NCBI GenBank assembly: GCA_024641305.1 | Contig: JAHEDI010000021.1 | Span: 1-60,505 of the forward strand | Source of the DNA: a bacterium | GTDB lineage: Bacteria > Actinomycetota > Acidimicrobiia > Spongiisociales > JAENVV01 | DNA: 60,505 nt | Direction: 5' to 3' | Shown here: one piece after another, positions 1-60,505 of the stretch | Numbering within the stretch: position 1 is the first letter of the stretch | How the letters are laid out: each line of letters starts with the position of its first letter | Notes under the pieces: model-generated | Told to the model about the DNA's origin: nothing | The model's input: the letters and a program-made list of their open reading frames with translations, nothing else | Databases searched by the model: none | Program-made: the position numbers and the translations under genes

Positions 1-296
1 AGCTCCTTGAGTCGTATCCGTCGGCGGTCGGCTACCTGGCCGCGGTAACCCACTCGATCCTGACCGGCTACAAGGAAGTTGCCATCATCGGACCGGGCGC
101 CGACGAACTGGCCAACGAAGTCTGGTCGGCATTTCGACCCAACGTGATCCTGGCCGTCGACCGGGCCGGCCGCGACAGACGAACCGTCCCACTCCTGGCC
201 GGCCGCGAACACCCCGGCACAGCCGCCTTTGTCTGTGAACGGTTCATCTGCCAGTTGCCCGTCACGTTCCCGTCCAGCCTGCGCGACCAGTTGTGA
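1..296 (+). CDS. C-terminal end of a YyaL-type (DUF255) thioredoxin-domain protein, partial
   Basis: Reading from base 3, an open frame enters from the left edge and stops with TGA at 294-296, giving about 97 codons. The end has the pattern seen at the C-terminus of YyaL/SPATA20-like proteins: a segment around EVAIIGPG followed by AFVCERFICQLPVT, where the family usually shows a VCxxxxCQxPV motif. The family combines an N-terminal thioredoxin-like domain with a large alpha-barrel like that of glycoside hydrolases. Its exact function is unknown. The N-terminal thioredoxin part lies outside the window, so neither its Cys pair nor a selenocysteine can be checked. The stop overlaps the next gene's GTG start (GTGA), so the two are probably translationally coupled. 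Confidence 0.75.
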   Translation, partial: LLESYPSAVGYLAAVTHSILTGYKEVAIIGPGADELANEVWSAFRPNVILAVDRAGRDRRTVPLLAGREHPGTAAFVCERFICQLPVTFPSSLRDQL

Positions 297-1066
297 CGAC
301 GTTTGTCTCCGACCTGGATGGAACCTTATTGGCGAGCGACGCTTCGGTTTCGGACTTCACCCGCCTTGTAGTCGAGGTGGTCACCGGCTCACATGAGGTC
401 GTTCTGGCGACCGGGCGGCCACCCCGCCTAGTGAGCGGTTTCGCCGAGGCATTCCCGTCGGTCACGTCAGCGGTCTGTGCCAACGGGGCGTTCCATCTCG
501 ACCTCCACAGCGGCGTCATTACCCAACTCGGGACCATCAACGAACTTGCCGCTCACCAAATTGTGCGGGCGATTCGCCGGGCCCACCCAACGGCAGGCTT
601 CGCCGTCGAGACGATCACCGGGCATCGGCGAGAGTTCGGCTACCGAAGCCACTACGAGGTCCCCGATCGTATGAAAGGCACCATCGACGAAATCCTCGAG
701 GGCGGGGTAGGGAAGATCCTCATCCACCTGGATGAGCCGGTCAATGGAAAGAGAGCGACGGAGGTCGCCTCCCTGGTCGGCGACCTTGGTGTCGTAACCG
801 TTTCCAATCCAACCTTTTACGAGGTTGCCCCACCGGGTACTTCGAAGGCATCCGCGGTCACCGCTCTGGATCTCCCTGGCGAAACCGTCGCTTACGGAGA
901 CATGCCAAACGACATAACGTTGTTGGAATGGGCCGACCTGGGGGTGGCGGTGGCCAACGCCGATGAACAAGTACGACTCACAGCCCAGTGCGTGCTTGAC
1001 CAGACCAACGATGAGGATGCCGTTGCGCATCACATGATCAAGCTCCTGGGGCTGAGCCTTCCGTAA
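293..1066 (+). CDS. HAD-superfamily phosphatase (Cof type)
   Basis: The protein is 257 residues long. It begins with the HAD nucleophile motif VSDLDGTLL, with Asp7 and Asp9 as nucleophile and acid/base. Motif II is ATGRPP near residue 40. The C-terminal motif IV is GDMPNDITLLEWADLGVAV, the usual Mg2+-binding GDxxND of Cof-type sugar-phosphate or nucleotide phosphatases. The cap domain lies between them, so it belongs to the type IIB cap class. The substrate cannot be predicted. The GTG start overlaps the TGA of the preceding gene. The 3' end overlaps the convergent gene on the minus strand by 29 bases. Confidence 0.85.
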   Translation: MTTFVSDLDGTLLASDASVSDFTRLVVEVVTGSHEVVLATGRPPRLVSGFAEAFPSVTSAVCANGAFHLDLHSGVITQLGTINELAAHQIVRAIRRAHPTAGFAVETITGHRREFGYRSHYEVPDRMKGTIDEILEGGVGKILIHLDEPVNGKRATEVASLVGDLGVVTVSNPTFYEVAPPGTSKASAVTALDLPGETVAYGDMPNDITLLEWADLGVAVANADEQVRLTAQCVLDQTNDEDAVAHHMIKLLGLSLP

Positions 1067-2888
1067 ACACCATCACGGCATGCTGCCGGATAAGCCCATC
1101 GCGGTTTTCAACGCCACTCACCGCATACGGGAACCGGTCCCGGAAGATCTCCAAAGCCGAAAGCAGCTCGAAATCAGCGACCTGACTGGCCATGTCGCCA
1201 GACATCGCATCGATGACCGCGGTAGCGATCTTGCGAAGGTCGGCATATGCCACCCACCCAGCGCCTTCCGGCAGGTACCCCACGGCTTCGAGGAAGGACG
1301 GATCATTGGCCAGGACGTCGCCGGCCACCATTTGATCGATCAGGTGATCTTCGATCGCCAGCACGAACCGGTTGTCACTGACCCCGGCCCCAGCTCTGAG
1401 GACATCGAGATCGTAGACCAACACCGAGTAATCGCCAGAGGCCCGTTCGGCCGGTTCGAAACCGCCGTCGGTAACGGCAAATGACAGAAGGTCGTCGATC
1501 GGACCCCGATCGGACAGGTCGGTGAAGAACACGCCACCGACGGGAACGCCTTCAATCGAACTCTTAGCCGAGACCGCCAGACCGAATGGCCCTTGCATCG
1601 AGTCAAGCATCTCCTGTAGGTCCACTCCGGTCGTCTCACGCATCTCGGAGAAGGCATCGTCAATCATCCCGCCAACGTCGGGAACCCCTCGATAGGTGTC
1701 GATCATGGTCGAAATGGTCGGACCCAAGTCCTGGCCACCCGCCGCAAAGTAAACGTTTCCCGGAAGGATCTCGGCGGCCGCACGCCCGTCAGACATGACA
1801 GGCACACCAGGGCCGGCCAACGAGACGCTTTCGATGGTGAAGCCCACCTCGGTGAGGTTGACACCAATGGCGATCCGACCCGCCTGCGCAAACGGGGTCA
1901 CATCCATGCCCTGCTCAGAGGCCATGGCGCGAACCATCTCTTCGCTGTCGATGTACCCCATCATCGCCCAATCGGCCAGGGCACCCTCGAGTTGGGTGAA
2001 ACTTTCTGTTGAGGCGAGCGTGACGCCCGACTCGTGAACGGCGACTACTTCTTCAAAGATCCCTGCCCCGGCGCAAAGGGCAACAACACCATCGATCCGA
2101 CCCGCTTTTACGACCAGCTCATCGGACCACTCGTAGACCGCCACCCCGTTGACTTCACTTCGCGTGATCAGGTGGTCGCCCTGGCGAATCTCGTCGTAGA
2201 TACGTTCGAGCGCCGCATCGGCTTCTCCGCCATCCCGGGTTTCGACGAGAAAGCAACCCGCCACGTCCTCAGGTTGAGCGTCGGCGCTGATGTCGGCCCG
2301 GAACCACATGCCAACGTGTCGGCCCGCCCAACTCGCCACGTCATCACGGAAAGATAGGTCAAGTTGGCCTACACCTAGTGTCTGTGCCAACTCACCAAGA
2401 GCTTCTTCTTCGACCACTCCACCGTCGAAGTCCGGCGATTCAACACCGAATTCCTGCTCAATCTGAGCCATCAAGGATTGGATGCGGTCATCTGAAAACG
2501 CTGCTGCGCTGTCCACAAGGTCGATCACGAAATACCCCTGGGCGTCGGCAGGAACATACCCGGCGGTCTCGTTGCTGTTACCGACGAAAAGGCCAAGGAA
2601 GGAAGCACTGACGACTCCGACCCCCACCACGACCGCTGCGAAGCCACCAACGGCATACATCCAGGCCCGGGACTTCTTGGCGACCACGGTTGGCAATGGG
2701 GTGGTGTCAGCCAGCGTCGGGGTAATAACCCCGAAGAAGTCAGCCCCTCTGGTCTCTCCAAACAGGCGAGTATCAATGGGGTTCTGGGCGGTCTCCGGTG
2801 CTAATTCAGACCCGTCCACCGAGGCCGGGTCGCAGACCGGACAACTCCCGGCCGAACGCGGCCCACCACAATCCCCACAGGTTTCCAC
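1038..2888 (-). CDS. Membrane-anchored DUF3352-like protein with N-terminal zinc ribbon
   Basis: I start this gene at a GTG (2888) preceded by GGGGAG nine bases upstream; a longer frame running into ctaA is unlikely. The 616-residue product opens with two CxxC knuckles (Cys4/7 and Cys16/19), a zinc-ribbon pattern. A low-complexity stretch and one membrane helix (about residues 76-104) follow. A long extracytoplasmic region of about 500 residues then resembles DUF3352, whose function is unknown. It lies downstream of ctaA on the same strand, with 64 bases between the ctaA stop and this start. The DUF3352 assignment is from memory of the family's style (substrate-like 'GVFFTDL' and repeated alpha/beta segments) and is moderate. 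Confidence 0.65.
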   Translation of the reverse strand: METCGDCGGPRSAGSCPVCDPASVDGSELAPETAQNPIDTRLFGETRGADFFGVITPTLADTTPLPTVVAKKSRAWMYAVGGFAAVVVGVGVVSASFLGLFVGNSNETAGYVPADAQGYFVIDLVDSAAAFSDDRIQSLMAQIEQEFGVESPDFDGGVVEEEALGELAQTLGVGQLDLSFRDDVASWAGRHVGMWFRADISADAQPEDVAGCFLVETRDGGEADAALERIYDEIRQGDHLITRSEVNGVAVYEWSDELVVKAGRIDGVVALCAGAGIFEEVVAVHESGVTLASTESFTQLEGALADWAMMGYIDSEEMVRAMASEQGMDVTPFAQAGRIAIGVNLTEVGFTIESVSLAGPGVPVMSDGRAAAEILPGNVYFAAGGQDLGPTISTMIDTYRGVPDVGGMIDDAFSEMRETTGVDLQEMLDSMQGPFGLAVSAKSSIEGVPVGGVFFTDLSDRGPIDDLLSFAVTDGGFEPAERASGDYSVLVYDLDVLRAGAGVSDNRFVLAIEDHLIDQMVAGDVLANDPSFLEAVGYLPEGAGWVAYADLRKIATAVIDAMSGDMASQVADFELLSALEIFRDRFPYAVSGVENRDGLIRQHAVMVFTEGSAPGA

Positions 2889-2952
2889 TGATTTCTTCTC
2901 CCCGGTCGTACCAACAAGGTATCGGACAATCTCAGGGGTTCCCTTTAAAAGT

Positions 2953-3843
2953 TTATACCTGCAACGATTCCCGATCCGGCGACACGTCGACCACAAATAG
3001 AACGAACATGATCCATAACGTGTCTGCCAAAGCCAGGTGGAAGATCTGGAGCCAGAGGGGTGTGAGCAACACCACGTTGGCGATTCCGGCAAAGACCTGG
3101 GTGCCGACGATGGCGGCGATAACGAGCCCGACCGTCTGCTGGTGGCCGGGTCGGGCTCTGGTCAACCCCAAGAACGCCACATAGGCACCAACGAGGGTTG
3201 CGACGACCGGGTGCAGAACGCGCACCTGGGTGAGGAAGGTCCCTGCGGAGGAGAAGTCCTGAGCCAGGCCATCGGAGAACGAGGTCGCCGGGAAAAGCGT
3301 GTCCGCCAGGGCCGTGACCGAACCGGTCGCCGCGACGAGGAGCAACCCGACGCCAGCCCACCAGAGCGGTCGGGGAATGGTGGGCCTGGCGGTTGGTGGA
3401 TGGTCCACCCACTGGGCGGTCACACTGAGCGCTGCCAGCAGTACAAATGTGTTCACGAGGTGAAGGGGAACCGCCAGCAGCCGGGCTGCCGAGGAGTCGT
3501 CGGCCACCCATTCGAACAGCACGATCGCCGCTCCAATCGCCGCTTCCGAGAGGATCGCCCCGATCGACCAGGCGGCAGCAGATCGGATCAGTGACCCCTT
3601 ATCGAAGCTCCGAAACACCCAGGCAGCCAGCACGATTACCGCAAGAAGGGCTACTCCCGAAGCCGCCCGGTGGGTGAACTCCGTCCACGTAGCTACCGAG
3701 GCATCGGAAGGCACCAACCGACCTTCGCAGGTCGGCCAACTCGCCCCACAACCGGCTCCAGACCCGGTGGCGCGCACATTGGCCCCGAGCAAGATAACCA
3801 TGACGTTCAAGACCAGGGTCGCCCACGCGAATCGACGCAACAT
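2953..3843 (-). CDS. ctaA: Heme A synthase (CtaA/COX15)
   Basis: This 296-residue polytopic protein has about eight membrane helices. It starts with a helix ending in GANVRATGSGAGCGASWPTC, matching the family's conserved 'TGSG..C..WP.C' loop. The Cys pair in that first extracytoplasmic loop is typical. Heme-ligand histidines are in EFTHRAASG, VPLHLVNTF, RVLHPVVA and FHLALAD. The enzyme oxidises the C8 methyl of heme O to the formyl of heme A for aa3/caa3 oxidase. The partner ctaB and the oxidase genes are 25-31 kb away in this window, so heme A synthesis is split between two loci. The ATG start is at 3843, in a short divergent gap before the transsulfuration genes. Confidence 0.9.
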   Translation of the reverse strand: MLRRFAWATLVLNVMVILLGANVRATGSGAGCGASWPTCEGRLVPSDASVATWTEFTHRAASGVALLAVIVLAAWVFRSFDKGSLIRSAAAWSIGAILSEAAIGAAIVLFEWVADDSSAARLLAVPLHLVNTFVLLAALSVTAQWVDHPPTARPTIPRPLWWAGVGLLLVAATGSVTALADTLFPATSFSDGLAQDFSSAGTFLTQVRVLHPVVATLVGAYVAFLGLTRARPGHQQTVGLVIAAIVGTQVFAGIANVVLLTPLWLQIFHLALADTLWIMFVLFVVDVSPDRESLQV

Positions 3844-3900
3844 GGGGTAAGGCTACCGCGGTATTGAAGTGCGTCAGTCGACGGCGCGTAGGATGGCCCC

Positions 3901-4857
3901 GTGCAGATCCGCGAAAACGTACTCGAGGCCATCGGCGATACGCCATTGGTGCGACTCTCCAACTATCACCCGGCCGGCAATCTTGTCGCCAAGCTCGAGT
4001 TCATGAATCCGGGCGGATCGATCAAGGAGCGTATCGCGGTCTCGATGGTCGATGCGGCTGAGAAGGCCGGCCTGCTCAAGCCGGGCGGGACCATCATCGA
4101 ACCAACCTCTGGCAATACCGGTGCCGGCCTGGCCCTGGTCGGAGCGGTGCGCGGTTACCGCGTGATTTGTACCGTCCCTGACAAGGTATCTCAAGAGAAG
4201 CAGGACCTTTTGCGGGCGTACGGGGTCGAGGTGGTCGAAACCCCGACCAACCTGCTTCCCGACCATCCAGACTCGTACTACGGAGTCGCCCGCAGACTGA
4301 CTGCTGAGATCGATGGGGCCTATAACCCCGACCAGTACTCCAATGAACAGAACCCGGCGGCCCATTACGCGACCACCGGGCCTGAGATTTGGGTCCAGAC
4401 AGACGGGACGGTGGGCGCCGTCGTCGCCGGAGTCGGAACCGGCGGAACCTGCTCCGGGATCGGCCGGTACCTCAAAGAGCAGAACCCGGACATCCTGATC
4501 GTGGGAGCCGACCCTAAAGGCTCCATCTATTCGACGCACCGACCAGAAGACATCCATCAGTATCAGGTGGAGGGGGTCGGCGAAGATTTCTGGCCCGCAA
4601 CCATCGACACGTCGGTCATCGACTCGTTCATAATGGTGACCGATCAGGAGTCCTTTACGGCCACCCGTCACCTGGCCCGCCAGGAAGGAATCCTGACGGG
4701 TGGATCCGGAGGTATGGCGCTGCACGCGGCCGTTCAAGTCGCCACAAGCCACCCGGACCGCCTGGTGGTGGTTGTTCTCCCCGACTCCGGCAAGGGATAT
4801 CTATCAAAAATATTCAATGATGAGTGGCTGGGAGCCAACGGATTCATTGCAGATTAG
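3901..4857 (+). CDS. PLP-dependent cystathionine beta-synthase / cysteine synthase
   Basis: The protein is 318 residues with a GTG start. It belongs to the fold-type II PLP family. The Schiff-base lysine is Lys42 in NPGGSIKERIA. The substrate loop is PTSGNTGAG, and the phosphate-binding loop is GVGTGGTCSGIGRYLKE. It lacks the C-terminal CBS-pair (Bateman) domain of longer cystathionine beta-synthases. The next gene, eight bases downstream, is a cystathionine gamma-lyase/synthase. That pairing favours cystathionine beta-synthase (homocysteine plus serine to cystathionine) over O-acetylserine sulfhydrylase, but sequence alone cannot settle it. Confidence 0.85.
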   Translation: MQIRENVLEAIGDTPLVRLSNYHPAGNLVAKLEFMNPGGSIKERIAVSMVDAAEKAGLLKPGGTIIEPTSGNTGAGLALVGAVRGYRVICTVPDKVSQEKQDLLRAYGVEVVETPTNLLPDHPDSYYGVARRLTAEIDGAYNPDQYSNEQNPAAHYATTGPEIWVQTDGTVGAVVAGVGTGGTCSGIGRYLKEQNPDILIVGADPKGSIYSTHRPEDIHQYQVEGVGEDFWPATIDTSVIDSFIMVTDQESFTATRHLARQEGILTGGSGGMALHAAVQVATSHPDRLVVVVLPDSGKGYLSKIFNDEWLGANGFIAD

Positions 4858-4865
4858 GAGCCACC

Positions 4866-5999
4866 ATGGAATTCGAGACGCGAGCCATTCACGCCGGCCA
4901 GGACCCAGAGCCCACCACCGGAGCGGTTACCGTTCCCATTTTCGCCACCTCCACCTACGCCCAGAGCGCTCCTGGCAAACACGCCGGCTACGAGTATTCA
5001 CGAACAGATAACCCCACCCGACATGCACTCGCCGAAGCCCTGGCCTCACTCGAGGGGGGCGCCGGTTCAATCGTTACGTCTTCGGGAATGGCCGCCACTT
5101 CGTTGATCGGTTGGTCTTTGAAACCGGGTGACCACGTGGTGATTCCCGACGACGCCTATGGCGGCACCTATCGCTTCTTCGCCAGAGTCCTCGCCCGCCA
5201 TGGCATCGAGTTCACGGCCGCCGATCTGACGACTGCCGCCGGCCTCCAAGCCGCCTTGCGACCCAACACCGAAATCGTGTGGACCGAAACCCCAACGAAT
5301 CCGCTGCTCCGGATCAGCGACATCGCCGTCCTCAGCGAGATCACCCACGAGGCAGGCGCAGCCCTGGTCGTCGATAACACCTTTGCAACCCCCTATCTTC
5401 AACAGCCCTTGGCGCTCGGAGCCGACTTGGTGGTGCACTCCACCACCAAGTACATGGGTGGTCATTCTGATGTTGTCGGAGGAGCGATCGTGGCAGCCGA
5501 CCTTGAGGTCCTCGAAGGGCTCAAGTTTCTTGAGAACGCTACCGGACCGGTGGCCGGACCCTTTGACGCCTTCCTGGTGTTGCGGGGTATCAAGACACTC
5601 GGGGTACGGATGGATCGCCACTCGTTCAATGCGCTGATGGTGGCACGTTTCCTCGCCGCCGATCCGCGGGTTGAACGGGTTATCTACCCCGGGTTGCCAT
5701 CGCACCCGCACCACGAACTGGCCGCCAGGCAGATGAAAGGCTTTGGCGGGATGGTTTCGTTCATCCCGAAGGGCGGGCCGGAAAAGGCGGCGTCGGTCAG
5801 CATGAACACCGAGCTGTTCTTTCTCGCCGAGAGCCTAGGCGGAGTCGAATCACTCATCGAGATCCCCTCGGCAATGACCCACATGTCCGTGATCGGTACG
5901 GCCCTCGAAGTGCCGGCAGATCTTGTTCGTCTGAGTGTTGGCATCGAACACATCGACGACCTGATCTCAGACCTCGATCGGGCGCTCGGCTCCCCGTAA
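4866..5999 (+). CDS. Cystathionine gamma-lyase / gamma-synthase
   Basis: This 377-residue Cys/Met-metabolism PLP enzyme starts at ATG 4866, with AGGAG five bases upstream overlapping the stop of the preceding gene. Motifs seen are YEYSRTDNPTRHALAEALA, SSGMAATS, the aspartate of VVDNTFATP, and the PLP lysine Lys195 in HSTTKYMGGHSD. With the upstream beta-synthase it forms a reverse-transsulfuration pair making cysteine from homocysteine. Gamma-synthase activity in the forward direction is the alternative. The pair is transcribed together and followed by a 229-base gap before the TerC gene. Confidence 0.88.
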   Translation: MEFETRAIHAGQDPEPTTGAVTVPIFATSTYAQSAPGKHAGYEYSRTDNPTRHALAEALASLEGGAGSIVTSSGMAATSLIGWSLKPGDHVVIPDDAYGGTYRFFARVLARHGIEFTAADLTTAAGLQAALRPNTEIVWTETPTNPLLRISDIAVLSEITHEAGAALVVDNTFATPYLQQPLALGADLVVHSTTKYMGGHSDVVGGAIVAADLEVLEGLKFLENATGPVAGPFDAFLVLRGIKTLGVRMDRHSFNALMVARFLAADPRVERVIYPGLPSHPHHELAARQMKGFGGMVSFIPKGGPEKAASVSMNTELFFLAESLGGVESLIEIPSAMTHMSVIGTALEVPADLVRLSVGIEHIDDLISDLDRALGSP

Positions 6000-6090
6000 A
6001 ACTGCCGATCGTTGACGCTCCGAAACGGTCCTCGGAAGGTCCGATCGGGGTTCTTGTCAACCCGGTAGCCAGATTGCCCACTACACTCGT

Positions 6091-6181
6091 CCCGGAAGGG
6101 GAGTATCCCGATGTGACCCGCCGTCAGCACGACCATTCGGTCCGGTGTGTCAGCCCGAGAGTGGCGGAGAGACCTTCGGTG
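6091..6181 (+). promoter_or_regulatory. Probable yybP-ykoY (manganese) riboswitch
   Basis: The leader of the TerC-family gene contains the pieces I associate with this riboswitch class. There is a 5' GAAGGGGAGTA, a CCGTCAGCAC segment, an internal hairpin GACC-ATTC-GGTC, and a 3' GAGACCTTCGG. GAAGG near the 5' end pairs with CCTTC at the 3' end to close the P1 helix. Known family members sit upstream of Mn2+ exporters and TerC/Alx proteins and bind Mn2+ in the junction. A TACACT at 6082-6087 could be the promoter -10. A short inverted repeat GGTGA/TCACC follows before the ribosome site. Identification is by eye, without a covariance model. Confidence 0.65.
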
Positions 6182-6228
6182 TTGGGGTGACTAGTTCACC
6201 TTCAAATTGACGACACGGAGCCCCCTTC

Positions 6229-7218
6229 ATGACGCTGGCAGTTGAAGAAACCCGCGAACGATTCGTATCGCTCGACGTCTCGCCCTGGGCCTGGGTGGCG
6301 CTTATGGCGATCATCTTTTTGATGTTGTCCGTTGACTTATACCGCCACCGGGACAACCACGAACCAACCCCCAAAGAGGCGCTTCGAGAGTCACTCGCCT
6401 GGGTCGCCGTGGGCCTATCGTTCGGTGGCGTCATTGGGTTGATGTTCGGCGCACCAGCCCTCGGCGAATACCTCAGCGGATACCTGATTGAGAAGTCGCT
6501 CAGCGTCGACAACGTGTTCGTCTGGTCGATGCTTTTCACATCGATGTCGATCCCGCTCAAGTATCAGCACCGCGTCTTGTTCTGGGGGATCTTCGGAGCG
6601 CTCACCCTCAGGGCCATTTTCATCTTCGCGGGTACCGCCCTGATCGGCCGGTTCGCGTGGATCCTGCTCCTATTCGGGGTGTTCTTGGTATTCACAGGGT
6701 TCAAAGTGATTCGCCACCGCGCCGACGAAGGAGAGGCCGAAGCGAGCCGGGGCCTGGGCCTGCTGAAGCGGGTGATGCCAGTAAGTTCCGAGTTCGACGG
6801 CCACAAGTTCTTCACTCGGATAAACACCAAGCGAGCCGCCACGCCACTTTTTGCCGCGCTGGTAGTGGTCGAAGTCACCGATGTTATCTTCGCTGTCGAT
6901 TCCGTCCCGGCCATTCTTGCCGTGTCAAACGAGCCATATCTAGTGTTCGCCAGCAACGCCTTCGCCATTCTCGGATTAAGGGCAATGTACTTCCTGCTCG
7001 CCAACGCCAAACAGCGGTTCCATTATCTGTCGCACGCGCTGGGAGGAATCCTGATATTCGTCGGCCTCAAAATGGCCGTCTCGACCTGGTATCACCTGGA
7101 CACGGTGTACTCACTGGGTGTGATCGCCGTTCTGCTCGTAGGAGCAATCTGGTTCAGCCACCGACGCAACATCAAGAATGGCGTGACCTTCTCGAACGAC
7201 AAGCAAGACATCCATTGA
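6229..7218 (+). CDS. TerC/Alx-family membrane protein, probable Mn2+ exporter
   Basis: This 329-residue integral membrane protein has about nine helices. Its TerC signature acidic membrane motifs are visible: EKSLSVDNVFVW in the first half and VEVTDVIFAVDSVPAI in the second, as in Alx and YkoY. Related proteins export Mn2+, often to metallate secreted enzymes. A manganese-type riboswitch directly upstream supports that role here, though both are inferences. The start ATG is preceded by GGAG eight bases upstream. It is convergent with the MFS transporter that follows. Confidence 0.88.
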   Translation: MTLAVEETRERFVSLDVSPWAWVALMAIIFLMLSVDLYRHRDNHEPTPKEALRESLAWVAVGLSFGGVIGLMFGAPALGEYLSGYLIEKSLSVDNVFVWSMLFTSMSIPLKYQHRVLFWGIFGALTLRAIFIFAGTALIGRFAWILLLFGVFLVFTGFKVIRHRADEGEAEASRGLGLLKRVMPVSSEFDGHKFFTRINTKRAATPLFAALVVVEVTDVIFAVDSVPAILAVSNEPYLVFASNAFAILGLRAMYFLLANAKQRFHYLSHALGGILIFVGLKMAVSTWYHLDTVYSLGVIAVLLVGAIWFSHRRNIKNGVTFSNDKQDIH

Positions 7219-7271
7219 TGCAGCTTGGGGCCGATACAGCTTGGGGCGAGCACAACCAGAAGGCGCAGTGC

Positions 7272-8480
7272 TCAGACCTCGATCGGGCGGTCGGCTCGGA
7301 CTGACCGAGGGGCGGGAACGAGCAACAGGGCACCGCTGGCGCTCAACACCAGCGCGGCCGCCCAAGGGGTCAAGGTATCGACAAGTAAGCGGTCGACGAA
7401 CGATCCGACCAAGGCGCCACCACCAACATAAACCGATCCGTAGAACGCCGCTGCCATGCCAGCTTGTTCACCCATCGGTTCAAGTGCCAGCGAACCGAAA
7501 TCGATCGAGGCGGCGGTGTTCACAGCCAATACGACAGTCAGCAGACCGAGTGTGACGCCCAGAGGCGGAACACCCGGAATGGTCAGGACAAGCAGTACTG
7601 CGGCCCCCGCCAGATTGACTGCCAACATCCATAGGGAGGAGCGCTTCGCCCCGATGTGGTTCACCAGCCGGCCGTTGCCGAGCATCACCGCGGCGGCCAC
7701 GGCCGTCATCGCACCAAAGGCGAGCGGAAACAGGCCAGGTCGACCGAAGATTTCGCCGATTACCCGCTCAAAGCTACTCAAGAACGAGCTAAACGCCGCG
7801 AAGAGCAGCATCGCTCCGAGGGTGTAGCGACGGGTTGTTCGATTACCAAGTACAAACCGCGCCGCCCGAACGATGGCCGGTAGCTCAAGCGCCACGATAT
7901 TGGACTCAGGCCGACTTTCGACAAGCCGCAACGACCAGATAAACATCAAGGCGGCCAACAGAGCAGGAACGGCAAAGACCGTTTGCCAGGAAGTTGCCGA
8001 CAGAAGTGCTGCTCCGGCCAAGGGCGCGAAGACCGGAACGATCAGAAAGATCGAAAAGGTTATCGACATGATCCTGGCCATCTCATCACCCCGAAACCGG
8101 TCCCGAATAATGGCGTTGGCCGACACCTGCAGGGCGGCCGCTCCCAACCCCCACAGGAACCGGGCACCCAGCATGACCCCGAACGTCGGGGCAAAGGCCG
8201 AGGCCAGGGATCCGACGCTGTAGACCGCAAATCCCAACCGGAATACGGGGAGGCGCCCGAACCGATCCGACAGCGGCCCATAGAAAACCTGGGCCACCTC
8301 GCCAAGGAAGAAAAACGTGATGATCAGAGCGGCTGCCGTGGAGTCGGTTCCGAGTTGGTAATGGACCCGGATCTCCCCGAACGCGGGAGTCATAAAATCG
8401 ATCGCCATGGCAGAAAGGGCCATAACCATCGACATCATCCCCACTAATTCTCTGGTTCGGATGCGGCTCGAAGATCCCAT
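7272..8480 (-). CDS. MFS drug-resistance transporter (Bcr/CflA-like)
   Basis: This 402-residue protein has twelve predicted membrane helices. The MFS motif A loop GPLSDRFGRLPVF sits between helices 2 and 3, and GLGAAALQVSANAIIRDRF lies in helices 4-5, as in the DHA1/Bcr-CflA drug:proton antiporters. The substrate is unknown. The gene stands alone; about 130 bases with no obvious feature separate it from lutC. It converges with the TerC gene. Confidence 0.82.
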   Translation of the reverse strand: MGSSSRIRTRELVGMMSMVMALSAMAIDFMTPAFGEIRVHYQLGTDSTAAALIITFFFLGEVAQVFYGPLSDRFGRLPVFRLGFAVYSVGSLASAFAPTFGVMLGARFLWGLGAAALQVSANAIIRDRFRGDEMARIMSITFSIFLIVPVFAPLAGAALLSATSWQTVFAVPALLAALMFIWSLRLVESRPESNIVALELPAIVRAARFVLGNRTTRRYTLGAMLLFAAFSSFLSSFERVIGEIFGRPGLFPLAFGAMTAVAAAVMLGNGRLVNHIGAKRSSLWMLAVNLAGAAVLLVLTIPGVPPLGVTLGLLTVVLAVNTAASIDFGSLALEPMGEQAGMAAAFYGSVYVGGGALVGSFVDRLLVDTLTPWAAALVLSASGALLLVPAPRSVRADRPIEV

Positions 8481-8607
8481 GAGGTGCCACCCTATACGTC
8501 CGATGCCCCGGTACAGAAGAGCTCACGCCACCTGACGATCTCGCCTGGCCGACCGATACCCCATAGATCCGATCCCGGACCGCCCTGTAGCTTCCCCGGA
8601 TTCGGCC

Positions 8608-9276
8608 CTATCGATCTTTCAGGACGAGAACATGGACGTGGCGGGGTCCATGAACACCCTGGGTCAGGTGCATCTCGATGTCCCCGGTCCGAGACGGTCC
8701 GGTAATCACGACCAGATTCACCGATGCTGTGAGTGACTCGGGTCGGGAGGCCGCCCAGTGCGACAAAGACTCGACAATCATCGAGGCAGGCAGCAAGGCG
8801 ACGTGCACCTCAGGGATCAGCGAGGCCATCCGTGAACGGTTCACTCCGTGGATCAGGACCATCGACCCGGACTCCGCCAGACCGCCATCGGCCCCGGTAA
8901 CTCCCACGACAAGGTCGTAATACGCACTCTGATGGTGAAGCCGATCCTCGGATGGGACCTCAAAAGGCCTCGGTGAAAACCCATTTGCGATGAGACCGGC
9001 ACCAATTCCGGGAATGGGCATCTGGCTATCGGCCCAACCGAGATACTCATCAGCGCCGTACTCGCGCATGATCGATATGACATGGTCGAGGGCGTCGGTC
9101 GCCTCGATGACCTTGACGGCGCAATTGACGTCCGTGGCTCGCTCAACAAACCGATCGAGGAGATTGTCGATCCGCAAATCGCCGAGCAAGGCACCAGGAG
9201 CCACTTCTGACCTGAGTGGCAGGTCAGCCGTGGACATCGCCTGGCGGACCCTCCCGAGAAATTCCTTACGCTCCAT
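8608..9276 (-). CDS. lutC: Lactate utilisation protein C (LUD domain)
   Basis: I chose ATG 9276, which has GGAAGG six bases upstream, over an upstream in-frame codon at 9297. The 222-residue product is a LUD-domain protein of the LutC/YkgG type, with the glycine-rich segment VVGVTGADGGLAESGSMVL characteristic of the fold. With LutA and LutB it forms the iron-sulfur L-lactate oxidase complex that makes pyruvate. The start overlaps the lutB stop by 11 bases, so translation is coupled. It is the last gene of the lutA-lutB-lutC operon on the minus strand. Confidence 0.85.
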   Translation of the reverse strand: MERKEFLGRVRQAMSTADLPLRSEVAPGALLGDLRIDNLLDRFVERATDVNCAVKVIEATDALDHVISIMREYGADEYLGWADSQMPIPGIGAGLIANGFSPRPFEVPSEDRLHHQSAYYDLVVGVTGADGGLAESGSMVLIHGVNRSRMASLIPEVHVALLPASMIVESLSHWAASRPESLTASVNLVVITGPSRTGDIEMHLTQGVHGPRHVHVLVLKDR

Positions 9277-10669
9277 GCCGAGCCTTCCAACGGGCATGGA
9301 ACGGTTGCTTGGCCGGCTGAGGCAGATCTCGCGCCCCGGTCCAATTGGCCCCGTGAGACGGGGCCTTGCTGATCCAGCCGTCCCTGGCCATCATCGATCC
9401 GACAACCCCACCGGCTTTCAAAAGCAACCGGAACTGTCGGGGGTGAGTAGCCGCAGTGGCATACCGTCCGATCGCAAAGGTCAACCAACCTGGGAGATGC
9501 CCATCGGTGGCAGCCCTCGATCGCAGCGTGAGCAGCATTTTGGGTATGTCGATGCGGACCGGGCAAGCCTCGACGCACGCCCCGCACAACGTCGAGGCGT
9601 ATGGCAGTTCGTGCCATTCGTCCAGCCCTTTGAGGGACGGTGTCACCACGGCACCGATCGGACCCGGATAGGTAAATCCATATGCGTGCCCACCAACCTC
9701 CCGGTAGACGGGACAGATGTTGAGACAGGCACCACATCGGATACAGGCAAGTATCTCTGCCTCCTGGCCACCGAGGGTTCGAGATCGCCCGTTGTCAAGA
9801 ATGACAACATGAAAGGCATCGGGGCCATCTGGATCGCCGTGCCGGCGAGACCCGGAGACGAAGTTCGTGTACACCGACAACCGCTGACCGGTTCCCGCCC
9901 TCGCCAGCACCTCGAGCACTGCCGAAGCGTCTCCGAAGGTCGGAACGATTCGTTCCATACCCATAACCGTCACGTGGATTCTTGGAGCGGTCGTGGTGAG
10001 CCGTCCGTTCCCCTCGTTCGTCACGAGAACGACAGTACCGGTGTCGGCGATGGCCATGTTGCAGCCGGAAATTCCCATGTCGGCAGTTAGAAACTCGCGT
10101 CGCAGGTGCTCCCTGGCCATCTGGGTCAACTCAGCGGGATCCGTTGAGAATCCCCGATCGAGCTTCGCGGCAAACAGTTCACCAATGTCGTACCTGGTCT
10201 TATGGAGGACCGGGGCAATGATATGTGAGGGTTTATCACCACTCAGTTGGACGATGAACTCGCCCAGATCGGTCTCCACGATGGACAATCCGGCCGCTTC
10301 GAGGGACTCATTCAGGTCGATCTCCTCGGTGACCATGGACTTGGACTTGACCACGGTTCGCACATCGTTGTCATCGGCGATCTGGCGGATGATGGCATTC
10401 GCTTCGTCTCCGTCGGCCGCCCAGTGAACCTGGCCACCATTGGCCTCGACCTGTGATGCGAATTGGGCGAGATACTTGTCGAGGTTGGCCAGCGTGTGCA
10501 GACGTACCTCCCTGGCACGATCCCGCATTTCTTCCATGAGCGGGAAGTCGACGGAGGCGGCCACGCGATAGGCCGACATGCGCCTGGCCGCTTCGCTGAC
10601 AGGTATGACGACCCCCGATTCCCGGTCCCGTTTGACCCGCCCGAGGAAGGTCACCGGTTCAATCGTCAT
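9266..10669 (-). CDS. lutB: Lactate utilisation iron-sulfur protein B
   Basis: The product is about 467 residues. The N-terminal two-thirds is a LUD domain, with KSKSMVTEEIDLN and ISGCNMAIADTGTVVL. A ferredoxin-like segment follows with two 4Fe-4S motifs, CIRCGACLNICP and CGACVEACP. The C-terminal tail is typical of LutB/YkgF. It passes electrons from lactate within the LutABC complex. I prefer ATG 10669, which overlaps the lutA stop by 11 bases, to a TTG at 10705. Neither has a strong Shine-Dalgarno, so coupling to lutA is likely. Confidence 0.85.
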   Translation of the reverse strand: MTIEPVTFLGRVKRDRESGVVIPVSEAARRMSAYRVAASVDFPLMEEMRDRAREVRLHTLANLDKYLAQFASQVEANGGQVHWAADGDEANAIIRQIADDNDVRTVVKSKSMVTEEIDLNESLEAAGLSIVETDLGEFIVQLSGDKPSHIIAPVLHKTRYDIGELFAAKLDRGFSTDPAELTQMAREHLRREFLTADMGISGCNMAIADTGTVVLVTNEGNGRLTTTAPRIHVTVMGMERIVPTFGDASAVLEVLARAGTGQRLSVYTNFVSGSRRHGDPDGPDAFHVVILDNGRSRTLGGQEAEILACIRCGACLNICPVYREVGGHAYGFTYPGPIGAVVTPSLKGLDEWHELPYASTLCGACVEACPVRIDIPKMLLTLRSRAATDGHLPGWLTFAIGRYATAATHPRQFRLLLKAGGVVGSMMARDGWISKAPSHGANWTGARDLPQPAKQPFHARWKARHGA

Positions 10670-11405
10670 GTGCGTTATCGAGTCGACCGGCCAGAATTTC
10701 GGCAAAGTGTTTGACAGTCACGGCCGAGTCGTTGCGATGCAGCCCACCTCCCAGGTGCATGAGGCAGCTCACATCGCCACCAACCAGGATCGCCGCTCCG
10801 CTCGCTTCAACATTCTTGAGCTTGGTTTCCATCATGGCGACCGAGACCTCGGGCATCTCAACCGAGAACAATCCACCAAACCCGCAACAATTTTCTGCGT
10901 CGGGGAGTTCGACTCGTTGTACACCCTCGGTGTGATCGAGAAGCGACTCGGCTTGTGTGCGCAGATTCAAATTACGGAGCCCGTGACACGAAGGGTGATA
11001 TGCCACCGAACAGTCCCCGCAGCCAGGACCCACGGTCTCAAGGCCGAGGTCGTCAACCAGGAACTGCGACAGCTCCCTCGTTCGACCTGCCACCCGTTCG
11101 GCCTGCGCCGCCCGGCGGGGATCACCGGCCATAAGTTCCGGAATGTGATGCACGATCATGTCGGTGCATGACCCCGACGGCAGAACGATAGGACCGTCCG
11201 TGGCGTCGAGGACATCGAGCGTGTGAGCGGCCATCTTTCTGGCGTCATCACGCAGCCCGACGTTGTACGCCGGCTGGCCACAACAGGTCTGATCGGCAGG
11301 GAATTCGACAGTTTCACCGGCCGACTCGAGGACGTCGACGGTGGCTTCACCCACTTCGGGAAAGAAGGAATCGACCAGACATGTCACAAACAGTTGAACA
11401 GCCAT
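10659..11405 (-). CDS. lutA: Lactate utilisation protein A (CCG-domain Fe-S oxidoreductase)
   Basis: From ATG 11405 the product is 248 residues. It carries two cysteine-rich CCG domains: DQTCCGQPAYN in the first half and ENCCGFGGLFSVEMPEVS in the second. These ligand unusual Fe-S clusters in LutA/YkgE, GlpC and heterodisulfide reductase B. The N-terminal MAVQLFVTCLVDSFFPEVG is characteristic. It is the first gene of the lutABC operon. No lutR/lldR regulator or lactate permease lies next to it. All CCG cysteines are cysteine codons, so it is not a selenoprotein. Confidence 0.87.
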   Translation of the reverse strand: MAVQLFVTCLVDSFFPEVGEATVDVLESAGETVEFPADQTCCGQPAYNVGLRDDARKMAAHTLDVLDATDGPIVLPSGSCTDMIVHHIPELMAGDPRRAAQAERVAGRTRELSQFLVDDLGLETVGPGCGDCSVAYHPSCHGLRNLNLRTQAESLLDHTEGVQRVELPDAENCCGFGGLFSVEMPEVSVAMMETKLKNVEASGAAILVGGDVSCLMHLGGGLHRNDSAVTVKHFAEILAGRLDNAHDD

Positions 11406-11441
11406 CTGGAACCACGATAACGGCATGCCTACGATGAACCT

Positions 11442-11885
11442 ATGGATACACCGCAAATAATGATCGGCGTCGAAGTGCCACTACTTGGCGACGAGCGCCG
11501 CAAAAACTGGGCGAAGGTCGTCGACTTTGTCGATCCGTCCAAGCAAGGAGGCTGGGCGTTCGAGGGAGACTTCGTCGCGACCGGGGGCATCCAGGACGTT
11601 CCGCTCGGTGCTGTATTGCTTATTTACGGCGAAAAGGGCCGGGCCGACCATCCCCAGATCGAAGCCCATGTCTACCGGGCCAACGGCGACGGGACCCTTT
11701 CGCTGCACGCAACTGCGAAGGGCAAGGCGTGGGCTCGAACCCTTCGGGATCGGGTTATCGAGGTGCTCGACCACACGAGCGAAGTAGACCAGATAGTTTG
11801 GGGTCCCGAACTTGAGCGTTACATGGATGAAGCGCTGGCGGAAGAATTGATTCGCCGCGGGTGGACGGTTCAGAAAGGTACCTAA
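11442..11885 (+). CDS. Conserved-looking protein of unknown function
   Basis: This 147-residue protein has no recognised domain, signal peptide or membrane helix. It is mostly alternating beta-type segments with a charged C-terminus (PELERYMDEALAEELIRRG). ATG 11442 is divergent from lutA. The stop overlaps the start of the quinone oxidoreductase (TAATG), so they are co-translated. That suggests a shared function, but nothing more specific can be said. Confidence 0.7.
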   Translation: MDTPQIMIGVEVPLLGDERRKNWAKVVDFVDPSKQGGWAFEGDFVATGGIQDVPLGAVLLIYGEKGRADHPQIEAHVYRANGDGTLSLHATAKGKAWARTLRDRVIEVLDHTSEVDQIVWGPELERYMDEALAEELIRRGWTVQKGT

Positions 11886-12853
11886 TGAAAGCCATTGTCA
11901 TTTCCGCCCCGGGCGGGCCTGAAGTACTCGAGTACACGACCGTTCATTATCCGACTCCCGGGCCAGGCCAGGCCGTCGTGGAAATCGCCGCCGCAGGCCT
12001 GAACTACATCGACACTTACCATCGGATCGCCTTGTACCCGATGAACTTCCCCATGACTCCTGGCCTCGAAGGATCAGGCACCATTGTCGAGTTGGCAGAC
12101 GACGTCACCGGGTTCTCGGTGGGCGACCGGGTGGCCTGGACCGGAGCCCTCGGCTCATACGCCGATGCCGTAGCCGCCGACGCTTCAGTGCTCGTCCCGG
12201 TTCCCGACGGCATTGAGATGGAAACGGCCGCCGCCATCCCGCTCCAGGGCATGACGGCCCACTATCTCGTCAGAGACACGTACGCGCTCAAACCAGAAAG
12301 CCGCTGTCTCATCCACGCCGGAGCCGGTGGAGTCGGACTACTCGTCATCCAAATGGCCAAACTCCTTGGTGCCGAGGTTTTCACCACGGTGTCGTCGGCC
12401 GAAAAGGCACAACTGGCGTCGGCAGCCGGCGCAGATCACGTGATCCGCTACGACGAGGTCAACTTCGCCGACGCCGTCGAAGAGATCGCTGGCCCTCGAC
12501 CGCTCGATGTTGTGTACGACGGAGTTGGCAAGACCACCTTCGACGATGGGCTTCGCCTTCTCAGACCACGTGGCCTCATGGCCCTATTCGGGGCGGCGTC
12601 GGGTCCGGTACCACCACTGGACCTCCAGGTGCTGGCTCAGAATGGGTCGCTCTTCGCCACTCGCCCGACATTGTTCAGCTATATCGCCAAACGAGAAGAG
12701 CTGCTCAGCAGGGCGAATGACATTTTCGGTTGGATCAACTCAGGCGATCTGCAGGTTCGGATTGGCCAAACCTGGCCGCTCGAACAGGCCGCCGATGCCC
12801 ATCGCGCCTTGCATGCCAGAGCAACGACGGGAAAGACTCTGCTGATCCCGTAG
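11885..12853 (+). CDS. NADPH:quinone oxidoreductase (zeta-crystallin type)
   Basis: The 322-residue protein belongs to the medium-chain dehydrogenase family. ATG 11885 overlaps the preceding stop as TAATG. Visible motifs are GLNYIDTYHR and PMTPGLEGSGTI near the N-terminus and the nucleotide-binding HAGAGGVGLLVIQMAKLLGA. The structural and catalytic zinc cysteines of alcohol dehydrogenases are absent, as expected for quinone oxidoreductases. The substrate is uncertain. It converges with the DsbA-family gene six bases downstream. Confidence 0.87.
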   Translation: MKAIVISAPGGPEVLEYTTVHYPTPGPGQAVVEIAAAGLNYIDTYHRIALYPMNFPMTPGLEGSGTIVELADDVTGFSVGDRVAWTGALGSYADAVAADASVLVPVPDGIEMETAAAIPLQGMTAHYLVRDTYALKPESRCLIHAGAGGVGLLVIQMAKLLGAEVFTTVSSAEKAQLASAAGADHVIRYDEVNFADAVEEIAGPRPLDVVYDGVGKTTFDDGLRLLRPRGLMALFGAASGPVPPLDLQVLAQNGSLFATRPTLFSYIAKREELLSRANDIFGWINSGDLQVRIGQTWPLEQAADAHRALHARATTGKTLLIP

Positions 12854-12859
12854 TCCGGT

Positions 12860-13537
12860 TCAGCAGACTCCGTCTAGCGAACAAACAGCACCGGGTTCGA
12901 CGTCGGGCACGGTCAGTTCGATCCAACGATGGATGATTTGGTCGAAGGTTTGGGCGTTGGTGTACCCGCGGGTCAACGTCATCGCCCTGCCGTCACGAAC
13001 GCCCAGTACGGTCGGGAATCCGGATGCTCCCAGTTGCCTGGCAAGACTGAAGTCGCTCCAGGTCGCTGTCTTCATCTCGGGCGAGAGGAGCGCAACCATG
13101 AAGACGTCGGGATCGACATCGAATCCGGCTAGCAGCGACGGGTAAACCGTCGGGTCAGTCAGGTCGATCGCCTTGGCATAGAACGCTTCGTGCAAGTGGT
13201 GCGCCCACTCGACAATTCGGTCGGGTTTGAGGTTCCGCATCGTGACCAAGGCAATATCGGCGAGTTCGGTGTCGTACACCCAATCTTGCCGATCGAGACC
13301 GGTTCGATCGAACGGCTGGCCGCTGGCTTGCTCGACCTGTTCCCAGTGATGTCCGAGCAACTGACGCATCTGGTCGTTCAATGGCTCGGCGTTGTCACCC
13401 GGCCGTAGCCCCCCGGCCAACACGTTGATCGTTAACTCGGGATGGTGATCGACAACGGCGCGAAAAGCCGGTGCGAAGCCCCAGCACCACGAACACATCG
13501 GATCCACTACATAGATAAGTTCGCCTTGGTCACTCAT
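12860..13537 (-). CDS. DsbA-family thioredoxin-fold protein (FrnE-like)
   Basis: This 225-residue cytoplasmic thioredoxin-fold protein has no signal peptide. The redox motif is Cys15-Ser-Trp-Cys18 in DPMCSWCWGF, typical of the FrnE/2-hydroxychromene isomerase-like branch. The cis-proline loop is GASGFPTVLGVRDGR. It ends with a second cysteine pair in VCSLDGVC, spaced six residues apart, which is not part of the core fold. Its function is probably thiol-disulfide exchange or isomerisation in the cytoplasm. Both active-site codons are cysteine codons. Confidence 0.82.
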   Translation of the reverse strand: MSDQGELIYVVDPMCSWCWGFAPAFRAVVDHHPELTINVLAGGLRPGDNAEPLNDQMRQLLGHHWEQVEQASGQPFDRTGLDRQDWVYDTELADIALVTMRNLKPDRIVEWAHHLHEAFYAKAIDLTDPTVYPSLLAGFDVDPDVFMVALLSPEMKTATWSDFSLARQLGASGFPTVLGVRDGRAMTLTRGYTNAQTFDQIIHRWIELTVPDVEPGAVCSLDGVC

Positions 13538-13586
13538 GCTGGTGCTAACCGTACACCGCTATCCCTCATTCCCGCCCCGTTACCCG

Positions 13587-13597
13587 AACCCTGGGTT
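13587..13597. repeat. AACCCTGGGTT palindrome, copy 1
   Basis: A perfect 11-base palindrome AACCCTGGGTT lies in the divergent gap between the DsbA-family gene and ybaK. Three further copies of the same or the A-centred form lie beyond the other end of ybaK (14223-14283). It could be a regulator operator or a small repeat. Confidence 0.5.
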
Positions 13598-13681
13598 CCA
13601 GCGCCCCGATTCCGGGTGCTCCCGCCCCCGGTTCCGTCAGGCTCGTGGACAAGAGCCCCCGCATTCGACCAGTGCGCGACA

Positions 13682-14173
13682 ATGTCAACCATGTCCGCCA
13701 CCCCAGCCACGACCCAGCTCAACCAACTCGGTGTGCAATACGAGTTGCACGAGTATGAGGTCAATATCAACGATGACCTAGAGCAAACCTACGGCGAAGC
13801 CGTCGCCGACGCGATCGGGGCTTCACCCGAAGCTGTGTTCAAAACGCTGGTCGCATCTGTGGACACGCAATTGGTGGTGGCGATCGTGCCGGTGTCAGGC
13901 AGCCTGAGTCTCAAGGGGTTGGCCCGAGCGGTCGGCGGAAAGAAAGCGGTCATGGCAGATCCGTCGGAGGCCGAACGTGCCACAGCCTACGTCGTCGGGG
14001 GGATTTCACCGTTCGGGCAGAAGAAGCGCCTCCCGATCCTGATTGATGAGTCCGTGGTGGGGCTGGCGCTGGTATATGTCTCCGGGGGGCGCCGCGGGCT
14101 CCAGATCTCGCTCACTCCGGCAGATTTGGTGGAGACACTCGGCGCGACCGTCGCCGACATCGCAGTCAAGTAA
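13682..14173 (+). CDS. ybaK: YbaK/EbsC-family aminoacyl-tRNA deacylase
   Basis: Starting at ATG 13682 (or the next ATG at 13691), the product is 163 residues. It matches the YbaK/ProX editing fold: EAVFKTLVASVD with the conserved lysine, an internal VVAIVPVSGSLSLKGLARA, GGISPFGQKKRLP, and the C-terminal VSGGRRGLQISLTPADLV. YbaK clears Cys-tRNA(Pro) in trans. An upstream open frame to 13442 runs into the divergent gene and has skewed composition, so I did not use it. AACCCTGGGTT-type palindromes flank the gene. Confidence 0.88.
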   Translation: MSTMSATPATTQLNQLGVQYELHEYEVNINDDLEQTYGEAVADAIGASPEAVFKTLVASVDTQLVVAIVPVSGSLSLKGLARAVGGKKAVMADPSEAERATAYVVGGISPFGQKKRLPILIDESVVGLALVYVSGGRRGLQISLTPADLVETLGATVADIAVK

Positions 14174-14222
14174 CCATTTGACCCCGTTCTGTGGGCCACA
14201 CCTATCGGATTCCGCGCACAGG

Positions 14223-14283
14223 AACCCAGGGTTTAACCCAGGGTTGCCGCTAGGACCGAGGGTTGCCCCCAGAACCCTGGGTT
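14223..14283. repeat. AACCC(A/T)GGGTT palindromes, copies 2-4
   Basis: Three near-identical palindromes sit at 14223-14233 and 14235-14245 (AACCCAGGGTT) and 14273-14283 (AACCCTGGGTT). A degenerate GAGGGTT lies between them. They occupy the convergent gap between ybaK and the hydrolase gene; the last ends on the first base of that gene's stop. They could act as a bidirectional terminator, protein-binding sites or small mobile repeats. Confidence 0.55.
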
Positions 14284-15170
14284 CAGGTTTCTGCGGAGGC
14301 GGTGGCGCGCTTGGCGTGAGCGACGATGTCGTTGACGAGCTCCGGCCAAAGTGGCTCGGGAAGGTCATGACCCATCGTCGCATACGATTTGAAAGTCGCT
14401 CCCGGGACCGCTCTGGCGGTGGCCCGACCGCCTGAGATGTTGACCAGGGGGTCTGCCCCCCCATGGATGACGAGAGTCGGAACCCTCACCGAGTGCAGCG
14501 CCCTGGTCCGGTTCCCCGAGGCGAAGATGGCGGCGAGTTGCCGACCGCCTCCCTCCGGATAATGCGAACGATCAAACGACAGCTCAGCCCATTTGCGAGC
14601 TTCGACCGGGTTGAAATGGTGAGGACTGGTGATCCTCCGAACCTCGACCGTCGCCTCTACCGCCGCCTGGCGCTCGGTTGACTCCGGTCGGAACATCATC
14701 CGGATCGCCTCAAGCTTGGCATGGCCCACAAACGGCGATCCGGTCGTCGACATGATCGAGGTCATCGAGAGCAAACGATCGGCGTGGCTGATCGCCATCT
14801 GCTGGACGATCATGCCGCCCATCGAGACTCCGACCGCGTGCGCTTTGGCGACTCCAAGATGATCAAGCAATCCAACTGCATCGTTGGCGAGATCAGACAA
14901 GTGATAGGGCGCTTTGCCGGACAGCCGAAGTTTCAACGCCGACGGCAGACCGACAATCCCCGAAGCCACCCCATGGTGTTTCGTGCTCAACCCTATGTCA
15001 CGGTTATCGAACCGGACAACGTGAAAACCACGGTCGACGAACATCTGACAGAACCCCGGCTGCCAGGCGATCATCTGCGTAGACAGTCCCATCACGAGGA
15101 GAATGGTCGGATCATCAGGGGAGCCGAACGTGTCATATTCGAGGGTGATATCGCCTACCGGTGCTTGCAT
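14283..15170 (-). CDS. Alpha/beta-hydrolase
   Basis: I use ATG 15170 (295 residues); a TTG at 15212 is possible. The fold is shown by the oxyanion region LLVMGLSTQMIAW, the strand-turn FDNRDIGLS, the nucleophile elbow GVSMGGM with the catalytic serine, the acid in HGGADPLV, and the histidine in ATMGHDLPEP. It resembles the poly(aneurinic)/epoxide-hydrolase-like group of actinobacterial lipases and esterases. The substrate is unknown. Upstream lies the structured intergenic region that also precedes the TauE/SafE gene. Confidence 0.85.
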   Translation of the reverse strand: MQAPVGDITLEYDTFGSPDDPTILLVMGLSTQMIAWQPGFCQMFVDRGFHVVRFDNRDIGLSTKHHGVASGIVGLPSALKLRLSGKAPYHLSDLANDAVGLLDHLGVAKAHAVGVSMGGMIVQQMAISHADRLLSMTSIMSTTGSPFVGHAKLEAIRMMFRPESTERQAAVEATVEVRRITSPHHFNPVEARKWAELSFDRSHYPEGGGRQLAAIFASGNRTRALHSVRVPTLVIHGGADPLVNISGGRATARAVPGATFKSYATMGHDLPEPLWPELVNDIVAHAKRATASAET

Positions 15171-15249
15171 CAGACAAGAAACTCTAGTGACGCCGGTATG
15201 GCAATTTTTCAACTCACGTCGGCCCGACAGATCACCGTGTCGTTAACTG

Positions 15250-15283
15250 GATGTGCGGAAGCCCATTTGGGCTTCCGCACATC
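15250..15283. repeat. Perfect 15-bp hairpin, loop ATTT
   Basis: GATGTGCGGAAGCCC (15250-15264) and its exact complement GGGCTTCCGCACATC (15269-15283) flank a four-base ATTT loop. It is the strongest inverted repeat I see in the window. It lies between divergent genes, where a terminator of either is not expected. It could end a small RNA transcribed from either side or be an operator. Confidence 0.7.
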
Positions 15284-15302
15284 TTCAAAGTAAACGGTTC
15301 TT

Positions 15303-15446
15303 CCCTCATTTTGAGGGTCGCATGTGGACCATCATGCGAACCGAGAACCTCGGTGGTCCGAGTGGAAGTCGCAGTCGCGACTTGGCCGTCGCGCTAACGC
15401 TCGGCCACCTCCAGAGTCCAATAAGAATTACCCAACTAGGACCACC
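15303..15446 (+). other. Structured leader-like region with competing pairings
   Basis: Several stems can form here. CCCTCA/TGAGGG is at 15303-15317 and CGCATG/CATGCG at 15319-15338. GGACCA (15326-15331) can pair with TGGTCC (15354-15359). AAGTCGC/GCGACTT flanks AGTC near 15366-15383. GGTGGTCC (15352-15359) can alternatively pair with GGACCACC (15439-15446) or with CGGCCACC near 15402. These choices exclude each other, as in switching leaders. The strand is assigned by analogy because a transporter gene follows on plus, 97 bases downstream. No known riboswitch class is recognised. Confidence 0.4.
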
Positions 15447-15543
15447 TCCTTTCTCTGGTACGCACAGTCAACCACAAAACACCGGCAAATGAGAAGGATT
15501 TTCTTGTTCGTGCCAAACTGCCGCCTGCCTATCGAGAGCCGAG

Positions 15544-16260
15544 ATGCCCGACCTAACCCTCATGCTGATCGCGGCCGCCATCATGTTTCTGGCGGCGGCC
15601 GTCCAGGGGACCATCGGATTCGGCCTCTCGGCGCTGAGCGTGCCACTGCTGACGCTCCTCGACCCGGTCCTCACGCCGATCCCGCAAATCATGCTCGGCA
15701 TCGCTCTCGCGATCTCCATGGCCATTCGTGAACGCCCATCGATCGACTTTCGCGGCGTGCGCTGGGTCCTGGCCGGCCGGGCCACAGGAGCCTTCCTGGG
15801 CGCCTGGCTGCTCGGTCTGATGACCGAAAGAACCGGGAGCATCGTGATTGGCGCAGTTGTCGTGGCCGCCGCAATCCTGCTGGGTGCGGGATGGTCCATA
15901 CATCGCTCCCGATCGACCGAGCTGGTAGTCGGCGTGGTCAGCGGTACGAGCGGGGTGGTTTCGGGCATCGGAGGACCTCCACTGGCACTTTTGTTTTCCG
16001 GGACGGAAGGTCCCGTCACCCGGGCCACACTGTCGACCATTTTCACAGTCGGTCAAAGCCTCAGCATCATTGCCCTCACCGTGACCGGCCGGACAACAAT
16101 GCTCGACCTGCAAATCGCTGCCTATCTTCTTCTGCCACTGCTCGCTGGTTTCACCGCTTCGTCACGAATCCGCCACCGGGTATCGGGACCCCGTCTTCGG
16201 ACCAGCATCATCGTGGTTTCTGGAATCGCCGGAGCCATGCTGCTCGTGCAATCAATCTAA
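15544..16260 (+). CDS. TauE/SafE-family (TSUP) membrane transporter
   Basis: This 238-residue protein has about eight helices in two repeats. Each repeat carries the TSUP glycine signature: AAVQGTIGFGLSALSVPLL near the N-terminus and GTSGVVSGIGGPPLALL in the middle. Family members move sulfite, sulfonates or other anions; the substrate here is unknown. ATG 15544 has GAGAGC upstream. A 373-base region with strong hairpins separates it from the divergent hydrolase. It converges on the HTH gene across a 213-base gap holding a terminator-like stem. Confidence 0.85.
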   Translation: MPDLTLMLIAAAIMFLAAAVQGTIGFGLSALSVPLLTLLDPVLTPIPQIMLGIALAISMAIRERPSIDFRGVRWVLAGRATGAFLGAWLLGLMTERTGSIVIGAVVVAAAILLGAGWSIHRSRSTELVVGVVSGTSGVVSGIGGPPLALLFSGTEGPVTRATLSTIFTVGQSLSIIALTVTGRTTMLDLQIAAYLLLPLLAGFTASSRIRHRVSGPRLRTSIIVVSGIAGAMLLVQSI

Positions 16261-16404
16261 ATCGGCCTCACTGAATGTGACGTTAAGCCGTCGTTAAGTG
16301 CGAGGCGTTATAACGGTACAAGACGTTTGGCCACGTTGTCCGAACCGGCGCCTTCCAGGGAGGGTGTGGGAACGGTAAGTCTGGGGAAAACCGGGAGGAA
16401 GCAC

Positions 16405-16432
16405 AGAGGCTCTCGCAGCTGCGGGGGCCTCT
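16405..16432. terminator. Terminator-like hairpin in convergent gap
   Basis: AGAGGC (16405-16410) pairs with GCCTCT (16427-16432), enclosing a CGCAG/CTGCG inner stem. It lies between the TauE/SafE gene (plus) and the HTH gene (minus), so it may serve either. There is no clear T-run. The rest of 16261-16473 holds a TATAAC at 16309-16314, a duplicated CGTTAAG and a G-rich segment, but no gene I can support. Confidence 0.45.
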
Positions 16433-16473
16433 TGGCTATTGATTCCGACCCCGGCCGAATCGGTTAAGACCCG

Positions 16474-17658
16474 CTAAAACCCGGTTGTCAGGGTGTCCAG
16501 GATCCCGGTCAACTGTTCCCGGAATCCGGCCCAGGCCCATCGGGCGGTCAAAAGCAGGGCAATCAGTGTCGCGGTGGTGAGAGCCGCCCGAATGCGATAT
16601 CCCCGGATCTCCTTCGGATCTTCCAGGTACGAATCCGGGCCAATCGGTCTTGCTTGCTCCAGGGTCTGGGTACGGGGTTGGGCGAGAGGGACCGGTCGCC
16701 CAACAGCCAGAACCGGTGTCGTCGGCTGCATTGCAGGAACGGTCGGCACAGCGCCGGGCGACTCGCCCAAAGCCGTCCGATCGATGAGTTCGGTCGGCTC
16801 AGGTTCATGCGATTCGGGTTCAACAACAGGCCGGGGACGCGGTTCGGCAACGAACTCGACGTCGGTAGCCGTGGCCACGCCAAGCAAACGTTGTTCCTCG
16901 GCCGGCGGAGACATCAGAATCTGGGTTGGTTCCCCTGCCTCGTCGTCCGGCGCATCGTTCAGTACATCGCCTGATTCATCGTCCAAACCCGGTACCTCGC
17001 CCTCCGCATCGACACCGAACGCGTGCGTTTGGCCAGCTGGCATATCGACATCGATTTCAAACTCAAGCTTTGAATCCGTCTCGAGAGGTGGAGCATCGGG
17101 ATCAGGCCCATCATCGACCGGTTGCTCTCTCTCGAACTGCCACCTCCCGTGAAGTTCGCTTTGGGTTGGTTTTTCCGGTCCAACCCGGAGAGTTTCCGGA
17201 CGCCGATCGGTTTCAAGCAGGTAGGACTTCGGTTCAGCCGCCTTCGCCGGTCCCGGGGTCTTGAACGACGCAAAACCAGGATCGAGGCGATCGGGATCTT
17301 CGACCAACAGCGGTGGAAAAGATGGTCTCGAGGTGGGTTCCACAACCGAAGGCGACTCTTCGGGAGATGGCTCATGGGTCAGACCGGCGGCCGCCAGGTC
17401 ATCCGGCTCGTCCACGCCATCGGCCCGGTCAGGCGTCTCCAGAGGCGCGACTCCCGCCAACCCGGCCAGCAACGATCCATCGACACCGAGCGCTGATGCC
17501 ACCGATTCAAGAACGGCACGATCGTTGGGCGTAGCCCGATCGCGTTCCCAGGATCGGATCGTTGACGGGCTCCGACCGACCAGGTCAGCCAACTGTTGCT
17601 GGGTCAGGCCCATCTCGATGCGATGCTCTTTGACGAGTTGTCCAAACGATGCGGTCAT
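16474..17658 (-). CDS. RodZ-like HTH membrane protein with long acidic linker
   Basis: The first ~65 residues of this 394-residue protein form a Cro/C1-type helix-turn-helix (GLTQQQLADLVGRSPSTIRS). A linker of about 270 residues follows, rich in Pro, Asp and Glu. A single membrane helix lies near residue 365 (ALTTATLIALLLTARWAW), then a short tail. The plan resembles RodZ, a cytoskeletal membrane anchor, but the extracytoplasmic domain is missing. A membrane-bound transcription regulator is the alternative. It diverges from tRNA-Sec, 83 bases away. Confidence 0.7.
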   Translation of the reverse strand: MTASFGQLVKEHRIEMGLTQQQLADLVGRSPSTIRSWERDRATPNDRAVLESVASALGVDGSLLAGLAGVAPLETPDRADGVDEPDDLAAAGLTHEPSPEESPSVVEPTSRPSFPPLLVEDPDRLDPGFASFKTPGPAKAAEPKSYLLETDRRPETLRVGPEKPTQSELHGRWQFEREQPVDDGPDPDAPPLETDSKLEFEIDVDMPAGQTHAFGVDAEGEVPGLDDESGDVLNDAPDDEAGEPTQILMSPPAEEQRLLGVATATDVEFVAEPRPRPVVEPESHEPEPTELIDRTALGESPGAVPTVPAMQPTTPVLAVGRPVPLAQPRTQTLEQARPIGPDSYLEDPKEIRGYRIRAALTTATLIALLLTARWAWAGFREQLTGILDTLTTGF

Positions 17659-17741
17659 GGAGTCCCTTGAAACGACTGACGTAACCCCAACGGTAGCGTC
17701 ACCCGAACGCAGTGCACAGGTTTGGTACTAGCCTGCCGCCT

Positions 17742-17836
17742 GGAGGCGACTGGACGCCTGGTGGGTCCCACGGTCTTCAAAACCGATGGGGGATCGAAAG
17801 GTCCCCGGCGGGTTCGATTCCCGTCCGCCTCCGCCA
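17742..17836 (+). tRNA. selC: tRNA-Sec (anticodon TCA)
   Basis: A 95-base tRNA with CCA encoded at 17834-17836. The acceptor GGAGGCG (17742-17748) pairs with CGCCTCC (17826-17832), and the discriminator is G. The D-arm has GGAC/GTCC around a CCTGGTGG-type loop. The anticodon stem CGGT/ACCG encloses the loop CTTCAAA, so the anticodon is TCA (17777-17779), complementary to UGA. A long variable arm GGGGATC-GAAA-GGTCCCC and the T-arm CGGG-TTCGATT-CCCG follow. The extra-long variable arm and UCA anticodon define tRNA-Sec rather than a suppressor. An eighth acceptor pair, normal in bacteria, is an A-C mismatch here. It would deliver selenocysteine via SelA and SelB, which are not in this window. 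Confidence 0.95.
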
Positions 17837-17861
17837 ATCGAGAACCGAACAAAGAAAGCCC

Positions 17862-18146
17862 ATGAGCAAATTCACAGTCATGTCCGGCTGGAGAGTAGGT
17901 CGGGCCAAGGAAGAGTCGACCCGTTCCGGGTTACTCGTCCCCATCACATCCGAGAACGACAATGATGCTCTGGCACTCATGGACATCATGTCCGGTCACC
18001 AGTTTTGGGCTGTGCCGACCGGCGCCTGGCGATTCCTACTTCCGGAGTCGGGAGAACTGGTTGTGGCAGTCCGCGAATCTCAGATCATCGCCGAACAGGC
18101 AACCACGGAAGACAATTCCAACGACGACACAGGCAACTATCTCTAG
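17862..18146 (+). CDS. Small protein of unknown function following tRNA-Sec
   Basis: ATG 17862 starts a 94-residue frame 25 bases after the tRNA. Upstream AAAGAAAG is a weak ribosome site. The product is soluble, with GWRVGRAKEEST near the N-terminus, a hydrophobic core around FWAVPTGAWRFLLPESGEL, and an Asp/Asn-rich tail. No family is recognised. The base composition resembles neighbouring genes, which favours a real gene. It is followed 65 bases later by hflX on the same strand. Confidence 0.5.
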   Translation: MSKFTVMSGWRVGRAKEESTRSGLLVPITSENDNDALALMDIMSGHQFWAVPTGAWRFLLPESGELVVAVRESQIIAEQATTEDNSNDDTGNYL

Positions 18147-18211
18147 CGATATTCGCCGGCACGACTCCCCCCGGCCGGGTACCGTCGCGTCCCCATCTAC
18201 TTGGAATTCTT

Positions 18212-19522
18212 ATGACATACGAAGGTAGACAGCGCCGCCGACTCACGGCCACCGTCACCGATCTCGAGGTCGAGGTCCAGAAGGCGTTTCTGGTCGGTGT
18301 GCTGCTGTACGGCGACTCGCTCGACGACGCCAAACGCTCGCTTGAGGAATTATCACTGCTCACCCAGACTGCCGGGTCCGACCCGGTGGACGCCGAACTG
18401 CTCAAGCGCGATCGACCCGACCCGGCCCGATTCATCGGGAAAGGTCAGGCCGAAGAACTGGCGGCTGTCACGAAAGCGCTCGACATCGACGTTGTCGTGT
18501 TCGACAACGATCTGACTCCGGTCCAGCAACGCAACCTCTCGAAGATGTTTCAATGTGATGTCGTCGACCGCGTTGCCGTGATCCTTGACATCTTCGCCCA
18601 GCACGCCACGTCGAAAGAAGGCATGCTCCAGGTCGAGCTCGCCTTGTTGCGATATCACCTGCCGAGGTTGCGCGGCAAGGGCACCGAACTGAGCCGCCAG
18701 GGCTTCGGACTCGGTGGAATCGGCTCGCGTGGTCCTGGTGAAACACGCCTGGAGACCGATCGGCGACGTATCTACGCACGGGTTGCCAGATTGGAAAACG
18801 AGATCAAGGGACTGAGCAGTTCGCGCAACACCCAGCGCAAGGCTCGCCGATCCTCGAATATCCCCCTGGTAGCTCTGGTGGGATACACGAATGCCGGCAA
18901 GTCGACCCTGCTCAACCAGATAACCGACGCCGGTGTACTCACCGAAGATCGCCTGTTCTCGACCCTCGGTTCAACCGTCCGCAAAGCCCACCTACCGTCC
19001 GGCGACGACATCCTGCTCTCCGACACCGTGGGGTTTGTGCGTCGGCTTCCCCACATGCTCGTGGAGGCTTTCCGATCCACGCTAGAGGAGATCAACGACG
19101 CCACGATGATGCTGCACATCGTTGATGGTTCCGATCCGGGAGCCGAATCGCAGATCGCGGCGGTCCGTGAGGTGCTCGTCGAGATCGGTGCCGCCGAAAT
19201 CGAGGAACAGCTGGTGTTCAACAAGATCGACCTTGCCGACCCTGTGGCGATCGGACGCCTCCACCGGGTCTTTCCCGACGCAGCCTTTGTTTCGGCCCTC
19301 ACCGGCGAAGGAGTCGGGGATCTCGGCCACACGATCGCCAAGCGCCTGGCCGATCAGTATGAAGACGTCAAGCTGTCGATCCCCTATGACCGGGCCGACG
19401 TCGTGGCCGCCATCTACCGGGACGGCACTGTACTGAGTGCCGACCACGGCGAGGAAGGGACCGTGGTGCGAGCCCGAATTCACACAACCCGGATGAACCG
19501 GTTTCGAGAATTCGCGGTCTAA
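18212..19522 (+). CDS. hflX: GTPase HflX
   Basis: From ATG 18212 the protein is 436 residues. The N-terminal HflX domain ends with the conserved glycine-rich GIGSRGPGETRLETDRRR. The G domain has G1 GYTNAGKSTL, G3 DTVGF, G4 NKID and a G5-like FVSALTGEG. HflX is a ribosome-splitting GTPase that rescues stalled 70S ribosomes during stress. A longer frame reading upstream overlaps the small protein gene and has no homology features. Confidence 0.93.
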   Translation: MTYEGRQRRRLTATVTDLEVEVQKAFLVGVLLYGDSLDDAKRSLEELSLLTQTAGSDPVDAELLKRDRPDPARFIGKGQAEELAAVTKALDIDVVVFDNDLTPVQQRNLSKMFQCDVVDRVAVILDIFAQHATSKEGMLQVELALLRYHLPRLRGKGTELSRQGFGLGGIGSRGPGETRLETDRRRIYARVARLENEIKGLSSSRNTQRKARRSSNIPLVALVGYTNAGKSTLLNQITDAGVLTEDRLFSTLGSTVRKAHLPSGDDILLSDTVGFVRRLPHMLVEAFRSTLEEINDATMMLHIVDGSDPGAESQIAAVREVLVEIGAAEIEEQLVFNKIDLADPVAIGRLHRVFPDAAFVSALTGEGVGDLGHTIAKRLADQYEDVKLSIPYDRADVVAAIYRDGTVLSADHGEEGTVVRARIHTTRMNRFREFAV

Positions 19523-19548
19523 AGGATTGAGCGGCCAGCCGTTCTGAA

Positions 19549-20283
19549 CTATCCCGAGACGGCTGCCACGGCGGCACCCACGATCCCGGCATCATTTCGC
19601 AGCTCGGCGGGCACCACCCGGGTTGGAACGGAAAGACGCCCGGACCATGCGTCCCATTCCTTGGAAATGCCGCCGCCGGCAATGATGAGATCTGGCCAGA
19701 ACAGCCTGTGAAGGTAATTGAGGTACTCGTTCACCCGGTCGCCCCAGTCATCGTACGACATGCCGTCCTCTTCTTGAATGCGGCCGGCGGCGTAGTGCTC
19801 GGCATCCATGCCGTGCATCTCAAGATGACCCAGTTCCGTGTTCGGTACCAGTTTGCCGTCCACGAACAGGCCCGACCCGATCCCGGTTCCAAACGTCACC
19901 ATCAGGACCACTCCCGCCTCGCCTCGCCCCGCCCCGAATCGAATCTCGGCCAGCCCGGCTGCATCGGCGTCGTTCAAAAGTACGACCGGGCGGCCCATGG
20001 CAGCCGAAAGCAACTCTTCGCCAGGTGCCCCGATCCATTGGGAGTCCACGTTCGCCGCAGTTTTGGCAATGCCACCTTGAACGACCGACGGGACGGCCAC
20101 CCCGACCGGACCTTCCCACGAGAAGAACCGGACAATGGAAGCGGCCGTGGCAACAACCGCATCAGGGGTGGAGGGTTGGGGAGTATCGATCCGGCGCCGA
20201 TCCGCCAGCAACGCACCAATGGAGGTATCCACCGGGGCCCCCTTGATGCCTGATCCGCCGATGTCGATGCCGAGCACGTTCAT
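19549..20283 (-). CDS. ppgK: Polyphosphate glucokinase
   Basis: This 244-residue ROK-family sugar kinase has the phosphate motif GIDIGGSGIKG at the N-terminus, LLNDADAAGLAE for glucose binding, VTFGTGIGSGLF for phosphate 2, and ELGHLEMHG. Length and motifs match actinobacterial PpgK, which phosphorylates glucose using polyphosphate or ATP. The ROK zinc-binding cysteine cluster is absent, as in PpgK. It diverges from gnd, whose product acts in the same sugar-phosphate pathway, so a shared control region of about 54 bases is likely. Confidence 0.9.
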   Translation of the reverse strand: MNVLGIDIGGSGIKGAPVDTSIGALLADRRRIDTPQPSTPDAVVATAASIVRFFSWEGPVGVAVPSVVQGGIAKTAANVDSQWIGAPGEELLSAAMGRPVVLLNDADAAGLAEIRFGAGRGEAGVVLMVTFGTGIGSGLFVDGKLVPNTELGHLEMHGMDAEHYAAGRIQEEDGMSYDDWGDRVNEYLNYLHRLFWPDLIIAGGGISKEWDAWSGRLSVPTRVVPAELRNDAGIVGAAVAAVSG

Positions 20284-20337
20284 AGGGAACAGACAATAGA
20301 CGGGTACGCTATGACAAGGAATTCACCAAGGAGCACT

Positions 20338-21792
20338 GTGGAACGAACCGCTGACATCGGCCTGATCGGCCTCGCCGTCATGGGGCAGAATCTCGTTCTC
20401 AACATGAACGACAGCGGCTACACCGTCGTGGTATCCAACCGAACAACTTCGAAGGTCGACGAGTTTCTGGCCGGTCCGGCGGCGGGCACGGCCATCATCG
20501 GGGCTCACACGATCGAAGACCTGGTCGGCCATCTCACGAAGCCACGGCGCGTCATGTTGATGATCAAAGCCGGCGACCCCGTCGACGAACTGATCCAACA
20601 GTTGATCCCGCTGTTGGAACCGGGCGACATCATCATCGACGGCGGGAACTCGAACTTCCAGGACACCATCCGCCGCACCACCGAGGTCGAATCTGCCGGT
20701 CTGCTTTACGTGGGAATGGGTGTCTCGGGAGGCGAAGAGGGTGCCAGGACCGGTCCCTCGATGATGCCGGGAGGCTCTGCTGCAGCCTGGCCACACATCA
20801 AGGAACTATTCCAGTCGGTGGCCGCCAAAGTCAGCGATGGAACCCCGACCTGCGATTGGGTTGGGTCAGACGGCGCCGGTCATTACGTCAAAATGGTCCA
20901 CAACGGCATCGAATATGGCGATATGCAGGTCATTGCTGAGGCCTACCACCTTCTGAGCGTCGGTCTGGGGATGGACCACGATGCGATGGCTGCCGTATTT
21001 GCCAGGTGGTCCACTGGCCGACTTGATTCGTTCCTGATCGATATCACCGCAGAGATCCTCGCCACCCGAGATGCAGACGGTCACCCGCTCGTCGAGCGGA
21101 TCGTCGACGCGGCCGGCCAAAAGGGAACGGGCAAGTGGACGGCGATATCGGCCTTGGACCTCGGGATGCCGGTCACCCTCGTGGCTGAAGCTGTTTTCGC
21201 CCGAATCGTGTCTGCTCTCAAAGATGAACGAGTAGCCGCCTCGCAAGTCTTGACCGGACCGACCCCCGACCCCGGCGAAGCCCCGGATGACTTCGCCGAT
21301 GCCATCGGCGCCGCGCTGTACGCATCCAAGATCGTCTCGTACGCGCAAGGGTTCATGCTGCTCAAGTCAGCGGCCGAAGAACACCACTGGGACCTCGACT
21401 ACGGCCGCATCGCCGGCTTATGGAGAGAAGGCTGCATCATCCGAGCCGCATTCCTTGACGACATCACCAAAGCATTCAAGATGACTCCGGACCTCGCCTC
21501 GCTATTGGTCGCCCCGTTCTTTCAAGCCGCAATCGACGTCACCCAGGCGCAATGGCGCGAAGTAGTCGCCATGGCGGTCCGCTGGGGAATCCCGGTTCCA
21601 GCCTATTCGACGGCACTCGCTTTTTATGATTCGTACCGATCAGCACGACTGCCGGCGAACCTCATCCAAGCCCAACGCGATTATTTCGGGGCTCATACCT
21701 ACGAACGAACCGATCAGCCGCGCGGAACATGGTTCCACACCAACTGGACCGGCGAAGGCGGAGATGTCACTGCTGGATCCTATGACGCCTGA
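20338..21792 (+). CDS. gnd: 6-phosphogluconate dehydrogenase (decarboxylating)
   Basis: I start at GTG 20338, preceded by AAGGAG; ATG 20311 is an alternative in frame. The 484-residue product has the Rossmann GLAVMGQNLVLNM, DIIIDGGNSNFQDT, GVSGGEEGARTGPSMMPGG, and the catalytic KMVHNGIEYGDMQ with lysine and asparagine. Length fits the long-chain form that makes ribulose-5-phosphate and NADPH in the pentose phosphate pathway. It diverges from ppgK and is followed by pepN on the same strand. Confidence 0.93.
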   Translation: MERTADIGLIGLAVMGQNLVLNMNDSGYTVVVSNRTTSKVDEFLAGPAAGTAIIGAHTIEDLVGHLTKPRRVMLMIKAGDPVDELIQQLIPLLEPGDIIIDGGNSNFQDTIRRTTEVESAGLLYVGMGVSGGEEGARTGPSMMPGGSAAAWPHIKELFQSVAAKVSDGTPTCDWVGSDGAGHYVKMVHNGIEYGDMQVIAEAYHLLSVGLGMDHDAMAAVFARWSTGRLDSFLIDITAEILATRDADGHPLVERIVDAAGQKGTGKWTAISALDLGMPVTLVAEAVFARIVSALKDERVAASQVLTGPTPDPGEAPDDFADAIGAALYASKIVSYAQGFMLLKSAAEEHHWDLDYGRIAGLWREGCIIRAAFLDDITKAFKMTPDLASLLVAPFFQAAIDVTQAQWREVVAMAVRWGIPVPAYSTALAFYDSYRSARLPANLIQAQRDYFGAHTYERTDQPRGTWFHTNWTGEGGDVTAGSYDA

Positions 21793-21862
21793 CCGGGCAG
21801 TTTTGCAACGATCAATCCGGGTCTTAGCATTGCCCGGCACTCAGCCCTGAGGAGCTCCACCT

Positions 21863-24418
21863 GTGTCTGACAATCCATATCGCCTGCCCCGTCACGTGAC
21901 GCCGACGCGATACGAGCTGACCCTCACGCCTGACCTCGACAACCACACGTTCACAGGAACAGTCAGCATTTCGGTCAAGGTTCATGAAGCAACCTCGACC
22001 GTCACTCTCAACGCCGCGGAATTGCACGTCACGTCGGCCACGTTCGACAATGGGGCGGGTACCACTGTGGCCGCCCACGTTGTCATGGACGACGAGAGCG
22101 AGCGGTTGACGCTAACCACCTCAGCCACCCTGCCTCCCGGCGTATGGGCGCTGGGTCTTGAGTTCAGCGGCACTCTCAACGACCAATTGCGCGGCTTCTA
22201 CCGATCCAGTTTCACCGATGTTCACGGGAATGAACAGACCATCGCCACCACCCAGTTCGAGGCGACCGATGCCCGCCGGGCTTTTCCCTGTTGGGACGAG
22301 CCCGACCTCAAGGCAGTCTTCGCCATCACCCTCAACGTCCCCTCTCACCTTTTTGCGGTTTCAAATAGCCTGGAAACGAGTCGGACGGACAACGGCGACG
22401 GGACCACTCGCGTGTCCTTTGCCGACACGATGATCATGTCCACCTATCTGGTAGCCGTGGTAGTCGGCCCGCTTGAGGCGACCGACCCCGTCGATGTCGA
22501 TGGCGTGCCATTCCGGGTGATCGCCCCAATCGGCAAGGGCCATCTCACGGATTTCGCCCTGGAGGCCGGCACGTTCTGTCTCCGCTGGCTGAGCGACTAT
22601 TACGGTATTCCATACCCCGGGGACAAGGTCGATTTCATCGCCGTCCCGGATTTCGCGTTCGGAGCCATGGAGAATCTCGGCGCCATCATTTACCGCGAAA
22701 CGGCACTCCTCCTCGATCGCGACACAACGTCACTGGCAGAGCAGCGTCGGGTGGTCGATGTGATCGCCCACGAACTTGCCCACATGTGGTTCGGAGACCT
22801 GGTCACCATGCGTTGGTGGGAGGGCATCTGGCTCAACGAAGCGTTCGCCTCACTCATGGAGATGAAGGCAACCGAAGCAATGCACCCCGACTGGGAACGG
22901 TGGTTGGCTTTCGCGGCCGATCCAGGTGCCGAACGGTCAGACGCGCTGACCATCGACGCCCTAGCCGAGAGTCGAGCCGTCGAGTATCCAGTTGGGTCAC
23001 CCGATGAAGCCAACGAGATGTTCGATGCTCTCACCTACGGAAAGGGCTCTGCCGTACTCAGAATGATCGAACAGTTTCTCGGCGGCGACCACTTCCGGTT
23101 AGGCGTCGCAGACTATTTGCGTACCCACTCGTTCGGAAACACCGTCACCAACGATTTGTGGGCAGCACTCGACCGGGCATCAGGCATGCCGGTCGGAGAC
23201 ATCATGAACACCTGGATCCTGCAACCGGGCCACCCACTCATCGAAATCAAGATCAGTGGCAACACCGTCAAGCTCAATCAACGACGCATGTTGCTCCGGG
23301 CAGACGAGACGGATATGTCGATCTGGGAAGTACCCATGCAGATCAAGGCATCGGTCAACGGAGAAATTGTCACGCAGAAGTACCTCTTTGACTCCGACAC
23401 GGCCACTGTCGAATTTTCCGGTCCCGTCGGCTGGGTGCTTGCCAATGGCGGCGGGCACGGGTTCTATCGGGTCAATTATCCCGATGCCGAACTGAGATCG
23501 CTCCTCGGCGAGATTGAGACCATGGAACCACTCGAACGTCTGACCTTGCTCGACGACGTTCGGGCAACGGTGGTGGCTGGGCTGAGTCAAGCCTCGGCCT
23601 ATCTCGATCTGTGTGATGGATTCAAGAATGAGTCTCAGCAAGCCGTTTGGCAGTTGCTCCTTGGAGGTCTCAAAGAAATCAGGCACATCATTCCGGATGC
23701 CCAACTCCCCAACTTTGAGCGGCGGGTGCGGGCGATCATCGGCAAGCGGACTCACGAAATCGGATGGGAACCGATCCCTGGCGAGAGCGACCTCGATAAC
23801 CTGCTGAGGGGCGACCTCATCCGGGCAATGGGAACCATCGGCAACGACCCGGAAACCATCGCCAACGCCCATCCGTTCGCAATGGCATTGCTGGATGATC
23901 CCGGTTCCGTCGATCCGGTCGTGGGCCAGGCATCACTTTTTGTGGTGGCCGCTCATGGCAGTGATGAAGACTTTGCTCGCCTGCGGGTTGCCTATGACGA
24001 GGCACCGACCCCCCAACTGCGCCAGCGATACCTTCAGGCCATGGGGGCGTTTGACGACGAACGATTCGTGGCGCAGGTCTTCGAGTGGACATTTGATGGA
24101 ACCATCCGCGGCCAGGACGCCGCCTGGGTGGTCGCCCGCATGCTGAGCAACAGAGCGTCAGGACCGGCGATTTGGAAGCTCGTGCGAACCCGCTGGGACG
24201 ACATCATCGATTCCTACCCTCAGGTAACGGTGCGCCACCTATTCGACGGCATCCCCTCACTGTCTCAACCGGAAGTCGCGGCCGATGTTGCGGCGTTCTT
24301 CGCCGAAACCGACGTTCGCTCGACAAAAACGCTGGCGCAGATGCTGGAGATCCTTGAGGTCCACGTGGCGCTTCGCTCCCGCGAAGCGGACCGAATCGGA
24401 GCGGCGCTCTCGGTCTGA
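21863..24418 (+). CDS. pepN: Aminopeptidase N (M1 family)
   Basis: The 851-residue zinc metallopeptidase starts at GTG 21863 after GAGGAGC. The substrate motif is FGAMENLGAI. The zinc site is HELAHMWFGDLV followed by ligand glutamate in WLNEAFA. The N-terminal beta domain and the C-terminal alpha-helical ERAP1-like domain account for the length, matching actinobacterial PepN. It removes N-terminal residues from peptides in the cytoplasm. No signal peptide is seen. Confidence 0.95.
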   Translation: MSDNPYRLPRHVTPTRYELTLTPDLDNHTFTGTVSISVKVHEATSTVTLNAAELHVTSATFDNGAGTTVAAHVVMDDESERLTLTTSATLPPGVWALGLEFSGTLNDQLRGFYRSSFTDVHGNEQTIATTQFEATDARRAFPCWDEPDLKAVFAITLNVPSHLFAVSNSLETSRTDNGDGTTRVSFADTMIMSTYLVAVVVGPLEATDPVDVDGVPFRVIAPIGKGHLTDFALEAGTFCLRWLSDYYGIPYPGDKVDFIAVPDFAFGAMENLGAIIYRETALLLDRDTTSLAEQRRVVDVIAHELAHMWFGDLVTMRWWEGIWLNEAFASLMEMKATEAMHPDWERWLAFAADPGAERSDALTIDALAESRAVEYPVGSPDEANEMFDALTYGKGSAVLRMIEQFLGGDHFRLGVADYLRTHSFGNTVTNDLWAALDRASGMPVGDIMNTWILQPGHPLIEIKISGNTVKLNQRRMLLRADETDMSIWEVPMQIKASVNGEIVTQKYLFDSDTATVEFSGPVGWVLANGGGHGFYRVNYPDAELRSLLGEIETMEPLERLTLLDDVRATVVAGLSQASAYLDLCDGFKNESQQAVWQLLLGGLKEIRHIIPDAQLPNFERRVRAIIGKRTHEIGWEPIPGESDLDNLLRGDLIRAMGTIGNDPETIANAHPFAMALLDDPGSVDPVVGQASLFVVAAHGSDEDFARLRVAYDEAPTPQLRQRYLQAMGAFDDERFVAQVFEWTFDGTIRGQDAAWVVARMLSNRASGPAIWKLVRTRWDDIIDSYPQVTVRHLFDGIPSLSQPEVAADVAAFFAETDVRSTKTLAQMLEILEVHVALRSREADRIGAALSV

Positions 24419-24471
24419 CATAGGCCGACAACCCTGATAGGTTCCTAGGCGTTCGCCCTCAAAGGAATCAC

Positions 24472-25254
24472 ATGAGCCACCCCATCCGCATCGCCGTTCA
24501 GTTACAACCTCAACACGCCGAGTACGCCACACTGCGAGATGCCGTCATCATGGCAGACGAGATGGGAGTGGACGTCGCCTACAACTGGGACCATTTCTAC
24601 CCGCTGTTCGGCGAACCAGACGGTATGCATTTCGAGTGCTGGACGATGCTCGGCTCCTGGGCAGAAGTCACGACCAAGATCGAGATCGGCGCCCTCGTTA
24701 CCTGCAACTCGTATCGCAATCCCAATCTCCTCGCCGACATGGCGAGAACCGTAGATCACGCCTCCAATGGTCGGTTGATCTTCGGAATCGGATCAGGTTG
24801 GTTTGAACGCGACTACGACGAGTTCGGATACGAGTTCGGTACGGCACCCGAGCGGCTCCGCAACCTTGATCGTGATCTCCCGATCATCCGTGAACGGTGG
24901 ACAAAGCTCAACCCACCTCCAACCCGTCACATTCCGATCCTCATCGGTGGAGGCGGCGAAAAGGTCACCCTGCGAATTGTCGCTGAACACGCCGACGTCT
25001 GGCATGGGTTTGGGGACCTTGAAACCATCACCCACAAGATCTCGGTGCTGGAGGACTGGTGCAAGAAGGTCGGCCGGAACCCTGACGAGATTCGCAAGTC
25101 AACCGGGTGGGGAATGGTCAAGCCCGAAAACATCGAACAGGCTGATGCCCTCGTCGAGGCGGGCGTCACCGAATTCACCCTTGGGTTCGACGGCACAAGA
25201 CTCGACATGCCAGGTCTTGCCGAGTGGCTCGCCTGGCGTGACTCGAAGCGGTAG
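24472..25254 (+). CDS. LLM-class F420-dependent oxidoreductase
   Basis: This 260-residue luciferase-like TIM-barrel protein shows VAYNWDHFYPLFGEPDG, VTCNSYRNPNLLADMARTVD, and GRLIFGIGSGWFERDYDEFG, the typical pattern of actinobacterial F420-dependent enzymes. A C-terminal phosphate-type region has PILIGGGGEKVTLRIVAEHAD. The substrate cannot be inferred. It stands between pepN and the cation exchanger, all on plus. Confidence 0.85.
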   Translation: MSHPIRIAVQLQPQHAEYATLRDAVIMADEMGVDVAYNWDHFYPLFGEPDGMHFECWTMLGSWAEVTTKIEIGALVTCNSYRNPNLLADMARTVDHASNGRLIFGIGSGWFERDYDEFGYEFGTAPERLRNLDRDLPIIRERWTKLNPPPTRHIPILIGGGGEKVTLRIVAEHADVWHGFGDLETITHKISVLEDWCKKVGRNPDEIRKSTGWGMVKPENIEQADALVEAGVTEFTLGFDGTRLDMPGLAEWLAWRDSKR

Positions 25255-25285
25255 CAGCGCGGAAACCCTGTAGGGTCCGGCCGCA

Positions 25286-26206
25286 ATGTCTACTGCCATC
25301 CTCTTTGTCGGCGTCGGCCTGGTACTGCTGACTCTGGCTGCAGACCGGTTCGTGATAGCCGCCGCCCGTCTCGCCAAAGAGTGGGGCATGTCCCAGATCC
25401 TCATCGGGGCGGTCGTAGTCGGGATGGGTACGTCGGCTCCCGAATTCATCGTTTCGGTGGTTGGCGGCGGCAAGAGCTTCGACCTGGCGTTCGGGAACAT
25501 CGCTGGATCGAATATCGCCAACTTGTCGCTCGTGCTGGGAGCCAGCGTGATCGTGAGCGCCATCGCCGGCCAGCGCACCATTCTGCGGCGCGAGGGTGTC
25601 CTGATGCTTATGGCCGTCGCCCTGTTCGGCGCCTTCATGTGGGATGGCGGGCTAACCCGCCTCGAAGGTGCCATCCTGGCCGGGGCGGCCGCCGTCTCGG
25701 GGTATCTGCTGGCGAGATGGTCGACGGGTGAATCTGACGTCGATGAGACATTGGAGGGGGACTTTAGGATCCCCACCGAACTCCTGGCCGGAGCCGTGAC
25801 CCTTGTCATCATGCTCGTGGGCGCTCAATTGCTCGCCTCGGGAGCTCTCGACATTGCCGGCATTCTCGGTGTATCGGAAGGTTTTATCGGCCTGACGGTG
25901 GTAGCGATAGGAACCTCCCTCCCCGAGCTAGCCACCGCCATAGCTGCCGCTCGAAGAAGACAGAATGACCTGGTGATCGGCAACTTGCTCGGCTCAAACC
26001 TCTTCAACTCGCTCGTCGTCGGTGCCGGAGTCGGGCTTATTCGGCCGGGTATCGCCGACGATCCGGTACGAGGAACCATCATCGTGATGATCGGAATCGC
26101 TGCGTTGGCCGGAACCCTGTTGAGTACCGGCGATCGTCTGGTCCGTTCCGAAGGTGTGGCGCTGTTGGCGGCGTACGCCGGATACCTCACCTGGCTGGCT
26201 GTTTAG
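25286..26206 (+). CDS. CaCA-family cation (Ca2+/Na+) exchanger, YrbG type
   Basis: This 306-residue protein has about ten helices in two inverted repeats. Each repeat holds the CaCA signature: GMGTSAPEFIVSVVG with GSNIANLSLVLG, and AIGTSLPELATAI with GSNLFNSLVVGAG. The conserved acidic residues bind cation. Related proteins exchange Ca2+ for Na+ or H+. The last four bases overlap the convergent aromatic-pathway gene. Confidence 0.88.
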   Translation: MSTAILFVGVGLVLLTLAADRFVIAAARLAKEWGMSQILIGAVVVGMGTSAPEFIVSVVGGGKSFDLAFGNIAGSNIANLSLVLGASVIVSAIAGQRTILRREGVLMLMAVALFGAFMWDGGLTRLEGAILAGAAAVSGYLLARWSTGESDVDETLEGDFRIPTELLAGAVTLVIMLVGAQLLASGALDIAGILGVSEGFIGLTVVAIGTSLPELATAIAAARRRQNDLVIGNLLGSNLFNSLVVGAGVGLIRPGIADDPVRGTIIVMIGIAALAGTLLSTGDRLVRSEGVALLAAYAGYLTWLAV

Positions 26207-27243
26207 GGCTGGTTGCGAAGCTGTTCTTGGGCACGCCGGGAGGCTTCAAGGATGAGGCCATATATTTCCTCGACGATGTCCTCGGCATATCCGAGTTCGG
26301 CGGCCTGAAGTCTGACCCGCTCGATTAGTTCGGCTTCACGATCAGGCGAACGTACCGGCGCACCCCTTTCCGCTTTGGCCTGACCAATCTTCAACGCCAA
26401 CCGTTGGCGACGAGCGAGTAGATCAACCAGTTCGTAGTCGATGGCGTCGATTCCGGTCCGGAGACGGGTAACGCCCAATTCGTGCATGAGTTCAGCGAAT
26501 TCGACAAACCCGATCTGGTTTTCCGGGTTGGCCAACGCCGAATCTGGATCGGGATGGACTTCAACGATCACACCATCCGCTCCGACGCCGTGAGCGGCCA
26601 GCGTCAACTTGCCGACCAGAGTCCGTGAAGCCACAGCATGAGACGGCAGAGCAAGGACGGGAAGGTGAGAACGTTCCTTCACAATCGCTACCGAGGTGAG
26701 GTCGAGAGTGGGTGACTCCCCGAATGTGCGGATCCCCCGCTCCACGAGAACGACCTGATCATTGCCTTCAGCCAGCACGTATTCGGCCGCCCACAGCCAT
26801 TCGTCGATGGTCGCCGAACTGGCCCGCTTGAGCAGGACCGGCACCTTCGACTGACCAACAATCCTGAGCAGTTCGAAGTTCTGCATATTGGACGAGCCGA
26901 TTTCGATCATGTCGACCAGATGCGACCAATCTTCGACATGCTGCGGCTCGTTCACCTGGGTGATGACCGGTAACCCTGATCGGCGGCCCGCCTCGACCAG
27001 CCAGGCGACTCCTTGCGTCCCGCGACCTCCAAACGCATAGGCTGACGCTCCGGTTGGGACCACAGCGGCGCGCAGGGCGCTCGCCCCCGCCTGAGATACC
27101 GCTTCGGCCACGGCATTGATTTGAGCCTGCGATTCCACCGCACATGGCCCGGCGATTACCGGAAAGTGATCTGAACCGAACATGACGGGACCCACCGCGA
27201 CCACGGTGTTTTCCTCAGATATGCGGTCGATTTTGCGTCCCAT
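26203..27243 (-). CDS. DAHP synthase-like / chorismate mutase fusion with degraded synthase site
   Basis: The 346-residue protein combines a DAHP-synthase (type I-beta) domain (about 15-265) with a C-terminal AroQ chorismate mutase (about 265-346). GPCAVES, PVLLKR, ERGIRTF and IVEVHPDPDSA are family landmarks. Against the family pattern KPRTS, this protein reads PTGAS; QIGARN reads EIGSSN; VDPSH reads ALPSH; and the SDG that carries a metal-ligand Asp reads ANP. These changes remove phosphate-binding Lys/Arg and probable metal ligands. The mutase residues (LR, LLARR, QAKAERG, SPDRE) look intact. So the second domain may be active while the first is regulatory or has another reaction. Start ATG 27243 has AAGGA six bases upstream. 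Confidence 0.8.
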   Translation of the reverse strand: MGRKIDRISEENTVVAVGPVMFGSDHFPVIAGPCAVESQAQINAVAEAVSQAGASALRAAVVPTGASAYAFGGRGTQGVAWLVEAGRRSGLPVITQVNEPQHVEDWSHLVDMIEIGSSNMQNFELLRIVGQSKVPVLLKRASSATIDEWLWAAEYVLAEGNDQVVLVERGIRTFGESPTLDLTSVAIVKERSHLPVLALPSHAVASRTLVGKLTLAAHGVGADGVIVEVHPDPDSALANPENQIGFVEFAELMHELGVTRLRTGIDAIDYELVDLLARRQRLALKIGQAKAERGAPVRSPDREAELIERVRLQAAELGYAEDIVEEIYGLILEASRRAQEQLRNQP

Positions 27244-27264
27244 GCGGGGTCCTTACACAAATGA

Positions 27265-27289
27265 GCCCGGAGCGTCGTGGACTCCGGGC
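27265..27289 (-). terminator. Hairpin in leader of the DAHP synthase/chorismate mutase gene
   Basis: GCCCGGAG and CTCCGGGC form a perfect 8-bp stem around a nine-base loop, 22 bases before the start codon. On the minus-strand transcript it is followed by TCATTTGTGT, only weakly T-rich. It follows the small leader frame at 27311-27370, so it could act as an attenuator. Confidence 0.45.
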
Positions 27290-27310
27290 CGATGGTTCAT
27301 CTCGTTTCGA

Positions 27311-27370
27311 TCAACTACCGGATCCCCAGAAAGATCGCACAGATCGGAAAGAAACAGGGAATTTGCTCAT
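27311..27370 (-). CDS. Candidate Phe-rich leader peptide (19 residues)
   Basis: ATG 27370 opens a 19-residue frame ending in TGA at 27311: MSKFPVSFRSVRSFWGSGS, with Phe at 4, 8 and 14 followed by Trp15. It lies nine bases after the lgt stop and 21 bases before the 8-bp hairpin ahead of the aromatic-pathway gene. Aromatic-rich leader peptides before hairpins are the hallmark of ribosome-mediated attenuation. No clear Shine-Dalgarno is seen, so it remains a candidate. Confidence 0.35.
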   Translation of the reverse strand: MSKFPVSFRSVRSFWGSGS

Positions 27371-27379
27371 GGTGAGACG

Positions 27380-28315
27380 CTACACCACCGGTGCGTCGTC
27401 ATGCAATGGGTGGCCAGCCGCCGCCGCCAGGACAACATCGTTCTCTGGAGAAACAAACGGCTGTCGCCGTGCCTGAAACCGAATGAGCCCGACCCCCAGG
27501 ACGACCATGACCAGGGCGGACCACTGTGACCACGTGAACGGGCCGAGCACGGCATCGGCCGCCCGGGATGCGTCAAGGCCCTGTTCAACGGGAACCTGAC
27601 GGGTGAAATCGATGAGAAATCTCTGAGCTCCGTACCAGATCACCCACAGCGAAAACATCTGGCCGTAATGGCGGCGCTTCCAAACCCGGTTGACCCAGGC
27701 CAGGACCCCGAGAAGAAGGATCGCCCCCAACATGTCGTACAGCCAGGTCGGGTGATAGACGCCGCAGGTGATCTCAGGGACGACCTTGCCGAGAGTGCCG
27801 CACTCGAGGGCGGTATGTTGCGGAGCAAGGTCGTAGCCGGATTTGACCGCATACCCGAGGAAGAAATCGGTGGCGGCACCCAGGTGCTCAGCGATGGCCA
27901 GGTCGCCAATCCGGCCGACGATCGTACCAACGGCCAATCCAAAAGAGGCCGTGTCGACCAGGGCCCACCACGGCTGATCGAGGCGCCGTGCCCGGACGGC
28001 GGCTGCCAGGATCCCGCCAAGCATTCCACCAAGAATTGAAAAGTTGCCGAGCGGAGAGATGATCTGGAAGAAGGATGCCCCTTCGGAAATCTGGGCTCCG
28101 ACGGTGAAATATCGGGCGCCAAAGATCGCCCCGACGAGCGCCCAGTTGAACATCGAAAGGTACGCTTCCCGGTCGTAACCGCGCCGCGCGGCCAGCTCGA
28201 CAGCCAACCATGAACCGGCCAGAAACCCGAGGGCCGCGAACACCCCATGGAGGGATAGGGTGAGCGGACCCACGTCAAACAGTGGGATCGGACGGTAGGT
28301 GAATTCAGCAAGCAT
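27380..28315 (-). CDS. lgt: Prolipoprotein diacylglyceryl transferase
   Basis: This 311-residue membrane enzyme has about seven helices. It shows the HGVFAALGFLAG segment and GRIGDLAIAEHLG, corresponding to the Lgt signature with the usual Asn of RxGN replaced by Asp. HPTWLYDM follows in place of HPTQLYE. It attaches diacylglycerol to the lipobox cysteine of lipoproteins. At least four possible lipoproteins occur in this window. The leader peptide and aromatic gene follow nine bases downstream, on the same strand. Confidence 0.85.
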   Translation of the reverse strand: MLAEFTYRPIPLFDVGPLTLSLHGVFAALGFLAGSWLAVELAARRGYDREAYLSMFNWALVGAIFGARYFTVGAQISEGASFFQIISPLGNFSILGGMLGGILAAAVRARRLDQPWWALVDTASFGLAVGTIVGRIGDLAIAEHLGAATDFFLGYAVKSGYDLAPQHTALECGTLGKVVPEITCGVYHPTWLYDMLGAILLLGVLAWVNRVWKRRHYGQMFSLWVIWYGAQRFLIDFTRQVPVEQGLDASRAADAVLGPFTWSQWSALVMVVLGVGLIRFQARRQPFVSPENDVVLAAAAGHPLHDDAPVV

Positions 28316-28424
28316 CCCGCCAGGTTACCGGCTCCGCCCCGGCTACTTTCCGAAATCAGGTTCCTGGATTGGTGTTCGTCAGGTCCTTCGATAGGCTTCA
28401 CGCCTCCAATTATGCGGACCCGTC

Positions 28425-28874
28425 GTGCTTGCCAAACTTTCGCCTCACCAACAAACCCTCAGCATCTTCTGGCTTGCCGGAGGATGGACGCTCATCGTCT
28501 GGGGCGGCCGGATTGGCCTGCTGACCGGCGCCGAACGGGTCGACCCTGCGAGCTGGTTCAGGATCGGCGGGTCGATCGCCTTCGGGATCACGCTCGTCTT
28601 TCTCGGCCTCCTCATGTGGCGGACCGAATCACCGAGTGGCTGGAGTGAACCCGCCAGCTTCGCCAACTTGATATTCAACCTGGCCGTGTGGCTCCCATCG
28701 GCTGCCCGGGTCGTGACCGGCGACGCGACGGCTGCCTTCAAGGCCGTCCACGTGGTGTTGGCGGTGACTTCGGTGGCACTGGCGACCTGGGCGGTGTGGG
28801 CGGCCGGCCGACCCCGTTCTACCGAACGACTACGTCAACCCAGATCGCGTCGAACACAAGAGCCAAGTAGATAA
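28425..28874 (+). CDS. Small integral membrane protein of unknown function
   Basis: GTG 28425 gives 149 residues. Four membrane helices are visible (IFWLAGGWTLIVWGG, IAFGITLVFLGLLMW, a third ending LAVWLPSAARV, and VHVVLAVTSVALATWAVWAA). The tail is basic. No family is recognised. It is divergent from lgt. Its 3' end overlaps ctaB by 56 bases on the opposite strand. Confidence 0.65.
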   Translation: MLAKLSPHQQTLSIFWLAGGWTLIVWGGRIGLLTGAERVDPASWFRIGGSIAFGITLVFLGLLMWRTESPSGWSEPASFANLIFNLAVWLPSAARVVTGDATAAFKAVHVVLAVTSVALATWAVWAAGRPRSTERLRQPRSRRTQEPSR

Positions 28875-29769
28875 TTGACGTCCTGAAAAGGGCCATGGCC
28901 GTCGTCGGATCCTTGTAGAGGCGAACCGCATCTCGCATCATCCAGGCCCCGAAGATGAGCGCACTCAGCAGATAGATCCACGACAGGCTCGTAACGAAAA
29001 CCAGGCTGAGAGATACGAGCACCAACATGGCGGTGTACCAAAGAATCTGGAGTGACGTGTGGCGCTCGCTCGCCACCACCGGAAGCATGGGTACCCCCGC
29101 CCGGGCATAGTCATCTTTGTACCGGATGGCCAGGGCCCAGAAATGCGGCGGGGTCCAGTAGAAGACGATGGCGAACATGACCCAGGCGGCGAGGTCAAGG
29201 CGGCCGGTCACGGCGGCCCAGCCCACGAGAACCGGGGCGGCACCGGCCGCTCCTCCTATGACGATGTTCTGGCGGGAATTCCGCTTCAGGTACTTGGTGT
29301 AGACGAAGACATAGAACAACAGGGCGGCAGTTGAGATCGACGCAGCCAAAAGATTGGTAAACGCCCACAGCCAGAGGAACCCGGCCGCTCCGAGTAGCAC
29401 GCCAAAACGAAGAGCGTGCTCGGCTGGAACCTGGGCCTTGGGCAGCGGTCGGCCTTTGGTCCGGTCCATAACCAGGTCGATATCACTATCGACATAGTTA
29501 TTGAGAACGTTGGCGCCTCCGGCGGACAACGTCCCGCCGATCAGCGTGGTCACAACCAGGACCCAGCCGGGCCAGCCGTTGTTGGCCAAGACCATGGGTG
29601 GAATTGTCGTAATGAGGAGGAGCTCGATGATACGCGGCTTGGTGAGAGCAACGTAGGCTCGCAGGGTGCTGGCCCAACCGGGTTTGGAGACTTGTTCGGC
29701 TAACGCAGTGATGGTGAGGCCTTCAGTGATTGGTCGTAGGATACCCCGACGAACAACGGTCCGGGCCAC
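28819..29769 (-). CDS. ctaB: Protoheme IX farnesyltransferase (heme O synthase)
   Basis: This UbiA-family enzyme has about nine helices and runs to 316 residues from GTG 29769; a TTG at 29805 would overlap the divergent mycoredoxin start. The prenyl-diphosphate motifs are NNYVDSDIDLVMDRTKGRP (the DxxxD site) and, later, ALAIRYKDDYARAGVPMLP. It also has YTKYLKRNSRQNIVIGGAAG. It makes heme O, the substrate of CtaA (3 kb in this window). The oxidase genes follow on the opposite strand. Confidence 0.9.
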   Translation of the reverse strand: MARTVVRRGILRPITEGLTITALAEQVSKPGWASTLRAYVALTKPRIIELLLITTIPPMVLANNGWPGWVLVVTTLIGGTLSAGGANVLNNYVDSDIDLVMDRTKGRPLPKAQVPAEHALRFGVLLGAAGFLWLWAFTNLLAASISTAALLFYVFVYTKYLKRNSRQNIVIGGAAGAAPVLVGWAAVTGRLDLAAWVMFAIVFYWTPPHFWALAIRYKDDYARAGVPMLPVVASERHTSLQILWYTAMLVLVSLSLVFVTSLSWIYLLSALIFGAWMMRDAVRLYKDPTTAMALFRTSIIYLALVFDAIWVDVVVR

Positions 29770-29793
29770 CGGTTCCGCGCGGAGAGGACACGA

Positions 29794-30048
29794 ATGCCAT
29801 CCCAATCTGACAACCCGGTCGTGTACCTGCGCCCCGGATGCCCTTTCTGTTCGAATTTGATCTCCAGTCTCGATCGGGCCGGAGTGATCTATGACGAGGT
29901 AGACATTTGGGATGTCCCTGAAGCCGCCGCGTTTGTACGATCAGTCGCCAATGGCAACGAGACGGTTCCAACTGTCGTCATCGCCGGTGTGGCTCATGTC
30001 AATCCCTCACCACAATTGATTATCGACACGGTGCGGGGATCGAAATAA
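29794..30048 (+). CDS. Mycoredoxin-like glutaredoxin
   Basis: This 84-residue thioredoxin-fold protein has the active site Cys16-Pro-Phe-Cys19 in YLRPGCPFCSNLI and the cis-proline loop ETVPTVVIAG. The length matches mycoredoxin (Mrx1), which reduces mycothiol-mixed disulfides in Actinobacteria. AGAGGA lies upstream of the ATG. It sits between ctaB and ctaC, where a role in reducing copper-site or heme-protein thiols is possible. Both active-site codons are cysteine. Confidence 0.85.
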   Translation: MPSQSDNPVVYLRPGCPFCSNLISSLDRAGVIYDEVDIWDVPEAAAFVRSVANGNETVPTVVIAGVAHVNPSPQLIIDTVRGSK

Positions 30049-30156
30049 TCCACTTTCAGGGAATTGTCCGATCTCAGTTCAACTCGTAACATACGGCGCG
30101 TTCCGAGCGACTAGCCTCGGTCCGCAAACGTTCGCACATGGAGAGGTCCTGGCACT

Positions 30157-31179
30157 GTGACACGCCGCAGTTGGATAGGTATCGCGCTGGCGTCATCTTT
30201 GTTTACCGCCTGCGCCAGTGGCGGCCCCATGGATTCACTTGACCCCCAGGGGCCGATCGCCACGGACATCGACGGCCTGTTCCGACTTACCTTGAACATC
30301 GCCACGGTCATTTTCGTGCTGGTCACCGGTGCACTCCTCTACGCCACCATCCGATTCCGCGATCGGGGAGACCGAACCCCGGAACCTAAGCAGGTCGAGG
30401 GTAATGCCCGCTTTGAAGTGATCTGGACGGTCATTCCGGTCCTCATCCTCGCCTCGATTGCTGTTCCCACTGTCGACCGCATCTTCAAATACACCTCGTG
30501 TGCCGATGATGCCCTCCACATCGAGGTCACCGGACACCAGTGGTGGTTCGAATACAACTATCCCGACGATGGCTTCTCGACGGCCAATGTGCTCGTCATA
30601 CCCACTGACGCCGAGATCTGCCTCGACATGACGTCGGACGATGTCATCCACAATTACTGGGTGCCCAAGCTCAACGGCAAGCGTTACCTCGTGCCAGGTC
30701 AGGCCACCGTACTCCTGCTCAGAGCCGACGAACCAGGTGAATACTGGGGTCAATGTGCCGAGTTTTGCGGCTTATCGCATGCCAAAATGCGCGCCAGAGT
30801 GATCGCTATGGACCCCGACGACTACGCAGATTGGCTCAGTTCCCAGCAACGGCCGGCCTCGATGCCGGCCGACGGAACGATCGAGCAGGAGGGTATGAAC
30901 CTATTCCTGGGCGGTCAGTGCGTCAGTTGCCACAACATTTCCGGAGTCACGGCCAGTAATCCCGCCCTGGCAACCGGAAGTATCTACGGCCCGGATCTCA
31001 CGCATTTTTCAAGTCGCGATGTCTTCGCTGGGGCCACCCTCAACCATGACGATCCGGGAGCGATCGAAAGCTGGATCGACAATCCGCCCCTCATCAAGCC
31101 CGGTTCTTTCATGCCGAATATCGATCTCACACAACAGGAGATCGAAGCGCTAGCTGCCTACCTGAGGAGCCTTGACTGA
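30157..31179 (+). CDS. ctaC: Cytochrome c oxidase subunit II with fused cytochrome c domain
   Basis: This 340-residue protein starts at GTG 30157. It has a signal or lipobox (LFTAC) and two membrane helices, with a cupredoxin domain holding the CuA ligands (HNYW, CAEFCGLSHAKM). A C-terminal cytochrome c domain follows with the heme motif CVSCH and a distal methionine in GSFMPNI. The fused heme marks a caa3-type oxidase. It is the first gene of the oxidase operon; its TGA overlaps the ctaD ATG (TGATG). Confidence 0.93.
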   Translation: MTRRSWIGIALASSLFTACASGGPMDSLDPQGPIATDIDGLFRLTLNIATVIFVLVTGALLYATIRFRDRGDRTPEPKQVEGNARFEVIWTVIPVLILASIAVPTVDRIFKYTSCADDALHIEVTGHQWWFEYNYPDDGFSTANVLVIPTDAEICLDMTSDDVIHNYWVPKLNGKRYLVPGQATVLLLRADEPGEYWGQCAEFCGLSHAKMRARVIAMDPDDYADWLSSQQRPASMPADGTIEQEGMNLFLGGQCVSCHNISGVTASNPALATGSIYGPDLTHFSSRDVFAGATLNHDDPGAIESWIDNPPLIKPGSFMPNIDLTQQEIEALAAYLRSLD

Positions 31180-33191
31180 TGGCAACGACCGCTTCGCGTT
31201 CAGGCGCCCGCACCATCTTCCGCCGCCCTGACTCCAATACCGGTTTCTGGGGTTGGATCACGACCGCCGATCACAAGAAGATCGGGATCATGTACGGCTA
31301 CACCGCCTTCATCTTCTTCATCCTCGGCGGCCTCGAAGCGCTGCTCCTGCGCATCCAGCTCTCGCAGCCCGACAACGTGTTCCTGTCGGCTTCGGAATAC
31401 AACGCCATGTTCACCATGCACGGCACCACGATGATCTTCCTGTTTGTCATGCCAGTGTCGGCAGCCTTTTTCAACTATCTGTTGCCGCTCATGATTGGCG
31501 CCCGGGATGTCGCGTTCCCCCGGATGAACGCGGTTTCGTACTGGATCTTCGTATTCGGCGGAATCTTCCTCTACAGCTCGTTTGTCTTCGGTACGACCGG
31601 CCCCCCGGTAGGCGGCAACCTCGCCGAAACGGCATCCCGATTGGGTTCGGGACCAAACGGCGGATGGTTCGGATACGCTCCGAACTCCGGCCTTCGTTTC
31701 TCCAGCGGCACCGTCATGGACTACTGGTCGATCGGGCTTCAGATTCTCGGCCTGGCATCACTCATTTCGTCGATCAACTTCATCGTGACCGTGTTCAATA
31801 TGCGGGCCAAGGGCATGAAACTACTTCGCATGCCGGTTTTCGTTTGGATGACGACGGTCGTCGCCTTCCTGCTTTTGTTCTCTCTACCGATCATCGCGGT
31901 TGCGCTTTTCATGATCACCTTCGACCGCAATGTCGGAACCCTGTTCTTTGATCCTTCGATGGGTGGCGATCCGATACTCTGGCAACACTTCTTCTGGTTG
32001 TTCGGTCACCCCGAGGTCTACATCTTGATCCTTCCGGCCATGGGCATCGTGTCCGAAGTGCTCCCGACGTTCTCACGCAAACCGCTGTTCGGCTACCCGG
32101 CAGTCGTGTTTGCCGGTGCGGCCATTGGATTTATGGGATTCGGCGTGTGGGCCCATCACATGTTTGCCTCCGGCGTCACGCCGATTACCCAGGCGGCGTT
32201 CGGCTTGTCGACGATGGCGATTGCCATCCCGACCGGTATCAAGATCTTCAACTGGATCGGAACGATCTGGGGCGGCAAGATCAAGCTGAATACCCCCATG
32301 CTGTTCTCGCTCGGCTTCGTCGGCATGTTCGTCATCGGCGGGCTCTCCGGCGTTACCCACTCGATCGTGCCGGCCGACTGGCAGCAGACGGACACCTACT
32401 ACATCGTCGCCCACTTCCACTATGTCCTATTCGGGGGTGCCATCTTCGGCCTGTTCTCGGGGCTGTATTACTGGTTCCCGAAGCTGACCGGTCGAATGTA
32501 CTCAGAGGCACTCGGCAAGCTCCACTTCTGGGTCTTCTTTGTCGGGTTCAACCTGACTTTCGGGCCGATGCACTGGCTCGGGCTCAACGGAATGGTCCGC
32601 CGCACCTGGGTCTATGCGGAGGAAACCGGCCTGGGGCCGTGGAATATGGCGGTCACGGTCGGGGCGTTCATCATCGCCCTCGGGGTTCTCATCTTCATGA
32701 TCAACTGGACCTGGTCAAAGCGCAACGGACCGATCGCACCATTCGACCCTTGGGATGCCAGAACGCTTGAATGGACCCTGCCGTCTCCGACCCCCGAGTA
32801 CAACTTTGCGGTCAATCCGGTCATAACGTCCCTCGATGACTTCTGGCACAAGAAGTATTCTGAAGATGCGGACGGCCGACCGGTTCGCCGCCCGGAGGCA
32901 ACTGCTTTGCTCGCCGAATACGAGGAAGTCGGACTCAATCCACCCGAACCTATTCACCTTCCCAACCCGTCGTACTACCCGTTCCTGGTGGGAGCCGGTA
33001 TGCCCATGGTCGGCTACGGACTTATCTACGACAACACCGCCTGGGGTATTCCATTGCTACTCCTCGGGGCGGTCACGATTGTCGGGTCATTCATCGGGTG
33101 GGGCGTCGAACCGCTTGAAGAACCTCATGCCGACCATCACTCCGACGAACCCGGCCACGAACATCCCGGTACCGATGGGGAGGGCAGCTGA
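31179..33191 (+). CDS. ctaD: Cytochrome c oxidase subunit I
   Basis: The 670-residue catalytic subunit has twelve helices. The low-spin heme ligand lies in TMHGTTMIF. The CuB/Tyr crosslink motif is WLFGHPEVYILILP, and two further CuB histidines are in VWAHHMF. The heme a3 ligand is in DTYYIVAHFHYV. The ~110-residue C-terminal extension includes two extra helices (PFLVGAGMPMVGYGLIYD and IPLLLLGAVTIVGSFIGWG) and a His/Glu-rich tail. It overlaps both neighbours as TGATG. Confidence 0.96.
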   Translation: MATTASRSGARTIFRRPDSNTGFWGWITTADHKKIGIMYGYTAFIFFILGGLEALLLRIQLSQPDNVFLSASEYNAMFTMHGTTMIFLFVMPVSAAFFNYLLPLMIGARDVAFPRMNAVSYWIFVFGGIFLYSSFVFGTTGPPVGGNLAETASRLGSGPNGGWFGYAPNSGLRFSSGTVMDYWSIGLQILGLASLISSINFIVTVFNMRAKGMKLLRMPVFVWMTTVVAFLLLFSLPIIAVALFMITFDRNVGTLFFDPSMGGDPILWQHFFWLFGHPEVYILILPAMGIVSEVLPTFSRKPLFGYPAVVFAGAAIGFMGFGVWAHHMFASGVTPITQAAFGLSTMAIAIPTGIKIFNWIGTIWGGKIKLNTPMLFSLGFVGMFVIGGLSGVTHSIVPADWQQTDTYYIVAHFHYVLFGGAIFGLFSGLYYWFPKLTGRMYSEALGKLHFWVFFVGFNLTFGPMHWLGLNGMVRRTWVYAEETGLGPWNMAVTVGAFIIALGVLIFMINWTWSKRNGPIAPFDPWDARTLEWTLPSPTPEYNFAVNPVITSLDDFWHKKYSEDADGRPVRRPEATALLAEYEEVGLNPPEPIHLPNPSYYPFLVGAGMPMVGYGLIYDNTAWGIPLLLLGAVTIVGSFIGWGVEPLEEPHADHHSDEPGHEHPGTDGEGS

Positions 33192-33817
33192 TGTCTGACG
33201 TCGCACACGCTGACGGCCACCACGATGTCCACGAGGGCACCGGCATCGACAACCGAAAACTCGGTATGTGGGTTTTCCTGTCGTCAGAGTTCATGTTCTT
33301 TGGAGCGCTCATCTCCAACTACATGTTGTTCAAAGGACGCGATTACAGCGCCTTTATGCCCACCGGCCAGAGTGTCCTTCTGCCTAGGGGCTTGTACGAC
33401 ATCCCGTTTACGTCGGTTTCCTCATTTGTCCTTCTCATGTCATCACTGACGATGGTCCTCGCTCACGACGCCCTGGTGTCGGGAGACCAGAACCGAACCA
33501 GGGTCTGGCTGGCTGCCACCGGCATGCTCGGATCCGTGTTCATCGGTGGCCAGGTTTTCGAGTTCACCGAGTTCGTTCAACAGGGGATGACGATCTCATC
33601 GAACCCGGCGGCATCGGCCTTCTTCATGTTGACCGGATTCCACGGGGCCCACGTGTTCTTCGGAATTCTCATGTTGCTGTCGCTGTACGGTATTTCCAAG
33701 CGACAGGGCGGCCTTACCGAGGTGCAAGGCCTGAACGTCGAACTGGTTGGCTTGTACTGGCACTTCGTTGACATCATCTGGATCGTCATTTTCACCATCG
33801 TCTACCTGATCCCCTGA
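33191..33817 (+). CDS. ctaE: Cytochrome c oxidase subunit III
   Basis: This 208-residue protein has five helices. It contains the conserved FLSSEFMFFGALI, MTIS with FFMLTGFHGAHVFFG, and GLYWHFVDIIWIVIF, all typical of subunit III. It lies within the oxidase operon, overlapping ctaD by TGATG and followed seven bases later by the subunit IV gene. Confidence 0.94.
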   Translation: MSDVAHADGHHDVHEGTGIDNRKLGMWVFLSSEFMFFGALISNYMLFKGRDYSAFMPTGQSVLLPRGLYDIPFTSVSSFVLLMSSLTMVLAHDALVSGDQNRTRVWLAATGMLGSVFIGGQVFEFTEFVQQGMTISSNPAASAFFMLTGFHGAHVFFGILMLLSLYGISKRQGGLTEVQGLNVELVGLYWHFVDIIWIVIFTIVYLIP

Positions 33818-33824
33818 GGAAGCC

Positions 33825-34139
33825 ATGGCAGAAGAACACGCACTCGCCCATCCGACTCCCCGCCAGTACGCTCAGATCGCCATTCTGCTGGCCTTTCTGA
33901 CCGCCATTGAGGTATCGCTCTACTACCTGGAACAGAGCATCGATGCCTTCACGACGTCAGTTTCTGCGCCGCTGCTCATCTTGTTGGCCGTCATGAAGTT
34001 TGTGATCGTGGTCGGCTGGTTTATGCATCTGCGGTTCGAAAAATCGTTGGTATCGAAGTTCTTCACCACCGGCTTCGTCGCCGCCATCGTTTTGTATGTG
34101 GCGGTCCTGTTTGCTCTCGGCGCCATCGTCCTGACCTGA
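33825..34139 (+). CDS. ctaF: Cytochrome c oxidase subunit IV (prokaryotic type)
   Basis: This 104-residue protein has three helices, including LLAVMKFVIVVGWFMHLRFE, which matches the COX4_pro family (CtaF/CoxD). The order subunit III then IV fits the operon. Its stop overlaps the ctaG start as TGATG. Confidence 0.85.
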   Translation: MAEEHALAHPTPRQYAQIAILLAFLTAIEVSLYYLEQSIDAFTTSVSAPLLILLAVMKFVIVVGWFMHLRFEKSLVSKFFTTGFVAAIVLYVAVLFALGAIVLT

Positions 34140-34957
34140 TGAACGAAATCCTCGGATTTCACCCTCATTACGACGTTGCTCTGACGATGGGCGGCCTGGC
34201 GGTTGCCTACCGCTATCTCAGTACCCGCATCGCCCGCAAGGTCCTGCCGGCTGGAACGGTTGGCGCCACGAGACGCCAACAAGCTCAGTTCTATGGTGGG
34301 TTGCTGGTCATGTTTCTCGTTTCAAGCTGGCCGATCCATGATATTGGTGAGCAGTCGCTGTTCACCTTTCACATGGTCGAACACCTGGTTATTGCACTCG
34401 TAGGCGCTCCCCTCCTGCTCCTGGGCGTGCCGAGATGGATGGCTTCATTCCTGGTCGACCAACCAAACCAAGTCCGTCTTCTCAAAGCCGCCAGCCACCC
34501 GGTAGTCGCCTTTGCCTTCTTCAACTTCACACTGGCGGGCCTACACTGGCCACAAATCATCGAGTTGATGGTGACGATCCCGTGGGTGCACTTTGCCGTC
34601 CATGCCACCCTGTTCACGTCGGCGGTTCTCATGTGGATGCCGGTGCTTTCCCCGCACCCTCAGGTTCCACGACTCAAGCCCCCCGGCGCCATGATGTATC
34701 TGTTCGCACAATCTCTGGTTCCCACCATTCCGGCGGCCTTTCTGATTTTTGGCAATACCCCGATGTACCGGCATTACGCAGAGGCGCCCAAGCTGTGGGG
34801 CTGGAGCCCAATGATGGATCAGGCGATAGCCGGGGTCATCATGAAACTCGGCGGTGGATTCCTCTTGTGGGCGATCATCACCGTCATCTGGTTTCGCTGG
34901 TACCGACAAGAACGCCAGTGGGATGCCATCGAGCGGAACCTACGCGAACCCGTCTAG
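34139..34957 (+). CDS. ctaG: CtaG-type cytochrome c oxidase assembly protein
   Basis: This 272-residue protein has seven or eight helices. It belongs to the caa3_CtaG family: LVSSWPIHDIGEQSLFTFHM, VEHLVIALVGAPLLLLGVP, VHATLFTSAVLMWMPVLS. It is associated with copper loading of caa3 oxidases. It closes the operon ctaC-D-E-F-G. Convergent genes follow after 59 bases. Confidence 0.9.
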   Translation: MNEILGFHPHYDVALTMGGLAVAYRYLSTRIARKVLPAGTVGATRRQQAQFYGGLLVMFLVSSWPIHDIGEQSLFTFHMVEHLVIALVGAPLLLLGVPRWMASFLVDQPNQVRLLKAASHPVVAFAFFNFTLAGLHWPQIIELMVTIPWVHFAVHATLFTSAVLMWMPVLSPHPQVPRLKPPGAMMYLFAQSLVPTIPAAFLIFGNTPMYRHYAEAPKLWGWSPMMDQAIAGVIMKLGGGFLLWAIITVIWFRWYRQERQWDAIERNLREPV

Positions 34958-35016
34958 GAAACTGCCACGTAGGCTAAGAGCCGATCAAACTCTGGATCCG
35001 GACGGCCGAAACCGCT

Positions 35017-36201
35017 TTACACCCACACCTGAACAACGGCGTTGTCTCCAGCTGGTTGGTTCTCTGAGTGCTCGCTATCCCCACCCGAGACGGCGTTCGT
35101 GACCAGGGCGACGAAGAGCAGCACAACACCAATCCCGACCGCCGCCACCGCGAACTCTCCGGCGCTGATGGTGCCATTGGGTCTCGAAGCCGCCAGGCCT
35201 GCGAACGTGAGGACACCTCCGGCGGCCACAATGGCGATGAGTGGCGCAGACGCATGGAACGTAAGAAGTAACCATGCGAACGGAAGAACAAACGAGGCGA
35301 TCGCCAGAATCACCAATACCGGCATGAGGTACGAGGTGGCCAGCCGGTGTTTGATGACATCTGATTCGGCTTCCTCATCTTCGGTCAGTCCGGCCGGCGA
35401 GGCCATCATTTGTACCGCGGCCGCCACGGCGACACCGACCAGAATCATGATCACCACCAGGAGCAATGAAGAGGCCACCGGCGACATCGCAACCATTACC
35501 GGATCTTCCGGGAGAACCGGCTCGATCGTCGATCCGGCCCCAATCAGCACGCCAGAACCCACCAGCCCGGCGACCGCTCCAACGGCAGCTCCGACCACCG
35601 TCAGGCTTCCACGCCGCGACCGAATGGAGAAATCTCTGTCAAACCAGGCCGGAATAGCCGAAGCGGCTCCGGCGAGCATCCCTCCAAACAGCGTGGTCAA
35701 AATCGTGACGTAGAGAACGACGTCGGCGGGGGCGGCCAGACTGCTGGCCCTGAGCGCTTCTCCATCGAAAGCCGGAGCGATTCTCGTCAGGGCAAAGCGG
35801 GTACTGACGACGGCCGCAAAGATTCCGAACATGAGACCTGCCATGGCTCCGAGCTTGGCCCCGAACGCCAGACGGTCACGAATCGGCGGGGCAACGATCG
35901 GCTCTGCGGGTTCCTCAAGAACTGCTACTGCCATCGCGGCGGCAATTTGAGCAGCTGCGCGTTCCGGGGCGTCGGCGACCGGGACGACAGCCGGAGCTTC
36001 CGCCACCACTTCTGCGGGTGCACTTGTCGTAGCGGCCGGCGCAGCAGGAGTCGCCGGACTCACCGACCCGCCCCCGGACCAGGCAGACAACACGTCGTCC
36101 ACGCTACTGCCTGAGGCTTCGGCACGAGCCCGCGCCGAACGCATCACCAACTCTTCGGGCACCTTCATCGACTGGGCGATGGATTGAGAAACGTCGCTCA
36201 T
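35017..36201 (-). CDS. Multi-pass membrane protein of unknown function
   Basis: I use the ATG at 36201 (394 residues). The first ~45 residues form a helical stretch (MKVPEELVMRSARARAEASG), followed by an Ala/Pro-rich linker to about residue 110. Eight or nine membrane helices in two groups follow, separated by short acidic loops (LTEDEEAESDV). No family is recognised. Its position against ctaG, downstream of two small genes, suggests a link to the respiratory cluster, but there is no direct evidence. Confidence 0.6.
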   Translation of the reverse strand: MSDVSQSIAQSMKVPEELVMRSARARAEASGSSVDDVLSAWSGGGSVSPATPAAPAATTSAPAEVVAEAPAVVPVADAPERAAAQIAAAMAVAVLEEPAEPIVAPPIRDRLAFGAKLGAMAGLMFGIFAAVVSTRFALTRIAPAFDGEALRASSLAAPADVVLYVTILTTLFGGMLAGAASAIPAWFDRDFSIRSRRGSLTVVGAAVGAVAGLVGSGVLIGAGSTIEPVLPEDPVMVAMSPVASSLLLVVIMILVGVAVAAAVQMMASPAGLTEDEEAESDVIKHRLATSYLMPVLVILAIASFVLPFAWLLLTFHASAPLIAIVAAGGVLTFAGLAASRPNGTISAGEFAVAAVGIGVVLLFVALVTNAVSGGDSEHSENQPAGDNAVVQVWV

Positions 36202-36248
36202 AGCCGCCATAGTAGATGGCAAAACGGCCGAGGGCGAAGCAAGCGCCC

Positions 36249-36437
36249 CTAGTTGGAAAAACCGTCCTGATCTTGTTGCTGGGCGAGGCCGGTCTCATCT
36301 TTGGCGGCCTCGGCTTCTGCTGCTTCGGCGCGGGTGCGCACCGATCGTTCGCTCCGGCGTAACAGCAACAGTCCGAGGACGATTACCCCAACCATGACGG
36401 CGATATCGTCCACGCCAGTTCCATGTCCAAGATACAT
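36249..36437 (-). CDS. Small single-helix membrane protein
   Basis: The 62-residue frame has one helix (DIAVMVGVIVLGLLLL) followed by an Arg/Glu-rich tail (RTRAEAAEAEAAKDETG) and a Gln/Asp end. It lies between the 450-residue membrane protein and the 394-residue protein on the same strand. The clear TM-plus-charged-tail layout supports a real gene. Function unknown. Confidence 0.55.
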   Translation of the reverse strand: MYLGHGTGVDDIAVMVGVIVLGLLLLRRSERSVRTRAEAAEAEAAKDETGLAQQQDQDGFSN

Positions 36438-36513
36438 CGGGTCACCGCCACCAGTCGTCGGATCTGCATGCTAGGCCGTTGGGAGGTTCAATCTAAGTGG
36501 ACTAGTCGACGGC

Positions 36514-37866
36514 CTAGCCCTCGGCGAGAATGAATAAGCCGAGAAGGGTGAGCAGCACCATCAGACCAAGCATGGCCCACTGGGAACGAACGGCTTTGGT
36601 GCCACCAAACTCAGCGAGCGCTCGATCGTGGGCGAGTACGACTCCTGCCACGTGCCCGGCCACGATTGCTCCGAGTTGCACCCACCAGATTCCATCGGTC
36701 GGGAACCAGTAGACAATCTTCCATTGAGCAGTTCCGAACATATTCCAACCCAGGTCGAACGGGTCACTCACCGTTGACAGAATTTTCTGGCCTTCAAAGA
36801 GGACGAGGGTGAAGTAGTGGGCAAATGCATAGGCGAGACCGATCGGGACCAATGTGTGAGCGAATGAGTCGGCTACCTCCCGAGCGGAGCGGCCCGCCCC
36901 CCCAAGCTTGACCGCCCCCCACGAAGCCCCGTAGTACGCCAAGCCAAGCACAACCACGATGCCAACCATCGCCAGCGTTTTGAACCACACGTGTGACTCG
37001 ACCTCACCGAACCAGCCAAGCCAACGTTGGGTACCCGACAAGCCGTCAAATGTGACCGTTCCGATCATGACCAACACAAACGGGGTCAGGCCCGCCCAGC
37101 GCGGAAGAACCGGCAACGCCCTGAACCATCCTCGCCACACCCATCCGGTGCCGTCGGACGCCCGGCCGATTGGAGCGATGGCCGAAATCAATCGGTTGTA
37201 CGTGCTGAACCCATCAGCCGTCTGCATTGCGTTGTCACCGCCGAATCGAACCGTCCAGACCACCAGCCAACCCGTGTAGGCAACGGCGTAGAGCGACAGC
37301 GTCCGCGGTTCGGCGCCGGTCACCGATGCCAGCTCAAACCAGGTGAACGCGAAGAAAGCTGCCACGGCCGGCCAGATACCGACTTTGGGAGGAACCGGGC
37401 GTGCAGGGAATCCGAGAAACCGGGTAAAGATTCGCCAGGGATTGGTCTGAGAATAAATGTTCCCCAGAACCGCTCCACCAAAAGGAATAATCAAGAAGAG
37501 AAGAATGTAGACAAGGTAGGGCGACAGCGAGAATGAGGCCCGCGGTTGGCCGATGAAGCCACCCGCAATGACAATGCCGAGAAAGACAAAGCCAACAACC
37601 TGGCCGGCGGCTACCAGCCATTTGAACCAGGTCGCGTTGATCCTGCGCTGTCGGGGACCATCTTGGAGTCGGGCGGTCGGCCACAGGGAACCGAGCAACA
37701 CGAACGACAAAACAATGACCGCCACGGCCACCGTACTCGAGGTTGAAAGGGGAATCGGCAAGTCCTGGCGCCCACCCACTCCGTGAGCCAACGCCACGGC
37801 CGGATTGCCAACCACTCCATAGACCAGGACTGCCAACCCGGCCCCTAAGCGGCTCAACTGTTTCAT
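36514..37866 (-). CDS. 'Fenitrothion hydrolase'-type integral membrane protein
   Basis: This 450-residue protein has a signal-like helix (VVGNPAVALAHGVGGRQDLP) and about eleven to twelve further helices. It resembles actinobacterial proteins annotated as fenitrothion hydrolase; the biochemical role of that annotation is uncertain. It contains several histidines in the helices (AFAHYFTLVLFEGQKIL, AGHVAGVVLAHDR) that could bind metal or heme. The upstream gene is a cupredoxin-like lipoprotein overlapping it by ATGA, suggesting the two act together at the membrane. Confidence 0.65.
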   Translation of the reverse strand: MKQLSRLGAGLAVLVYGVVGNPAVALAHGVGGRQDLPIPLSTSSTVAVAVIVLSFVLLGSLWPTARLQDGPRQRRINATWFKWLVAAGQVVGFVFLGIVIAGGFIGQPRASFSLSPYLVYILLFLIIPFGGAVLGNIYSQTNPWRIFTRFLGFPARPVPPKVGIWPAVAAFFAFTWFELASVTGAEPRTLSLYAVAYTGWLVVWTVRFGGDNAMQTADGFSTYNRLISAIAPIGRASDGTGWVWRGWFRALPVLPRWAGLTPFVLVMIGTVTFDGLSGTQRWLGWFGEVESHVWFKTLAMVGIVVVLGLAYYGASWGAVKLGGAGRSAREVADSFAHTLVPIGLAYAFAHYFTLVLFEGQKILSTVSDPFDLGWNMFGTAQWKIVYWFPTDGIWWVQLGAIVAGHVAGVVLAHDRALAEFGGTKAVRSQWAMLGLMVLLTLLGLFILAEG

Positions 37867-38336
37867 TGGTTAACGACGAGTTCGAGAACCTGCAACCGAA
37901 GGCCCTCGAGTTCGACCTCGAAAATCCCCGGAATCTCAGCCACAAAAGCCAGTTCGGCGTCCTGACCGGCTGCGACATCGACCGTGAGATCGTATCCATG
38001 CAGATGCAGTTCGTCCGCGGTGTCCGACCGGATGACAATTCTCACGTTATCACCGAGTTTCACCTCGGCCCGGCGCTCGGATGTGAGCTGCCCTCCTGCC
38101 ACGGTCACGAGGATCTCGACAGAATCGTCGGCCACGGTCGTGGGCGTCACCGAGGTTGTGGTCGGCGAAGTCAACGTCGTCGATGACGGGTTGGAAATGG
38201 TCGTCTCCGCGCCTGAGGTCGAGGGGGTACTCGCACGGGTCGATGGTGGCGACGTCGTGATCGTGGAACCAGAGCCACCGGTAGAACACCCACCTACGGC
38301 CAACGACATCGCAACAAGCCCAATCAACAAACGCAT
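37863..38336 (-). CDS. Cupredoxin-like lipoprotein
   Basis: This 157-residue protein has a lipobox (LAVGGC) and a Ser/Thr-rich linker of about 50 residues. A beta-sandwich domain follows with LGDNVRIVIRSDTADELHLHG and a C-terminal IFEVELEGLRLQVLELVV. The 'DELHLHGYDL' segment matches the EfeO-type cupredoxin-1 pattern. A full set of copper ligands (His, Cys, Met) is not visible, so copper binding is uncertain. It overlaps the membrane protein downstream. Confidence 0.65.
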   Translation of the reverse strand: MRLLIGLVAMSLAVGGCSTGGSGSTITTSPPSTRASTPSTSGAETTISNPSSTTLTSPTTTSVTPTTVADDSVEILVTVAGGQLTSERRAEVKLGDNVRIVIRSDTADELHLHGYDLTVDVAAGQDAELAFVAEIPGIFEVELEGLRLQVLELVVNQ

Positions 38337-38345
38337 CCAACGATG

Positions 38346-39779
38346 CTAGAACAACTCAGCAACCGGTCGATCGCATCGGTCTTCGATCCCCGTTCCCACC
38401 ATGATCCTGACGACGGTTTCGGCCGACTGGCCAGACGTATAGGTCGTATGGGCATCGATGACGCCGACGTCCTGCACCTCAAAGACGGTGGCCAACCAGT
38501 CACAATCGCCAGGATCATATCCGTGTCCAAGGCCCGACCAGTCATCCCTCCAACCATCGGTAAGGTCTCCGACTGCAACCACCGGGTCGTGCGGCGCCTC
38601 CCCTACGAAAACACCAGCCGGGCCGGGCAGGTTGAGCGCCCCGACGTCGGCCGCTACCAGATTGGGACTACCGATGATGATGAGTCGGTCGGCATGCAAG
38701 TGATCGTAGGTGGCCGCCCATCCTGCCACGACGGATCCATAGGAATGCGCCACGACCGAAAGCGGAATATCGGGACGCTGGGCGGCCAGCCCATCGACAA
38801 AATCGACCAGACCCGGCGCGCCGGCCAGCGCCTTGTCGGTCGTGGCCGCTTCCAGGTTGAACCCAATCCCGGCTGGAGCGTCGTAGCCAAGCCAGGCGAC
38901 GACGGCAATCTCTTCATTCATCGCTTCTGCGGTGGCAACCAGAGAGCGCGCTTGCGACGCCACCATTTCAAAGGAATCGAGTTCACTGCTTATCCCTGGC
39001 ACGAACACCCCGACCGCTTTGGCAGAAGCAAGGTCACCGACGACTTCAATGAGCTGCCCATCGCCGGCCGGATCAAACCAGAGGAATACACGGTCCGAGG
39101 AAATCCAGTCATCGAGGAGGGCTAACCGCCTCTGCATCGCCCCGCGTTCATGACGGTCACCCGGCTCATCCAGCCGAGCCGGACGAGAAGCCAGTGCTGA
39201 GCGCAAACGCTCAGCTTCGCTCGCCATGAGGCGTCTCGTGGCAAGTTCCCGCCAAACCAGTGGCATCCCGTCCGTCGCCGCCACGACCGCCGGGGTTCTC
39301 CACGCCAGGCGCCGCCCCACCTCGATGGGGAGACCGGCCATCAACGCTGCGACCTGGGAAGGCCTCAACCCATCCAGCGCGGCTACGAGGGTCGTCTCGC
39401 TCACAACCGCCCTCTGCAACATGGCGTCGAGTTGCGGATCATTGTCCGACCCGGCGAACGTTTGAATGTCCCACCAGAGCGTTGATAGCGTCCAGCGTTG
39501 CCGCAACGCTTCATCCCATAGGCCACTCCCAACATCGGCCAGAAAGAGCGCTCTGCGCGAGAGATCCCCGGACCGTGACTCAACCTCGATGACTACCGCG
39601 GCGAGTTCCGCAGCCGCCCGCGATTGTCTCCCGGCCATTGCCAACACCGCTTCCGTCGCTTGGCGGGCCACGTCGAGCTCGGCTGAAACGGCATTGAGCC
39701 ATCCAGCCAGGGCAAACAACTCATCGTGGTCGAAGGTGTACACAAAACCCGCTTTCGCCAGTCGTTCTGTGTAACGCAA
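38346..39779 (-). CDS. DUF1023-type alpha/beta-hydrolase
   Basis: This 477-residue protein starts with a helical region, WLNAVSAELDVARQATEAVL, resembling a WXG100-type coil. A C-terminal hydrolase domain follows. The nucleophile is in VVAHSYGSVVAG, and PAGIGFNLEAATTDKALAG and IGSPN are typical of the DUF1023 actinobacterial hydrolases. The acid and histidine are likely near HDPVV and AHTTYTSG. Substrate unknown; family members are often in type VII secretion-like contexts, but no secretion gene is near. Confidence 0.7.
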   Translation of the reverse strand: MRYTERLAKAGFVYTFDHDELFALAGWLNAVSAELDVARQATEAVLAMAGRQSRAAAELAAVVIEVESRSGDLSRRALFLADVGSGLWDEALRQRWTLSTLWWDIQTFAGSDNDPQLDAMLQRAVVSETTLVAALDGLRPSQVAALMAGLPIEVGRRLAWRTPAVVAATDGMPLVWRELATRRLMASEAERLRSALASRPARLDEPGDRHERGAMQRRLALLDDWISSDRVFLWFDPAGDGQLIEVVGDLASAKAVGVFVPGISSELDSFEMVASQARSLVATAEAMNEEIAVVAWLGYDAPAGIGFNLEAATTDKALAGAPGLVDFVDGLAAQRPDIPLSVVAHSYGSVVAGWAATYDHLHADRLIIIGSPNLVAADVGALNLPGPAGVFVGEAPHDPVVAVGDLTDGWRDDWSGLGHGYDPGDCDWLATVFEVQDVGVIDAHTTYTSGQSAETVVRIMVGTGIEDRCDRPVAELF

Positions 39780-39852
39780 CTTAAACCATCAATCGTTTGA
39801 CCGGAAGGGTGGTCGCGGGAAGTTATGCGCCGCCTGATAGGTTTGTATATCC

Positions 39853-40362
39853 ATGACTCAGCTTGATGACTTCCGCTCAGCCAAAAACGAGTTCTTTGCG
39901 AGCCCGAACTCACCGATCGAAGACGTTGAGGGGTTTGCTGGCCTCGCCTATTACCCGGAGTCTGACCGACTCCGCTTCGTACTCGACCTGGAACCGTCTG
40001 ACGGTGGTGAGGTGACGATCGGCACAAGCGACGGGCAAACCAGAACCTATCAAAGAGCCGGAGTGGTGAGGTTCCCGGTGGATGGATCACAAGCCCAGCT
40101 CACCCTCTTGAACCACATTGGCGACGACGGATACTTTCTCCCGTTCCGGGACGCCACCTCAGGCACAACCACCTACGGCGCTGGACGGTATCTCGACATC
40201 GAGCCAGCCGAAAACGGCCAGGTGTCGGTGGACTTCAACCTCGCCTACAACCCGTATTGCGCGTACTCGGACGCCTATTCCTGTCCACTCCCACCGACCG
40301 AAAACTGGCTGACCATGCCAATCGAGGCGGGTGAACGCTCCTACGGGTCAGTTGCCGGTTAG
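39853..40362 (+). CDS. DUF1684 family protein
   Basis: This 169-residue protein starts at ATG 39853. It carries the DUF1684 end motif NLAYNPYCAYSDAYSCPLPP followed by ENWLTMPIEAGE. The N-terminal FRSAKNEFFASPNSPI and the repeated VRF segments are also typical. The function of the family is unknown. Its 3' end overlaps the convergent hydrolase gene by 15 bases. Confidence 0.85.
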   Translation: MTQLDDFRSAKNEFFASPNSPIEDVEGFAGLAYYPESDRLRFVLDLEPSDGGEVTIGTSDGQTRTYQRAGVVRFPVDGSQAQLTLLNHIGDDGYFLPFRDATSGTTTYGAGRYLDIEPAENGQVSVDFNLAYNPYCAYSDAYSCPLPPTENWLTMPIEAGERSYGSVAG

Positions 40363-41262
40363 CCATGCCGAGATGGATGCGACCATCTCGGCATGGTGGG
40401 TGAGAGGTGCCTCATGTCGGGCTCCAACCAATTCGACGACGACCGCCCCGGCCAGTCGCTTACCAAGGTCATACTGTGCGGCGGCCGGAACCAGCTGGTC
40501 TGCAGTGTTGATAATCACCAATGCCGGGAGGGTGATCGACGACACCCAACTACGTGAATCGAATCCCGAAGCGGCGAAACCGGCAGCCCAATACGACTCC
40601 GGGTCCCGGCCAATGGATTGCAGCCAGAAGTGTTGCGCCTCGTTCGCCGAGATAGCGCCGACCCGCTCAAGGTACTTGGTGCGAACAAACGACACCTCCG
40701 ACCGGGTGAAGCGTTCGACGCCCCGGGCAAGGTAGAAGGCAATCGAGGCAAGGATGGCTCCCGCCGTCCCTCCGATCGAGACGTGGGCGGCCGTTCCCCC
40801 CAACCCGATCTTGCCGACCAGATCAGGTCGGCGGTGAGCAAGTTCCTGAACGATCATGCCGCCCATCGAGTACCCGAACACCGCACAGTCCGCTAGATCA
40901 AGGGCGTCGAGGACGCCCGCCAGATCGTCGGCCGCATCAGCAATTTCGTAGCGACTCCGGACGGCGTCCGACTTGCCGGCGTCGCGGTTATCGACCGCGA
41001 TGACCCGGAACTGCTCGGCCAGAGCCGGCATGATCCTGGCATAAATGACGTTTGAGGGATCCCCCCACCCATGCACGAGCACGATCGGTAACCCGTCGAC
41101 CGGCCCGGCCTCCCGGATGAACACCTCTCGCCCGTTGACAAAGACCGTCCGACCAGGAATCTCCATCGGATGAGTCTGATTTGGCGCAAATGACGGTCGG
41201 ATCTCCGGCCCGAACAAGCGCCACAGAATCAAGGCGAGGAACAACCGCTTGAACAGCTTCAC
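40348..41262 (-). CDS. Alpha/beta-hydrolase
   Basis: This 304-residue protein has an N-terminal hydrophobic segment ([12 protein letters not shown]) that may be a membrane anchor. The oxyanion loop is [10 protein letters not shown], followed by DNRDAGKSD. The nucleophile is in FGYSMGGM, the acid in NTADQLVP, and the histidine in [10 protein letters not shown]. It overlaps the ferredoxin stop as ATGA, so it is the last gene of the selD operon. Substrate unknown. Confidence 0.82.
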
Positions 41263-41678
41263 GTCAGATCGTCTCTGGCGAAGATGAATTCATCCACCGG
41301 GCTACCACCGATCAAATGCTCGTCGATGATCCGATCCAGGACCTCGACGGTCACCGAGTGGTACCACACGCCTTCCGGGTAGACGACGGCGATCGGTCCC
41401 ATTTCACAGATTCTGAGACAATCAACCTTGTTGCGCAGGATGGACCCGTCGCCCGGAGTGGGCGGGGTGGGCGGCATCGAAAGCTGGGCTTGCCAAACCG
41501 GTGGGGCGCTCGTTGCACCGGTTTGCTTGAGGCGCGTCTTGAGGTGTCGCCAGACTTCGTTCGTCTGCTCGACCGGGGCACACTTGGCAGTCGACTGATC
41601 GGCGCACAGGAAGATATGCCGCTGAATGTGGCCGATCGACAGCGCTTGAGCAATCGACTCAATACGGTACGTTGACAT
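41259..41678 (-). CDS. Thioredoxin-like [2Fe-2S] ferredoxin
   Basis: This 139-residue protein has four cysteines (25, 33, 87, 91) in the spacing of the thioredoxin-like [2Fe-2S] ferredoxin family: [13 protein letters not shown] and [21 protein letters not shown]. Related ferredoxins transfer electrons in redox chains. It lies 18 bases after selD and overlaps the hydrolase that follows. A role in supplying reducing power to selenium metabolism is a guess from context only. Confidence 0.82.
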
Positions 41679-41696
41679 GGCGCGAGTCTAGGAGCG

Positions 41697-42740
41697 TCAC
41701 CGAACGAGCCGGATGGTGCCTTCTGCCCCGCTCTGAATCTCACCGATAACGGCACTCTCAAAGCACTCGTACTCTTCAAGCCGATCCAGTAGGTCCTGGG
41801 CATCGGCCGGCGGGACGCAGATCAACAAACCCCCGCTGGTCTGAGCGTCCGCGAAAAGCTGAAGCCAGGCGGGTTCGACGTCCGACGTCACGTGCGGGGA
41901 CACCTCTTCAAGGTTCCGCTGACTGCCGCCGGGGAAGAAGCCGGCCTCGAGTAGCGCCTCTACACCATCCATCAACGGAACCTGATCGACCTCGATGAGC
42001 GCACTTACGCCGGCCGAGGTGAGCAACTCGCGCAGGTGGCCGAGAAGTCCGTATCCGGTCACGTCCGTACAGGCATGGGCATTGACTCCCGCCATGGCCA
42101 GAGATGCCCCGGCGTTCAATTCAGCCATCGTTTCGATGCAATAGCGGGCGAGTTCCTCGTCCACCTTTCCGGCTTTAAGCGCAGTGGTGATAATGCCCGT
42201 TCCGAGCGGCTTGGTCAGAACCAGCTGGTCGGCCGGCCGGGCCCCGGCGTTGGTTTGGAGTCGGCCCGGCTCAACAATGCCAGTTACGGCAAATCCATAT
42301 TTCGGTTCGGGGTCATCAATAGAATGGCCACCAACCACCGTGCATCCGGCTTCCTCCATGACAGCAAGGCCGCCTTCGATGACTCGCTCAAGCACGTCAA
42401 AGCCAATGACCCCTCGGGGCCACCCGACCAGTTGGAGGGCCGTAAGGGGGTCACCACCCATCGCGTAGACGTCGGACAGAGCGTTGGCGGCGGCGATTCG
42501 CCCCCAGTCGAACGGGTCATCAACGATCGGTGTGAAGAAGTCGACGGTTTGAACGAGCGCGTCTCCGCCTGGCGCCATGAAGACGCCCGCGTCATCGGCA
42601 TATTCGATCCCGACGATCAGATCGGGGTGCTGCGTGGCAGGGGAATTGTGCAAGGGGCGCAGAACCTGCGCCAACTCAGCTGCGCTGAGTTTGCACGCTC
42701 AGCCGGCGCCATGTGAAAAGGCAGTAAGCCGCTCAGACAT
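41697..42740 (-). CDS. selD: Selenide, water dikinase with selenocysteine active site
   Basis: From ATG 42740, preceded by AAAGGGGA, the product is 347 residues if UGA at 42699-42701 is read as selenocysteine. The N-terminus reads SHGAGUACKL, against SHGAGCGCK in Cys-containing SelD; residue 14 is Sec and Cys16 is kept. The rest matches SelD: GIEYADDAGVF, LSDVYAMGGDPLTALQLVGWP, VGGHSIDDPEPKYGFAVTG, TDVTGYGLLGHLREL, and a C-terminal TSGGLLICVPP. It makes selenophosphate from selenide and ATP. A gene finder that stops at UGA would start at 42674 or later and lose the active site. A strong stem follows the UGA. Confidence 0.93.
42673..42691 (-). promoter_or_regulatory. bSECIS-like stem in selD
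   Basis: Seven bases after the UGA, AACTCAGC and GCTGAGTT form a perfect 8-bp stem around the loop GCA. Bacterial SECIS elements are short stem-loops directly downstream of the UGA, inside the coding region, with a G in the apical loop. Both features are met. SelB would bind it. Confidence 0.75.
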
Positions 42741-42761
42741 GAATCCCCTTTCCGGGACGGC

Positions 42762-43358
42762 TCAGATCCCGGTGCCGGTTTCTGAGCGTCTTGCGAAGTC
42801 ACGTTCGTAGCGGCTGATGGTTTCAGCTGCCCGATCAAGGATGTCATCGACTTCCCGCTCGGCATAGCCGCGCATGGAAATGGGAAACACTTTTCTCGCA
42901 ACTTCGGAGGCGTCAACAAGCGGCGACGGTCTGCCCGTCTCACATGCGTACAACGTTCCAGAGACCCGGTTCAGGAACCGGTCTACTTCCTTCAGGTTAT
43001 AGCCTCGGAAGACGACCGTGAGGGCCAGTCCGGTGATTTCGTCGGAAGTGAGTCGCTGGAACGGCTTGGCAGGCGCCAGTTCGTACCCGGCTTGCGCCCG
43101 CTCATAGGCGCTGACAATCCTGCCTGCCCGCTCAAGGAACTCGTCTACGGCCTCATAGTCGTAGCCTCCAGTGACCCACGGAAAGACCGCCAGTCGGATC
43201 TCGTCGCTCGTGACGGGAAGCGCCTCGCCGAGGTTCCTCTCGATCACGAGCAAGGATGCCGCGACCCGACGCCTCATATGATCGACCTCACGGCGCGCGT
43301 ACCCGCGACCGGTCCTCAAGAATCGTTGTCTTGCCGCCTCCGTTGCGGTCAGCGCCAC
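42762..43358 (-). CDS. DivIVA-motif protein with four repeats
   Basis: I start at GTG 43358, with GGAGG eight bases upstream. The 198-residue protein has four copies of a DivIVA-type motif: GYARREVDHMRRR, GYDYEAVDEFLER, GYNLKEVDRFLNR and GYAEREVDDILDR, at about residues 19, 65, 119 and 164. In DivIVA proteins such motifs begin short coiled or membrane-binding domains. Four in one small protein is unusual. It lies 21 bases before selD, on the same strand, as first gene of that operon. Function unknown. Confidence 0.8.
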   Translation of the reverse strand: MALTATEAARQRFLRTGRGYARREVDHMRRRVAASLLVIERNLGEALPVTSDEIRLAVFPWVTGGYDYEAVDEFLERAGRIVSAYERAQAGYELAPAKPFQRLTSDEITGLALTVVFRGYNLKEVDRFLNRVSGTLYACETGRPSPLVDASEVARKVFPISMRGYAEREVDDILDRAAETISRYERDFARRSETGTGI

Positions 43359-43445
43359 CGCAAACACCTCCGTTGAGCCCGATCATAGAACTACACACAT
43401 GAGATTTGTGGCATTCCGGGACATTTAGGGTAGTAACCTCGTTAA

Positions 43446-43925
43446 ATGAACAACGAAGAAACGACCTGGCTCACTCCGACCACTTTCGAGCGGTTGAAAG
43501 CCGAATATGCCGACTTGACCGGCCCTGGTCGCATCGAGATCGAAGCACGGATCGCCGAGGCCCGCAGTCACGGAGACCTCCGCGAGAACGCCGACTACGA
43601 CGCCGCCAAGAACGCCCAGGGCATGATGGAGGCTCGCATTCGACAACTCCGCCACATTCTCGAAAACGCCGTAGTGCGCGAAGCAAACGACTCCGGCAAG
43701 GTAGAAGTTGGTTCGATCGTGGTCGCCGTCGATGCCGACGGCGACGAAATGGAGTACTTCGTCGCAACCCCGGAGAACAAGGTTCGCGGCTACGTTCTCG
43801 CCTCACCGTCATCGCCGATGGGTCTTGCCCTCCTGGGGGCCACCGTCGGCCAGGAGGTCACCTACCAGGCTCCTGGTGGCACCTTCACGCTCAAAGTGGT
43901 GGATATCAAGCCGTACCAGGGGTAA
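43446..43925 (+). CDS. greA: Transcript cleavage factor GreA
   Basis: This 159-residue protein has the N-terminal coiled-coil with ARSHGDLRENADYDAAKNAQ, bearing the acidic tip that enters the RNA polymerase channel, and a C-terminal FKBP-like domain (LLGATVGQEVTYQAP). It promotes cleavage of backtracked RNA. No Shine-Dalgarno precedes the ATG, and TAGGGT/TAGTAA sequences lie 10-20 bases upstream, so a very short or leaderless mRNA is possible. It is followed 15 bases later by mgtE. Confidence 0.93.
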   Translation: MNNEETTWLTPTTFERLKAEYADLTGPGRIEIEARIAEARSHGDLRENADYDAAKNAQGMMEARIRQLRHILENAVVREANDSGKVEVGSIVVAVDADGDEMEYFVATPENKVRGYVLASPSSPMGLALLGATVGQEVTYQAPGGTFTLKVVDIKPYQG

Positions 43926-43940
43926 CTGGAGGACGAATTC

Positions 43941-45320
43941 ATGGTCAAATTCCGTCTCAGGACCCCCCGCGAACACGCGACCCACCTACGGACCCGGGCG
44001 AAGACCGACCCTCGCGAGGTTGAGGGGTACCTGGATAGCCACCTGGCCGAATGGACGGCGCTCGCCGAAGCCGACCCGGCCGACGCCGCCGACATTCTTG
44101 AAGAGCTCGGTGAGGACGCCGCCTCCGACTTGCTGCTTGAGCTGACCAGCCAGGGTGCAGCCGAGGTACTGGACGAACTTCGCAGCGATCTGGCAGTCGA
44201 CCTCGTCGAACGCTTCAGCCCCGAAGCTTCTGCAAGGATCTTGGCCGCTCTCACGCCGATGGAGGCCGCCGACATCATTGGCCATCTTGGGGCTGAGCAT
44301 CGCGATGCCGTCCTCGAAATCATGGCAGACGACATGTCGAACACCGTCGAGTCACTGCTTCAGTATCCCCCGGATTCGGCCGGCGGCCTGATGACCACCA
44401 AGGTGGCGGCTTTGCCGGTAACCATCACCGCCGGGCAAGCCATCGAGGCCGTGCGCAAGATGCATGAAGTTCTCGAAGACCTTTCATACGTCTATATCGT
44501 CGATGACGAGCAACGCCTCCTCGGAGTCCTCTCGTTTCGGGACCTGGTCTTCAATCCGCCGGAAGTCGGCCTTGAAGGGGTCATGGTGGCTCATCCAGTG
44601 ACCGTCACGCCGTTCACCGACCGCGAGGAAGTAGCGGAGCTAACCACCCGATACAACCTTTTCGGACTCCCCGTCGTCGAGACAAACGGTCGACTGCTGG
44701 GCATGGTCACCACCGAAGCCGTCATCGACGCGGTTCAGCAGGAAGCGTCCGAGGACTTTGCAACCGCCATGGGGGCCGGTAAGTCAGAGACTCCATACTC
44801 TTCGATTTCTCAATCGGTCCGGAATCGAATTCCCTGGCTGGCCGTCAACCTCGTCCTGGCCCTCGGCACCCTCGAAGCAATCAGCCGCCAGTCGGGCGTC
44901 ATCGCCAACCTGCCAGTCCTGGCCGCCCTAATGCCTCTCGTCGCCACGCTGGGAGGAAACGCTGGTGCTCAGAGCCTGGCGGTCACGATCCGCGCTCTTG
45001 CCACAGACGACGTTCCCCGGTCTGAGATACCAGGGATCTTGGGGAGACAGCTCGCCATCGGCGCCCTCTCCGGGTTGGCGATCGGCACCCTCGCATTCGC
45101 GGTCTCGCTGACGAGAGCGGACGTTTCGGTGGCGGCAGTTGTCGGCCTCGCCTCGTTCACGAACCTGGTCATCGCCACCTCGGCCGGTTCCGGCATCCCA
45201 CTCCTACTGCGAAGCCTCGGCTTGGACCCTGCCCTGGCATCGAACATTTTCGTGACCTTGATAACCGACCTGACCGGTTTCGGCGGATTCCTTGCCATGG
45301 CATCGGTCCTGCTGTTCTAG
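43941..45320 (+). CDS. mgtE: Magnesium transporter MgtE
   Basis: This 459-residue protein has the MgtE_N helical domain (1-130, ADAADILEELGEDAASDLL), two CBS domains (about 140-260, GGLMTTKVAALPVTITAGQA), and five helices forming the pore (LVLALGTLEAISRQSGVI, PLVATLGGNAGAQSLAVTI). The GGNAGAQ motif is the conserved Mg2+ filter region. It is a Mg2+-gated channel for uptake. Confidence 0.93.
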   Translation: MVKFRLRTPREHATHLRTRAKTDPREVEGYLDSHLAEWTALAEADPADAADILEELGEDAASDLLLELTSQGAAEVLDELRSDLAVDLVERFSPEASARILAALTPMEAADIIGHLGAEHRDAVLEIMADDMSNTVESLLQYPPDSAGGLMTTKVAALPVTITAGQAIEAVRKMHEVLEDLSYVYIVDDEQRLLGVLSFRDLVFNPPEVGLEGVMVAHPVTVTPFTDREEVAELTTRYNLFGLPVVETNGRLLGMVTTEAVIDAVQQEASEDFATAMGAGKSETPYSSISQSVRNRIPWLAVNLVLALGTLEAISRQSGVIANLPVLAALMPLVATLGGNAGAQSLAVTIRALATDDVPRSEIPGILGRQLAIGALSGLAIGTLAFAVSLTRADVSVAAVVGLASFTNLVIATSAGSGIPLLLRSLGLDPALASNIFVTLITDLTGFGGFLAMASVLLF

Positions 45321-45344
45321 GAACGCCAGGCGATCGGACTCCCA

Positions 45345-46928
45345 TCAGGCAGGGAAGTCAATGACAGTCGCACCCCCGGATCCCGCGTCGGACTCGAGCA
45401 ACTTCATCAATGCCTCGACAACCTCAGGATCAAACGCAGTGCCCGAACCGCCAAGTATCTCGGCAATCGCCGCCGCCCTCGGTCGTCCGGGACGGTCAGG
45501 TCGGTCGGCTCTCATCGCTTCAAAAACGTCCGCCACATGGGCAATCCGGCCGAAAAGCGGTATGGCCTTGCCGCGGAGGCCGTCAGGGTACCCGCTACCG
45601 TCGAATGCCTCATGGTGCGCCCGCACCGCTGCGGCAATCTCGGGACGCGTGGCGTCGACAACGAGGTTGTATCCGTGAATCGGATGCTGCTGGACAGCCA
45701 ACTTCTCCTCATCGGTGAGCGCCCCCGGCTTCATCAAAATGCTCTCCGGCACCCCCAATACGCCGACGTCATGAAGGAGGGCAGAGACCCGCAACCGTTC
45801 AACGTCGACTACGGAGAGCCCCATCACCTCGGCAAGTCGGACGGATAACTCGGCAACTCGTCGGGACCGGTTCACGAGGCGGGGAGCCTTAAGGCCCAGG
45901 GCGGCAAGGAGCGCAGCCACGACCGGACCCATCGATCCGATGAGTTCGACCGGACCCGAATCACCACCGACCAGGCGGGTGCAGTTCTTTCCGGCATGCT
46001 TGGCTTCGTACAGCGCCCGATCCGCCGCTTCGACGAGGGCCGCCCCGTTGGCAGCGTGATACGGGTGAACCGCCACGCCAAGGCTTATGGCAACCGACCC
46101 AACCGTTGGCAGGCTCAGGTGGTTGACGGCCATCCTGACCCGCTCAGCGGCTCGCAGTGCGCCATCAATATCGGTTTCAGGGATGATGAGGGCAAATTCT
46201 TCGCCGCCGACCCGACAGGGAATGTCGGACTCGCGGACCGAACCAAGAATGGCCGTCCCGACGGCACGCAGCACCTCATCACCGACGGAATGCCCGTACA
46301 CATCATTCACAGCCTTGAAGTCATCGATGTCGGCCATGATCACAGCAAGCGGGCGGTCATAACGCCTGGCCCGCTCAAGCTCTTCGACGAGGCGCTCCCA
46401 AAAGAACCCGTGATTCTTGAGGCCGGTCAACCAATCCGTCACCGAGACCGCTTCCAGCCGCGAGACGGTCGCCTCCAACTCATGATTACGTTCTATCTCG
46501 GCTTCGTACCGTCGCTGAATTTCTTCGAGCAGGGGCCGGCTGGCCTCCGCAGACAACATTCCTGAGCCGGCCGACACTGCCCGGACGGCCGCTACCAGAT
46601 CGTCGAGTTTGCCTTTGACAATGAAGGCAGCGGTTCCGGTGGCGACCATATCAACGACAGAGTCCACGTTGGAAAACGACATCTGGGCGATCACGTCGAG
46701 GCGGTAGCCGAGCAGGTCGCGCAGACGCCTCACCGTGGTGTCGGCACCCATGCCCTCGACACCAACATCGATCAGGACGATGGTCGGTTGGGCAGTCCTG
46801 GCCACCGCCAGGGCTTGCTCACCGGATGCGACAGATCCAACGACTTCAATATTCGCTGCAATCATCGCCTGTTCGGAGACGGCCCTGGCAGTCGCATCGG
46901 GATCCACAATAAGGATTCGCGAGCTCAT
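45345..46928 (-). CDS. REC-GGDEF-HD-GYP response regulator (c-di-GMP)
   Basis: This 527-residue protein combines a receiver domain (1-~120, phosphoacceptor Asp54 in VLIDVGVEGMG), a coil, a GGDEF domain (signature VGGEEFALIIP with product-inhibition RESD five residues before), and an HD-GYP domain (LLHDVGVLGVP and HHEAFDGSGYPDGL). In the HD motif the common HDIGK lysine is valine. It could both make and degrade cyclic di-GMP, controlled by phosphorylation. No histidine kinase is next to it. Confidence 0.88.
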   Translation of the reverse strand: MSSRILIVDPDATARAVSEQAMIAANIEVVGSVASGEQALAVARTAQPTIVLIDVGVEGMGADTTVRRLRDLLGYRLDVIAQMSFSNVDSVVDMVATGTAAFIVKGKLDDLVAAVRAVSAGSGMLSAEASRPLLEEIQRRYEAEIERNHELEATVSRLEAVSVTDWLTGLKNHGFFWERLVEELERARRYDRPLAVIMADIDDFKAVNDVYGHSVGDEVLRAVGTAILGSVRESDIPCRVGGEEFALIIPETDIDGALRAAERVRMAVNHLSLPTVGSVAISLGVAVHPYHAANGAALVEAADRALYEAKHAGKNCTRLVGGDSGPVELIGSMGPVVAALLAALGLKAPRLVNRSRRVAELSVRLAEVMGLSVVDVERLRVSALLHDVGVLGVPESILMKPGALTDEEKLAVQQHPIHGYNLVVDATRPEIAAAVRAHHEAFDGSGYPDGLRGKAIPLFGRIAHVADVFEAMRADRPDRPGRPRAAAIAEILGGSGTAFDPEVVEALMKLLESDAGSGGATVIDFPA

Positions 46929-46972
46929 ACTTCCTCTTTATCGGCGCCTGGAGGGCAAAGATTGACCGCTAA

Positions 46973-47515
46973 TCACGACCCGAGGGAAGCCTGGCCCATC
47001 GGTTCGTATGGGCCTCGGAAAATCAGCCGGATCCCGTCGACCAGTTCGACCAGGAAGTGCTCCTCGAGAACGGTGACATCTTCAGCCAGGGCGTCAGCAG
47101 TGTCATATCGGCTCGCTGCACCAACCGCTGCGAGATCCGAGACCACCCTGACCGAATTGGCTGCCGGATACTCTTCGACAATGTCGCGCATAAGGTTTTC
47201 CATCTCGTCAAAGGTATATTCCTCGTCTCCAACGACCACGATGAGGGCATCGACCCCGCCGTTCATGGTCTTCAGCGAGGCGACCTCATAGGCGATGGGA
47301 TCCACGGCCGCCGGGGTTGAGCCGTTTGTCAGAGGGGCGGTCGAAGGGGTCGTGGCGGCCTGAGAACCACTCTGCGTCGCCGAACCAGAGCGAATCGTCG
47401 TGGCCGACGAACCTGCGAGCGTAACGGCAGTGGTCGAGGCGGCCTCGTCATCACCACGGTTACAGGCAACGGTGGTCAACAGAAGCAGAACGAGCAAGGT
47501 GATTCGTGTTCTCAT
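46973..47515 (-). CDS. Lipoprotein of unknown function
   Basis: The 180-residue protein has a signal peptide with lipobox LTTVAC, a Ser/Thr-rich linker (30-75), and a compact C-terminal domain with MNGGVDALIVVVGDEEYTF and an amphipathic helix. No family is recognised. It lies downstream of a divergent gap carrying TAGTAT/TATAAG. Confidence 0.6.
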   Translation of the reverse strand: MRTRITLLVLLLLTTVACNRGDDEAASTTAVTLAGSSATTIRSGSATQSGSQAATTPSTAPLTNGSTPAAVDPIAYEVASLKTMNGGVDALIVVVGDEEYTFDEMENLMRDIVEEYPAANSVRVVSDLAAVGAASRYDTADALAEDVTVLEEHFLVELVDGIRLIFRGPYEPMGQASLGS

Positions 47516-47567
47516 ACCGTCCTTTAACGTGGGGAGAAAGTTTATGGTTCCCGCTCCAAAAAGACGA

Positions 47568-47573
47568 TAGTAT
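47568..47573 (+). promoter_or_regulatory. Possible -10 promoter element before the M23 gene
   Basis: TAGTAT matches the actinobacterial TAnnnT -10 pattern, with TATAAG overlapping. It is 36 bases before the ATG of the peptidase gene. No clear -35 is seen. Confidence 0.35.
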
Positions 47574-47608
47574 AAGGGTTGGGGCTAATTCGATATGGGT
47601 ATGGGAGC

Positions 47609-48871
47609 ATGGCCAGGTATCTCGGGATTCTGATGCTTGTGGGGTTGCTTATGGCAGGTCCCTTGGTTGCAGGCGCTCAGACCACCCCTAACCCGGCCGG
47701 CCGGTTGGCCATGTGTGATCCCGTCACCCTCAGTGACCTCTTCCCCGAGCCAGTCGAACCGGCACCCTCTGATTCGCCGATTTCGATTGGCGGTCGCGAC
47801 CGGACACCGATCGCCCCCATCACGCCCCCCGTTACCGTCCCGCCCGTAACTCCTGAGGTGAATTGTCGCCCGTTCGTCTACGAGATGGGGTCGCCGGTTG
47901 GTCATGCTCCCGGGGTGATTTCCGGGTTCGGTGCCGACCGACCAGACGGCCGGAAGCACAAGGGCGCCGATGTCGGCGGATCAAAGCTCACGCCCGTGTA
48001 CGCGGTTTCCGACGGGGTGGTTTCATTCTTGGGCGGTGAATGCTGCAGCCTGGCTGTTCGGCACACCGATGGATGGACCAGCTACTACATCCACCTGAAC
48101 AACGACTCCCTCTGGGCCGACGACGGCGCCGGTTGGGGCATCGCCCCCGACCTCACCATTGGCACGCCCGTCAAACGTGGCCAGCTCCTTGGTTGGATCG
48201 GCGACTCTGGTAACGCCGAAACCACGGTTGCACACCTTCATTTCGAGTTAAGAATGCCCGACGGTACGGCGGTTGACGCAGTCCCCTCGCTCCAGGCGTC
48301 CGAGTCGACTTCGACCGCCGCCGCCATGGCCAGCCTGGCGGTCACGCCGGAGATCGTGGAATTCGATATGACCGGACCCTTCCGCTTTCCATACGTTGAC
48401 GACGACGGGAACCATTATGAAGCAGCCATTGGCGAGCTAACCGCCCTGGGGTTGGTTACTGGCTGCGGACTGCCACTCGGTTCAGCCTTCTGCCCGGATG
48501 CCCCCGTCTACGGAGCCGACGTCGAGAGCTTCATTCACAACGCGTTCGGACTCGACCTGTCGGCCAGGGACATCATCCAATACGAGCCTCCGACGGACAC
48601 CAAAGCCTTGGCCGCCATCGTCAGCGTGTTCGACTGTGGAGTCGGTCGCTACTGCGACGGCGATCCGCTGACCGCCAGAGGAGTGGCTCAAATGTTCGCG
48701 GCCATCGGCGATACTGCTCCGGTCCGCACCGGACCGACGGTGCTCGGACTGGCCGCCTGTGATCTGCCGCTGAGCGATCCCGATGTTGTAATAACCCGAG
48801 CTGAGTTCGCCGCCGCGGCCGCCGACCTCCTCGGACTAGCCACCGAAGTCGAATGTGGGGCGGCCGACTAG
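47609..48871 (+). CDS. Secreted M23 peptidase with SLH-like C-terminus
   Basis: From ATG 47609 the protein is 420 residues, starting with a signal peptide (LGILMLVGLLMAGPLVAGAQ). The M23 domain spans about 105-230, with zinc ligands in HKGADVG and HLHFEL. A region after residue 250 resembles S-layer-homology repeats (FPYVDDDGNHYEAAIGELTA and later ITRAEFAAAAADLLGL). It probably cuts peptidoglycan bridges in the wall. TTG 47579 is an alternative start. Confidence 0.78.
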   Translation: MARYLGILMLVGLLMAGPLVAGAQTTPNPAGRLAMCDPVTLSDLFPEPVEPAPSDSPISIGGRDRTPIAPITPPVTVPPVTPEVNCRPFVYEMGSPVGHAPGVISGFGADRPDGRKHKGADVGGSKLTPVYAVSDGVVSFLGGECCSLAVRHTDGWTSYYIHLNNDSLWADDGAGWGIAPDLTIGTPVKRGQLLGWIGDSGNAETTVAHLHFELRMPDGTAVDAVPSLQASESTSTAAAMASLAVTPEIVEFDMTGPFRFPYVDDDGNHYEAAIGELTALGLVTGCGLPLGSAFCPDAPVYGADVESFIHNAFGLDLSARDIIQYEPPTDTKALAAIVSVFDCGVGRYCDGDPLTARGVAQMFAAIGDTAPVRTGPTVLGLAACDLPLSDPDVVITRAEFAAAAADLLGLATEVECGAAD

Positions 48872-48878
48872 ACACGCC

Positions 48879-49697
48879 CTACTTGCGAGGGCCGACCGAA
48901 TAACCGGCGTCAATCAATCCTGCCCGAAAATCGCGCGCCAGACGGTCCGTTACCGGCCCTGGTTCGAACGAGAACTCACCAAAGCGGACCACCGCGACGA
49001 CTTCCTTGATTGTCGACATGGCAAACACCTCAGAGGCCGCGGCGATTCGTGAGAGAGGGAATCGACCCTCTACAACCTGGTCCGCCAGATCGAGGACGTA
49101 GCGTCGCGTGATCGAGTCGAGGATCAGCAGGTCCAGCGCGGGGGTTTCGACGACACCGTCGATCACCCAGCCAATGGTGAACGTGGGACCTTCCAGGACG
49201 ATGTCGTCATCGCTTAGGAGCACGGCGTCGGTGAATCCCCTCTCCCTGGCAACCCGACTGGCGTTGACATTTGGCCCGTAGGACAGCGTTTTGGCTCCGG
49301 CCAATTCCCAGGAGCGCCCTGCCGAGTGCCACGGTGCCCGAATCGGGAGCAGGGCGAGGTTTTCCAGACGGGCAGGCAATGGTTCCGAGATGACAACGAC
49401 GATCGGAGGAGCCACCATCTGATCCGGTCCCCCGCGGGTGGCGATCACTCGCACGATCCCATCTCCCGCGTCGCTGGCAGCACTCGCGATCCACGTTTCA
49501 AGCTCCCCGGCGACCGGAATCGTCATCCCCAAAGCGTCGGCCGACCACTGCAAACGTTGGACGTGTTCGGTCAGCGCAAAGGCGCGCCCGCCATAGGAAC
49601 GGAGTGCTTCAAAACAACCGTCCCCACGAACGAATCCTGCGTCGTGAACCGACACCGTGCCGGCTTCCGACCGCACTCCGTTGATCCAGACCGTCAC
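48879..49697 (-). CDS. Class IV aminotransferase (PabC/BCAT-like)
   Basis: This 272-residue fold-type IV PLP enzyme has its catalytic lysine at residue 136 in AGAKTLSYGPNV and a substrate-side motif ALRSYGGRAF near the N-terminus. VLEGPTFTIGWV is the conserved PLP glutamate region. It could be 4-amino-4-deoxychorismate lyase (folate), a branched-chain aminotransferase or a D-amino acid aminotransferase; sequence alone does not decide. It follows nadE directly. Confidence 0.8.
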   Translation of the reverse strand: MTVWINGVRSEAGTVSVHDAGFVRGDGCFEALRSYGGRAFALTEHVQRLQWSADALGMTIPVAGELETWIASAASDAGDGIVRVIATRGGPDQMVAPPIVVVISEPLPARLENLALLPIRAPWHSAGRSWELAGAKTLSYGPNVNASRVARERGFTDAVLLSDDDIVLEGPTFTIGWVIDGVVETPALDLLILDSITRRYVLDLADQVVEGRFPLSRIAAASEVFAMSTIKEVVAVVRFGEFSFEPGPVTDRLARDFRAGLIDAGYSVGPRK

Positions 49698-51356
49698 TCA
49701 TCCACCTCGATACTTGGAGGTGATCGGGAGGCGCCGATCTTTTCCGAACGCCTTGACCGAAATCTTGACCCCGGGAGCAGCCTGCCGGCGCTTGTACTCA
49801 TTGTGATCGACCAGTCCACACACCCGGCGAACTACGGCTTCGTCATAGCCCTCGGCGACGATCGACCCGATCGATCGATCTTCCTCAATGTAGCGCTCAA
49901 GAATCGCGTCCAGGATCGGATACTCCGGGAGACTGTCCGAGTCCTTTTGATCGGCGCGGAGTTCGGCCGAAGGAGCCTTGTCGATAATGGACTGGGGGAT
50001 GACGATTCCGTTGCGATTGCGCCAGCGGGACAGTTCGTACACCTGCATCTTGAACACGTCTTTGAGCACCGCGTATCCGCCTGCCATGTCGCCATACAAG
50101 GTGGCGTAGCCCACCGCCATCTCTGATTTGTTCCCGGTGGCGACCACCATGCCGCCGAATTTGTTCGAGACAGCCATGATGAGGGCTCCCCGTACCCGCG
50201 CCTGGAGATTTTCCTCGGCGACCCCGAATTCGGTCCCGACGAATACCGGCTCCAGCGCCTTGAGGTGGGCCTGGAAAATGTCATCCATAGGAAGCACGTT
50301 GAAACGGATGCCAAGCAGATCGGCCAACTCCTTGGAGTCATGGATCGACCCCTCGCTGGAGAATCGCGAAGGCATCGAGATCCCCCACACATTCTCGGGG
50401 CCGAGCGCGTCTGCCGCCAGGGCGGCGGTCAACGCCGAGTCGATTCCCCCGGAAAGCCCGATAACGACATGTTTGAAGCCGTTCTTGCGAACATAGTCAC
50501 CAAGACCTGTAGCGAGGGCCGAGTAAAGCTCCTCGTTCGGACCCATGGGTGTCGCGAGCGAGCCGACCGGGCCGGGAGCATCGCCGGCCAAGGGAACATC
50601 AACGACAAACCGATCCTCCACGAATTGAGGCGAGCGGTGCAGGACCGTTCCGGCGGCGGCCACAACCAACGACCCACCATCGAACACAAGCTCGTCTTGG
50701 CCACCAACGAGGTTCACATAGACCAGGGGCACTCCGGCTGCCCTGGCCCGACCAACGAGCATCTGTTCGCGAGCGGCCGCCTTGCCAAAGTCGTATGGGG
50801 AGGCATTGATATTGATCAGTACCTCAGCTCCCGACGCGGCTTGCTGCGCAGGGGGACCGTCTGCGAGCCAGATGTCCTCACAGACCGAGACACCCAGGTT
50901 CACCCCGATAACCCGGTGGAGGTCGGCAGGGGCGCCACCCCGGACGAAGTACCGGCTCTCGTCGAAGACGCCGTAGTTTGGTAGGAGGACCTTGTGATAG
51001 GTGCCGACAATCTGACCCTGATGCAGAATGGCAGCCGCATTCGCCACGGTGCGAGACGTGGCATCATCGGGTTCCTCATCGATCTCATCGGCCCGGTCGA
51101 CGAAGCCGACGACGGCCACGATGTCGCCGACAGATTCTGCAATCTTGCCAAGGGCGTCGAGGTTGGCAGTCACGAACCCATCGCGGAGCACCAGGTCCTC
51201 CGGCGGATAGCCTGAAATCGACAGTTCAGGGAAGACCACGATCTGGGCCTGCTGAGCGTGCGCCCACGCGATCGTTTCGACAATGCGACTGGTGTTGGTT
51301 TCCAGGTCCCCAACGGTGAGGTTTAGTTGAGCGCCGGCGATCCTGATGTGGTCCAC
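49698..51356 (-). CDS. nadE: Glutamine-dependent NAD+ synthetase
   Basis: This 552-residue protein has an N-terminal nitrilase-like glutaminase domain with the triad Glu in FPELSISGYPPEDLVLR, Lys in YHKVLLPNYGVFDE, and Cys in GVSVCEDIWL. The C-terminal synthetase domain has the ATP-PPi motif GLSGGIDSALTAALAADALG. It makes NAD+ from deamido-NAD+. The aminotransferase gene starts immediately after its stop on the same strand. Confidence 0.94.
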   Translation of the reverse strand: MDHIRIAGAQLNLTVGDLETNTSRIVETIAWAHAQQAQIVVFPELSISGYPPEDLVLRDGFVTANLDALGKIAESVGDIVAVVGFVDRADEIDEEPDDATSRTVANAAAILHQGQIVGTYHKVLLPNYGVFDESRYFVRGGAPADLHRVIGVNLGVSVCEDIWLADGPPAQQAASGAEVLININASPYDFGKAAAREQMLVGRARAAGVPLVYVNLVGGQDELVFDGGSLVVAAAGTVLHRSPQFVEDRFVVDVPLAGDAPGPVGSLATPMGPNEELYSALATGLGDYVRKNGFKHVVIGLSGGIDSALTAALAADALGPENVWGISMPSRFSSEGSIHDSKELADLLGIRFNVLPMDDIFQAHLKALEPVFVGTEFGVAEENLQARVRGALIMAVSNKFGGMVVATGNKSEMAVGYATLYGDMAGGYAVLKDVFKMQVYELSRWRNRNGIVIPQSIIDKAPSAELRADQKDSDSLPEYPILDAILERYIEEDRSIGSIVAEGYDEAVVRRVCGLVDHNEYKRRQAAPGVKISVKAFGKDRRLPITSKYRGG

Positions 51357-51412
51357 GCCGCAAGACTATCGCGCTCGACGGACCATCGGAGCAGACCCTA
51401 GGATTGCCGCTC

Positions 51413-52561
51413 ATGTTTGAATTGAAAACGGACCTCATCGAGGCAGCTACAGAACTGCGTCGCGCCATACATCACAATCCCGAACTCGGATATCAGGAAA
51501 CGGACACGACCGATACGGTCGCGACCGCTCTCGATGTACCGGGGATCACCGTCACCCGGCGGACCGGGACCGGTCTCATTGCCGACGTGGGGTCGACTGG
51601 CAAGAGAGTCGCCTTTCGAGCCGACCTCGATGCCCTCCCGATCCACGAACTGGCCGATCTAGCGTTCGCTTCGAAAACCGCCGGAGTCATGCATGCTTGC
51701 GGGCATGACGCCCACACGGCCATTGGGGTAACAATCGCCAAGCATCTCGCCGGAATGGAGCTTCCTGGCCGGGTCCGGTTCATATTCCAGCCCGCCGAGG
51801 AAAGTTTTCCGGGGGGAGCCCAACTACTCGTGGACGAAGACGTTCTCGACGATGTCTCTGCCATCCTCGCTTTCCACGTCGACCCTTCGCTTGAAGTCGG
51901 CAAGGTCGGCCTTAAGGCTGGTGCGATCACCAGTTCCTCCGACCGTTTCGAGATCATGTTGTCCGGTCCCGGCGGCCACACCGCCCGGCCTCACGAAACG
52001 GTTGACCTCCTTCACGCCGCCGGTCGTATGCTCACCGACCTCCCTGCCCAATTCGCCAGGAGCATTGACGCTCGCATCCCGGTAGCCATGGTGTTTGGCC
52101 AGATCGTCGGCGGTTCGGCCGACAACGTCATTCCCACAGAAGTCCGGATGTCAGGGACCTGCCGGGTGCTTGATGAGCCCACCTGGCAAAGTATTCCCGA
52201 ACGTCTTGAGCGACTCGTTCATGCAATCGTCTCTCCGACCGGCGCGATCGCCAAGCTGACGTACAGTCGAGGGATCGCACCGGTCGTGAATGACCCGGCC
52301 ACCCTGGCCATCGCCGCATCGGCCATCGAGGGCGAACTCGGTGCCGGATCGACGGTGGGCACCGATGCATCCATGGGAGCCGAAGACTTTTCCTGTTATC
52401 TACAGAAAATCCCTGGAGCGCTGATCAGACTCGGTGCGTGGGACGGCGTATCGGCAAAGACTGCCTTGCATTCGGCCTTCTTCACGATCGACGAACGGGC
52501 GATCGAATCCGGCGTCCGGGCCGGAGCGGCATCGTTGTTGGCTCTTCTCTCAACTGAGTGA
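51413..52561 (+). CDS. M20-family amidohydrolase
   Basis: From ATG 51413 the 382-residue protein has ACGHDAHTAIG and PAEESFPGGAQL, the dinuclear-metal motifs of the aminoacylase/hippurate hydrolase group, and GGHTARPHETVD in the lid domain. The final MGAEDFSCYLQKIPGA supplies the last metal ligand. It hydrolyses N-acyl amino acids or related amides; the substrate is unknown. Confidence 0.88.
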   Translation: MFELKTDLIEAATELRRAIHHNPELGYQETDTTDTVATALDVPGITVTRRTGTGLIADVGSTGKRVAFRADLDALPIHELADLAFASKTAGVMHACGHDAHTAIGVTIAKHLAGMELPGRVRFIFQPAEESFPGGAQLLVDEDVLDDVSAILAFHVDPSLEVGKVGLKAGAITSSSDRFEIMLSGPGGHTARPHETVDLLHAAGRMLTDLPAQFARSIDARIPVAMVFGQIVGGSADNVIPTEVRMSGTCRVLDEPTWQSIPERLERLVHAIVSPTGAIAKLTYSRGIAPVVNDPATLAIAASAIEGELGAGSTVGTDASMGAEDFSCYLQKIPGALIRLGAWDGVSAKTALHSAFFTIDERAIESGVRAGAASLLALLSTE

Positions 52562-52671
52562 CGATCCAGTCGCCCCAACCGACCGCCGCCAGTCACCTAC
52601 TGCCGATGCGAATCACGACCGAATAACTCAGCATGCGGCATGACCTCGCGCAGGCATGCCAGGATGACGCC

Positions 52672-54471
52672 ATGCCGAAACGTCCCGCCCCCGCAGCCTG
52701 GGTGCTGAGCGCACTCATCGTCGGTACGGTGGCTGTTGACCCATTCGGATTCGCACCATTTGGACCCATCAAGTGGCTGCTCGTCACGGCGTGCGCTTTC
52801 GGAGCCTTGTGGTTGGGGATCGCCGCCAAGCTCCAGGTTCACCGGTCCAGCCTGTGGGGTTGGATCACGTTCCTGATCTGGGGTGCGGTGGTTAGCCTGC
52901 CGGCCCTTGACCCGGTGCATACGTGGATCGGAACGCCTGATCGTCGACTGGGTCTTGTCACGGTGGGTGGCTTCGCCGCAGCCTATTGGGCGGCCCAAAG
53001 CTTGCGCCAGCACGACGTAGGTCTATTCAGCCGGGGGTTCGCCGTTGCGCTGTGGGTATCCGTCGTGGCCGCAGCCTTGGAGGCGGCCGTCTTGGTGCGC
53101 GGGCCGTTTGATTTCCCGGGGCCACGAATTGGCGGCCCATTCGGGACGCCGGCCTATCTCGGGGCCGCCCTCGTCCTGTTTATCCCGATCGGGATCGCCA
53201 CTGCCCCAACGCTGCCAACCCGCGCCTGGCAGATGGCCGCCCGAATCGCCTCGGGGGCCGGCGGAATCGTGTTGCTGGCTACCCAGACCAGAGGCGCCCT
53301 TGTCGGGGCGGTCGCCGCCGCCGCTTTCACGTTCCCGGCCTGGTCCAGATGGGCGAGAGTCAACCGACTGGCCCTCCTCGCGGCGGGTGGCACGACACTC
53401 CTCATCTTGACCGTGACAAGTATCGGACCGCGCCTGGTCGACGCGGCCAACTTCGACGACGGCGCGGCGGCCGGACGGTTGGCGGAATGGACTGCCGGCC
53501 TCGATGCCATCGCCTCATCGCCGCTCGTCGGGACGGGTTTCGAGGGCTATCGAGTTGCATTCCCCACCGTTGTCTCGGTCGAGTACGTCCAGAGCTATGG
53601 CCGAACGTTCGCGACAGATCGCGCTCACAACGGTCTTATCGACGTCACCATCTGGACCGGGCTCATCGGGGGGATCTTCTATCTCGTCGCTTTCGGGTTC
53701 CTGTTCAGGCGTGCCTGGCAGGCTGTCAGGCGGGGCAATGTCTGGCTGGCCGGTTTTGCAGGGGCGGTGGTCGGCTACCTGATTCAACAGCAGTTCCTGT
53801 TTCCGGTAGCCGAGATAGATGGGGCGTTCTGGGCGGCGGCCGGTGTGCTCGTGGCGCACACTCAGCCCACCAGTGCCAGCCGACAGTTTCCGCTGAGCAC
53901 TCGTTTTGTCGCCTTGTTGATGGCAGCCGCAGTCGCCACATTCGGTGTAACCGACGTTCTGGCCGACCATGACGCCAAGCAGGGATCGATCGAGGATCTG
54001 GCTCGGTTCGAGTCCGCCGTAAGACTTCGGCCCGACTCGATTCGGTATCGATTGCTCGCAGCCAACGCCAACGTTGACGCAGATATCGGTCGGGCCTTGG
54101 ACCACCTGGTCCGGGCACGCACGATCTCGCCAGGCGACCCGATCCTCGCCATCAGGGAGGCGGAACTCCTGTCGGACCGGGCCACAGCCACCGGACGGCA
54201 ATTCGACGCAGAAGATGCCGTTCGAGCGTGGCGAGATCTGGCAATCAGCGATCCCAACCACCCAACGGTTCAGCTTGCCCTCGGGGTGGCCGAGGTAACG
54301 GTCGGAAACGAACCGGAGGCTGAAGCTGCCTGGAAGAAGGCCGAATTGCTGGCCCCTGACAGCCCGGAGCCAGCTCATAATCTCGCCATCCTTTTCCGAT
54401 CGCAGGGACGAGACGAGGAAGCCGCGGCGGCCGAAGCTCGCGCCAAAGCCCTTGAAGAGAATCGGATCTGA
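52672..54471 (+). CDS. O-antigen-ligase-like membrane protein with TPR tail
   Basis: I start at ATG 52672 (599 residues). The first ~430 residues contain about eleven to twelve helices with the Wzy_C/O-antigen ligase pattern (ATQTRGALVGAVAAAAF, a periplasmic loop with GRLAEWTAGLDAIASSPLVG and RAHNGLIDV). The C-terminal ~160 residues are helical TPR-like repeats (LALGVAEVTVGNEPEAEAAW, PEPAHNLAILFRSQGRDEEA). It probably transfers or polymerises a surface glycan. Confidence 0.75.
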   Translation: MPKRPAPAAWVLSALIVGTVAVDPFGFAPFGPIKWLLVTACAFGALWLGIAAKLQVHRSSLWGWITFLIWGAVVSLPALDPVHTWIGTPDRRLGLVTVGGFAAAYWAAQSLRQHDVGLFSRGFAVALWVSVVAAALEAAVLVRGPFDFPGPRIGGPFGTPAYLGAALVLFIPIGIATAPTLPTRAWQMAARIASGAGGIVLLATQTRGALVGAVAAAAFTFPAWSRWARVNRLALLAAGGTTLLILTVTSIGPRLVDAANFDDGAAAGRLAEWTAGLDAIASSPLVGTGFEGYRVAFPTVVSVEYVQSYGRTFATDRAHNGLIDVTIWTGLIGGIFYLVAFGFLFRRAWQAVRRGNVWLAGFAGAVVGYLIQQQFLFPVAEIDGAFWAAAGVLVAHTQPTSASRQFPLSTRFVALLMAAAVATFGVTDVLADHDAKQGSIEDLARFESAVRLRPDSIRYRLLAANANVDADIGRALDHLVRARTISPGDPILAIREAELLSDRATATGRQFDAEDAVRAWRDLAISDPNHPTVQLALGVAEVTVGNEPEAEAAWKKAELLAPDSPEPAHNLAILFRSQGRDEEAAAAEARAKALEENRI

Positions 54472-54523
54472 AAAGTATTGAACCATTTATCGACCCCTGA
54501 CGTTATTGGGCATGGGAGCAGAA

Positions 54524-55045
54524 GTGGCCACACCACCAAGGTATGACGGAATCGAAGTCGTTGTTGCCCGCACGGCGCAGCCCGACTTCCCGAGTTTTTA
54601 CCAGGAGAATTACAAAAGCGTGACGAGGGCGATCGTCGCCACGGTTCGCGATGTGGATCTTGCTGCTGAGGCAACCGATGAAGCCATGGCCAGGGCCTAT
54701 GCCAACTGGTTCAAGGTTGAACGGTATGACAACCCCGCCGGGTGGGTCTACCGGGTGGGCGTCAACTGGGCGATTTCCGCCCAACGCCGTCGAAATCGAA
54801 CGTCCAAGTATCAGTCACAATCGGTCACCGAGCTACCTCACCTGGTCGAACCTGATCTGTACCGGGCCCTCGGTGCGCTCGACTCCAAGCTTCGGTCTGT
54901 AGTGGTGTGCCGGTACCTCCTCGACTGGACAACCGAACAGACCGCCGAAGCTCTCGCCATCCGCCCCGGAACTGTCAAAAGCCGCCTCCATCGGGCACTT
55001 GAGCAACTCACGAACCAGCTATCCCATCTGAAGGACCCCGCATGA
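54524..55045 (+). CDS. SigE-family ECF sigma factor
   Basis: GTG 54524 has GGGAG five bases upstream and gives 173 residues; ATG 54512 is possible. Region 2 is FPSFYQENYKSVTRAIVATV to NPAGWVYRVGVNWAISAQRR, and region 4 is LLDWTTEQTAEALAIRPGTV followed by KSRLHRALEQL. The stop overlaps the ATG of the next gene (ATGA), so the neighbour is probably its membrane regulator. The likely role is a cell-envelope or other stress response. Confidence 0.85.
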   Translation: MATPPRYDGIEVVVARTAQPDFPSFYQENYKSVTRAIVATVRDVDLAAEATDEAMARAYANWFKVERYDNPAGWVYRVGVNWAISAQRRRNRTSKYQSQSVTELPHLVEPDLYRALGALDSKLRSVVVCRYLLDWTTEQTAEALAIRPGTVKSRLHRALEQLTNQLSHLKDPA

Positions 55046-56817
55046 GCATCGAAGACGACCTCCGCCAACATTTCAAGTCAGACCAGCCGACCGCCCCGAG
55101 CACCGGCCTGGGACCCGAAGCCATCATGCGTATCGGGCAAGAGCATCGCAAGACCAGCCGGATACGATCAACTGCGGCCGGATTCGTCGTCGTGAGCGCG
55201 GCGGTTCTGGTCGTGCTGACCCTCCCCAACACCGGAGCCGATCGGACGACCGATCCGGTGGCCATCGAAGCCCCCTCCACGACGACGATCCTCAGGGGCG
55301 ACGCAGGTCCTGGCGACGCTCCCTCCCGGGTTGCGGTCGAGACCCGGGTCGTTGAATCGGCTGGACTGACGTGGACCATCACTGAGCCAACCCTCGGATG
55401 GGCCCGTCGCATGGTTGCCGACAGCACCGGGTTCTACGCCCTGTCGACCGCCCCGGGAACCACCTGGGAAGACGCCAGCGAAGCCAACGGGTATCGAATC
55501 CCCGAGTCGCTCTACTACTCGGCTGACGGTATCAACTGGACCGTCCGCGATCTCCCCGACGACCAGTATGTTGCCGACTTCGGCGCCAGCAACGGCACCT
55601 TGTATCTACTCGGCACCTCGGCCGCCACTTCCGACCCGGCCGGTCCTGTCGAAACCTGGTTGGCTACCTCATCGGACCTTGGCGAAACATGGGATCGCCA
55701 AACCCTGCCGGACGACACTCACCCCGCTCCGGTGGGATTGGGCGACTACGTCTACGGAAACACCGCGGCCAGCCTGGCGGTCCATGACAGCACCGCCCTG
55801 GCGTCTGTACGCACCAACTACTGGGTCGACGTCTACCAGCTCGCTCCGGCGAAATACCGGGATGGGAATTTCGATATCCGCCAAACGGAAAGCGGCATCG
55901 ACGTGTTCGACCTGAGCGGCGTCCAGGCTCTTGAGCGAGCCTGCGATGACGCTTGGTATCACTATGAGCTCGACACGCCTCCGGCGGATCGGGTGCCTGA
56001 TTTTATCCCCGAAGCCTGCCAGAACCTGGAGGGTGCTTGGGCCGAGCCAACCAACATCGTATTCACGGCTACCTGGGAAGAGCTCGGTGTGGCCGACGTC
56101 GGTCCACTGTCATATTCCGATCTGTACATGTCGGTTGACCGTGGCGCCCTTGTAGCGCTCGAAAGCCCGTTCCCTGAGACCACCGAATCGATGCAGCTAT
56201 CAGGAGACGCCGCCGGGTTCTGGGCGACCGCCTGGGGAACTTCTGATTCGTCGCAGGACTGGACCTCGAGCCTCTGGACCTCAGCTGACGGCCTTTCATG
56301 GACCGAAGTCACACCTTCCGGTACGTATGAAGCGACGCCGATCGGAACGTTCAGGGATCAACTGATTGCCATAACCTATGGCGAGCACGGCTCAACCCTC
56401 TTGGCCCTTCAAAACGGCAACTGGGACGAAGTCAATGTGGACGCCGCTCTCGGCCCGTTACCCGAAAACAGCGAGCGGTGGATTGGACAAGGCGGCGCCG
56501 GTGCCATGGGCCTCTGGCTGACCTCCCAGACGACTACCTATTCCAACGGCGCAGGTGACCTCGAGACGACTACCACCCTCAACCCGACCGACTCCTACTA
56601 CGAAGGCGGCCAAACCAGCTTCGATCTGCTGTTTTCGGAGGACCTGGTGCATTGGTCGGTCATTGATTTGAACGACTTCATGGGGTCGGTCGCGACCGGA
56701 GGCAACATGTGGCTAAACCAGATCGCCGTGAGCGACACGGCCATCTACTTTACGGTGAACGGGTACAACCAGGACTCCAACGAAACCTACGCAGCCGCCG
56801 TGGTCGGCAGGCGGTAG
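55042..56817 (+). CDS. Membrane-anchored beta-propeller-like protein coupled to the sigma factor
   Basis: This 591-residue protein has about 45 cytoplasmic residues, one helix (STAAGFVVVSAAVLVVLTLP), and a large extracytoplasmic region rich in W/T/D repeats (DGINWTVRDLPDD, SSDLGETWDRQTLPDD, SADGLSWTEVTPSG), like BNR/sialidase blades. The layout (ATGA overlap with an ECF sigma factor, one TM) is that of an anti-sigma factor, but no zinc-containing anti-sigma domain is recognisable in the short N-terminus. Confidence 0.72.
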   Translation: MSIEDDLRQHFKSDQPTAPSTGLGPEAIMRIGQEHRKTSRIRSTAAGFVVVSAAVLVVLTLPNTGADRTTDPVAIEAPSTTTILRGDAGPGDAPSRVAVETRVVESAGLTWTITEPTLGWARRMVADSTGFYALSTAPGTTWEDASEANGYRIPESLYYSADGINWTVRDLPDDQYVADFGASNGTLYLLGTSAATSDPAGPVETWLATSSDLGETWDRQTLPDDTHPAPVGLGDYVYGNTAASLAVHDSTALASVRTNYWVDVYQLAPAKYRDGNFDIRQTESGIDVFDLSGVQALERACDDAWYHYELDTPPADRVPDFIPEACQNLEGAWAEPTNIVFTATWEELGVADVGPLSYSDLYMSVDRGALVALESPFPETTESMQLSGDAAGFWATAWGTSDSSQDWTSSLWTSADGLSWTEVTPSGTYEATPIGTFRDQLIAITYGEHGSTLLALQNGNWDEVNVDAALGPLPENSERWIGQGGAGAMGLWLTSQTTTYSNGAGDLETTTTLNPTDSYYEGGQTSFDLLFSEDLVHWSVIDLNDFMGSVATGGNMWLNQIAVSDTAIYFTVNGYNQDSNETYAAAVVGRR

Positions 56818-56831
56818 CCACGAACACGGGT

Positions 56832-56859
56832 GGTGCTCGCCCAGGATGGGGCGGGCACC
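56832..56859. terminator. Terminator-like hairpin between convergent genes
   Basis: GGTGCTCGCCC and GGGCGGGCACC can fold around AGGATG with an internal mismatch. It sits between the sigma-partner gene (plus) and the selenoprotein gene (minus), so it may end either. It lacks a T-run. Confidence 0.4.
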
Positions 56860-56868
56860 CGCTGCCCG

Positions 56869-57402
56869 CTAGGGGATCGCCGCCATCACCTCGTCGAGAT
56901 CAGCATGATCGCCGGCGTGGTCCTCGAAGTCGGCATATAACAGTTCGTCGCCCGGTCCGATTACCAGGGTGGCACCCAGCTGGAATGGTCGGCGACCGCT
57001 CTTGTGTTGGCGATGGCCGGCCGCCAGGCTGCGCGCCCCCGCCGCCAGGGCGGACGGTTTGGCGATGGAAGCCAGTCCGAGCCGTCCGGTTCCGACGAGT
57101 TCGGCAGCCAACCCATCTTCGTCGAGGAGGACGTCGAAAGGCACCCGCTCATCTTCAATGAACGCCTGGGCATAGCGCTTGCCACCGGTTCCAATGGCGA
57201 CCACGGTCGCCCCTGTCGCTTTGATCTCTTCGTATCTGTCGCGGACCTGACCGGCCCGCTCTCGGCAGGTCAGTCAGCCAAAGTGCCTGAGGAACAGGAC
57301 AATGGCCGGCGTTTCCGCCCATCGGTCGCCGAGGCGATGCTCGCCACCCTCAGGGTCGATCAACACGTGATCAGCTAGCTCTCCGACGTCAAAGGATCTC
57401 AT
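56869..57402 (-). CDS. SelL-related redox selenoprotein (UxxC), thioredoxin fold
   Basis: ATG 57402 overlaps the stop of the upstream lipoprotein gene (ATGA). Reading UGA at 57274-57276 as selenocysteine gives 177 residues. The motif FLRHFGULTCRE has Sec43 where related AhpC/TSA_2 (PRXL2/SelL-related) proteins have Cys in FLRHFGC..CR. Downstream sequence (GATVVAIGTGGKRYAQAF, FDVLLDEDGLAAELVGTG, TLVIGPGDELLY) continues in the same frame and shows the peroxiredoxin-like fold, so the UGA is not a real stop. It is probably a thiol/selenol redox enzyme in the cytoplasm. A gene finder would call only the last 111 residues or nothing. Confidence 0.88.
57247..57273 (-). promoter_or_regulatory. bSECIS-like stem in the redox selenoprotein gene
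   Basis: Right after the UGA, CTGACC and GGTCAG pair with each other. The interior can pair further (CC with GG) around GAGAGC. Position and G-containing apical loop fit a bacterial SECIS. It lies within the coding sequence. Confidence 0.65.
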
Positions 57403-58343
57403 GGTCCGAACGAGTCCATCGGCGTCACGTTATCTTCGGCAGGCAAGTCGATGATGACGTTCCCGTCGTAATCGAACAGGTCATATTGCATCGACAAAAC
57501 TCCCGCCGCGCTGACATCCTCATATGAGATCGCATATCGCGAGATCCAGTTGTCAGCGGTTATCCAAACGTCCATCGGGAGCTGCTCGATCCCTGAAGCT
57601 CGCAGCTCCTCCACCGTAACGCCACCTCCGAGGTCGCCAAGCAGTTCAATGTCGAACAGGATTCGATAATGGGTGGCCTCTTCCCCGCGAATCGTCTCCG
57701 TGCCCACCACCGACAACTCGCCGCCGGCATCGAGGTACGAGGTTAGGGCGGCCACCGGGCTGGTGTTTTCAACCCCGGCCAGCCCCGCCGTATTGATCGC
57801 ATCGTCGCTTGGCAGCTGAACCCAGTCAGTGGTGACGCCCATGATCGCAAAGATCGGGAACTTCATATAGGCAGTATCCCCGTCAAAAATGAACCGCACA
57901 TCGGACAGATCTCCGAAGGCGGAAAGGTCGATGCCTTCAGTTGCGGCCGCACCTTCAAATGCCTCGCTCATGTCCATCTTCATCTCAAGGCGATCGGGGT
58001 TGAACGCTCCTTCCATATAGATCGTGAAAGCTTGGGGCAATTCTGGGGTAGCTGCCAGCATCAAACTCGCCTCAAAGCGTCCTGAAGTCGCTGCGGCGGA
58101 CTGTACAGCCGCTTCGCGGAAGGCGGCCAGATCAGTGGATGAGGCCGGCGTTCCCTCGGCGGCCGTGGTAGTCGGAGATGCCACGGTCGTTGGTGTCTCG
58201 ACCATGGTCGTCGTGGTTTCTGCCACCGTTGCTTCGGTGACAACCGGCGCTGTGGTGGCCGCTGGATCGTCTACGACGTCCGTGGCACCACCCCCGCAGG
58301 CGGCGAGTACGAGCATAAGTGCGGTGATACGGATCAGTTTCAC
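57399..58343 (-). CDS. LppX/LprG-like lipoprotein
   Basis: This 314-residue lipoprotein has a lipobox (LVLAAC), a Thr-rich linker of about 50 residues, and a C-terminal half-barrel domain resembling the LppX/LprAFG family: SGRFEASLMLAATPE, IYMEGAFNPDRLEMKMDM, DTAYMKFPIFAIM and THYRILFDIELL. Family members bind or shuttle lipids at the membrane. The gene overlaps the selenoprotein gene, so the two are co-translated. Confidence 0.72.
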   Translation of the reverse strand: MKLIRITALMLVLAACGGGATDVVDDPAATTAPVVTEATVAETTTTMVETPTTVASPTTTAAEGTPASSTDLAAFREAAVQSAAATSGRFEASLMLAATPELPQAFTIYMEGAFNPDRLEMKMDMSEAFEGAAATEGIDLSAFGDLSDVRFIFDGDTAYMKFPIFAIMGVTTDWVQLPSDDAINTAGLAGVENTSPVAALTSYLDAGGELSVVGTETIRGEEATHYRILFDIELLGDLGGGVTVEELRASGIEQLPMDVWITADNWISRYAISYEDVSAAGVLSMQYDLFDYDGNVIIDLPAEDNVTPMDSFGP

Positions 58344-58482
58344 AACAGGGCCCCCTTCTGGCTTCCTTCAACCCTACCGTTCCGACCAGTATATGTAGCT
58401 GTCCGAAACCGGACTCCTACCGAGAAACGCCCTCATTGCGGTTCCCATCGGGTACCGTCGATGGGTCGACGAAAGGACAACC

Positions 58483-59175
58483 ATGTGGGTACGAGTGCGC
58501 GGCCTTCTCATCATGATCCGGGTGCTGGCCCCGCTATTGGCATTTCTGGCCATCTGGTTCGCCACCCACCAGGCCATCGACGCCGTCGAGGCAGCCACGG
58601 AGTCCTACCGCGTGGAGGTCGATGCCCGGGTGGACAATATCCGCGAGAGCGTCTCGGGAGCCACCGACGCGCTGACGACCCTGGGGGGCTACGCGGTCGG
58701 CGTACGCGATGCGGTCAGCCGCCAGGTGGTCGCCATCCGTAACATCGGCAACCTCCAGGTCCCATTGCCAACGGTTCTCGGGTATGACATTCCCGACATC
58801 GATGTGACCCTGCCTGGATCGAACGAGGTGAAACGGTTGACCGACGGCATCGAAGCGGCCGGTCAATCTCTGGGCGACAACCTCGGGGGACTGACCGCGG
58901 TCGGCCAGGTACCTGGCGAAGTGCGCGCCATTGCCGATGAAACCACCGGGCTGGTGACTTCGATCCGAGATACGGTCGTCGGGTGGGCCAAAGCCATTGC
59001 CTGGATCGTCGGGTTGTTCCTGCTCGTCCTTGTGCTTACGCGACTCGGCAACATGGCTCTTGAGATTCGTCGGGGGTGGCGAATGCTCACGACCGGCATC
59101 GACGTCCCATCCGACGCGCTCGCCGCCCTCATGCGGCGGGTGGCCCACCTTGAGGAGCGTCTGGCTAACGCTTGA
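58483..59175 (+). CDS. Two-helix membrane protein of unknown function
   Basis: This 230-residue protein has AAAGGA upstream of its ATG. An N-terminal helix (MIRVLAPLLAFLAIWFATHQ) is followed by a ~130-residue extracytoplasmic coil-like stretch rich in Val, Asp and Glu. A second helix (AIAWIVGLFLLVLVLTRLGN) and a short cytoplasmic tail with a coil (ALMRRVAHLEERLA) follow. No family is recognised. The 3' end overlaps the convergent gene by 11 bases. Confidence 0.62.
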   Translation: MWVRVRGLLIMIRVLAPLLAFLAIWFATHQAIDAVEAATESYRVEVDARVDNIRESVSGATDALTTLGGYAVGVRDAVSRQVVAIRNIGNLQVPLPTVLGYDIPDIDVTLPGSNEVKRLTDGIEAAGQSLGDNLGGLTAVGQVPGEVRAIADETTGLVTSIRDTVVGWAKAIAWIVGLFLLVLVLTRLGNMALEIRRGWRMLTTGIDVPSDALAALMRRVAHLEERLANA

Positions 59176-60505
59176 TAAAGACCTCGTGAGCGGTCCGACT
59201 GGCCGACATTCCATTGATGATTTCGATCTGGTTGGCGTGTACTTGTGAGGGGTGATCCACACCGCACGCCCTGGCCAGGCGCCCCAGTTCGAAGCGCATG
59301 GTCTGGATGAATCGGCCCACCCGGACGCCTTTGTCGGTGGGATCGAGGCCCCGTTGGAGCCATTGGGAGTTGGTGGCAACCCCGGTCGGGCAGCGGCCGG
59401 TGTGGCAGCGTTGGGCCTGGATGCAGCCGGCAGCCATCAACGCTTCACGACCGATGTTGATCATGTCGACTCCGAGAGTCATGGCCAGCAGACCACGATC
59501 GGGCAAGCCGAGACGTCCGCTGCCGATCCACACCACCTTGTCGGCAACGCCGCGCTGGCGGAAGACGTCGTGGACGCGCGGAAACGCATGAAGGAATGGG
59601 AGGGCAACATGGTCCGTGAAGGCCAGTGGCCCGGCCCCGGTGCCACCTTCTCCACCGTCGATGATGATGAAGTCGACGCCCCGTTGGCCTGACACCATTT
59701 GGTCGGCCAGGTTCGACCAGAACTCGATCTCACCGACGGCTGACTTGATGCCGACCGGCAGCCCGGTTTCGGTGGCGAGCAACTCGACAAAGTCGAGCAT
59801 CGAGTCGACATCGTGGAACGCGCTGTGACCTGGGGGGCTGTGACACTCCACACCGACCGGAATTCCCCGAATGTCGGCGATCTCTTGAGTCACTTTGGCG
59901 GCGGGCAGCAGGCCGCCCAGCCCTGGCTTGGCCCCCTGGGACAGCTTCAACTCGATCGCCTTGACCGGAAAGCGGTCGACGTTTTCGAGGAACGTCGATA
60001 AGTCGAAGTTCCCCGCCCGGTCGCGACACCCGAAGTAGCCAGTACCGATCTGCCAAACGAGATCGCCGCCGTGGTCGTGATAGGGCGTGAGACCTCCCTC
60101 ACCGGAGCCGTGCAGGGCTCCGGCCAGCTTGGCTCCCTTGTTGAGCGCGGTTACCGCCGCCCCGGAAAGGGATCCGTAGCTCATCGACGAGATGTTCACA
60201 ATCGAAGACGGCGTAAACGCATGCGGGCGCTGGCGAGCACCACCAAGCACCTTGGCGCCCGGAACGGCCTGACCCTGGTCGAAGGGCATGTCTGGTTTCG
60301 GAAACGCCGCGTGTTTGACGATGACATAGTTCTGCTGGAGATCGAGATCATTGTCGGTACCAAATCCGAACAGGTTGTTCTGTTGTTTGGCTGACGCATA
60401 GATCCAGCGTCGTTGGTCCCGGCTGAAGGGTCGGTCGGCGTCGTTTTGAGTGACAATGTATTGGCGAAGTTCCGGGCCAAGCCGCTCAAGCAGGTAGCGG
60501 AGATG
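59165..60505 (-). CDS. FMN-binding glutamate synthase-like protein, partial
   Basis: The frame runs through the right edge without a start, giving 446 residues here. The FMN-binding (GltB2-like) domain has SSMSYGSLSGAAVTALN, HSPPGHSAFHDV, IIIDGGEGGTGAGPLAF and IGSGRLGLPDR. A [3Fe-4S]-type cluster motif, CIQAQRCHTGRCPTG, follows. It resembles stand-alone glutamate-synthase-like proteins found in Actinobacteria and archaea. The N-terminal part is cut off. Exact reaction unknown. Confidence 0.85.
   Translation of the reverse strand, partial: HLRYLLERLGPELRQYIVTQNDADRPFSRDQRRWIYASAKQQNNLFGFGTDNDLDLQQNYVIVKHAAFPKPDMPFDQGQAVPGAKVLGGARQRPHAFTPSSIVNISSMSYGSLSGAAVTALNKGAKLAGALHGSGEGGLTPYHDHGGDLVWQIGTGYFGCRDRAGNFDLSTFLENVDRFPVKAIELKLSQGAKPGLGGLLPAAKVTQEIADIRGIPVGVECHSPPGHSAFHDVDSMLDFVELLATETGLPVGIKSAVGEIEFWSNLADQMVSGQRGVDFIIIDGGEGGTGAGPLAFTDHVALPFLHAFPRVHDVFRQRGVADKVVWIGSGRLGLPDRGLLAMTLGVDMINIGREALMAAGCIQAQRCHTGRCPTGVATNSQWLQRGLDPTDKGVRVGRFIQTMRFELGRLARACGVDHPSQVHANQIEIINGMSASRTAHEVFIKR

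Follow-up and report, generated by a model that had tools for sequence, protein, structure and literature searches.

Published lists of bacterial selenoproteins include peroxiredoxin-like thiol:disulfide oxidoreductases (PF00578) with UxxC or UxxU motifs and an AhpC/TSA type (cd02970) with a UxxS motif (PMC13188914, PMC9312934). Among the better described relatives, SelL has two Sec residues, and SelU occurs in Sec forms in some animals, the human prostamide/prostaglandin F synthase being grouped with SelU (PMC3473315). A further family, NF040769 (SelL_rel_redox in NCBIfam), goes without mention in the review text of PMC13188914, which does provide a model of the bacterial SECIS in which the apical loop lies 16-37 nt from the UGA (PMC13188914). 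No paper on the gene described here came up in a search of the open-access literature covering SelL-related and Acidimicrobiia selenoproteins.

This gene lies in a stretch of 60,505 nt from a member of the Acidimicrobiia (contig JAHEDI010000021.1), referred to here as the window, and we hold with high confidence that it is a functional selenoprotein gene, in which Sec is inserted at residue 43 via SelB and a hairpin downstream of the UGA (Table 1). Actual insertion at this residue is predicted from sequence. The gene is a single frame running from ATG to TAG and interrupted solely by the TGA at codon 43, which sits in the context PAIVLFLRHFG-*-LTCRERAGQVRDRY (LFLRHFG-U-LTC, the UGA being followed by LTCRERAGQ); the second redox position is a Cys encoded by TGC, and the gene contains one UGA only. 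When a residue is placed at the TGA, the translation matches the Pfam families PF13911 (AhpC-TSA_2; 46.5 bits, above the gathering threshold of 27) and PF00578 (AhpC-TSA; 44.5 bits, gathering threshold 26), while NF040769 matches residues 12-175 with 88 bits, under its curated cutoff of 120 and thus outside formal membership. Since the longest ordinary frame at the locus, of 111 residues, begins at a GTG downstream of the redox motif, standard gene calling would lose the active site. Stop and start overlap as ATGA between the upstream lipoprotein gene, which ends in TGA, and the selenoprotein gene, which begins with ATG; three relatives of the same genus show this arrangement too, and the two genes may therefore be translationally coupled in this genus.

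Table 1. Features of the selenoprotein locus, the Sec machinery and related genes (positions in the window unless another contig or locus is named)
Feature	Position	Strand	Remarks
selC, tRNA-Sec	17742-17836	plus	anticodon UCA; ARAGORN; Rfam RF01852, 76.3 bits
selD, selenophosphate synthetase	42740-41697	minus	itself Sec-encoded; TIGR00476, 393.6 bits
In-frame UGA of selD	42701-42699	minus	active site GAG-U-ACK
SCO4651-family lipoprotein gene	57399-58343	minus	upstream of selenoprotein gene
Selenoprotein gene	57402-56869	minus	177 residues, Sec predicted at 43; putative thioredoxin-fold UxxC redox protein
In-frame UGA (predicted Sec codon)	57276-57274	minus	codon 43; TGA in every orthologue
Proposed bacterial SECIS hairpin	57259-57241	minus	GCGGGCC-GGUCA-GGUCCGC; 7-bp stem, loop of 5 nt, UGA-to-loop distance 21 nt
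Paralogous TGA group, L074	4072-4566	minus	
Paralogous TGA group, L072	3143-3640	plus	
Paralogous TGA group, L073	4850-5338	plus	
Tandem UGA-containing homologues, G162 contig C130	56119-56637; 56697-57209	minus	selenoprotein gene duplication
Cys-type relative L002, G000 contig C88	64265-64783	plus	WRHFGCSCG; no in-frame stop
selA match, G054 contig C24	10358-11668	minus	one in-frame TGA

The conservation of the UGA is the first line of evidence. The orthologues from three further members of the genus, 84-96% identical, all contain the TGA, and comparison of the window's copy with the 84% orthologue gives a dN of 0.11 and a dS of 1.4 before the UGA and a dN of 0.09 and a dS of 2.2 after it, the dS values being near saturation; among the genus orthologues selection is thus purifying on both sides of the codon. 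Across 138 genomes of the order we extracted 26 copies including that of the window, and the other 25, which are 63-96% identical to it and come from six families, each contain exactly one TGA, located wherever extracted at the position of codon 43. A fragment at a contig edge (L057) and a copy on a second contig in one genome (G075) likewise have exactly one TGA, and no orthologue from the 138 genomes carries a sense codon at this site. One genus member with selA and an estimated completeness of 90% (G003) yielded no match to the gene, which may reflect either a true absence or an assembly gap. A catalytic Cys codon, TGC or TGT, is a single substitution away from TGA, and the gene could on that ground be a decaying pseudogene; the occurrence of the same TGA in all orthologues of six families, with purifying selection on either side, leaves this explanation a practically negligible probability, and we reject it. 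The internal UGA is no product of chance, being shared by all orthologues found in the order and flanked on both sides by sequence in which dN is much lower than dS.

The second line of evidence is the decoding machinery. The window itself encodes tRNA-Sec and a Sec-type SelD, as an initial sequence-only reading had noted and as the ARAGORN, Rfam and TIGR00476 matches confirm, and selA (425 bits) and selB lie adjacent on contig C77 of the same genome, both exceeding their curated cutoffs, with selB scoring 311 bits for its main stretch and 353 when the C-terminal part is included. The genome thereby holds selA, selB, selC and selD, the set expected of a bacterium that makes selenoproteins, and the absence of selA and selB, which that reading had named as grounds for abandoning Sec insertion, does not apply. 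The selD gene has a strong 7-bp hairpin with a GUU loop 3' of its UGA, and an ordinary call of this gene would begin downstream, at TTG 42674, and miss the active site. In the order as a whole selA scores above its cutoff in 110 of the 138 genomes; the selA match in G054 contains one in-frame TGA, possibly through an assembly error or damage to the gene.

UGA is reassigned in other bacteria, and the codon might be read through or assigned to an ordinary amino acid such as Trp or Gly. UGA also serves here as an ordinary stop, ending nine of the 18 window genes sampled, and for this reason the code has not been reassigned as a whole; in addition, Cys is the sole residue that takes the place of UGA at this site in relatives, and the Sec machinery in the genome is complete. 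We consider insertion of an ordinary amino acid very improbable and, on stop usage and conservation, reject it in favour of Sec.

The exchange with Cys becomes apparent among more distant homologues. Most homologues in Acidobacteriota, which are 38-40% identical to the window protein, and in other Actinomycetota have TGA, and a tree of 60 sequences comprises 55 Sec and five Cys forms and requires two changes. Within this set the tree points to Sec as the more ancient state, though the profile used to collect the homologues was itself derived from Sec forms and applied with a cutoff of 1e-15. Both types occur within a single genus, L082 having TGC and L083 TGA at the site. The in-frame UGA therefore aligns with Cys or Sec in homologues, as is required of a bacterial selenoprotein; the sequence-only reading had named a sense codon for any third residue in close relatives, together with signs of frame decay, as counter-evidence, and the only other residue is Cys. 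Some UGA homologues pass the NF040769 cutoff (122.9 and 127.8 bits), and Sec forms are consequently no peculiarity of the window's clade, a subgroup that scores under that cutoff.

Several related genes were observed alongside these orthologues. A second, paralogous group in the order, at about 25-30% identity, has a motif that reads RYFG-U-xxC or RYYG-U-xxC, with an in-frame TGA. In three genomes the two genes are no more than about 4 kb apart, and one member of the group scores 84.9 bits against NF040769. Another genome carries two UGA-containing homologues in tandem. The window's own genome encodes a Cys-type relative (L002), also found in a second genome (L018 in G004); it is a separate paralogue whose motif position reads CxC.

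The sequence-only reading had also pointed to a stem-loop after the UGA. A hairpin is indeed present, but the question is which of two competing stems would act in decoding. Synonymous positions immediately past the UGA are frozen among the orthologues: codons +1 to +15 exceed the identity expected from codon usage by 0.24, compared with 0.02-0.04 elsewhere. Codons +7 to +9 after the UGA, which are invariant, are located in the 7-bp hairpin with the GGUCA loop. In this hairpin 95.6% of cells are paired, compared with 14-43% for slid versions, and one pair shows a double, compensated change, in two sequences; its spacing of 21 nt falls within the published limits for the bacterial SECIS, although a competing fold exists. 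For the window sequence taken alone the minimum-energy fold is not the proposed SECIS but a CUGACC/GGUCAG stem directly after the UGA, with a z of -1.35 for the whole stretch, and Sec could be inserted under the direction of that stem or of a composite of both. Such a signal concerns the decoding element only and is otherwise compatible with Sec insertion at residue 43. Across the orthologues 92.3% of the cells of the CUGACC/GGUCAG stem are paired, yet this stem has no double changes, its pair 9-25 is broken in eight of 26 sequences, and its apical loop starts about 10 nt past the UGA, outside the published range of 16-37 nt (PMC13188914), whereas the GGUCA-loop hairpin fits the published model and has a compensated pair. 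We regard a role for the minimum-energy stem, alone or in a composite, as unlikely; it ranks second to the 7-bp hairpin and is probably not the decoding element. Pair counting within the window's clade is suggestive in favouring the 7-bp hairpin and not decisive, the two stems being not fully separable.

How unusual such a hairpin is depends on the background. By our criterion a hairpin as stable as the proposed SECIS occurs at 0.5% of ordinary coding positions (in this GC-rich coding DNA, hairpins reach -13 kcal/mol at 0.5% of positions and -9.9 at 3.5%), and synonymous recoding attains this stability in 2-3% of draws; this null was computed for six loci, the other loci being scored without one. 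Because single hairpins of such strength are not rare in GC-rich coding DNA, the case for the SECIS rests on conservation.

Stronger evidence of a decoding hairpin than the pair counts within the clade comes from sequence comparison of homologues outside it. The 24 UGA homologues beyond the window's clade share a hairpin 25 nt past the UGA whose AGUU loop is invariant; five of its seven pairs show double changes, a count matched by two of 500 shuffles, and its covariation score is matched by none of 500, the shuffles being made without correction for relatedness. The Cys homologues have lost this hairpin: in the five of them the corresponding columns pair in 57% of cells, which does not exceed the shuffled level, and the AGUU loop is absent. 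In L016, L055 and L056, which form a third group within the order, the loop has 3 nt, GUC or GGC, and lies 17 nt past the UGA. We lean, by a little, towards a reading in which the decoding hairpin was replaced within one selenoprotein family while the UGA stayed, the alternatives being AGUU at 25 nt, GGUCA at 21 nt and GUC or GGC at 17 nt, and in which, with the same slight preference, the AGUU form is used by most Actinomycetota and Acidobacteriota homologues. Since the clade adjoining that of the window (L080, L081) retains the AGUU form, the switch in the window's clade would be derived. If the hairpin assignments hold, replacement occurred at least twice with retention of the UGA.

With regard to function, a confident structure model in which Sec was replaced by Cys (mean pLDDT 88.9, from an alignment of 18 rows) places residue 43 directly before a helix spanning residues 44-55, the usual position of the active site in the thioredoxin fold. 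The best match among solved structures is the human prostamide/prostaglandin F synthase PRXL2B (PDB 9us9, 9usa), both by profile (5.2e-16) and by fold search (1.6e-11, TM 0.75), followed by ResA and Bcp/PrxQ proteins, so that on the model the nearest solved structure is a member of the SelU family and not AhpC. The FGCxxC of PRXL2B aligns with FG-U-xxC in the window protein. This match is a similarity of fold and motif and not proof of orthology; PRXL2B is eukaryotic and only about 20% identical, and this bacterium would not be expected to offer a prostaglandin substrate. The alignment with NF040769 covers almost the entire window protein and brings the redox motif into register, and the clade of the window protein constitutes a divergent subgroup. 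With SelL it shares a peroxiredoxin-like thioredoxin fold and a Sec-based redox motif, but SelL has UxxU and the window protein a single Sec in UxxC. The published peroxiredoxin-like and AhpC/TSA selenoproteins belong to the same fold superfamily and have Sec at the first redox position, the AhpC/TSA_2-type entry differing in its UxxS motif (PMC13188914). Of the label SelL-related/AhpC-TSA_2 given in the sequence-only reading, the second part stands on the Pfam match, while the first is loose in view of the subthreshold NF040769 score, the single Sec and the best structural match being to the branch of PRXL2B and SelU. Comparison of 21 loci revealed no conserved gene neighbourhood pointing to a substrate, the recurrent elements being only the gene itself, its antisense shadow frames and unrelated ABC-transporter ATPases; the genomic context accordingly gives no function.

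Taken with its fold, the motif makes the protein most likely a thiol/selenol oxidoreductase of the UxxC type. In the mechanism that we propose, SelB carrying Sec-tRNA(Sec) would bind the hairpin just 3' of the UGA, and Sec would occupy residue 43, so that the first active-site helix would open with a U-L-T-C redox couple. The enzyme would then run through a Sec43-Cys46 selenenylsulfide cycle, presumably with thioredoxin or a similar donor as reductant and a peroxide, a disulfide or a similar compound as substrate. The Sec insertion initially surmised is supported by the full machinery, the conserved UGA, the exchange of Sec and Cys and the hairpin linked to the UGA.

The locus thus represents a well-supported new selenoprotein gene encoding a protein of a kind already known. 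It belongs to a little-studied order of Acidimicrobiia in which Sec machinery is widespread, and as a bacterial relative of PRXL2B with Sec in the active site its product could help to explain the ancestral role of this structural branch. Sec homologues and their matched Cys counterparts, which have lost the hairpin, together constitute a natural experiment on the requirements of bacterial SelB.
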